Shown: positions 1-34,845 of the stretch, piece by piece
Position numbering within the stretch: position 1 is the stretch's first letter
Layout of the letters: the number at the start of each line of letters is the position of its first letter
Origin: Bathymodiolus heckerae thiotrophic gill symbiont
GTDB lineage: Bacteria > Pseudomonadota > Gammaproteobacteria > PS1 > Pseudothioglobaceae
Length of the DNA: 34,845 bases
Reading direction: 5' to 3'
NCBI RefSeq assembly: GCF_900128515.1
Contig: NZ_FQTP01000009.1
Location: forward strand, 1 to 34,845
Notes under the pieces: generated by a model
What the model was told of the DNA's origin: nothing
What the model saw: only the letters and a program-made list of their open reading frames with translations
Database searches by the model: none
Position numbers and translations under genes: made by a program

Positions 1-56
1 TCATCGATTTCACCATTCCATTTTTTAGCTGAATAATCTTCAAGCAACTCAGCCAT
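1..56 (-). CDS. Possible 5' end of an unidentified gene running off the left edge
   Basis: On the minus strand an ATG at 56-54 opens a frame that continues to the window edge. The frame is open from 146, just after an in-frame TAA at 149-147. The visible residues (MAELLEDYSAKKWNGEID) are too few to assign a family. The open stretch upstream of the ATG could be an interrupted 5' part of the same gene, or non-coding DNA. Low confidence. Confidence 0.2.
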   Translation of the reverse strand, partial: MAELLEDYSAKKWNGEID

Positions 57-366
57 TTGTTCTAATTGATATTTTCCAGGTGGCTCATCAAATAATAAAG
101 TGTTATCAAAAAGAGAGTTATCAGAAGGTGATGAGTAGGTGAAGCTTTACAAATTATATTTTTTAATATTTACTGTAGAGGAAAAACCTTCCGAGCTTAA
201 CACGTTATTAATTTTTGTTGGGTTTTGGATTTGACAGACACTTGTTGACGTGAGGAATTGCCCCAGGTTACGAATGTAAGGCGGATTTTGATTTACAATA
301 AAGATAGCAATAAAGCTAAAGTGGTTGTATTTCACCCCTCAAGGGGGTGCTGAAAATAGTAAATAA
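57..366. other. Non-coding stretch left of the DGR, with a GC-rich hairpin
   Basis: I see no convincing gene here. A 62-codon minus-strand frame (335-147) has no recognisable similarity. The one clear structure is a hairpin: CACCCC at 333-338 pairs with GGGGTG at 344-349 across a 5-base loop, about 17 bases before the template-like repeat. It has no T tract, so it is not a standard terminator. DGR target sites often carry a GC-rich hairpin next to the variable repeat, but that hairpin is normally downstream of it, so the role here is unclear. Confidence 0.4.
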
Positions 367-585
367 GTGATGTTTTTTAATTATTGGCAGGCTAAGTTAG
401 CGGGCATCCGCGGTACCAATGGTAATTTCTACAATCGTGGTGACTACACGTACTTGTGGAGTAGTACCGAGTCAGGTAGTAATGCCTACAGACACAACCT
501 GAACACCAGTAACGCCACGGTGAACCGCAATACCAACAATAAGGCGAACGGCTTTAGTGTTCGCTGCCTAGGATTTGTATTTTGA
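367..585 (+). repeat. DGR template-like repeat (or remnant of a variable region)
   Basis: The stretch would encode the C-terminal end of a DUF1566/FISUMP-type (C-type-lectin-like) DGR target: YLWSSTESGSNAY, then an Asn-rich run, then KANGFSVRC and a stop at 583-585. It has no N-terminal coding part, because an in-frame TAA lies at 364-366 directly upstream. Many codons are AAC or AAT (eight Asn between about 498 and 555), which is what the adenine-mutagenised template of a DGR looks like. It sits immediately before avd and the reverse transcriptase. I therefore read it as the template repeat. A truncated target whose variable region was left behind is the alternative. No second copy is in the window, so the target gene must lie elsewhere. 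Confidence 0.65.
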
Positions 586-952
586 TGTTGTTAAATGTTC
601 TTTTTTAAATATTTTTTTGCCCGTGTATAAGGTTAGTTATGATTTACTGCTAGATTTGTTTGTATTTACCAAGGAGTTTAATAAAGAATACAAATATACG
701 GTGGGTGAAAGTATCAAAAAAGAAACCATTGAGATGATTGTGAATATCTATCGGGCTAATAGCAGAAAAGACAAGGTTAAGCACATTGTAAAAGCCAGAG
801 AAAATATTGAAGTGATACGGGTTTTGTTAAGATTGTTGCGTGATCTTAAGCAGGTTAATATTAAGAAATTTGCTCGCCTGAATGACAAATGCGAAAGCGT
901 CTCAAAACAACTAACTGCTTGGCATAAAAGCTCGCTCAATGCCACAAAATAG
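575..952 (+). CDS. avd: DGR accessory protein, Avd-like four-helix bundle
   Basis: Avd-type proteins are small, basic four-helix bundles that bind the DGR reverse transcriptase and are needed for cDNA synthesis and mutagenic homing. The family core is visible from LPVYKVSYDLL through YKYTVGESIKKETIE, IYRANSRK, ARENIEVIRVLLRLLRDLKQ to VSKQLTAWHKSS, a full-length match by pattern. No ATG precedes the conserved part. Possible starts are TTG 575, TTG 617 and GTG 623, none with a good ribosome-binding site, so the N-terminus is uncertain and may have decayed. The 3' end overlaps the reverse transcriptase start by 14 bases, indicating translational coupling. The template-like repeat lies immediately upstream. 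Confidence 0.8.
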   Translation: MYFDVVKCSFLNIFLPVYKVSYDLLLDLFVFTKEFNKEYKYTVGESIKKETIEMIVNIYRANSRKDKVKHIVKARENIEVIRVLLRLLRDLKQVNIKKFARLNDKCESVSKQLTAWHKSSLNATK

Positions 953-2084
953 AGAGTTCTTACTTGAAAAACTGTTTGAAGCTTATTATTCAGCCAGAAA
1001 AAACAAGCGCAATACTCATTCTTGCGCTGAATATGAAGTAAATTATGAAAGCCATTTAATCGCTTTGTGCGATCGACTACTTGATAAAACTTACGAGCCT
1101 AAAAGGTCTATTTATTTTATCTCTTTTTACCCCGTACAAAGAGAGATTTTTGCCGCAAATTTTGAAGATAGAATTATCCATCATTTGATTTTTAATGCTA
1201 TTAACCCTATTTTTGAGAGATTGTTTATCCATGATAGTTATAGCTGTCGGAAAAATAAAGGCACTTCTTGCGATATAAAACGAGCCAAAAAATTCACGAG
1301 AGCGGTGAGTGATAATTATACAAAAGAAGCGTACGTATTAAAGCTGGGTATTCGTGGGTATTTTATGAATATTAATAAGCGGGTTCTTTGCAGGCAAATT
1401 TTTGATGTGCTGGATAAATATAAGCATGAAATAACACCTGATTTTGATTTTTTAAGATGGATTATTAAGTTGGTGATTTTTCATGATCCTGTTAATAATG
1501 TTTTGATCAAAGGTAAGCGATCTGATTGGCAAGGGCTGCCAAAAGATAAATCTTTGTTTCATGCCAAGAAAGAGACTGGTTTGCCGATTGGCAATCTTAC
1601 TTCACAATTGTTTGGTAATATTTACTTGCACGGGATGGATAAATTTATAAAGTACCATTCAGGGTTTAAGTATTACGGGCGATATGTGGATGATTTTTTG
1701 CTGTTTTCAAATGATAAGCAAAAGCTAGTAAAAAGCATTGAGCAAATAGCAGCTTATCTTCAAGGTATCGGGCTAGAGATTCACCCAAAGAAAATCTATT
1801 TGCAATCTATAAAACATGGTTTTAAATTTTTAGGGGTTTTTATATTGCCACATAGAGTGACTATTGATAGGCGCACGAAATCGAGTTTTTATCATGCATT
1901 GAGAAAAGACTATTCTTCTAATGAAGATTTTTTTGCATCGGTTAATTCATATTTAGGATATATGAATAATTATGATAGTTTTAGGTTGCGAGGAAAGCTA
2001 TTATTTGACCAATCTTTAAAGCTAAAGGTGAAATTTACTGCTAATTCAAATTTGTCAAAAGTGAGCGTTTGTAGTGCGAGATAG
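939..2084 (+). CDS. DGR reverse transcriptase, motif A aspartate missing
   Basis: A 381-residue retron/DGR-type reverse transcriptase. It carries the DGR hallmark IGNLTSQ (residues 217-223, in place of QGxxxSP), the catalytic YVDD box (249-252) and the family context ...SDNYTKEAYVLKL.IRGYFMNINK around motif A. Members of the family normally read LKLDI there, whose Asp is one of the two metal-binding catalytic residues. Here residue 137 is Gly (GGT at 1347-1349). The rest of the frame is intact, so this looks like a recent point loss and the enzyme is predicted inactive, unless the base is an error. It overlaps avd by 14 bases. In an active DGR it would copy the template RNA with errors at adenines and seed diversification of a target gene. 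Confidence 0.9.
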   Translation: MPQNREFLLEKLFEAYYSARKNKRNTHSCAEYEVNYESHLIALCDRLLDKTYEPKRSIYFISFYPVQREIFAANFEDRIIHHLIFNAINPIFERLFIHDSYSCRKNKGTSCDIKRAKKFTRAVSDNYTKEAYVLKLGIRGYFMNINKRVLCRQIFDVLDKYKHEITPDFDFLRWIIKLVIFHDPVNNVLIKGKRSDWQGLPKDKSLFHAKKETGLPIGNLTSQLFGNIYLHGMDKFIKYHSGFKYYGRYVDDFLLFSNDKQKLVKSIEQIAAYLQGIGLEIHPKKIYLQSIKHGFKFLGVFILPHRVTIDRRTKSSFYHALRKDYSSNEDFFASVNSYLGYMNNYDSFRLRGKLLFDQSLKLKVKFTANSNLSKVSVCSAR

Positions 2085-2172
2085 ATTTATTTTATTATTT
2101 ACACGTTGGTTCAGATGTATTGTACAATTGCCTATATTTAATAAAAAATGAGAATTATTATAAATTTTGTTG

Positions 2173-4254
2173 ATGAAATACTTTTTTATTTTTAGTGTTG
2201 TTCTTATTGCTGGCTGTGGTGGTGGAGGTGGCTCGTCTGCTGTGGTTAAAAATCCAGCTACTTATTATGAAACTACAGAATACGATAGCCAATATGGTTT
2301 AAGCAATATTAAAGCTTCTGATATTTATTTAGATGGTTATTCTGGTAGCGGGGTAACGGTTGCAGTTATTGATACAGGTGTAGATTTAGATCATCCAGAT
2401 TTAGTCGCTAATATAGCATCCGGTGGTTATGATTTTATTGATAACGATGCTGATGCCAATCCTGATGGACAGGGTGCATTTATGAGTCATGGTACGCATG
2501 TGGCGGGTATTATCGCTGGAGTAAAAAATGATGTAGGTATGCATGGTGTGGCTTATAGCGCTAAAATATTAGCGCTTCGTGCTGGTGATTCAGATGGTAG
2601 TTTATTTACAAGTGCTATTGAAAACTCAATTGATCTTGCTATTAGCCAAGGCGCTAAAGTGATTAATGCTAGCTTTGGCAGCTCTGATATTGGCACGTCT
2701 ACAAAAGATAAATGGCTATCTGCACATAATAATGATATTGTTAGCGTGCATGCCGCTGGTAATGATAGCAATACTGATCCTGATTATGGTGCAAAGCTCC
2801 CTGCTGATTCAGGCTATGAAGCACTTGAAAACACCTTAATTGCTGTCGTAGCGACGGATTCTAGTAATACAATTGCCAATTATAGTAATCAGTGTGGCGT
2901 GGCAAAAAATTGGTGCATGGCGGCCCCTGGTAGTGGTATTTATTCCACCGTCGATACGACGGATGATAATCATATAGGTGGCGATGGTTATGCTACTTCT
3001 AATGGTACTTCGATGGCCGCACCACACGTATCGGGTGCAGTAGCAGTATTACGCTCAAAATGGCCATCAAAAAGTGCCTCTGAGGTGGTTACTATTTTGT
3101 ACGATACGGCAACCGATTTAGGCGATGCGGGTATTGATGTGGTATACGGCCGAGGTTTGTTAAATCTTGATAATGCTATTTATGCACAAGGCGCACTAAC
3201 TGTGGCGACAGCTTCGGGCGGTAGTCATTATTTGAGTGATTCTGGTTTTTCTAGTAGTGGTGTATTGGGCGATGCTTTGGTACAATCAATAGAAACGGCG
3301 GTGTATGATAAATACAAGCGTGATTATTATTTTAATTTAAATAAAGTTGTGCTTGTCCCAAAATCAGCTTTAATGAGTACTGAATTAAAATTTGAAGATA
3401 CTATACAACGTGGCATTCAGATTGACAAGTCTTATCAAAACTTGCAAGTTTCATTTGCGCAAGATAAATCTGTCGATAAAGTGTTTGCATTTGATGACAA
3501 AACCAATATAACAGGATTGTCAGATACTTATTCGTTGTATGCAGATTCACATCTTTCTCAAATTGATCACGCAACCGTTATTAATGTAGCTAGTACGGGA
3601 AATATTAAAACCTCTTTAGGCATGGTTTCTGGCTATACGGATAAAAATAAAACTCATGCTATTAATGGCGTTAATGCGGCTGTGTTGGTTAATTCTACTG
3701 ATGATTTTTCATTCAGTGTACAGTTAAGCCATTTAAATGAGTCTGAAACCTTTTTATCTAATTATTTTAGGGGTGCTTATCAAACAGGTATTGCTAAAAC
3801 CAATGCGATTAACCTTATTGTCAGTTCAAAATTAAGCAATAAGGTTGAATTTATTGCACAATACAGCAAAGGGCGGACTAAGGTTAATCCTTTAAAGGAT
3901 TCTGTGGTTTCTAGTGTTTCAACTATTGATACTAAGGGTTACTCAATGTCTGTGGTTGCTAATACGGATAGTGGTACTTTGTTTGCTACTTTTAAACGTC
4001 CGATGAAAGTTACACAAGGAAATATGACACTTACTAGCGCAAATGGTTTAAATGCTGATGACAGTATTAGTTTTATTAATCAAGATATTAATTTAAGCCC
4101 AAGCGCTAGTGAAGAAAATATGACACTAGGTTATTTGTCAGACTATAATAACAACACTTTCGTTTTATTGTTAAACCATAAAAACAATACCAATCATGAT
4201 GTGTTGGCTAAATCTGAACAGCAAATTATGCTAAAAATGAGCTATAAATTTTAA
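2173..4254 (+). CDS. Secreted S8 (subtilisin-like) serine protease lipoprotein with C-terminal barrel-like domain
   Basis: I choose ATG 2173 over two upstream TTG codons because it starts a good signal peptide (MKYFFIFSVVLIAGC, lipobox Cys15) followed by a Gly linker. The peptidase domain shows the subtilisin triad: Asp67 in VIDTG, His106 in HGTHVAG, Ser280 in GTSMAAP, with the oxyanion Asn197 in AAGN. The domain ends near residue 330. The remaining 350 or so residues alternate polar and hydrophobic positions and end in a terminal Phe (MSYKF), as in autotransporter beta-barrels. It is probably an outer-membrane-anchored or self-displayed protease. The substrate is unknown. It overlaps the next small lipoprotein gene by one base (TAATG). 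Confidence 0.85.
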   Translation: MKYFFIFSVVLIAGCGGGGGSSAVVKNPATYYETTEYDSQYGLSNIKASDIYLDGYSGSGVTVAVIDTGVDLDHPDLVANIASGGYDFIDNDADANPDGQGAFMSHGTHVAGIIAGVKNDVGMHGVAYSAKILALRAGDSDGSLFTSAIENSIDLAISQGAKVINASFGSSDIGTSTKDKWLSAHNNDIVSVHAAGNDSNTDPDYGAKLPADSGYEALENTLIAVVATDSSNTIANYSNQCGVAKNWCMAAPGSGIYSTVDTTDDNHIGGDGYATSNGTSMAAPHVSGAVAVLRSKWPSKSASEVVTILYDTATDLGDAGIDVVYGRGLLNLDNAIYAQGALTVATASGGSHYLSDSGFSSSGVLGDALVQSIETAVYDKYKRDYYFNLNKVVLVPKSALMSTELKFEDTIQRGIQIDKSYQNLQVSFAQDKSVDKVFAFDDKTNITGLSDTYSLYADSHLSQIDHATVINVASTGNIKTSLGMVSGYTDKNKTHAINGVNAAVLVNSTDDFSFSVQLSHLNESETFLSNYFRGAYQTGIAKTNAINLIVSSKLSNKVEFIAQYSKGRTKVNPLKDSVVSSVSTIDTKGYSMSVVANTDSGTLFATFKRPMKVTQGNMTLTSANGLNADDSISFINQDINLSPSASEENMTLGYLSDYNNNTFVLLLNHKNNTNHDVLAKSEQQIMLKMSYKF

Positions 4255-4511
4255 TGAAAAAATTATTTTTAATGGTAATTTCAATATTATTATTTGGCTG
4301 CGAATCTGAAAATTATCAACCGATTGAAAAAACACAACAATCAAATAATAAAATCAAAAGCGATCTATACTACGTGCCAATTGGCAGAGATGATGACGGG
4401 TGTATGATGTATCAGGCAAAATCAGAGTCAATGATGACTATGCAAGCAATTATTTATCAAAACGGTTTGGGCAAGTTTTCGATGAGTAGAGATAAACCAA
4501 ACTGTTTGTAA
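4254..4511 (+). CDS. Small lipoprotein of unknown function
   Basis: An 85-residue protein with a clear lipoprotein signal (MKKLFLMVISILLFGC, Cys16). The mature part is short and polar, with a Cys pair at the CMMYQ segment and near the C-terminus (PNCL) that could form a disulfide. I do not recognise the family. The start codon overlaps the stop codon of the S8 protease, so the two are almost certainly co-translated, and this protein may be a partner, chaperone or inhibitor of the protease. That functional link rests on position only. Confidence 0.7.
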   Translation: MKKLFLMVISILLFGCESENYQPIEKTQQSNNKIKSDLYYVPIGRDDDGCMMYQAKSESMMTMQAIIYQNGLGKFSMSRDKPNCL

Positions 4512-4519
4512 TTTCAGCC

Positions 4520-5341
4520 ATGCAAACTATTGTTCTACATAGTCAGAATTTATCAACAGCTAAGTTAGTCTCTAAATATATTAATGCAGATATTGAGCCA
4601 AAATTAACTCACTTTCGTTTTTATACTAATAAAAAAATTGATTTAGACAATCTAAGGGATAAGTTTAAACTTGATTTTAATATCATTCCTCAAGATTTTT
4701 CACCTGCACAGATAAAGCTATTTGTGAGTGACATGGATTCCACCTTGATTAATATTGAATGTATTGATGAAATTGCTGATTTTGCTAATATTAAGCCACA
4801 AGTGGCAGCTATTACTGAGCGTGCTATGCAAGGTGAATTAGACTTTGATAGTTCTTTAGTTGAGCGTGTTGCTTTGTTAGAAGGGTTGGATGTTGCTGTG
4901 CTGAATAAGGTTTATACTCAAAAACTACAAGTCAATTTGGGTGGTCAGGCGTTGATTCAATTTTTGAAAAGTAAAGATATAAAAAGTGCCGTAGTATCAG
5001 GCGGCTTTACTTATTTTACTGATCGACTGGCTAATGATATTGGTTTGGATTATTCGAGAGCAAATACTTTGGCGGTTGACAATGGCTATTTAAGTGGAAA
5101 AACCCAAGGTGCCATTATTAATGCCCAAGCTAAAGCTGATTTTATCCATGAGTTGTGTGAGCTTAATTCAATTAAGCCAAGTCAGGTAATCGCTATTGGT
5201 GATGGCGCTAATGATTTAAGTATGTTGGAGGTGGCTGGGTTGTCAATTGCCTACCATGCAAAACCAATTGTCACTCAACAGGCAGATATTGCCATTAACG
5301 TCGGTGGATTGGATAAAATCATAGATTTATTTGATGAATAA
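4520..5341 (+). CDS. serB: Phosphoserine phosphatase SerB
   Basis: This HAD-family enzyme catalyses the last step of serine synthesis, O-phospho-L-serine to L-serine, in the cytoplasm. The nucleophile motif is SDMDST with Asp71 and acid/base Asp73. The substrate-binding EC.DEIAD segment follows. Motif II Ser is in VVSGGF and motif IV is GDGANDLSM. The N-terminal 65 or so residues form a shortened ACT-like regulatory part. Total length 273 is normal for gammaproteobacterial SerB, slightly short of the E. coli protein. It starts 8 bases after the small lipoprotein gene and is followed 6 bases later by ccmF, so it may be in one transcription unit with unrelated genes. Confidence 0.95.
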   Translation: MQTIVLHSQNLSTAKLVSKYINADIEPKLTHFRFYTNKKIDLDNLRDKFKLDFNIIPQDFSPAQIKLFVSDMDSTLINIECIDEIADFANIKPQVAAITERAMQGELDFDSSLVERVALLEGLDVAVLNKVYTQKLQVNLGGQALIQFLKSKDIKSAVVSGGFTYFTDRLANDIGLDYSRANTLAVDNGYLSGKTQGAIINAQAKADFIHELCELNSIKPSQVIAIGDGANDLSMLEVAGLSIAYHAKPIVTQQADIAINVGGLDKIIDLFDE

Positions 5342-5347
5342 TTTAAC

Positions 5348-7282
5348 ATGCTAATTGAACTCGGACATTTCGCATTAATTCTTGCTTTGGCTTTTGCTTT
5401 TTTACAGGTGGCGTTGCCGACAGTAGGCTTGTTTAGAGGTAATTTTTCATTAGCTCAATTGTCAAGACCTATGCTATGGGCGCAATTTTTTTGGATTTTA
5501 GTGGCATTCGTTATTTTGACAAGCGCATTTGTAGGCGATGATTTTTCCGTTAAATATGTTGCTAACAATTCTAATACTGAATTGCCAACGGTTTTCAAGG
5601 TATCTGCTGTTTGGGGTGCCCATGAGGGTTCGTTATTATTATGGGCATTAATATTATCAGGCTGGAGTGTTGCTGTATCAGTATTTTCTAAGCGTCTTCC
5701 AAGCGAGGTGCTTAATCATATTTTGATTATTCTTGGCATTATTAGTATTGGGTTTTTATTATTTCTACTATTAACTTCCAATCCTTTTGAGCGACTAGAT
5801 ATTATTCCAATACAGGGTAGAGAGCTTAATCCACTACTGCAAGATTTTGGCTTAATCATCCATCCGCCGATGCTTTATATGGGTTACGTGGGTTTGGCCG
5901 TTCCGTTTGCATTTGTATTGTCCTCTTTAATACGTGGTCAGCTTGATTCTACTTGGTTGCGCTGGTCTCGCCCATGGACCTTAATAGCCTGGGCATTTCT
6001 AACCTTTGGTATTACATTGGGCTCTTGGTGGGCGTACTATGAGCTTGGCTGGGGAGGTTGGTGGTTCTGGGATCCGGTTGAAAATGCTTCGTTCATGCCA
6101 TGGCTGGTTGCAACAGCATTGGTTCATTCATTAAGTGTGAGCGAGAAACGTGGCGCTTTCAAACACTGGACGGTACTATTAGCCATTGCTGGATTTTCAT
6201 TGAGTTTATTAGGTACTTTTTTGGTAAGATCTGGCATTTTGACTTCAGTACATTCTTTTGCTGCTGATCCAGCACGTGGCTTATTTATTTTGGTATTTTT
6301 GATTATTGTAATTGGTAGCTCTTTGGCATTATATGCTTGGCGAGCTTCATTAATGAAAAGTCACAATTCCTTTTCATGGTGGTCAAAAGAGAGCGGACTG
6401 CTAATTAATAACATCTTGTTAGTTGCTGCTATGTTGAGCGTGTTCTTAGGTACTTTATATCCATTATTATTAGATTCTCTAGGGCTGGGAAAGATATCAG
6501 TAGGCGCGCCTTATTTTGATGCGGTGTTTGTGCCTATTATGATTCCAGCAGTGATAGCGATGGTAATTGCACCATTCTTACGCTGGAAGAAAGACACAAT
6601 TTCTCGTAGCATGACGCTTCTTAAACCTGTATGGATCGGTATTATTATTTTATTTGCTGGTAGTTTTTGGTTTGTTGAAAATCAGGCTGTACTATTGGCA
6701 GTATTTTTATTTATTTGGATAGTGCTTCATTCACTATCTTTGTTGATTAATCGAATTCGTCAAAAAGGTGCCTTAGGTCTGTCTTTTATTGGGATGATTT
6801 TTGCACATATCGGTATTGCAGTATTTTTATTGGGCGCTACAGTCACTACTCAACTAGGTGTAGAGAAAGACATTAAGATGGAAGTTGATCAGCCAATTAA
6901 TATTGAAGGCTATACTTTTATCTTTAAAGGGGTAGATAGTTTTTCTCATGAAAATTACAAAGGCCATAAGGGCAATGTTGAAGTTTATTTTGAAGGTGGC
7001 TTGATTACTAATTTAAGCCCAGAAAAACGCCAATATGTTACTGGCATGCCAATGACTGAGGCGGCTATTGACCCGTCATTAACGCGAGATATTTATATTG
7101 CTTTAGGTGAGTCACTAGAGGGTAGTGCATGGAGTTTAAGGATTTATTATAAGCCACTTATTAGGTGGATTTGGCTTGGTGGTTTATTTATTTCATTTGG
7201 CGCTCTATTGGCAGCGTTTGATCGTAGATACCGTTTATCTTCTGTGAGGACTGCTGGAAATCGTCAAGGAGATAAGTTATGA
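5348..7282 (+). CDS. ccmF: Cytochrome c maturation protein CcmF (haem lyase subunit)
   Basis: CcmF receives haem from CcmE and, with CcmH/CcmI, attaches it to apocytochrome c at the outer face of the inner membrane. The 644-residue protein is polytopic. The diagnostic WWD haem-handling segment (GGWWFWDPVENASFMPW) lies near residues 235-252. An early HEGSLLLW motif and the conserved HPP segment (IIHPPMLYMGY) are also present. Length is normal. It starts 6 bases after serB. Its stop overlaps the ccmI start in ATGA. The usual upstream ccmABCDE genes and the ccmG and ccmH genes are not here, so the system is split across the chromosome. Confidence 0.96.
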   Translation: MLIELGHFALILALAFAFLQVALPTVGLFRGNFSLAQLSRPMLWAQFFWILVAFVILTSAFVGDDFSVKYVANNSNTELPTVFKVSAVWGAHEGSLLLWALILSGWSVAVSVFSKRLPSEVLNHILIILGIISIGFLLFLLLTSNPFERLDIIPIQGRELNPLLQDFGLIIHPPMLYMGYVGLAVPFAFVLSSLIRGQLDSTWLRWSRPWTLIAWAFLTFGITLGSWWAYYELGWGGWWFWDPVENASFMPWLVATALVHSLSVSEKRGAFKHWTVLLAIAGFSLSLLGTFLVRSGILTSVHSFAADPARGLFILVFLIIVIGSSLALYAWRASLMKSHNSFSWWSKESGLLINNILLVAAMLSVFLGTLYPLLLDSLGLGKISVGAPYFDAVFVPIMIPAVIAMVIAPFLRWKKDTISRSMTLLKPVWIGIIILFAGSFWFVENQAVLLAVFLFIWIVLHSLSLLINRIRQKGALGLSFIGMIFAHIGIAVFLLGATVTTQLGVEKDIKMEVDQPINIEGYTFIFKGVDSFSHENYKGHKGNVEVYFEGGLITNLSPEKRQYVTGMPMTEAAIDPSLTRDIYIALGESLEGSAWSLRIYYKPLIRWIWLGGLFISFGALLAAFDRRYRLSSVRTAGNRQGDKL

Positions 7283-8442
7283 ATATGACGATTTGGATGG
7301 GCATCATGTTGATTGCTTCATTGGCATGGACTGTTTGGTTTCTAAAAAAACCGCTGGCAGATAATGGTATTGACTTGCGTCAGTCAAATGTTGATTTGGG
7401 TAAGCAAAGAAAATTAGAATTACAATCTGATCTTGATAAAGATTTGATTGATCAAGAACAGTTTGAATTTGCATTGGATGAAATCTCATCTACATTGGCT
7501 GTAGAGCTTGAGCAAAAAAATGTAAAAACTTCAAATACTAAAAGTGGTGGTCTTTCGATTTTTCTGGTGTTAATATTATTGCCATTTTTCTCTATTGGTG
7601 TTTATCAAAATTTAAGTACTTATGTGTCAACTCCTATTGTTGCATCGGTTGTTGATTCTGCGCCATTGAGCCTAGAGCAAAGTGTGGAAAAAATTAAGCA
7701 ACATTTGCAAGATGAGCCGAATGATGACAAGGCTTGGGCAATATTAGGCTTGAGTTATTTTGAATTAAATCAAGATGAAGCCTCTGTTAATGCTTACGAA
7801 AAGGCTTATCAAATAAATCCCAATAATCCAAGATTATTGATTGAATACGCATCAACACTAATCAGTGTTAATGATAATCAATTTTCAGATCAATCGGTTG
7901 TATTAATCAAGCAGGCGCTTAAGCTTGATGCTAATGCGCCAGATGCTTTGTATTTGGCCGGTATGTTTGCCATTAGTATGCAAGATTTTGAATTAGCCAA
8001 AGGTTTGTGGAATAGGGCGTTATCTGCTTTACCAGAGCAGAGTGCTGATCGACAAGCCTTGTTGGGTATATTAGATGAATTAAGGCGAGCTGAAAGTGGA
8101 CAGGTGAGCAGTACAGTAACGGTTAATGTTGTTATTTCTGATCAAATTTTAGCCAGTCGATCAGCTGAAGATTATTTAATGATTTATGTAAAAGCTGCCA
8201 AGGGTAGGCCGATGCCAATTGCTATTGAAAAACTTAAACTTAAAGATTTTAGTGGCCAAGTAGTACTGAGCGACATGAATTCTGTTATGCCAACAAAACT
8301 TCTGTCAGAGCATGACAAGGTGTTAGTAGTGGCAAGGTTAAGTCGAACTGGTGGCGCTATGAAGCAAGCGGATGATATACAAATTACCAGCGATGTTGTT
8401 GGTGTATCAGATAATCCAATCATCACTTTAAGGTTAAATTAG
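7279..8442 (+). CDS. ccmI: CcmI-like TPR protein of cytochrome c maturation
   Basis: CcmI chaperones apocytochrome c to the CcmF/CcmH haem lyase. The 387-residue protein has an N-terminal membrane anchor (about 5-22), a charged segment (KQRKLELQSDLDKDLIDQEQF) typical of CcmI, a second membrane span near 95-111, and TPR repeats from about 135 to 265 (for example DDKAWAILGLSYFELNQDEAS). It ends in a beta-rich periplasmic domain. It overlaps ccmF by four bases (ATGA), so the two are translationally coupled. In the classical operon ccmG and ccmH lie between ccmF and ccmI; here they are absent. Confidence 0.88.
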   Translation: MNMTIWMGIMLIASLAWTVWFLKKPLADNGIDLRQSNVDLGKQRKLELQSDLDKDLIDQEQFEFALDEISSTLAVELEQKNVKTSNTKSGGLSIFLVLILLPFFSIGVYQNLSTYVSTPIVASVVDSAPLSLEQSVEKIKQHLQDEPNDDKAWAILGLSYFELNQDEASVNAYEKAYQINPNNPRLLIEYASTLISVNDNQFSDQSVVLIKQALKLDANAPDALYLAGMFAISMQDFELAKGLWNRALSALPEQSADRQALLGILDELRRAESGQVSSTVTVNVVISDQILASRSAEDYLMIYVKAAKGRPMPIAIEKLKLKDFSGQVVLSDMNSVMPTKLLSEHDKVLVVARLSRTGGAMKQADDIQITSDVVGVSDNPIITLRLN

Positions 8443-8446
8443 ATTT

Positions 8447-9577
8447 ATGAGTAATACAATAGAATTGGCACAAGCTTTAATTGGGATTGATTCAATAACA
8501 CCTAATGATAAAGGTTGTCAGTTATTGATGACTGAGTATTTAAAACAGTCTAATTTTAAGATTACTGATTTAAAATTTGAAGAAGTGGACAACTTTTGGG
8601 CTGAGCATGGAGCGGGCTCCCCAGTATTTATGTTTGCAGGGCATACCGATGTTGTTCCTGTGGGCGATGCTGACAAGTGGAATTTAGATCCTTTTTCGGC
8701 GACGATAAAAAATGGCCTGTTGCATGGTCGTGGCGCAGCAGACATGAAGGGCTCTTTAGCTGCTATGTTGAGCGCTACTGAGAGATTTGTAACGGACTAT
8801 CCAGATCATAAGGGTACGATCGGATATTTGATTACTTCTGATGAGGAAGGTCCTGCGATTAATGGCACGGTGAAAGTGTGTGAGCACTTGAACACAATTG
8901 GCCAAAATGTTGATTATTGTTTAGTTGGCGAGCCGTCAGCGACTAATGTATTGGGTGATGTAATCAAAAATGGGCGTCGTGGCTCTTTAAATGGTACGCT
9001 TAGAATTATTGGCAAGCAGGGGCATATTGCTTACCCACATTTAGCTAATAACCCCATTCACTTAGCCATTCCTGCTCTTGATGAGCTGTGTAATGAGCTA
9101 TGGGATGGAGGTAATGATTATTTTCCAGCAACCAGTTTTCAAATTTCTAATATTCACTCTGGCACGGGTGTGACTAACGTTATTCCAGGAGAGATTGAAG
9201 TTGTTTTTAATTTTCGATATTCCACGCAGTCGACTCATAAAAGCTTGCAAACAAGAGTTTGTAATATTTTAGATAAGCATCAATTTGAATATAAAATTGA
9301 CTGGAATCACTCAGGCTTTCCATTTTTAACCCCTAAGGGAGAGTTGGTTAGTGGTTGTGTTGATGCTATTAAAAAAGTGACTGGTGTTGATGCACAATTA
9401 TCAACTTCAGGTGGCACTTCTGATGGACGTTTTATCGCGCCACTTCTTAATGCTCAAGTGGTTGAATTGGGGCCTTTAAATGCCACTATTCATCAGATAG
9501 ATGAGTGTGTTTCTACAAAAGATCTAGATGATTTAAGCGATATTTATTACCATATTCTTAAAAATATCTTAACTTAG
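8447..9577 (+). CDS. dapE: Succinyl-diaminopimelate desuccinylase DapE
   Basis: DapE hydrolyses N-succinyl-LL-diaminopimelate to LL-diaminopimelate and succinate, supplying peptidoglycan and lysine. It is a di-zinc M20-family enzyme of normal length (376). The metal and catalytic motifs are in place: FAGHTDVVPVGD (His and its catalytic Asp), GRGAADMKG (bridging Asp), DEEGPAINGT (catalytic Glu then metal Glu) and a C-terminal His in LNATIHQIDE. The signature STSGGTSDGRFI precedes it. It starts 4 bases after ccmI and is followed 4 bases later by trmD. dapA lies 2.6 kb downstream in a separate unit. Confidence 0.97.
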   Translation: MSNTIELAQALIGIDSITPNDKGCQLLMTEYLKQSNFKITDLKFEEVDNFWAEHGAGSPVFMFAGHTDVVPVGDADKWNLDPFSATIKNGLLHGRGAADMKGSLAAMLSATERFVTDYPDHKGTIGYLITSDEEGPAINGTVKVCEHLNTIGQNVDYCLVGEPSATNVLGDVIKNGRRGSLNGTLRIIGKQGHIAYPHLANNPIHLAIPALDELCNELWDGGNDYFPATSFQISNIHSGTGVTNVIPGEIEVVFNFRYSTQSTHKSLQTRVCNILDKHQFEYKIDWNHSGFPFLTPKGELVSGCVDAIKKVTGVDAQLSTSGGTSDGRFIAPLLNAQVVELGPLNATIHQIDECVSTKDLDDLSDIYYHILKNILT

Positions 9578-9581
9578 AATA

Positions 9582-10265
9582 ATGCGTTTTGATGTAATAA
9601 CGCTTTTCCCCGCTATGTTTTTAGCCATCAAAGAGGAAGGGGTTATTGCGCGCGGCATTACAAAATCATTATTAAGTATTAACACTTGGCAGCTAAGAGA
9701 TTTTTCTAACAATAAGCATCGAAACATCGATGATAAATCTTATGGCGGTGGTGCAGGCATGGTGATGCAAGTTGAGCCTATTCGTCAATGTATTGCTAAA
9801 ATCAAGCAAGAAAACCCTAATTCAAAGGTTATTTATCTATCCCCTCAGGGACAAAAACTAACCCAGAAACTGGCTGCAGAGCTATCAACACTTGATTCAA
9901 TAACTTTGTTGTGCGGACGCTATGAAGGAGTGGATGAACGCATTATTAAGCACGATGTGGACATGGAAGTGTCAATTGGAGATTACGTGATTAGTGGTGG
10001 TGAATTAGCCGCCATGGTGTTAATCGATAGTATCAGTCGACAAGTTCCTGGTGTGCTTGGTAACCAAGATTCATTAAATGATTCATTTTCTGATGGACTA
10101 CTTGATTATCCGCACTACACACGCCCAGAGGAAATTGACGGACAAAAGGTTCCAGAAGTATTGTTAAGCGGATATCAGGCTAATATTGACACTTGGCGAC
10201 AAGACCAAGCATTGAAAAATACACAGCTAAAACGCCAAGACCTTATCCAAAAAATAGATCAATAA
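9582..10265 (+). CDS. trmD: tRNA (guanine-N1-)-methyltransferase TrmD
   Basis: TrmD methylates G37 of tRNAs that have G36, using S-adenosylmethionine, and so prevents +1 frameshifting. The SPOUT trefoil-knot signature is visible: YLSPQGQ, LLCGRYEGVDERII, then SIGDYVISGGELAA, with the catalytic Asp in LLDYPHYTRPE. Length 227 is slightly shorter than the E. coli protein (255), losing the C-terminal helix. It starts 4 bases after dapE. It is not next to rpsP, rimM or rplS, its usual partners, so the classical ribosomal-protein operon has been split here. Confidence 0.96.
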   Translation: MRFDVITLFPAMFLAIKEEGVIARGITKSLLSINTWQLRDFSNNKHRNIDDKSYGGGAGMVMQVEPIRQCIAKIKQENPNSKVIYLSPQGQKLTQKLAAELSTLDSITLLCGRYEGVDERIIKHDVDMEVSIGDYVISGGELAAMVLIDSISRQVPGVLGNQDSLNDSFSDGLLDYPHYTRPEEIDGQKVPEVLLSGYQANIDTWRQDQALKNTQLKRQDLIQKIDQ

Positions 10266-10282
10266 AGCGTATTTGCTTTTTT
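10264..10282 (+). terminator. Short terminator after trmD
   Basis: AAAGC (10264-10268) pairs with GCTTT (10275-10279) across a six-base loop, followed by T77-T82. The stem is short, so efficiency is doubtful. The T-rich part also forms the -35 region proposed for the next operon. Confidence 0.4.
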
Positions 10283-10300
10283 CCTAAAAAAATCTATAAT
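10273..10300 (+). promoter_or_regulatory. Sigma-70-type promoter of glnK1-amtB1
   Basis: A perfect -10 box TATAAT (10295-10300) sits 16 bases after TTGCTT (10273-10278), which matches TTGACA at the first three positions. Transcription would start near 10307, just before the first leader hairpin, giving an untranslated leader of about 115 bases. I see no clear sigma-54 (GG-N10-GC) element. Confidence 0.6.
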
Positions 10301-10310
10301 AATCAATACG

Positions 10311-10352
10311 ATTCTACAACGGTGTAGGATGTTTACACGAGCATAGTTGCTT
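10311..10352 (+). promoter_or_regulatory. ANTAR-type dual-hexaloop RNA element in the glnK1 leader
   Basis: Hairpin P1: ATTCTAC (10311-10317) pairs with GTAGGAT (10324-10330), 7 pairs including one G-U, around loop AACGGT. Hairpin P2: GAGC (10339-10342) pairs with GCTT (10349-10352) around loop ATAGTT. Both loops are six bases with A at position 1 and G at position 4, the reported signature of RNA bound by ANTAR proteins (EutV, NasR, NasT type). The linker is 8 bases. The P2 stem is short. Downstream there is only a weak terminator-like hairpin. Confidence 0.6.
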
Positions 10353-10359
10353 ACAAGTT

Positions 10360-10403
10360 ACCCATGAAGGGTTTATTTCTATATTGCAAATCATGAGGTT
10401 TGC
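10360..10403 (+). promoter_or_regulatory. Two further hairpins in the glnK1 leader
   Basis: ACCC (10360-10363) pairs with GGGT (10369-10372) and is followed by a U-rich run (TTTATTTCT), a weak terminator candidate just after ANTAR hairpin P2. GCAAATC (10386-10392) pairs with GGTTTGC (10397-10403) around ATGA, ending 8 bases before the ribosome-binding site. They may mediate the response to P1/P2 binding, but no stem overlaps P2 clearly. Confidence 0.4.
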
Positions 10404-10423
10404 GAGTATCAAAGGAGAGAAGT

Positions 10424-10762
10424 ATGAAATTTGTAACGGCAATTCTACGACCGCACAAATTAGATGATGTTAGAGAGGCACTTTCAGAAGTGGGCGTATC
10501 TGGCATTACTGTAACCGAAGTTAAAGGCTTTGGTCGTCAAAAAGGTCACACTGAGTTATATCGTGGCGCAGAGTATCAAATTGATTTTTTACCAAAGATT
10601 AAATTAGAAGTCGCAATAACCGCATCAAAATTAGATGAGGTTATTGAAGCAATCAGCGGTGTTGCCAGTTCTGGCAAAGTTGGTGACGGGAAAATTTTTG
10701 TATCTAATTTAGAAAAAGTGATTCGAATCCGTACTGGTGAGACGGATCAAGACGCGCTTTAA
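10424..10762 (+). CDS. glnK: P-II nitrogen regulatory protein GlnK (first copy)
   Basis: This trimeric signal protein senses 2-oxoglutarate, ATP/ADP and, via uridylylation, glutamine, and it plugs AmtB when ammonium is plentiful. I choose ATG 10424 (preceded by AAAGGAGAG at 10411-10419), not the upstream TTG at 10400, giving 112 residues, the standard length. The T-loop is intact: Tyr51 in ELYRGAEY is the uridylylation site. The C-terminal signature (GKVGDGKIFVSNLEKVIRIRTGE) is present. It lies 10 bases upstream of amtB, the usual co-transcribed pair. A second, very similar copy is at 17321. Confidence 0.96.
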   Translation: MKFVTAILRPHKLDDVREALSEVGVSGITVTEVKGFGRQKGHTELYRGAEYQIDFLPKIKLEVAITASKLDEVIEAISGVASSGKVGDGKIFVSNLEKVIRIRTGETDQDAL

Positions 10763-10772
10763 GGAGTAAAAA

Positions 10773-12050
10773 ATGAAAAAATTATTATTAACATTATTGG
10801 CTTTAATGCCAATGACTGTGTTTGCCGAAGGTTTGGATGGTGCAAATACTTCATGGATTCTAACTTCTACTGCGTTAGTTTTATTTATGACATTGCCAGG
10901 CTTAGCCTTGTTCTATGGTGGCTTGGTTCGAACTAAAAATATCTTATCAGTATTGATGCAATGTTTTGCTATTGCTGGATTGGTATCGATTTTATGGCTA
11001 GTTGCTGGTTACTCGATTGCATTTGCAGATGGAAATGCATACTTTGGTAGCTTGTCAAAATTTATGCTAATTGGCGTGACTGAGGGATCTTTAAGTGGTG
11101 ATATTCCTGAAAGTTTATTTGCATTATTTCAAATGACATTCGCGATTATTACACCAGCACTAATTATTGGTGGTTTTGCGGAGCGTATGAAGTTTTCAGC
11201 GGTATTGCTATTTAGTGCAATATGGCTAATTGTGGTTTATGCGCCAATTACTCACTGGGTATGGGGTGGCGGCTGGCTACAAGAAATGGGTTTATTAGAC
11301 TTTGCGGGCGGTACTGTGGTTCATATTACTGCAGGTGTTGCAGCATTGGTGGCAGCAATTGTGATTGGCCCTAGAGCGGGCTTTCCAAATAAGCCGATGC
11401 CACCACACAACATGACCATGACTATTACTGGTGCAGCAATGCTATGGGTAGGTTGGTTCGGCTTTAATGGTGGATCGGCACTAGCTGCAAACGGCGATGC
11501 AGCAATGGCCATGTTGGTGACGCATATTTCAGCAGCAGCAGGTGCAATGACTTGGATGTTCTATGAATGGATTAAGTATGGCAAGCCAACTGCATTAGGT
11601 GCAGTAACTGGTATGGTTGCTGGACTGGGTACGATTACTCCAGCGTCAGGCTTTGTTGGCCCAGCTGGCGGCTTAGTGATTGGTATTGTTGCTGGTATCG
11701 TGTGTTTTAATGCAGTTATTTTGATTAAGCAAAAATGGAAAATTGATGATGCGTTAGATGTTTTTCCAGTGCATGGTGTGGGCGGAATTATCGGCACATT
11801 AATGGCAGCAGTTTTTGCTTCTGATCAGCTAGGTGTATTCTCTGGCCAAGGTTTGGCAGAGGGTATGACTATTATGTCCCAACTTCAGGTGCAAGCAATT
11901 GGTGTTACGGCAACGTTCGTTTATACAGCTATTGCAACCTATATTATTCTAAAGGTCGTTGGTATGATTACCGGCTTAAGAGTAAGTGCTGAAGAAGAGC
12001 AACAAGGTTTAGATATTGTCTCTCATGAAGAAAGAGGTTACGATTTATAG
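10773..12050 (+). CDS. amtB: Ammonium transporter AmtB (first copy)
   Basis: Inner-membrane trimeric channel for ammonium. The 425-residue protein has a cleavable signal peptide (MKKLLLTLLALMPMTVFA), which is common in proteobacterial AmtB, and eleven predicted spans. The twin pore histidines are in LDFAGGTVVHITAG and DVFPVHGVGG. The recruitment-site Asp is in the first of these. The Phe-gate segments (ALFQMTFA and WFGFNGGS) are conserved. The C-terminal cytoplasmic tail, which contacts GlnK, is intact (EEEQQGLDIVSHEERGYDL). A strong terminator follows. The ribosome-binding site is AAGGAG, ending 5 bases before the ATG. Confidence 0.96.
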   Translation: MKKLLLTLLALMPMTVFAEGLDGANTSWILTSTALVLFMTLPGLALFYGGLVRTKNILSVLMQCFAIAGLVSILWLVAGYSIAFADGNAYFGSLSKFMLIGVTEGSLSGDIPESLFALFQMTFAIITPALIIGGFAERMKFSAVLLFSAIWLIVVYAPITHWVWGGGWLQEMGLLDFAGGTVVHITAGVAALVAAIVIGPRAGFPNKPMPPHNMTMTITGAAMLWVGWFGFNGGSALAANGDAAMAMLVTHISAAAGAMTWMFYEWIKYGKPTALGAVTGMVAGLGTITPASGFVGPAGGLVIGIVAGIVCFNAVILIKQKWKIDDALDVFPVHGVGGIIGTLMAAVFASDQLGVFSGQGLAEGMTIMSQLQVQAIGVTATFVYTAIATYIILKVVGMITGLRVSAEEEQQGLDIVSHEERGYDL

Positions 12051-12069
12051 TGTAAATTTAGACTGATTA

Positions 12070-12106
12070 AACCCGTTGAAGACTTTGTTTTTAACGGGTT
12101 TTTTTT
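12070..12106 (+). terminator. Intrinsic terminator after amtB1
   Basis: AACCCGTT (12070-12077) pairs perfectly with AACGGGTT (12093-12100) across a 15-base loop and runs into eight Ts. It closes the glnK1-amtB1 operon. Confidence 0.9.
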
Positions 12107-12129
12107 ATGCCTAAAAAACTGCATTCGTA

Positions 12130-12135
12130 TATAAT
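12130..12135 (+). promoter_or_regulatory. -10 box of the dapA-bamC promoter
   Basis: A perfect TATAAT at 12130-12135, 30 bases before the dapA start. No good -35 box is visible 17 bases upstream, so it may rely on an activator or an extended -10. Confidence 0.5.
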
Positions 12136-12165
12136 TCTACTTAATCATTTTTATTGTTTTTGATA

Positions 12166-13056
12166 ATGCGTATAAATCACTCTTTAACCGGCTCAATGGT
12201 CGCTTTAATTACACCGATGTTTGACAATGGATCGGTAGATTTTGCATCGCTTGAGGCTTTGGTTGAGTTCCATATTGAATCTGGAACTAAAGCGATTATC
12301 TCGATGGGCACAACGGGCGAAAGTGCAACGCTGAATCAGAAAGAACATATTGAAGTAATGCGTAAAACCATTGGTTTTTCGAATAAGCGTATTGCTATTA
12401 TTGCTGGCACCGGTGCCAATTCAACTTCTGAAGCAATTGAGCTAACTCAAGCTGCTAAAGAAATTGGCGCTGATGCATGTTTATTGGTGACACCTTATTA
12501 CAACAAGCCAACTCAAGAAGGCTTGTTTCAGCATTACAAATTGATTGCCGAAACAGTTGATATTGATCAAATTTTATACAATGTTCCTGGTAGAACGGCG
12601 GTGGATTTGCTGCCTGAAACTATTGTTAGGCTGTCAAGTATTTCAAATATTATTGGCGTTAAAGATGCAACAGGTGATTTAACTGTTGCTAAAACTTTGA
12701 TTGACAATTGCCCGGAAGATTTCTTATTGTATAGTGGTGATGATGCAACAGCAATTGAGTTTATTTTGATGGGCGGTCATGGCGGCATTTCTGTGACTGC
12801 CAATGTTGCGCCAAAAGCACTTTCTCAAGCGTATGAAGCAGCATACAATGATGATAAAACTGGTGCACAAGGCTATGACAAGCCACTAGCTAATTTACAT
12901 AAAAATTTATTTATTGAGTCCAATCCGATTCCGGTTAAGTGGGCCATGCATAAAATGGGTAAGTGCGAGAGTGGTATTCGCCTACCTTTGACAAAGTTAT
13001 CACAACAGGCTCGAGTAGTATTAGAGCGAGATTTATCCAATTTGGGGGTTATGTAG
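12166..13056 (+). CDS. dapA: 4-Hydroxy-tetrahydrodipicolinate synthase DapA
   Basis: DapA condenses pyruvate and aspartate semialdehyde, the first committed step of the diaminopimelate/lysine pathway. I choose ATG 12166 over a TTG at 12154 because the family starts at this point (SLTGSMVALITPM). Visible motifs are GTTGESATL, the YYNKP segment, Tyr in LYNVPGRT, and the Schiff-base Lys in IIGVKDATGD. Length 296 is normal. It is followed two bases later by bamC, matching the classical dapA-nlpB (bamC) operon of gammaproteobacteria. Confidence 0.97.
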   Translation: MRINHSLTGSMVALITPMFDNGSVDFASLEALVEFHIESGTKAIISMGTTGESATLNQKEHIEVMRKTIGFSNKRIAIIAGTGANSTSEAIELTQAAKEIGADACLLVTPYYNKPTQEGLFQHYKLIAETVDIDQILYNVPGRTAVDLLPETIVRLSSISNIIGVKDATGDLTVAKTLIDNCPEDFLLYSGDDATAIEFILMGGHGGISVTANVAPKALSQAYEAAYNDDKTGAQGYDKPLANLHKNLFIESNPIPVKWAMHKMGKCESGIRLPLTKLSQQARVVLERDLSNLGVM

Positions 13057-13057
13057 T

Positions 13058-14191
13058 ATGATTAAAACAACAGCATTAGTGCTATTATCATTAACACTAA
13101 CAGGGTGTTTTTCATTGAATGAAAAAGAAGAAGTGAAAAACACAGGTCTTGGCGAAAGAGATATTAAATATTATTCAAATAAGACAGTAACCTCGTTAGA
13201 AATCCCACCAGATTTAACTAAACCAAGCTCTCAAAATGCTTTTAAATTAAGTGAGTATGTCTCTAATCTTCAAGAGGATACCATTAGTTTTTCTGACAAG
13301 GATAATGCTATTAAAGAGGCCTCAAGCATCTTAAGAACACCTTCAAATGTAGAAGTTAAGAGATCAGGTGAGCGTCGTTGGTTGATTGTGGATAAAAAGC
13401 CAGATGCAGTATGGAATCTATCAAAAAGCTTTTTCAAATCTCATGGCTTTGCCATTAAGAAAACTAATAAAAAAATTGGCCTAATGGAGACTGATTTTTT
13501 AGAAAATCATCCTGAAATTCCTGACAAGTCTGTTGGTTTGATTAGATCAATGCTAAAGAAGGCTGTTGCAGCTAGATATGCATTGCCAATTGTAGATAAG
13601 TATCGTATTCGTATTGAGCCAACGCTTGAAACTGGAAAAACGGCTGTATATTTATCACTAACTTCTATGGAAGAAGTGATCACTAAAGCTGGCCAAGATG
13701 ATGAAAATACCATTTGGCAGTCTAAACCAAAGGATCAGGCACTAGAAACAGAAATGCTATATCGTCTAATGACATTCTTGGATAGTGATCATGCTGTTAC
13801 TAGAGAAAAAATTCTTCAAGCTAAAGAAGAGCAGCAATTAACAGTAACAGTAGCTAAAGGCGTTGGCGGTTATGCTAAATTGATTTTTTCTTTAGGTCGG
13901 TACGACACATGGGACAATGTAGGCTGGGCACTTGATCAGTTAAATGTTGATGTTGAAGATAAAGACATCAAAGAAAGCAGTTTCTATATTAATATTGCTA
14001 GAACTAAAGATAAAGGTATCTGGTCGCGACTATTTGGTGATGACGCGATTAAAAAGTCATTCCAAATTAGTGTTAAGCAAATTGATAGCAACTTAACAGA
14101 AGTTTATTTCAATGATCTTTTTGAAGAAAACGAGCAGGCAACTATTGACTTTAGTTATGAATTCTTAGGCAACATCGCTAAACAATTCTAA
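13058..14191 (+). CDS. bamC: Outer-membrane assembly lipoprotein BamC
   Basis: BamC is an accessory lipoprotein of the BAM complex that inserts beta-barrels into the outer membrane. The signal peptide ends in a lipobox (LSLTLTGC, Cys17). An unstructured N-terminal segment follows with the conserved LEIPPDLTKP, which contacts BamD. Two helix-grip domains follow, at about 95-200 and 255-375. Length 377 is close to the E. coli 344. The position directly after dapA supports the call, since sequence conservation in this family is low. Confidence 0.9.
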   Translation: MIKTTALVLLSLTLTGCFSLNEKEEVKNTGLGERDIKYYSNKTVTSLEIPPDLTKPSSQNAFKLSEYVSNLQEDTISFSDKDNAIKEASSILRTPSNVEVKRSGERRWLIVDKKPDAVWNLSKSFFKSHGFAIKKTNKKIGLMETDFLENHPEIPDKSVGLIRSMLKKAVAARYALPIVDKYRIRIEPTLETGKTAVYLSLTSMEEVITKAGQDDENTIWQSKPKDQALETEMLYRLMTFLDSDHAVTREKILQAKEEQQLTVTVAKGVGGYAKLIFSLGRYDTWDNVGWALDQLNVDVEDKDIKESSFYINIARTKDKGIWSRLFGDDAIKKSFQISVKQIDSNLTEVYFNDLFEENEQATIDFSYEFLGNIAKQF

Positions 14192-14201
14192 GCAAACGTT
14201 A

Positions 14202-16103
14202 ATGAGCTTGTCGAAAAGCTTAATTCAACAAATCATTCAGCAGAAATCCGTACTGAATGATTTGTCAGATAATGATCTGGCTGAATTTTGCCAACAAGCC
14301 AATGAGGCTTATCGACAAGGAAATCCGATTGTTAGCGATCAAGATTATGATTTTATCTATCTTGCCGAGTTAAATAAAAGACTGCCTGGGCATAAACTTT
14401 TCCAATCAATTGAGCCTGAAGGCCAAGGTTTTTCTGATGAAAAGGTATTATTGCCTGAAATCATGCTATCTACTGATAAGGCTTATTCATGGGCTGAGAT
14501 TCAAAAGTGGATTGAGCGTCTTGAAAAATCTTGCCTTGAAATTGATATTGATATCAATGATATTGAAATCAAAGCAACACCAAAATTAGATGGCTTTGCT
14601 GGTTATGATGATGGCAAGCATCTTTATACGCGTGGCGATGGAAAAAAAGGCAGTGATATCACTCGCGTGTTTGATCGCGGTTTGCAGGTGTTTAACGCTT
14701 CTGAGCGCGGACAGGGCGCGGGTGAGATCGTGATTAAGAAGTGTTATTTTGAAAAATATCTAGCAGACAGTTTTGAATATCCTCGAAATTTCCAAGCTAG
14801 CCTCATTAAAGAGAAGGCGTTGGATGATAAGGCTAAGCAGGCTATAGCGGATAAAGCTGCACTATTCGTGCCTTTTGCACAGCTACCAAAGTGGATAGGC
14901 AGCATTAATAAGATGATTGATAATTTTGAAACTATTATCAATGATATTTTATCAATGGTTGATTTTGATGTTGATGGTGTCGTATTTGAAGCGATCGACC
15001 AGTCTTTAAAAAATCATATGGGCGCCAATCGAAAATTTCATCGATGGCAAATTGCCTATAAGGAAAATAAAGATAAGGCACAAGTTAAGGTGCTAGGAGT
15101 TACGCCACAAGTAGGTCGTACAGGAAAGATTACACCAGTAGCCGAGCTTGAGCCGACACAATTAAGTGGCGCTACTATTGTGAGAGCAACAGGGCATCAT
15201 TATGGCTTAGTTAAAGAGCAGGGTTTGGGCGAAGATAGTATTGTTGAGTTGACTCGCTCAGGTTTGGTGATCCCTAAAATTATCAAAGTTCTAAAACCAG
15301 CTGAAATTAGCATTCCAGAAATTTGTCCAAGTTGCAGTTCTGTATTGACTTGGCAGTCTGATTTCCTAATGTGTATAAATCATGTTGAGTGTCCAGCGCA
15401 GATTATTGGCAAAATGGAGTATTTTTTTAAAATTTTGGCAAATAATGATGGATTTGGTATCGCCACCATTGAAAAATTGTACGAACATGGTATTCGTAAA
15501 ATTTCACAAATTTATCAACTCAATGAACAAGATTTTGCAAACATGGGTTTTGGTGATAAAACCAGTCAAAATTTATTCAATCAATTAAAACGTTCATTTA
15601 CACAAGAGATTGAAGACTGGCGATTTTTAGCTGCGTTTGGTATTAATCGGATGGGCATGGGGAATTGTGAGAATTTACTCAAGTCTTATTCAATTAAAGA
15701 TATTTTTAAGCTTAATGAGTCTGAAATAGCCAATATCAATGGTTTTGCAACTTTAAGTGCAGCATTAATTGTTGATGGATTAAAAACTTTACGTGAAGAA
15801 TATGACTGTTTGCTTACCTATAAATTTAATTTAGAGCTAACTTCTCTTGAGCAGGTAAATTCAAACTTCTCTCATCCATTAGTCGGTAAAAAAGTTGTTT
15901 TTACTGGGAAGATGCAAGGCTCTAGAGATGAGATGAAAAAGCATGCCAAATCAATTGGCATTCAAGTTGTTTTAAGTGTCACCGGAAAAACTGATTATTT
16001 GATTATTGGCGACAAAGTGGGTCAAAAAAAAATAGAAAGTGCGGAAAAATTCGGTGTTAAAATTTTAAGTGAAGCAGACTATATTAATATAATTACCCAA
16101 TAG
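14202..16103 (+). CDS. Divergent NAD+-dependent DNA ligase homologue (LigA-like)
   Basis: The domain order of LigA is complete in 633 residues: N-terminal NAD-binding part, nucleotidyltransferase with the adenylation Lys128 in PKLDG and TRGDGKKGSDIT, OB fold (VQ... here PQVGRTGKITPVA), a four-Cys zinc finger (CPSC, then C, then C before PAQ), helix-hairpin-helix region, and a C-terminal BRCT (about 560-633). It departs from normal LigA at motif IV: the usual DGVVIK reads DGVVFE (258-263), so a lysine essential in E. coli LigA is Glu263. Motif V keeps Lys287 (IAYK). It may be a second, specialised ligase or a changed main ligase; no other ligase is in the window. It lies 10 bases after bamC and 6 bases before the next gene. 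Confidence 0.75.
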   Translation: MSLSKSLIQQIIQQKSVLNDLSDNDLAEFCQQANEAYRQGNPIVSDQDYDFIYLAELNKRLPGHKLFQSIEPEGQGFSDEKVLLPEIMLSTDKAYSWAEIQKWIERLEKSCLEIDIDINDIEIKATPKLDGFAGYDDGKHLYTRGDGKKGSDITRVFDRGLQVFNASERGQGAGEIVIKKCYFEKYLADSFEYPRNFQASLIKEKALDDKAKQAIADKAALFVPFAQLPKWIGSINKMIDNFETIINDILSMVDFDVDGVVFEAIDQSLKNHMGANRKFHRWQIAYKENKDKAQVKVLGVTPQVGRTGKITPVAELEPTQLSGATIVRATGHHYGLVKEQGLGEDSIVELTRSGLVIPKIIKVLKPAEISIPEICPSCSSVLTWQSDFLMCINHVECPAQIIGKMEYFFKILANNDGFGIATIEKLYEHGIRKISQIYQLNEQDFANMGFGDKTSQNLFNQLKRSFTQEIEDWRFLAAFGINRMGMGNCENLLKSYSIKDIFKLNESEIANINGFATLSAALIVDGLKTLREEYDCLLTYKFNLELTSLEQVNSNFSHPLVGKKVVFTGKMQGSRDEMKKHAKSIGIQVVLSVTGKTDYLIIGDKVGQKKIESAEKFGVKILSEADYINIITQ

Positions 16104-16109
16104 AAATGT

Positions 16110-17045
16110 ATGCAAATATCAGATTTAATTGTTAAGCAAAAAGATTTTTTAACAGATCAATTAGGTGAGGGTTTAATGCAACTTACACAGGCCTGTGATG
16201 ATTGTTTAGAAAATACACATAGTTTTGAAAAATTGAATGAATTATTGTTTTTGTATATGCGGCATCATCAGCATGCAAATTTGGTTTATGTTATTGATAG
16301 TTTGGGTGCTCAAATCAGTGCCAATATTACAAAAGAGAATATTGACACTGAATTTCAAGGCCAAGATCTTTCTAATCGACCATTTTTTAGCGCCATTGAT
16401 GATGAGCATCCAATCTATATATCTGACGCCTATATCTCGACTGCAACACTCAAGCCTTGTATTAGTGTGGTGCATACAATTTGCCATGCAGATAAAATTA
16501 TAGGCATGTTGGTGTTTGATCTTGACTTGGAAAAACTACCCTTGCCTAAGCAAGATTTAGATTTAGATGAATGGCGACAAATCAAGGGCGATCCTGAGAT
16601 ACGCTCTAATTTATTTAACCAAGTAAGAGCGTCATCTGCAATGGATCAATCTGTTGATATGGTGCATGATATTGCTGTTGAATTGATGTGTGAGCTTGGT
16701 ATTTTTCATTTAAAGCTTCATTATGCTTCATCAAGAGCAACCATTTGGAATTATGACAATCCTTATAATTATCATGTGCATGTACTTGATGAAATCACCA
16801 GTCCTAATATTTTTCTCTTATATCCAAAAAAATCATACCCTCAAGCGGCAAAAGTAACTCAAGAACAAGTAAAAGATGTATTTGATAAATTTAAACACAT
16901 GCGCTTTATGGATGAAAATTTATACTTAAAAACGGGTAGCTTGAATATCATGAATGGTACGGTTGGGCTTAGTTTTTCTTGTGATGGAAATCACTATTTA
17001 TCCATTAATGATTTTTTAGATAATTTTGAAGATAACTACGCTTAG
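16110..17045 (+). CDS. Soluble Cache/PDC-like sensor protein of unknown role
   Basis: A 311-residue protein without signal peptide or membrane span. Residues about 50-160 resemble a PDC/Cache ligand-binding domain: LVYVIDSLGAQISANI, GQDLSNRPFF, YISDAYISTATLKPCIS, IIGMLVFDLDLEKL. These domains usually sit outside the membrane in chemoreceptors and kinases, so a cytoplasmic stand-alone form is unusual. The C-terminal half (about 190-311) is unassigned; it has a His-rich stretch (HLKLHYASSR, YHVHVLDE) and the pattern of a mixed alpha/beta domain. It is 6 bases after the ligase homologue and upstream of the second glnK-amtB operon. Function unknown. Confidence 0.6.
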   Translation: MQISDLIVKQKDFLTDQLGEGLMQLTQACDDCLENTHSFEKLNELLFLYMRHHQHANLVYVIDSLGAQISANITKENIDTEFQGQDLSNRPFFSAIDDEHPIYISDAYISTATLKPCISVVHTICHADKIIGMLVFDLDLEKLPLPKQDLDLDEWRQIKGDPEIRSNLFNQVRASSAMDQSVDMVHDIAVELMCELGIFHLKLHYASSRATIWNYDNPYNYHVHVLDEITSPNIFLLYPKKSYPQAAKVTQEQVKDVFDKFKHMRFMDENLYLKTGSLNIMNGTVGLSFSCDGNHYLSINDFLDNFEDNYA

Positions 17046-17099
17046 CACCATTTAAATCAATTTTTAAAAAAATGATGCACATTTATTTATTAAAGTAGT

Positions 17100-17105
17100 T
17101 ATAAT
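17100..17105 (+). promoter_or_regulatory. -10 box of glnK2-amtB2
   Basis: A perfect TATAAT. Transcription would begin near 17112, two bases before the first base-paired position of the ANTAR-type leader. The -35 region (around 17077-17083) is poor, as in many activated promoters. Confidence 0.55.
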
Positions 17106-17113
17106 TATTTTTA

Positions 17114-17156
17114 GTTAGAGCCCAAAGGCGGGATTTGACAACAAACATAGACGTTT
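17114..17156 (+). promoter_or_regulatory. ANTAR-type dual-hexaloop RNA element in the glnK2 leader
   Basis: Hairpin P1: 17114-17123 (GTTAGAGCCC) pairs with 17130-17139 (GGGATTTGAC), ten positions with one G-A mismatch, around loop AAAGGC. Hairpin P2: AAAC (17143-17146) pairs with GTTT (17153-17156) around loop ATAGAC. Both loops are six bases with A1 and G4. The loop and 3' strand of P2 are also the start of the 5' arm of the following terminator (17151 onward), so P2 and terminator exclude each other. This is the arrangement established for ANTAR antitermination (EutV, NasR). Confidence 0.8.
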
Positions 17157-17201
17157 ATTTAAATTCTTTTTCAACTAGGATTTAAATAAACGTTTTTTTT
17201 T
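17151..17201 (+). terminator. ANTAR-controlled intrinsic terminator in the glnK2 leader
   Basis: A perfect 14-bp stem, ACGTTTATTTAAAT (17151-17164) with its complement at 17180-17193, 15-base loop, then nine Ts (17193-17201). It lies about 120 bases upstream of glnK2, so it would stop leader transcription unless hairpin P2 forms. Confidence 0.9.
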
Positions 17202-17221
17202 GCATGCTTCATGAGGGAGTG

Positions 17222-17281
17222 ATGTATAAAGTGGTATTGATGCCAGTTAATTTTATTTGCAATTATGCAAGTGGAAGTTAA
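17222..17281 (+). CDS. Possible 19-residue leader peptide
   Basis: GAGGGAG (17213-17219) lies just before ATG 17222, which opens a frame MYKVVLMPVNFICNYASGS ending at TAA 17279-17281. The frame runs through the 5' arm and loop of the second terminator and stops inside its 3' arm. A translating ribosome would therefore block that terminator. The spacing between GAGGG and ATG is short. The composition (VVLMPV) is not an obvious nitrogen sensor. Speculative. Confidence 0.3.
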   Translation: MYKVVLMPVNFICNYASGS

Positions 17282-17295
17282 CTGGCATTTTTTTT
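17240..17295 (+). terminator. Second intrinsic terminator in the glnK2 leader
   Basis: ATGCCAGTTAA (17240-17250) pairs perfectly with TTAACTGGCAT (17278-17288), followed by eight Ts. The 27-base loop holds an inner hairpin (TTGCA/TGCAA). It lies only 25 bases before the glnK2 start codon, so it too must be bypassed for the operon to be expressed. Confidence 0.85.
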
Positions 17296-17302
17296 GGTTT
17301 AA

Positions 17303-17665
<363 letters not shown>

Positions 17666-17675
17666 GGAGGACGGG

Positions 17676-18887
17676 ATGGAAAATACAATTTTAGAAATGC
17701 AATTTGCACTTGATACATTTTATTTCTTAATGATGGGTGCATTGGTTATGTGGATGGCAGCGGGATTCTCGATGCTTGAAGCAGGTATGGTTCGTAGTAA
17801 AAATACAGCAGAAATTTTAACAAAAAATATCGGATTATTTGCGATTGCTTGTACAACTTACATGGTTTATGGCTATGATGTGATGTATGGTGGCGGTATT
17901 TTATTAGACGGCATTAGTGGTGCGGGCGATAAATACTCAAACGCTTCTGATTTCTTCTTCCAAGTAGTATTTGTAGCAACAGCCATGAGTATTGTTTCGG
18001 GCGCGGTTGCTGAGCGTATGAAGTTATTCTCATTCTTCGCTTTCGCTGTTGTCTTTACCGGCATCATTTATCCAATGGAAGGTGCTTGGACATGGGCTGG
18101 CGAAGCTGTATTTGGTTTGTACACGTTATCTGACTTAGGTTTCTCTGACTTTGCTGGTTCAGGTATTGTGCATATGGCTGGCGCTGCAGCAGCATTAGCA
18201 GGTGTTATTGTATTGGGTGCTCGTAAGGGTAAATACAACAAAGATGGCTCATCAAATGCGATTCCAGGTGCGAATATGCCATTAGCAACATTAGGTACAT
18301 TCATTTTATGGATGGGTTGGTTTGGTTTTAATGGTGGTTCAGTATTAGCAATGGCTAGTAAAGAGAGTGCCAATGCAGTTGCAATGGTATTTTTGAATAC
18401 TAATGCAGCAGCAGCTGGTGGTGTTATAGCGGCGTTAATCCTAGTTAAATTACTATGGGGCAAGGCAGATCTTACAATGGCACTCAATGGCGCATTAGCT
18501 GGTCTTGTTGCTATTACCGCCGGACCTGATACACCAACTGCATTAGAAGCAACTTTAATCGGTGCTGTAGGCGGGTTGTTAGTGGTATTCTCAATTTCGA
18601 CATTAGATAAAGTGTTCAAAATTGATGATCCAGTAGGTGCAATTTCAGTACACGGTGTGGTTGGTTTATGGGGTTTACTAGCAGTACCATTAACTAATTC
18701 AGGCGTATCATTCAGTGGCCAATTGGCTGGCGCAGGTACAATCTTTGTTTGGGTGTTTGGTACATCAATGGTGTTATGGTTAGTGTTGAAAGCTATAATG
18801 GGTGTTAGAATCTCTGAAGAAGAAGAATACACAGGCTCAGATATTGTTGAATGTGGATTAGAGGCTTATCCAGAATTTACAAAATAA
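17676..18887 (+). CDS. amt: Ammonium transporter Amt (second copy, different subfamily)
   Basis: A 403-residue polytopic Amt/Mep/Rh protein that has no cleaved signal peptide, unlike the first copy. The pore histidines are conserved in SDFAGSGIVHMAG and DDPVGAISVHGVVG, and the FGFNGGS segment is present. The C-terminal cytoplasmic tail (GVRISEEEEYTGSDIVECGLEAYPEF) is intact, so regulation by GlnK is likely. The low overall identity to the first Amt suggests different affinity or acquisition rather than recent duplication. The ribosome-binding site is AAGGAGG. Transcription ends at a terminator at 18949. Confidence 0.95.
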   Translation: MENTILEMQFALDTFYFLMMGALVMWMAAGFSMLEAGMVRSKNTAEILTKNIGLFAIACTTYMVYGYDVMYGGGILLDGISGAGDKYSNASDFFFQVVFVATAMSIVSGAVAERMKLFSFFAFAVVFTGIIYPMEGAWTWAGEAVFGLYTLSDLGFSDFAGSGIVHMAGAAAALAGVIVLGARKGKYNKDGSSNAIPGANMPLATLGTFILWMGWFGFNGGSVLAMASKESANAVAMVFLNTNAAAAGGVIAALILVKLLWGKADLTMALNGALAGLVAITAGPDTPTALEATLIGAVGGLLVVFSISTLDKVFKIDDPVGAISVHGVVGLWGLLAVPLTNSGVSFSGQLAGAGTIFVWVFGTSMVLWLVLKAIMGVRISEEEEYTGSDIVECGLEAYPEFTK

Positions 18888-18928
18888 CCTTTCCACCTAT
18901 CAAGGGAGGGCTGTAAAGAATCCTCTCT

Positions 18929-18973
18929 AAAAATTATTAATAATTTTTAACCCCGCCTAGTGAGGGGTTTTTT
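18929..18973 (+). terminator. Palindrome and terminator after amt2
   Basis: A perfect 20-bp AT palindrome (18929-18948) directly precedes an intrinsic terminator: AACCCC (18949-18954) pairs with GGGGTT (18964-18969) across nine bases, with T tract 18968-18973. Confidence 0.85.
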
Positions 18974-19060
18974 GGTATCAAAACCTTAATATTATTATTT
19001 TTATTTATGTAGAATAGTTTTTTAGAAAGACGAGAGTGTTTAATAAAAAAAGGAGAAAGT

Positions 19061-19504
19061 ATGATTGTTCAAGATATTATGACAACCAATGTAAAGACGG
19101 TATCCCCAGATCAGCCAGTTAAGGATATTGCACTAATGATGATTATGGATCATATTAGTGGTGCTCCAGTTGTAGATACAGAGAATAACTTAGTTGGTAT
19201 TATTTCTGAAAAAGATATTTTGCAACACATGTTTCCAGACCTTGGGGAAATCATGAGCGATACACATTTTGATTTTGAAAATATGGAAACAAACTATAAA
19301 GATACCATGAATGCTAAAATTAGTGACATCATGACAGACGGCGTAGATAGTATTGATGTTGATATGCCATGCCTAAAAGCAGCCAGCACTATGTGGCTTA
19401 GAAAATATCGTAGAATTCCAGTAACTAAACAAGGTAAGTTAATTGGCATTATTAGTATTGGTGATGTGCATAGAGCAATTTTTAAATCATGTATGACTTC
19501 ATAG
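19061..19504 (+). CDS. Two-CBS-domain protein
   Basis: A 147-residue cytoplasmic protein made of two CBS motifs (IMTTNVKTVSPDQPVKDIA... and IMTDGVDSIDVDMPCLKAA...), a Bateman module that usually binds adenosine nucleotides. The linker (DLGEIMSDTHFDFENME) is acidic. It has no fused catalytic domain, so it probably regulates another protein. It has its own ribosome-binding site (AAAGGAGAAAG) and an extended -10-like TGTAGAAT about 45 bases upstream. It lies between amt2 and the ANTAR regulator, 17 bases before the latter, which suggests a role in energy or nitrogen signalling. That is inferred from position. Confidence 0.85.
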   Translation: MIVQDIMTTNVKTVSPDQPVKDIALMMIMDHISGAPVVDTENNLVGIISEKDILQHMFPDLGEIMSDTHFDFENMETNYKDTMNAKISDIMTDGVDSIDVDMPCLKAASTMWLRKYRRIPVTKQGKLIGIISIGDVHRAIFKSCMTS

Positions 19505-19521
19505 GTTAAAATTTCACCCTT

Positions 19522-20106
19522 ATGAATATAGCACTTAAAATCATCCTAGTGGATGAAAACTCCGGGCGTTCTGCTATGTTGCGTAGAGCCTTACAAGACA
19601 AAGGCCATGAAGTGATTTGTCGTATGAGTAGTAGCTCTCAATTGCAAGATAGTAATGAAATGACACATGCAGATGTGGTTATTGTTAATGCGGATATTCC
19701 AGATGAAGAGGTTTTTGCAAATCTAACGGATATTAATAAAACCAAACCAAAGCCAATTGTCATGTTTACTGAAGAGTCTAACTCTGAGATGGCTAATTCT
19801 GCTATTAAATCAGGCGTTAATGCCTATATTGTAGATGGCCTTGAAGAGGGTAGGGTGCAGCCAATTATTGATGTTGCCATGGCACGTTTTAGAGAATTTC
19901 AGGCGCTTAAAGATGAATTAGATGCAACACGCAGTCAATTGTCGGAGCGTAAGGCTGTTGAAAAGGCTAAAGGTTTATTAATGAAGCATAAAGGCATTAA
20001 TGAAGATGAGGCTTATCAGTCACTACGTAAGATGGCTATGGATAAAAATAAGCGTATTGTTGATGTGGCTGAAAGCGTCATTAATGCGTTTGAATTGCTA
20101 GGCTAG
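19522..20106 (+). CDS. nasT: NasT-like response regulator with ANTAR RNA-binding domain
   Basis: A 194-residue antiterminator. The N-terminal receiver-like domain (1-125) is followed by a coiled-coil linker and a C-terminal three-helix ANTAR domain (about 135-194: ERKAVEKAKGLLMKHKGINEDEAYQSLRKMAMDKNKRIVDVAE), which binds paired hexaloop hairpins and prevents terminator formation. The match to NasT is strong (PIVMFTEE, AIKSGVNAYIVDG, PIIDVAMARF). The phosphoacceptor Asp position is Asn56 (VIVNADIP), so phosphorylation control is unlikely. NasT proteins are usually held by a NasS nitrate sensor; no nasS is nearby. The two glnK-amtB leaders upstream carry candidate targets. It ends the plus-strand block. 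Confidence 0.93.
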   Translation: MNIALKIILVDENSGRSAMLRRALQDKGHEVICRMSSSSQLQDSNEMTHADVVIVNADIPDEEVFANLTDINKTKPKPIVMFTEESNSEMANSAIKSGVNAYIVDGLEEGRVQPIIDVAMARFREFQALKDELDATRSQLSERKAVEKAKGLLMKHKGINEDEAYQSLRKMAMDKNKRIVDVAESVINAFELLG

Positions 20107-20110
20107 CTTA

Positions 20111-21046
20111 CTAAGATTTTTTATCAGGGTTGTCATCATCTAATTTTTTTAGATAGTTGGCAAATTCGTCATCCATTTTTTGAAACTCTTCGTCGATTTT
20201 ATCCATTTCGGCGTCAAATTCGTCATCATCCCAATCTTCATCGTCATTCTCACTTGAATTTTTTTTCTTGTCTTTGTCTGGGCTATTACTAGGGTCATTA
20301 TCAGGGTTGGTATCATCAGACGACTCTTCTTCCTTGCGTGTAAATAGTGGTGCAAAAATTAATCCTGCTTCAAACAGTAGCCACATCGGGATGGCAATCA
20401 ATGTTTGAGAAATGATATCTGGAGGCGTTAACAGCATGCCTAATACAAAAGCACCGATCACCACATAAGGGCGATTCTTCTTAAGATTTTCAATGGTGGT
20501 AATGCCAAACATAATCAGCAGGATAGTTGCAATAGGTACTTCAAAAGCCACACCAAAGGCAAAGGAAACTTTCAAGACAAAGTCTAAGTAGTATTGAATA
20601 TCAGGAGTGAAATCAACAATACTTGGTCCGACACTGGTTAAGAATCCAAAGATAACTGGAAAGACAATATAGAATGAGAATAGTAAGCCAGCGTAAAATA
20701 AGATAGTCGATGAAACCACTAATGGCACAATCATTTGCCTTTCATGTTTGTACAGTGCTGGCGCTACAAATTTCCAAATTTGATAGAGTAGATATGGCAT
20801 GGCGAGATATACTGCCATAATTAAAGCCATTTTTAGCGGTGTTAAAAATGGTGATATAACGCCAATGGCGATAATGCTACTACCTTGAGGTAAGACATCA
20901 ATAATAGGTGCTGCAATAAAGCCGTAAACTTCATTGGCAAAAGGAAATAGACTAATAAAAATAACTAAAATTGCAATAACAGAGCGCAATAAAATATCGC
21001 GAAGTTCAACTAAATGTTGAACAAAAGTCATTTCTTTAGGGGTCAT
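20111..21046 (-). CDS. tatC: Sec-independent (Tat) translocase subunit TatC with acidic tail
   Basis: TatC is the six-span inner-membrane receptor that recognises twin-arginine signal peptides of folded cofactor proteins. The first 235 or so residues are typical: the N-terminal MTFVQHLVELRDILLRS, the Pro-rich first periplasmic loop, FAFGVAFEVPI, and RPYVVIGAFVLGMLLTPPDIISQ. The protein then extends by about 75 residues of highly acidic and Lys-rich sequence (DDEDWDDDEFDAEMDKIDEEF), which E. coli TatC lacks. It overlaps tatB by four bases. It is the last gene of the his-tat operon. The tail is odd but in frame and predicted cytoplasmic. Confidence 0.95.
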   Translation of the reverse strand: MTPKEMTFVQHLVELRDILLRSVIAILVIFISLFPFANEVYGFIAAPIIDVLPQGSSIIAIGVISPFLTPLKMALIMAVYLAMPYLLYQIWKFVAPALYKHERQMIVPLVVSSTILFYAGLLFSFYIVFPVIFGFLTSVGPSIVDFTPDIQYYLDFVLKVSFAFGVAFEVPIATILLIMFGITTIENLKKNRPYVVIGAFVLGMLLTPPDIISQTLIAIPMWLLFEAGLIFAPLFTRKEEESSDDTNPDNDPSNSPDKDKKKNSSENDDEDWDDDEFDAEMDKIDEEFQKMDDEFANYLKKLDDDNPDKKS

Positions 21047-21330
21047 GTTTTGTCGCTGTTGACATCGTTTTTAATGTCATTGATTGTATCTTTTGTTTCG
21101 TCAAGAATCTCAATGATATTTGAGTCTTTATCCATGGCGCTAAGTTGATCTTTAAATTTTTCAACATCTAGCTCTTCGCTGACATCATCTTGAATTTTTG
21201 CAATAAAGCGCTTGGCCTTTCCTGCGTATCTTCCAGCTGACCTGGCAATACTAGGCATGCGCTCAGGGCCAACGATAATTAGGGCGATAACACCAATTAA
21301 GGCAAACTCCCAAAATCCAACATCAAACAT
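21043..21330 (-). CDS. tatB: Tat translocase subunit TatB
   Basis: A 95-residue single-span protein: N-terminal MFDVGFWEFALIGVIALIIVGPERMP with the Glu in the membrane segment and the FG-like hinge, followed by an amphipathic helix and a short polar tail. TatB binds TatC and receives the substrate before TatA is recruited. It is shorter than E. coli TatB (171) but the conserved part is complete. It lies between tatA (3 bases away) and tatC (4-base overlap). Confidence 0.94.
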   Translation of the reverse strand: MFDVGFWEFALIGVIALIIVGPERMPSIARSAGRYAGKAKRFIAKIQDDVSEELDVEKFKDQLSAMDKDSNIIEILDETKDTINDIKNDVNSDKT

Positions 21331-21333
21331 GGC

Positions 21334-21540
21334 TTATTTTTCTTTTTCTTCGCTAACAACTTTAGTTTCAATGATGTCGTCTTTGTCATCGAGTTTATTA
21401 TTGTCACTGTCTTTCATTGATTTCTTAAATCCTTTAATCGCACTTCCAAGGTCGCCACCAATGTTTTTTAGGCGTTTACCACCAAAAAGTAGTAATACAA
21501 TTACTAAGATAATAATTAGTTCAAAAGGTCCTGGCATCAT
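21334..21540 (-). CDS. tatA: Tat translocase subunit TatA
   Basis: A 68-residue pore-forming subunit. The N-terminus [27 protein letters not shown] has the single span, the FGGKRL hinge and the amphipathic helix ([13 protein letters not shown]) typical of the family, then a short charged tail. A ribosome-binding site (GGAGAG) precedes the start. It is directly downstream of hisE (14-base gap), the common hisI-hisE-tatABC arrangement of gammaproteobacteria. Confidence 0.94.
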
Positions 21541-21554
21541 AATTCTCTCCTACG

Positions 21555-21872
21555 TTATTTGTTTCTATTGGCTTTTTCTGTCAGTCCTGACAAGCCAAAG
21601 CGTCTTGATAATTCTTGCTCTATTTTAGCCACTTCTATATCTTTATGTCGAAGTAATACTAATGTGTGAAACCATAAATCTGCAACTTCATAGATAATCT
21701 TACTTTCAACATCATCTTTGACTGCCATAATTACTTCAGCAGACTCTTCACCAATTTTTTTAAGAATTTCATCGGTACCTTTTTTGTATAAAGACGATAC
21801 GTATGAGTTATCTGCACCGACGCTTTTACGTTGCTCTAAGATTGATTCTAATTGTGTAAAAATATTATCCAT
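21555..21872 (-). CDS. hisE: Phosphoribosyl-ATP pyrophosphatase HisE
   Basis: Second step of histidine synthesis, hydrolysing phosphoribosyl-ATP to phosphoribosyl-AMP. The 105-residue all-alpha MazG-like protein has the family's metal site EESAEVIMA...[22 protein letters not shown]. It is a separate protein rather than the HisIE fusion of enterobacteria. It overlaps the end of hisI by 8 bases, so the two enzymes that act in sequence are coupled in translation. Confidence 0.96.
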
Positions 21873-22245
21873 ATATATCCTTTGGGTCTTTAATAACCTT
21901 GGTTGTTGTGACCCAGCTGTTATTGTCTAATTTCTGAAAGAAACAAGAAGCTCGGCCTGTATGACAAGCAATGCCGCCAACTTGTTCAATTTTAAGCAAA
22001 ATAACATCTTGATCACAATCGCTGTATATTTCTTTAATTATTTGGGTATGGCCAGACTCTTCACCCTTAAACCAGAGTTTTTTCCTAGAACGAGAATAGT
22101 ACACAGCCTGTTGTTTTTCAATCGTTAGTGACAATGCCTCTTTGTTCATCCAGGCAAACATTAAAATTTCACTCGTTTTATAATCTTGGGCGATAGCCGG
22201 TATCAATCCTTGATCGTCAAATTTCACTTGTTCCAATACGCTCAT
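21865..22245 (-). CDS. hisI: Phosphoribosyl-AMP cyclohydrolase HisI
   Basis: Third step of histidine synthesis, a zinc-dependent hydrolysis that opens the adenine ring of phosphoribosyl-AMP. Key features are [38 protein letters not shown], the metal-binding [13 protein letters not shown] and the zinc Cys residues in [14 protein letters not shown]. Length 126 is normal. It is the first gene of the minus-strand his-tat unit, divergent from the nuclease at 22300 with a 54-base gap that must hold both promoters. Confidence 0.97.
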
Positions 22246-22299
22246 ATGTTAGGTTACTGATCAGCTAAAATGATTAATTTTACGCCACTAAAAGATTAG

Positions 22300-22776
22300 A
22301 TGAAATTATTTATTTTCAGCTTATTTATCTCATTTAGCGCCTTAGCTAATATAGATAATTTTTCACTCAGTAGTGATCGCTCGCTTTATATAGTTGATGG
22401 TGATAGTATTAGTTTGCAAATGCGGCTTGCTGGTATTGATACTCCCGAGATAAAACAAAATTGTCGACAATATTCAGACCGTATTATTGATTGTGGGCAA
22501 CTCTCAAAGCGTTATTTGAAACGCCTATTAAAAAGTCTACCGGGAAAGCTAAGCATTCAGCCAATCGGCGTTGATCATTATCAGCGTATTTTGGTTCGTG
22601 TTTATAAAGGCGATATTAATGTTGGTAAGTTGATGGTTGAATCTGGAATGGCTTTTTCTTATAAAAATACTTATAAGCAAGCAGAGAAAGATGCCAAAGC
22701 AGAGAAATTAGGTTTCTGGGGTTTTTATACACCACCTATTGAGTCGTATAAGTGGAGAAAAGTTAATCGTAATTAA
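22300..22776 (+). CDS. Secreted thermonuclease-like protein (SNase domain)
   Basis: A 158-residue protein with a signal peptide (MKLFIFSLFISFSALA) and one staphylococcal-nuclease fold. The catalytic residues of the family can be placed: VDGD and MRLAGIDTPE (Arg, Asp, Glu) and DHYQRILVRVY (second Arg). Four Cys residues are present in total, counting none in the signal peptide; the pair at NCRQ...DCGQ could form a disulfide, as expected outside the cytoplasm. The predicted role is periplasmic or extracellular nucleic acid cleavage, perhaps nutrient scavenging. It is transcribed away from hisI. Confidence 0.85.
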   Translation: MKLFIFSLFISFSALANIDNFSLSSDRSLYIVDGDSISLQMRLAGIDTPEIKQNCRQYSDRIIDCGQLSKRYLKRLLKSLPGKLSIQPIGVDHYQRILVRVYKGDINVGKLMVESGMAFSYKNTYKQAEKDAKAEKLGFWGFYTPPIESYKWRKVNRN

Positions 22777-22829
22777 CTTATTTTGGTATTATTACCCATA
22801 GAAATCAACTTATAATTACAACAATAAAA

Positions 22830-23135
22830 ATGGTTACTTGTTACTTAAAATATGTCATTGACCCAAAAAAAGTAAATGAATTTGAGCAGTATGCAAAACT
22901 TTGGATTCCACTAGTAGAGAAATTTGGTGGTCAGCATCATGGTTATTTTCTTCCTTCTGAGGGGTCGAATAATATTGCATTGGCATTGTTTACATTTCCT
23001 GATCTAAAAACTTATGAGGAATATCGGATAGATTCTTTTAAAGATAAAGAATGCCTTTCTGCATTTGAATATGCAAAAGAAACTGATTGTATTGTAAGTT
23101 ATGAGCGTAGCTTCTTCCGCCCTATATTTGAATAA
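22830..23135 (+). CDS. NIPSNAP-family protein
   Basis: A 101-residue single-domain ferredoxin-like alpha/beta barrel protein of the NIPSNAP family: YLKYVIDPKKVNEFEQYAKLWIPLVEKFGG, HGYFLPSEGSNNIALALFTFPDLKTYEEYR, and the terminal YERSFFRPI. The biochemical role of bacterial members is not established. It lies 53 bases after the nuclease and ends just before an imperfect palindromic repeat that separates it from gor on the opposite strand. Confidence 0.85.
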   Translation: MVTCYLKYVIDPKKVNEFEQYAKLWIPLVEKFGGQHHGYFLPSEGSNNIALALFTFPDLKTYEEYRIDSFKDKECLSAFEYAKETDCIVSYERSFFRPIFE

Positions 23136-23153
23136 AAATTAGTTAAGCGAGTA

Positions 23154-23253
23154 TTTTTCTCTAATATAAGGCGCGCGATAGGCCGAACGATGGAATATAG
23201 ATAAAACTATATGACTGAGTAAGGAATTGGCGCAACACAGTATTAGGGAAAAA
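23154..23253. repeat. Imperfect palindromic intergenic repeat
   Basis: A 100-base imperfect inverted repeat between convergent genes. The outer arms TTTTTCTCTAATA (23154-23166) and TATTAGGGAAAAA (23241-23253) pair with one mismatch. GGCGC boxes lie inside both arms. The centre is a hairpin, ATATAG (23195-23200) and CTATAT (23207-23212). It looks like a REP/MITE-like element that may also serve as a two-way terminator. No coding potential is seen. Confidence 0.6.
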
Positions 23254-23261
23254 GACGAAGT

Positions 23262-24593
23262 TTAGCTCATAGTCACTAACTCTTCAGCACTTGATGGATG
23301 TATCGCTATCGTATCATCAAACTGCTTCTTAGTTGCACCCATTTTAATTGCTACTGCAAACCCTTGTAGCATTTCATCGGCACCATGACCCATGATATGA
23401 CAGCCAACAATTTTTTCATCGACACCTTCGCAGACCAGTTTCAAAGCTGTCGTGGTCTTGTGATCCAATAGTGCATCTGCCATTGGTGTAAATTCTGATT
23501 TGTAGATTTTAACCTTATCAAATTTTTCGTTGGCTTGCTCTTCCGTTAGCCCAATTGTACCGATTGGAGGATGTGAAAACACTACTGTGGCAATGTTATT
23601 GTAATCAAGATGACGATCAGTCATACCGTTGTATAGGCGATCAGACAATCTTCTGCCAGCTGCAATAGCCACAGGTGTAAGTGGCGCACGTCCAGTCGCA
23701 TCACCCAAGGCAAAGATATTATCAATATTGGTTACTTGGAATTTGTCCGTAGGAATAAAACCACGTTGATCGCAATCTACGCCAGCATTTTCTAAGCCCA
23801 GGTGTTGCGTCATTGGATTTCTTCCAACTGCCCAGATAATGATGTCAAAGCCAGAAAACTCACCTTTGTTAGTAATAATGGTTTTGTCTTTTGTGACTTT
23901 GTCTATTTGCGTTTGATGGTGAATGATAATACCGTGGTTGGTATAGTCTTTGTCTAGGGCATCTTGAATCATGGGATCAAAACCCCTAAGTAATTTATCC
24001 GCACGACCAAAAAGCTCTACTTTTGATCCTAGTGCATTAAGAACACCAGCAAGCTCAACACCAATATAGCCGCCACCAATAACAGCAACTTTTTTAGGTA
24101 GATCCTCTAATTCAAAAAAACCATCAGAAGTAATGCCGTGTTCAGCACCTTCAATATGCGGAATAGCAGGCTCTCCACCTGGTGATAGAACAATATGATC
24201 AGCCGTGTATTCAATGCCGTTAACATTAATAGTGTTTTTATCAACCATTTTTCCAAAGCCATGAATATAATCAATGCCTAAATCTTCTAAGTAGCCATCG
24301 TACCAATTGGTAATACCTTTAATATAGTTATTTCGACCTTCTTTGAGTTTTTTCCAAGAGAAACTCTTCATGTCTATATCGAAGCCAAAGCCTTTAGCAC
24401 TGTTGATTTGAGTGGCAGTATTAGCCGCAAACCACATGACTTTTTTAGGTACACAGCCAACATTAACACAAGTGCCGCCAATGGTTTTAACTTCAATAAC
24501 TGCGCATTTTTTGCCATATTCTGACGCTCTTTCTACAGCTGATAATCCACCTGAGCCAGCGCCAATTGCAATCATGTCATAATGTGTTTTCAT
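23262..24593 (-). CDS. gor: Glutathione reductase
   Basis: An NADPH-dependent flavoenzyme that regenerates reduced glutathione. The 443-residue protein has the FAD-binding GAGSGG (11-16), the redox-active disulfide [13 protein letters not shown] (Cys42, Cys47), a second nucleotide-binding GGGYIGVE, the GDATG FAD segment, and the C-terminal catalytic base in [11 protein letters not shown]. Length is normal. A ribosome-binding site (AAAGGA) precedes the ATG. It lies in a block with a peroxiredoxin-glutaredoxin fusion that consumes glutathione and an OxyR-like regulator, so the group forms a peroxide defence unit. Confidence 0.95.
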
Positions 24594-24635
24594 AAAAATC
24601 CTTTAAAGTATGGGTCAATTTTTTTTGTTATTTAA

Positions 24636-24921
24636 TCAATGTGCAATAGCTTTTTTGGTGAACAAATAGTCTTTCAGCTCTTTACTAAAGACAACATCTT
24701 TTCGCCTAATCCATTCGAGAACCATTGCTGCATGTTCTTTTTCTTCATCACGATTATGCGCCAAAATCGCTGATAATTCGTCATCATTGACATGCGTCAA
24801 TGCGTTGATTATACCAATCAATTGCCTCTAACTCTTCCATCAACGAAACAATAGCCTTGTGCATATCTTTAGTTTCTTGGGTTAAATTTTCTTCTGCTTC
24901 ATGATAGCCTTCATTTGCCAT
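24636..24921 (-). pseudogene. EncFtn-type (encapsulated) ferritin-like gene with a +1 frameshift
   Basis: Starting from ATG 24921 the frame reads MANEGYHEAEENLTQETKD, then IVSLMEELEAIDWYNQRIDACQ and hits TGA. One base later in frame the sequence resumes as DDELSAILAHNRDEEKEHAAM, then WIRRKD and KDYLFTKKAIAH. Together they make a complete EncFtn-like protein of 94 residues, including ferroxidase Glu and the E..H pair (EEKEH). The total length (286 bases) is one base too long, so a single inserted T near 24783-24790 breaks it. The high conservation on both sides means the lesion is recent or a sequencing error. No encapsulation tail is present after the helices and no encapsulin gene is nearby. 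Confidence 0.85.
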
Positions 24922-24923
24922 AA

Positions 24924-25664
24924 TTATCCTTTTTTGTTTTTAAAATATTGCGCCAGTTCATCAGCACCACCAATGTATTGACCACCAATAAATATTTGTG
25001 GCGTAGTGTCTTTTCCACTAACTGCTCTTAGTGATTTAGATGTAATATCCTTACCAATTTTAATTTGCTCAACTAAGGTATTGTGCTCATTAAATAACTC
25101 AATTGCTTTATCACAGTATGCACATCCATCTTTACTAAACATGACGGCTGTATCAGCAATACGTGCATCTTTATTAATATAATTTAACATTGTATCAGCG
25201 TCCGACACTTCAAAAGGGTCGCCTTCAACTTCTGCCTCTATAAACATTTTTTCAATAATGCCATTTTTAACTAACATTGAATAACGCCAAGATCTATCGC
25301 CAAACCCTAAGTCGCTCTTATTAACTAGCATCCCCATTGCCTTGGTGAAATCAGTGTTTCCATCAGGCAACATAAAGATATTTTCAGATTCTTGAGTTTG
25401 CTTCCAAGCGTTCATAACAAACGTATCATTAACAGACACGCATACTATTTCATCCACCCCATTTTCTTTAAAAGTATTTGCTAATTCGTTGTATCTTGGT
25501 AAGTGTGATGATGAACAAGTTGGCGTGTAAGCACCGGGAAGTGAAAATACTACAACAGTTTTTTTAGAAAAAATATCATCAGTGTTGATATCAATCCATT
25601 GATTGTTTTCTTGAGTTTTAATAGTTACCTTTGGTATTTGTTCACCAGTTTTATTTTTTAGCAT
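24924..25664 (-). CDS. Hybrid peroxiredoxin-glutaredoxin (Prx5-Grx)
   Basis: A 246-residue glutathione peroxidase of the hyPrx5 type. I choose ATG 25664 (ribosome-binding site AGGAG), not the 39-residue upstream extension. The Prx5 domain (1-165) has its peroxidatic Cys50 in PGAYTPTCSSSHLP and the family segment DLGFGDRSWRY. The Grx domain (about 170-246) has CAYC and the GSH-binding TPQIFIGGQYIGG. The fusion lets glutathione reduce the peroxiredoxin directly, with Gor regenerating it. It is divergent from the oxyR-like gene with shared regulatory DNA, and is followed by the ferritin gene three bases later. An OxyR-controlled peroxide response is likely. Confidence 0.95.
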   Translation of the reverse strand: MLKNKTGEQIPKVTIKTQENNQWIDINTDDIFSKKTVVVFSLPGAYTPTCSSSHLPRYNELANTFKENGVDEIVCVSVNDTFVMNAWKQTQESENIFMLPDGNTDFTKAMGMLVNKSDLGFGDRSWRYSMLVKNGIIEKMFIEAEVEGDPFEVSDADTMLNYINKDARIADTAVMFSKDGCAYCDKAIELFNEHNTLVEQIKIGKDITSKSLRAVSGKDTTPQIFIGGQYIGGADELAQYFKNKKG

Positions 25665-25698
25665 ATTTTTTCTCCTTTTATTATTTAAACATGGGCAT

Positions 25699-25765
25699 AT
25701 TATAGGAGGTAACTTTATTAGAGTAAAGCGAACAATTAAGTATATAATGTTCGAAAAAAGCGAAT
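25699..25765. promoter_or_regulatory. Divergent promoters and candidate OxyR sites
   Basis: The minus-strand promoter of the peroxiredoxin has TATAAT (complement of 25699-25704) with TTTACT 17 bases upstream (25722-25727). The plus-strand promoter of oxyR has TATAAT at 25743-25748. Three related half-sites, CGAAC (25729-25733), GTTCG (25749-25753) and CGAAT (25761-25765), overlap or flank these elements. They would let the regulator control both genes and itself. Confidence 0.5.
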
Positions 25766-25771
25766 ATAAAT

Positions 25772-26656
25772 ATGAGCCCAAGTTTAAAAAATCTACAATA
25801 TTTAATTGAATTACATAAGGCCCAACATTTTACTAAGGCGGCAAAAGCTAGTTTTGTCAGTCCATCTACCTTGAGTGCAGGTATTGTTAAGTTGGAGCAA
25901 GATTTACAAGTCCAATTGGTGGAAAGAGACAATAAGCATGTTAGCTTTACTTTGGTTGGAGAAGATATTGTAAAGCGTGCTATTAGTATTATATCTGAGG
26001 TAAATGATTTAACCGAATCAGCAAAAATAAACTTTTTTGAATCTGAATTGTCTATTGGTGTAATCCCTACTATATCAACGTATTTATTGCCAAAATTTTT
26101 GTCTAATATAGAATCTATCCATCCTCAATTAAAAGTAATATTTAAAGAGGATACTAGTAACAATTTAATCAAATTACTTGAACAGGCTAAGATAGATTTT
26201 GCAATATTTGCCTTGCCATATGAGATGCCTGATTTTATAGAGAGTTATAAAATATTTGAAGATTCAATTTGTTTTATTGGACACAAGGACAGCTACAACA
26301 GCCCAATAAAAGATAAATCGTTACTTTTGCTTGAGGAGGGTCATTGCCTAAGGTCGCATATTTTACAAAGTAATAGCATTTCCAGTAATCAAGTGTCTGA
26401 ATACTCATGCTCAAGTATATCAACTTTAGTGGCAATGGTTAATATGAAGGTTGGTGTGAGTTTTATTCCAAAAATGGCACTAGAATTTGGCGTACTTAGG
26501 CAATATGATAATATTATTACAGATTCACGTTGTGATAAAGTTAAAAGAGATATTGGTGTTATTTATCGTAAAAACAGTGCGCATAAGGAAAATATTCAGA
26601 AGCTGGCTAAATTACTAATATCCAGCTTTAAGGCTGGCTTCAATAAATTTATCTAA
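25772..26656 (+). CDS. oxyR: LysR-family regulator, OxyR-like
   Basis: A 294-residue LysR regulator: N-terminal winged helix ([38 protein letters not shown]) and a type 2 periplasmic-binding-like sensor domain. The OxyR segment [13 protein letters not shown] places peroxidatic Cys192. The position nine residues on, where E. coli OxyR has its resolving Cys208, is Asn201; another Cys lies at 213. It may use a different second Cys or a single-Cys mechanism. It is divergent from the peroxiredoxin gene, as expected for a peroxide regulator. Its 3' end overlaps the convergent prfB gene by 42 bases. Confidence 0.85.
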
Positions 26657-27709
26657 ATTTCCATCCAGTACGTCGCCAGTATTGGTTGATTCAACACCAG
26701 TTCTCAAATCTTTAATGCGTGATTGGTCAAGTACATAAGAGCGAATTTGATGCCCCCAGCCGATGTCAGATTTTGCATCTTCTTGCTCTTGACTTTCATT
26801 GTTACGTTTTTGCATTTCTAATTCATATAGTTTTGACTTTAACTGCTTCATTGCCTGGTCTTTATTGGCATGCTGAGATCGACCATCTTGACATTGAACA
26901 ACGGTATTGGTTGGTAGATGAGTAATACGTACCGCAGAATCGGTTTTGTTAACGTGCTGACCACCTGCGCCACTTGCTCGGTAAGTATCAATACGGATAT
27001 CGGACTTATTAATTTCGATATCAATATCATCATCAACTTCAGGTGAAACAAATACCGAGCAAAATGAAGTGTGGCGTTTGCCATTAGCGTTAAAAGGTGA
27101 TTTTCGTACTAAGCGATGAATGCCAATTTCACTACGCAGCCAACCATAGGCGTACTCACCTTGTAAATGCACAGTGGCAGATTTAATGCCAGCCACTTCT
27201 CCGGCAGAAGCTTCCATCAAAGTGACTTTAAACTTGTGTTTATCGCCCCAGCGTAAGTACATGCGTAACACCATTTCAGCCCAATCTTGAGCCTCAGTAC
27301 CACCCGAACCTGATTGTATATCTAGATAGGCGGAGTTAGCATCTAAATTGCCATTAAACATGCGTTCAAATTCAAGTTTTGCAATGGATTTTTCTACTGT
27401 ATTAAGATCTTCTTTGACACCATTAGCGCAATCTTCATCATCTTCAGATTGCGCCATATCGAGTAATTCGACAGCATCATTTAGAATATTATTAGCCTGC
27501 TCAAAAGTGTGGCATATTGTTTCCAAGCTTGATTTTTCTTGACTTAGCGATTGTGCCACTTCTGGTTTTGACCAAACATCAGGATTTTCCATTTCTAGCA
27601 ACACTTCTTCTAGGCGACCTTGTTTTTCCTCAAGATCTAAATGTACAGATAGAATCTTCGCACGCTCAATAAGGTCGTCAATGTGTTGGTAGGTTGGTGA
27701 TAGTTCCAT
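26615..27709 (-). CDS. prfB: Peptide chain release factor 2
   Basis: RF2 recognises UGA and UAA stop codons and triggers peptide release. The 364-residue protein has the SPF tripeptide ([15 protein letters not shown]) that reads the stop codon and the GGQ loop ([15 protein letters not shown]). Most bacterial prfB genes contain a +1 programmed frameshift near codon 25; here the reading frame is continuous (His23-Leu24-Asp25), so that autoregulation is absent. It is the last gene on this strand before the convergent oxyR, whose end it overlaps. Confidence 0.97.
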
Positions 27710-27736
27710 GATGCTGATTTTACTATTGAGTAGGCA

Positions 27737-27763
27737 TAAAAAAAGCCCCGTATGGGGCCTTTA
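27737..27763 (-). terminator. rpsO terminator
   Basis: Read on the minus strand, a GGCCCC...GGGGCT stem with a four-base loop (centre near 27751) is extended by A-U pairs and ends in a run of seven Ts. It separates rpsO from prfB. Confidence 0.85.
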
Positions 27764-27779
27764 TGAAAAATAATTTAAA

Positions 27780-28040
27780 TTATTTTCTCAAACCTAAGCG
27801 TGAAATTAAATCAGAATAAGCGCTTACGTTTTTACCTCTAAGGTAAGTCAATAGTTTTTTACGTTGAGAAACCAAATGTAGTAGGCCTCTTCTTGAATGA
27901 TGATCTTTCTTATGTGTTTTAAAATGCTCAGTTAAATGTTTAATGCGTGCTGTTAATAAGGCAACTTGCACGTTAGTAGAGCCAGTGTCTCCATCAGTTG
28001 CTTGGTATTCTTTGATGATTGCTTGTGTATCAATTGACAT
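27780..28040 (-). CDS. rpsO: 30S ribosomal protein S15
   Basis: 86 residues, just short of the usual 89. The family signature is clear: [50 protein letters not shown]...RLGLRK. It binds 16S rRNA early in 30S assembly. It is not beside truB or pnp, its common neighbours. The segment upstream (28124-28231) is a duplicated end of an acyltransferase gene, so the 83 bases between the two probably hold its promoter; -10-like TAAATTATAC is near 28075-28084 on the plus strand. Confidence 0.96.
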
Positions 28041-28123
28041 AATAAATTTTTCTAAAACATAAATAATAAAGGGTAAATTATACGCTAAATTGTTTAATTG
28101 TTCTAATACTTAAAGTAAATAAG

Positions 28124-28231
28124 TTAATAAAAATCAGGCTCACCTTCTGGGCGAGTTTTAAAGCGTTTATGAATCCATAAATATTGATCTGGATTTTTTA
28201 ATATTTGTGCTTCTAGTATTTGATTGGTGAT
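28124..28231 (-). repeat. 108-bp direct repeat, copy A: orphan 3' end of the acyltransferase gene
   Basis: Identical over 108 bases to 31843-31950, starting exactly at the stop codon of the acyltransferase gene and encoding its last 35 residues (...NPDQYLWIHKRFK and so on). No start or upstream coding sequence is attached. Together with copy B it brackets the accessory island. Confidence 0.97.
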
Positions 28232-28264
28232 GGTATTTTACTAAGAAGAGATAAAAATCTCTAG

Positions 28265-29410
28265 CTATATGTTTTGAACTCTAGATAGTTCGTTTTTAGA
28301 TTTTGTTGTCATGATATTAAATACATGGTTAATTGCATTTTGCAATCCCCAAATTTCCGTATATTTTGGCTCATCTTTTTCGGGGTTAGAGGCGCTATTT
28401 TGTCGATTATAGGTTGCATTTATCCAATTTAAACAAAGTGGCTTTCTATGATGATAATCATGTTGAGGTAAATCTCCTACCAAAATAAACAAACGTACTG
28501 GCAAATGAAAGCATAACTGAGAAAAATACCAAGCTAATATTTTATAACCCTTATTATTAGGGTATTGGGAGCCACAAAATCTACCCCACGATATATCTGC
28601 ATAAAAATATAGATCTTGCTCTCTTTCTGCTATTGACTTGGGAGTACTATCAAACCAAGCATGTTCACTGCACATCTCAACAAATGCACTTACCTGGTAA
28701 AAGATAGCTACAGGAATAATAAATGCGATAAAAAGCGATAGAAGATTTCCAGATATATAATAGGACAAGTAGACTAGTAATGAAATATAAGCGATTGAAA
28801 ATATACTTCTAGTAGGTCTATTGATATTAATGTTGTATCTTAGCCTAGTAATAAAAAATTTGATATGAAACAAAGGAGAAAATATTGTTGTAAAAAAATT
28901 AATATACAGCTTATTTTTTGTTAAGCCAGGCTGTATCCCAAGCTTAGTAAAAAACATAACGATTGGGTCATTTACTGTTGCAAAGGTTCTAGGGGCATGA
29001 TGTACATTACAATGATCGTGCTGATATGTTTTAAAGTCCTGAGTAATCATTAATATGGTTACTAGGTCACCAAATACAGCATCTACAGCTTTGTTTTTGG
29101 ACAGCCTCCCATGAACACTTTGGTGTAAGATAACAGCAGCCATTCTTCTTGAAGAAAATACCAAACCTGCCCAAGAAAGAAGCATGATAGAAATATTTTG
29201 GTAATTTGATAAATTGTAAAACCCCAGCCATAGTGAGATTAGAAAAATTGATAAAACAAACCCTACATAATAGTACCAATGATTACTTATAGAAGGTTTT
29301 TGTGTGGACAGACTTTTTCCTGTTAGCCATGTAGAAAAATAAGAAGGGAATAAAGATTTTTCATATGATTCCCTGACCAAGTCACCTTGGCGAGTGTTCA
29401 TTTTATTCAT
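28265..29410 (-). CDS. Membrane di-iron fatty acid desaturase/hydroxylase-like protein
   Basis: A 381-residue multi-span protein with all three histidine boxes of the desaturase superfamily: HQSVH (96-100), HCNVHH (133-138) and a C-terminal HDYHH. It has an additional His-containing SEHAWF segment. Such proteins use a di-iron centre and an electron donor to desaturate or hydroxylate lipid-like chains. The donor is probably the ferredoxin encoded directly upstream, which overlaps by four bases (ATGA). Substrate is unknown. It is the last gene of the island. A short AGAGAT/ATCTCT hairpin (28247-28262) follows the stop. Confidence 0.85.
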   Translation of the reverse strand: MNKMNTRQGDLVRESYEKSLFPSYFSTWLTGKSLSTQKPSISNHWYYYVGFVLSIFLISLWLGFYNLSNYQNISIMLLSWAGLVFSSRRMAAVILHQSVHGRLSKNKAVDAVFGDLVTILMITQDFKTYQHDHCNVHHAPRTFATVNDPIVMFFTKLGIQPGLTKNKLYINFFTTIFSPLFHIKFFITRLRYNININRPTRSIFSIAYISLLVYLSYYISGNLLSLFIAFIIPVAIFYQVSAFVEMCSEHAWFDSTPKSIAEREQDLYFYADISWGRFCGSQYPNNKGYKILAWYFSQLCFHLPVRLFILVGDLPQHDYHHRKPLCLNWINATYNRQNSASNPEKDEPKYTEIWGLQNAINHVFNIMTTKSKNELSRVQNI

Positions 29411-29679
29411 AGTTTAACTCCTTTTTGAGTAATATTTAAATCAGTAAGAGGGTACGATTGACATGCAAGATATCTATCTTGAAAGTCTTCATTAGAATGG
29501 ATTTTTCCAGAAAGTAATTGAAATGAACATTGTTTGCATTGTCCTACACCACAGCTGTATTTGATAGCCACTCCTGCTTCTAAAACTGTATCTAAGATGG
29601 TGTTATTTTTATTGCCTTGACATGGAATATTATCAAAAAATATTGTTACAGAACTATCTTTTCTTTTTAGCATAAACAT
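29407..29679 (-). CDS. [2Fe-2S] ferredoxin
   Basis: A 90-residue plant-type ferredoxin. The cluster ligands are in SCGVGQCKQC (CxxxxCxxC) and the fourth Cys in YLACQS, about 27 residues on. It probably passes electrons to the desaturase-like protein, whose gene starts within its stop codon. A dedicated reductase is not encoded in the island, so a host reductase must supply electrons. It is 8 bases after azlD. Confidence 0.9.
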   Translation of the reverse strand: MFMLKRKDSSVTIFFDNIPCQGNKNNTILDTVLEAGVAIKYSCGVGQCKQCSFQLLSGKIHSNEDFQDRYLACQSYPLTDLNITQKGVKL

Positions 29680-29687
29680 TCTCCAAA

Positions 29688-30005
29688 TTAGACTATATTT
29701 TTTATCAAAATGAAAATAACCATACTGACTAATACCACGGCAAGAGTATTTTTTATTAGTAGGCTTAGCAAGATAGTACCAATACCAGCAATTAAAAAAG
29801 GGTCTTCAATTATTTGCTGTGTTTGTTCTATACCTCCAAAAACTATAGGAGCCCACATAGCAGTGAGTATGGAGGGGGCAGTAAATGTCAAAAAAGTTTT
29901 TACAGAACTATTAAGCTGCAACTTTAACTGTTTGGAAAAAAAGAAATATCTAACAGAAAAAGTTATTGTTGCCATTATGATAATATATAGATTAAATTTA
30001 TCCAT
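29688..30005 (-). CDS. azlD: AzlD-family branched-chain amino acid transport subunit
   Basis: A 105-residue protein with about four membrane spans, characteristic of AzlD: ATITFSVRYFFF, FLTFTAPSILTAMWAPIVF, LIKNTLAVVLVSM. With AzlC it forms a two-part exporter for branched-chain amino acids or related compounds. Its start overlaps the end of azlC by 8 bases, the standard coupling of this pair. Confidence 0.88.
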   Translation of the reverse strand: MDKFNLYIIIMATITFSVRYFFFSKQLKLQLNSSVKTFLTFTAPSILTAMWAPIVFGGIEQTQQIIEDPFLIAGIGTILLSLLIKNTLAVVLVSMVIFILIKNIV

Positions 30006-30711
30006 TTTTTTCTTGATAAAGTTTTACAAAATATCCTGCAAACATGCCAATGAATGCAGAAAGTATCAAGCCATTTTCAATTTTTAAATAGTACAAAGCA
30101 GTTGCAGAAACCCCACTAGATAAGACTGCTACCAAAGTAGGATGTGTCTTGATACTTGGTATAACCATGGCAATAAATGTAGCAGCAATAGCAAATTCCA
30201 ACCCTAAAGATTCTATTTTTGGAATTTGAGTTCCAGCATAAATACCGATAAAAGTTGATATGTTCCAAATTATGTAGAAAGTTAAACCTGAAATAATTGC
30301 ATATTTAACTGATAATTTTCCTGTAGCTTGCTTGTATGTTTCAGTAACTGCAAACATTTCATCAGTTAGTAAAAATGCAATAAAAAATCTCTTAAAAAAA
30401 GGCAAATGCCTTACGTCATCTCTGAATGTTGCAGAGTATAGTAAATGTCTAGAGCTAATTACTGAGGTAGAACTAATTAGAGAAAAAATTGAACCTGATG
30501 AGCCAATGATAGACATGCCAGACAACTGCGCCGCCCCTGCAAAAACAAAAAGAGATAAAAATTGAGCTTGAATAGGGCTGAACCCAGTTTGGATTGCCAT
30601 AGAACCACATAAAATTCCCCATGGAATCACCGAAATTGCTAGAGGGAATATATCTACGATAGCTTGAAATGTCACGCTACTATTTTTATTTGTATATGCT
30701 AGTTTGCTCAT
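29998..30711 (-). CDS. azlC: AzlC-family transporter subunit
   Basis: A 237-residue membrane protein of the AzlC family: PLAISVIPWGILCGSMAIQTGFSPIQAQ, FAGAAQLSGMSIIG, SSRHLLYSATFRDDV and LTDEMFAVTETYK are family hallmarks. It is the large subunit of the AzlCD exporter. The exact substrate is not visible from sequence. It starts 11 bases after the MarR-GNAT gene, so an amino-acid-like ligand or product of the island could be both sensed and exported. That link is inferred. Confidence 0.9.
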   Translation of the reverse strand: MSKLAYTNKNSSVTFQAIVDIFPLAISVIPWGILCGSMAIQTGFSPIQAQFLSLFVFAGAAQLSGMSIIGSSGSIFSLISSTSVISSRHLLYSATFRDDVRHLPFFKRFFIAFLLTDEMFAVTETYKQATGKLSVKYAIISGLTFYIIWNISTFIGIYAGTQIPKIESLGLEFAIAATFIAMVIPSIKTHPTLVAVLSSGVSATALYYLKIENGLILSAFIGMFAGYFVKLYQEKNG

Positions 30712-30722
30712 TATGACATTTT

Positions 30723-31673
30723 TTAATTACTTAGCTCTATTTTCATTTGTACGTTGCATCTTGTATATGGCGAAGATGTAAAAGGCACATACTCAAAGCC
30801 AAATTTCTCATACAAAGAAATAGCTGGGGTCAGTACAGAGTTGCACTCTAAGGTAATGGTTTTTGCTCCCAAATCACGAGATTTCTCAATAATGTGTTGA
30901 GTAAGGTGTTGACCAATTCCTTTTCTGCGGAAAGATTTTTTGACAGTCATTTTTACCAACTCGTATGTTTCTGAATTTATCTTAATAAGCCCACATGTTC
31001 CAATTACGATGCCGTTTAATGTAACTATTGCAATATACCCGCTTTTTTTTAAAATAGTTTCGTTAGGCTTGTCAAGGTATTCAAAGTCTTTATCCTCAGG
31101 AGTCCAATAATCTTTAATCCATTCTAGATTTAGGCTCCTGAAAGCTTCTGCATGACTTTCGTTAAAAGGGTTTATTTTTATTGAGCTAAATTGTTCTTTT
31201 TTGAGATTACTTTTCACTCTTTCATGTATTCCCTTTCGATTAAGTGCCTGTTCAATAGCGTCTAGGTCACTCCAAAGATTTATTTCTGATTCTAAAAAGA
31301 GGCTGTTAATTGCTTTTGATACATCAGCTATTTGCGGATTAAGCTTTGTTGCTTCTTTGCGCCCTAAATTTGTCAAAGTTAGCATGGTTACTCTTAAGTC
31401 ATTTTTCTTTTTGGCGAGTGTTACAAGGCCAGCATCATACATTTCTTTTGAAATTTTACTTACAGCAGAGCTGGCTAAACCAGTAGATTCGGCTATCTCG
31501 CTTACGGCTAAGTTATTTTGTGTCATTAACATAAAAAATACTGGGAACCAATGAGGTTGTAAATTTACATCGTAAAGTTCGTAGATATTTTTAGCATCAT
31601 TTGTAATTATGTGTGACAATCTACGAAGTCGACTTCCTAGAGCGGCACTACCAATCAAATTATAAAATTTCAT
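30723..31673 (-). CDS. MarR-type regulator fused to a GNAT acetyltransferase
   Basis: A 316-residue fusion. Residues about 1-145 form a MarR winged helix (LRRLSHIITNDAKNIYELYDV, VSEIAESTGLASSAVSKISKEMYDAGLVTL). Residues about 165-316 are a GNAT domain with the acetyl-CoA-binding KSFRRKGIGQHL motif and TITLECN...AISLYEKFGFEYV. Fusions of this type occur in many bacteria, usually next to transport or amino-acid genes. It is the first gene of the island operon; three 13-bp repeats lie 22 bases upstream and are likely its operator. No clear ribosome-binding site precedes the ATG. Confidence 0.9.
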   Translation of the reverse strand: MKFYNLIGSAALGSRLRRLSHIITNDAKNIYELYDVNLQPHWFPVFFMLMTQNNLAVSEIAESTGLASSAVSKISKEMYDAGLVTLAKKKNDLRVTMLTLTNLGRKEATKLNPQIADVSKAINSLFLESEINLWSDLDAIEQALNRKGIHERVKSNLKKEQFSSIKINPFNESHAEAFRSLNLEWIKDYWTPEDKDFEYLDKPNETILKKSGYIAIVTLNGIVIGTCGLIKINSETYELVKMTVKKSFRRKGIGQHLTQHIIEKSRDLGAKTITLECNSVLTPAISLYEKFGFEYVPFTSSPYTRCNVQMKIELSN

Positions 31674-31694
31674 TAAAAATGGAGGTTAAATAAA

Positions 31695-31733
31695 ATATAC
31701 GTAATTAATATACGTAATTAATATACATGATTT
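31695..31733. repeat. Three 13-bp tandem repeats, candidate MarR operator
   Basis: ATATACGTAATTA repeats exactly at 31695-31707 and 31708-31720, and a third, imperfect unit follows (ATATACATGATTT). Each of the first two units contains TACGTA, a palindrome. The array lies directly upstream of the MarR-GNAT gene, within its promoter region, as an autoregulatory operator would. Confidence 0.6.
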
Positions 31734-31842
31734 TGTGATCGAATCAATGTTTTTTCAAAATATTTTAGTTGGACTTGTTTAATAGGTCTTAGTGTGATGT
31801 TAAGTTGATGATTTATACTTTTGGATTAGGGTTAAAAATTCT

Positions 31843-31950
31843 TTAATAAAAATCAGGCTCACCTTCTGGGCGAGTTTTAAAGCGTTTATGAATCCATAAA
31901 TATTGATCTGGATTTTTTAATATTTGTGCTTCTAGTATTTGATTGGTGAT
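31843..31950 (-). repeat. 108-bp direct repeat, copy B: in-place 3' end of the acyltransferase gene
   Basis: Identical to 28124-28231. Here it is the intact end of the acyltransferase reading frame. The repeat starts at the stop codon and the copies diverge at base 31951. Confidence 0.97.
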
Positions 31951-32739
31951 AGTAGCACTTGTTGTAGAATCGGCATCTGGATAGTTCTTAATAGGCGACT
32001 CAAAACTCATGCTATATCCGGATTCAGTGCGAATAAAGTAATATGGAATAACGACCGTATTTTCGCTTTTAGCTAAGCGAGCAGTAGCAGCAACAGTTGC
32101 CGTTTGGATATTAAAAAATGGCGCAAATACACACTTTTCTAAGCCTAGATCTTGATCGGGTGCGTACCAAATGGGTAGTTTGTTTTTAATGGCTTTAAGT
32201 ATTGAGCGCGTATCTTTAGTTTTGATCATAATTGCACCATTATCAATAAAGCCTTTTCGCATTACTTCATCAAACAAAGCATTATTTTGAGGCCTGTATA
32301 TATTAGCGATATTATATTTTAGTAATAGTGAACGAGATCCAAGCATCAATGGCATAAAGTGAGCTGCTAATAAAATAACACTTTTATCTTGTTTGATAGT
32401 TTCGGTTAAATAATGTTCATTATGAATGCTAAGCATTGAGATGACTTTTTTATCGGTTGCAAAATAAGCGTTAGCCGTTTCAAAAATCGAAATACCAATT
32501 GATTCAAAGTTTTGCTTGACCAGTCGCTCAACTTCAGATTTATTTTTATTTGGAAAGCATTGGGAGATATTAATAAAAGCAATTTTTCTAAAACGACCGA
32601 GTACTGGGTAAAGCAGTAAACCCATTGCTTTACCTAAAAAAATTTGAACTTTAAAAGGCAGTTTGGCGCCTAGCTTCATCAATCCAATTAGGATCCATGT
32701 TGGTATAAATTTAGGATGATAAAAATTTTGATTATTCAT
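31843..32739 (-). CDS. Lipid A (LpxL/LpxM-like) acyltransferase-family protein
   Basis: A 298-residue membrane-associated acyltransferase. It shows the family layout: N-terminal amphipathic anchor, FINISQCFPN, the block VILLAAHFMPL (His127), NIYRPQNNALFDEVM, and the conserved PDQD and VIPYYF segments with a terminal WIHKRFKTRPEGE. In LpxL the catalytic pair is HX4E; here the Glu position is Met132, so activity may be lost or changed. The start lies 13 bases from the dnaG start on the opposite strand. The gene's 3' end is duplicated beside rpsO. Confidence 0.8.
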   Translation of the reverse strand: MNNQNFYHPKFIPTWILIGLMKLGAKLPFKVQIFLGKAMGLLLYPVLGRFRKIAFINISQCFPNKNKSEVERLVKQNFESIGISIFETANAYFATDKKVISMLSIHNEHYLTETIKQDKSVILLAAHFMPLMLGSRSLLLKYNIANIYRPQNNALFDEVMRKGFIDNGAIMIKTKDTRSILKAIKNKLPIWYAPDQDLGLEKCVFAPFFNIQTATVAATARLAKSENTVVIPYYFIRTESGYSMSFESPIKNYPDADSTTSATITNQILEAQILKNPDQYLWIHKRFKTRPEGEPDFY

Positions 32740-32752
32740 TAAAATACGCTTT

Positions 32753-34567
32753 ATGCCTTATATTGCTCAGAGCTTTATTGACGATCTTCCTAATCAAATC
32801 GACATTGTTGATTTGATTAGGAAGCGCTTGCCCTTAAAAAAATCTGGCAGCGATTATCGCGCACCTTGTCCTTTTCATGGCGGTAAAAATAGTAATTTTG
32901 CTGTCAATGCTCACAAGCAATTTTATCACTGTTTTAAGTGTGGAGAGAGTGGCGGTGCAATTAGTTTTATTCAAAAATTTGACAACTTAAATTTTGTTGA
33001 GGCTATTGAAACCATTGCTAGTGAATATGGCTTGGCCATTGAGTATGATTCTAAATCTAAGCCAGTCGACCCGAGACTTGAGAGTTATCGTAATCTTTCT
33101 AAAAAGGTAGGTGAGTTTTATTCAGCTCAACTTCGTAACTCTCCAGCAAAAGAAAAGGCTGTTAGCTATGCTAAGGCTCGAGGTATTAGTGGCGAAATTG
33201 CTAAACGCTTTGAATTAGGTTTTGCCTCCCCAGGCAATAAAGATTTAATGCTTAATTTTGAGAATAGTGAGCAAGACCTTGCCGATCTTAAAACATTGGG
33301 GTTGATAAAAGAGGGTCAGTATGGAGATTATGATTTTTTCCGTGATCGACTAATATTTCCGATACATAATACCAAAGGTAATATTATTGCTTTTGGCGGT
33401 AGGGCGTTTGATAAAGATGCCAAGGCTAAATATTTAAACTCTTCAGAAAGTGCAATTTTTTCAAAATCAAGGGAATTGTACGGCTTGCACCACGCGCGTA
33501 AATATTCTAGAGCCATAGATTATATTTTAGTGGTCGAGGGTTATATGGATGTGGTGGCGTTGCATCAAGCTGGTATTACCAAAGTAGTAGCAACATTGGG
33601 TACGGCCACTTCTACTGAGCATTTATTAATTTTGATGCGCACTACTAATGTTGTGGTATTTTGTTTTGATGGCGATGAAGCGGGTCGTTCTGCGGCCTGG
33701 AAAGCGTTGAAAATTACTCTGCCTTTAACCAAAGTTGGGATAACGTTTAAATTCTTATTTTTACCTGATGACGAAGACCCAGATTCTTTAGTGAAGCAGG
33801 AGTCGGCCAAGGTATTTGAAGAGCGTATTGGCAAGGCACAGCCTTTGTCAAAATTTTTGTTTGATCATATCAAATCTAAGGTCGACTTTGATACCATTGA
33901 AGGCAAAACTCAATTTTTAGAAAGAATATCGGTTTTGATTAAATCGGTGAATTATGAGGTTTACCAGCAACAGTTAATTGAGGGTGTTGCACAAATCGTT
34001 GGTCAGAGTATTGATCAGGTTCGAGTTATTTTCGATCAAGAAACTCCTCAGTCTCAAGAGCGGCCAAGTGTTTATTTTGATGAAGCCAGTTATGAAGATC
34101 GCCCAGAAAATGATCTTAATGATTTTTCCGAGCATTCCGATTTTGAGTCTACTCTAGTCGTTAAACCTAACAACATGAAAGTACTCATGTCTAAAATGAT
34201 TACATTAATGCTTAATTACCCAATGTTGGCTGATTCGACGACTGAAATTAGAGTGCGCTCTATTGAAAGCTCTCAAGTGTTATTAGAGCTAATAAGATCA
34301 GCCCAAATAGATGAGAATATTACTCAATCAGAGCTAATCAAACCATTTCAAAATAAACAAGGCGTCTTTAAACGACTTAATGAGTTATGTGCGCTTGAAC
34401 CTTTTTTAAGCGAAGTTCAGGCACGAGAAGAGTTTTTGTCTATTTTAAATTCAATAGAAAGACAGGAAAAAGGCCAAAAAATTAAGGCCTCTATTCATCA
34501 TGCGCATACGCTTGAAGAGCAGCAAGAGATCGTGCAAGGAATTCTTAAAAGTAAGCGAAAATCTTAA
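32753..34567 (+). CDS. dnaG: DNA primase DnaG
   Basis: The primase makes RNA primers for replication. The 604-residue protein has the CHC2 zinc ribbon (Cys39, His42, Cys60, Cys63), the RNA-polymerase basic core, and the TOPRIM catalytic parts EGYMDVVAL (Glu) and FCFDGDEAGR (Asp). A helicase-binding C-terminal domain follows. It is slightly longer than E. coli DnaG (581). Its start is 13 bases from the divergent acyltransferase start, so its promoter must overlap that gene. A terminator follows at 34661; rpoD and rpsU, its usual neighbours, are not adjacent. Confidence 0.97.
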   Translation: MPYIAQSFIDDLPNQIDIVDLIRKRLPLKKSGSDYRAPCPFHGGKNSNFAVNAHKQFYHCFKCGESGGAISFIQKFDNLNFVEAIETIASEYGLAIEYDSKSKPVDPRLESYRNLSKKVGEFYSAQLRNSPAKEKAVSYAKARGISGEIAKRFELGFASPGNKDLMLNFENSEQDLADLKTLGLIKEGQYGDYDFFRDRLIFPIHNTKGNIIAFGGRAFDKDAKAKYLNSSESAIFSKSRELYGLHHARKYSRAIDYILVVEGYMDVVALHQAGITKVVATLGTATSTEHLLILMRTTNVVVFCFDGDEAGRSAAWKALKITLPLTKVGITFKFLFLPDDEDPDSLVKQESAKVFEERIGKAQPLSKFLFDHIKSKVDFDTIEGKTQFLERISVLIKSVNYEVYQQQLIEGVAQIVGQSIDQVRVIFDQETPQSQERPSVYFDEASYEDRPENDLNDFSEHSDFESTLVVKPNNMKVLMSKMITLMLNYPMLADSTTEIRVRSIESSQVLLELIRSAQIDENITQSELIKPFQNKQGVFKRLNELCALEPFLSEVQAREEFLSILNSIERQEKGQKIKASIHHAHTLEEQQEIVQGILKSKRKS

Positions 34568-34660
34568 TTATTTCTCTAAATCTCTTCTCTGAAATACGGG
34601 AACGATTTACATACTTATTTTTTACTTTCATAACGGTACTTTAACATGGTTTTAAATATG

Positions 34661-34686
34661 CTTGGGTTGTCATGACCCAAGTTTTA
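34661..34686 (+). terminator. Intrinsic terminator after dnaG
   Basis: CTTGGGT (34661-34667) pairs with ACCCAAG (34675-34681) across a seven-base loop, followed by TTTTATTATT. It ends dnaG transcription before the insertion sequence. Confidence 0.85.
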
Positions 34687-34807
34687 TTATTAAGTAAATT
34701 AATACTGCATATTCATTCCTTGAATTCGCATAACAAGTGCAATTTTAATTGTAATTAAATAGCCAGTTGTAATAAACTTTGCTATTTTCTTACTACGGGA
34801 AATTGCA

Positions 34808-34845
34808 ATGAATTATCAACAACTGACTAACGATGAACGATACCA
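34808..34845 (+). CDS. IS30-family transposase, 5' end only
   Basis: The last 38 bases encode MNYQQLTNDERY, the start of IS30-family transposases (usual form MNYQxLTxxERYQI). The rest lies beyond the window. I cannot fix the terminal inverted repeat of the element from one end. The element has entered the region downstream of dnaG, which is where replication or sigma-factor genes would often follow. Confidence 0.65.
   Translation, partial: MNYQQLTNDERY

Follow-up and report, generated by a model that had tools for sequence, protein, structure and literature searches.

A putative two-gate ANTAR-controlled transcription attenuator in the glnK2-amtB2 leader of a Bathymodiolus thiotrophic symbiont and its relatives

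The glnK2-amtB2 operon of the thiotrophic gill symbiont of Bathymodiolus heckerae is preceded by a 5' leader that we interpret, with a probability of roughly 0.87, as an ANTAR-controlled transcription attenuator, composed of two gates in series and having a NasT-like protein as its ligand. The stretch of DNA analysed, hereafter the window, comprises 34,845 nucleotides of contig NZ_FQTP01000009.1; the relevant features are collected in Table 1. This kind of switch is known. Antitermination by an ANTAR dimer at a pair of hairpins was shown for EutV (PMC3369931), and the same mechanism is summarised for NasT in PMC6759348. ANTAR elements were predicted before P-II and ammonium-transporter genes by Ramesh et al. 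2012 (PMC3369931), and nirA of B. diazoefficiens carries a NasT hairpin, while a nasT mutant of that species expresses less glnK2 (PMC6759348). The tandem arrangement is not wholly unprecedented either, since PMC3369931 also lists 13 elements spread over 6 transcription units in Desulfotomaculum acetoxidans.

Table 1. Leader elements and neighbouring genes of glnK2-amtB2 in the window.
Feature	Position	Strand	Description	Basis
Promoter, sigma-70-type	17076..17105	+	TGCACA, 18 nt, TATAAT	promoter reading
P1a hairpin	17114..17139	+	GUUAGAGCCC[AAAGGC]GGGAUUUGAC; hexaloop with A1 and G4	folding; covariation
P2a hairpin	17143..17156	+	AAAC[AUAGAC]GUUU; hexaloop with A1 and G4; proposed antiterminator	folding; rare compensatory variants (L051, L055)
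Terminator 1, intrinsic	17150..17201	+	14 perfect bp (~18 with G-U), T9 tract	-17.3 kcal/mol, z -8.2; conserved in relatives
P1b hairpin	17201..17226	+	five-base loop AUGAG in the window, hexaloop AAAGNN in other genera	folding, comparison
P2b hairpin	17232..17245	+	UGGU[AUUGAU]GCCA; hexaloop with A1 and G4	relatives keep GGY[AUWGAR]GCY
Terminator 2, intrinsic	17238..17296	+	AUGCCAGUUAA (17240-17250) with UUAACUGGCAU (17278-17288), then U8	-27.3 kcal/mol, z -7.5; conserved
glnK2	17321..17665	+	P-II nitrogen regulatory protein	PF00543
amtB2	17676..18887	+	ammonium transporter, marine subtype	PF00909; TIGR03644, 616 bits
CBS-domain protein gene	19061..19504	+	in many relatives located downstream of amtB2 and ahead of the ANTAR gene	PF00571; synteny
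ANTAR gene	19522..20106	+	NasT-like regulator, pseudo-receiver and ANTAR domain; proposed ligand of both modules	PF03861, 72.3 bits

Direct reading of the window agreed base for base with the preliminary description of 17100-17201, in which two hairpins with hexaloops AAAGGC and ATAGAC were placed just after a TATAAT box and the second hairpin was said to share bases with a perfect 14-bp terminator ending in nine Ts. All of these elements are where they had been reported: the -10 box occupies 17100-17105, the loops lie at 17124-17129 (P1a) and 17147-17152 (P2a), the terminator arms ACGTTTATTTAAAT (17151-17164) and ATTTAAATAAACGT (17180-17193) pair without a mismatch along 14 bp, the nine Ts are 17193-17201, and bases 17151-17156 are common to P2a and the 5' arm of terminator 1. 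The RNA of the full leader was predicted to fold into P1 and the terminator (-27.7 kcal/mol, z -7.0), and a transcript cut before the 3' arm of the terminator into P1 and P2. P2a alone comes to 0 kcal/mol and has no stable fold, an instability that fits a protein-dependent antiterminator but is no proof of one. The definition of ANTAR-target RNAs in PMC3369931 comprises two stem-loops of at least 3 bp with a short linker, hexaloops with A1 and G4, a P2 that overlaps an intrinsic terminator, stem covariation, and an ANTAR gene in the same genome. The leader has the two stem-loops and short linker, both hexaloops in its first module, the overlap at 17151-17156 and again, in the second module, at 17240-17245, and covariation in P1a, and the genome has one ANTAR gene. 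Using a scan for the complete arrangement of dual hexaloops and overlapping terminator, on both strands of the window and on 100 dinucleotide-preserving shuffles, we recovered a single plus-strand site (the leader at 17114-17201), none on the minus strand of the window, and one match in the 100 shuffles (p ~0.01).

Conservation argues against chance much more strongly than this p value. We collected 37 glnK2 leaders, including that of the window, from Thioglobus, SUP05, Ruthia, Vesicomyosocius and Bathymodiolus symbionts. According to the preliminary description, a lack of hairpin covariation in related genomes would have spoken against its reading; in P1a, covariation is strong over 33 distinct relatives: 82.7% of cells are paired, two-sided changes occur in 9 of 10 pairs, and the covariation score is 0.617, against 0.231 for shuffled and at most 0.287 for slid alignments. 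The loop G4 is found in 37/37 leaders in P1a and likewise in 37/37 in P2a, and position 1 is A in 29/37 and 35/37, respectively, and G in the remainder. Because the loop finder accepted only loops with A/G in the first and G in the fourth position, the meaningful point is the presence of such loops, correctly located, in every leader; in a gapless alignment of P1, the G4 column is invariant. Terminator 1 overlaps P2a in nearly all 37 leaders. The P2a pairs are mostly invariant, with rare exceptions in L051 (AAGC/GCTT) and L055 (AGGT/ATCT), in which the two arms of P2 and the terminator arm that matches them have changed in concert, a pattern to be expected if two mutually exclusive structures draw on the same bases.

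Directly 3' of terminator 1 lies another ANTAR-like module that also has a terminator (17201-17296), so that the earlier list of elements, correct for the first module, had missed the second. Bases 17240-17245 are common to P2b and the 5' arm of terminator 2, and P2b keeps A1 and G4 and overlaps terminator 2 in 34 of the 37 leaders. In the window P2b has a hexaloop of this type (AUUGAU) and P1b lacks a hexaloop, which other genera have; the five-base P1b loop is a feature of the window's genus. An alternative P1b, UAU[AAAGUG]GUA (17225-17236), was rejected: it overlaps P2b and is not conserved. It is conceivable, and in our judgement rather unlikely, that ANTAR recognition is confined to the first module and that the second hairpin pair with terminator 2 serves as a simple backup terminator or responds to another input, such as the ribosome or another protein. 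The five-base loop would fit such a division, as would the covariation of P2b, which was not above control, and the score of the window's second module (9.4 bits, E 3) under R2, a covariance model made from the second modules that other genera have in their glnK2 leaders. Against it stand the retention of A1, G4 and the terminator overlap in most leaders, and the finding that R2 detects the same second module, with P1b hexaloops AAAGNN, before nirB in several genera, directly after module 1 (E 6e-8 to ~0.05; 0.02 in the symbiont's own genome). Module 2 has, furthermore, decayed in L048 and L055 (Vesicomyosocius), where amt2 was not found; in the latter, the P2 pairing of module 1 is kept through compensatory changes. 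On balance we hold that the second module is probably real and, throughout the clade, ANTAR-like, although the window itself supports it less strongly.

The mechanism proposed for the two modules is transferred from EutV and NasT by structure and conservation. Transcription would start near 17112, and by default P1a, predicted and conserved, would form, terminator 1 would fold and transcription would end; polymerases leaking past terminator 1 would meet terminator 2. An active ANTAR dimer on the P1a and P2a hexaloops would keep 17153-17156 in P2a and thereby block terminator 1, and a second dimer at P1b and P2b would likewise block terminator 2, allowing glnK2-amtB2 to be transcribed. Two serial gates may make for less leak and a sharper response. 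ANTAR elements near ribosome-binding sites have been published (PMC3369931, PMC8164766), and the site might accordingly control translation, or the processing of the transcript, in place of antitermination; with both P2 hairpins overlapping the 5' arms of T-tract terminators, and the glnK2 ribosome-binding site (~17308-17315) lying outside both modules, we consider this extremely improbable.

Rfam gave no family at or above its gathering score, and the matches listed at E<=10 included no ANTAR family; a covariance model (R1) was therefore built from the glnK2 leaders only. The covariance-model search that the preliminary description had proposed was thus carried out with our own model. At E<=0.01, R1 had no match outside the family in a sample of 274 gammaproteobacterial genomes. 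In the symbiont's own genome, R1 identified two strong sites, the window and a leader at G000:C10 (32.2 bits, E 2.9e-4), and its matches within the window other than 17116-17158 were at chance level. This second double leader (G000:C10:17847-17890; L125 5848-5891, minus strand) also has two modules; it precedes nirB, narK and a PP2C/Ser-Thr kinase gene and adjoins genes of molybdenum-cofactor type, and the same nirB leader is present in many other genomes of the family. The same ANTAR protein would act on this similarly built leader before nirB-narK. These results also bear on a reading without any ANTAR protein, in which the glnK2 leader is an attenuator that works constitutively or does no more than end the transcript of the gene before it. 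Strong terminators in an intergenic position and the lack of an Rfam match would be compatible with that explanation, but the promoter stands directly ahead of P1, selection strongly preserves the pairs of P1, which lies 5' of the terminator, dual hexaloops of the same type are found again ahead of nirB-narK and other genes, and the model is confined to a family that carries the ANTAR gene. We regard it as very unlikely.

In genus g5, R1 sites were found before serC, serB, the class I fructose-bisphosphate aldolase gene, and a gene for a 94-residue protein of no assigned family that is followed by a response regulator. Those before the aldolase gene, serC and the 94-residue protein gene are single modules (L127, L145, L130, L147, L148, L150, L159), whereas serB (L132 1200-1480, L146) is preceded by a glnK2-like double leader and a short ORF (MNIVTIVTQAK and a stop in L132). 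This ORF resembles a truncated glnK start, as if a deletion had let serB capture the leader. Carriage by phages was considered and dropped: searches of viral contigs, with the P2a core pattern and with GlnK2, brought up no ANTAR leader that was convincing (best R1 E 0.025).

The arrangement of the operon in the window appears to place the regulator on a transcript of its own. In most relatives, as in the window, the -10 box stands a short and similar distance ahead of P1. By eye, a probable intrinsic terminator (CCCC...GGGG and six Ts) can be recognised at about 18951-18974, downstream of amtB2 and ahead of the CBS gene; a loop of more than 8 is the probable reason why the terminator scan did not report it. 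Since this element would split amtB2 from the CBS and ANTAR genes, the ANTAR gene is probably transcribed separately. The window also contains a second P-II/amtB pair, glnK1 with a conventional amtB (10400-12050), around which the R1 search returned nothing convincing.

The preliminary description had placed an ANTAR protein 2.3 kb downstream, and the gene does begin there. A profile search identified it as the sole ANTAR domain in the genome (E 1.5e-20). The protein, encoded at 19522-20103, is 81-95% identical within the family, and many genomes show its gene linked to ligA, glnK2-amtB2 and tatC. Together with the dual hexaloops, the mutually exclusive P2 and terminator, the covariation of P1 and the copy before nirB-narK, this single gene supports the original reading of an ANTAR leader. 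The receiver domain aligns with those of EutV and Rv1626, and has Asn56 at the position of their phospho-acceptor Asp, which the EutV type of receiver requires; Asn occupies this position in 53 of the 55 sequences that cover it, and the conserved receiver Lys is replaced by Asp105. The partner that would make this protein the NasT of a NasS-NasT pair was likewise not found: a NasS-type protein (PF13379) was absent from 12/12 genomes of the genus, 12 of 14 control genomes being positive, and matches in some other genera were weak and mostly below cut-off. With no usual phosphorylation of the receiver and no NasS partner found, the activating signal must arrive another way.

In enterobacteria, the same glnK-amtB operon, with the same need for nitrogen responsiveness, is controlled by NtrBC and sigma-54; here, by contrast, a sigma-70-type promoter is followed by attenuators. 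GlnD is encoded in 12/12 genomes of the genus, and the symbiont's own genome has both GlnD and PII. No sigma-54 was detected in 10 of the 12, the symbiont's own genome included, nor any full-length NtrC in the latter, where the best NtrC match covers no more than the receiver. The usual PII-NtrBC-sigma-54 route to glnK-amtB thus appears to be missing, which would make the ANTAR attenuator a natural candidate for the output. One might hypothesize that the ANTAR protein is controlled by PII/GlnD nitrogen status.

The preliminary description had called the leader textbook, a term that is not quite right, as two modules stand in series and the regulator has neither the phosphorylatable receiver of EutV nor a NasS sensor. 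With the EutV, NasR and AmiR attenuators (PMC3369931) it shares two short stems, hexaloops with A1 and G4, a variable linker, the overlap of P2 with the terminator, and an ANTAR gene in the genome; it differs in having two modules in series, throughout the Thioglobaceae, before glnK2-amtB2 and nirB-narK, in allowing A or G at loop position 1, and in the P1b loop of the window's genus. The NasS-NasT system (PMC3795266, PMC5424462, PMC6759348) similarly combines a receiver-ANTAR protein with nitrite reductase, nitrate transporter and nitrogen-gene targets, whereas the present regulator has no NasS-type protein detected in its genus and shows linkage with glnK2-amtB2, not with nas genes. The ANTAR domain of Klebsiella NasR is close (4akk; KMAMDKN motif) and the nasF leader is also an attenuator, but NasR has a fused nitrate-sensing NIT domain where a pseudo-receiver is found here.

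A search of the literature found no paper on ANTAR control in the Thioglobus/SUP05 group, and the clade-wide double leader, its regulon, and a regulator lacking both NasS and a site for phosphorylation are new as far as the literature searched shows. It is possible, although we advance it tentatively and with more doubt than conviction, that in the Thioglobaceae a NasS-less, non-phosphorylatable NasT-like protein acting on double-gated leaders has replaced NtrBC and sigma-54 as the expression output of nitrogen status, perhaps reading it directly from PII, and that the regulon has spread in some lineages to the serine-synthesis genes serC and serB and to fructose-bisphosphate aldolase. The question thereby posed is what activates an ANTAR protein of this kind. 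Two serial attenuators of the same logic would also provide a natural case for the effects of a double gate on leakiness and sharpness. The SUP05/Thioglobus bacteria and their relatives among mussel and clam symbionts are important in oxygen-minimum zones and at vents, and for them these observations suggest a concrete, testable regulator and regulon, covering ammonium uptake, nitrite reduction and nitrate/nitrite transport, where control by NtrC and sigma-54 seems to be absent.
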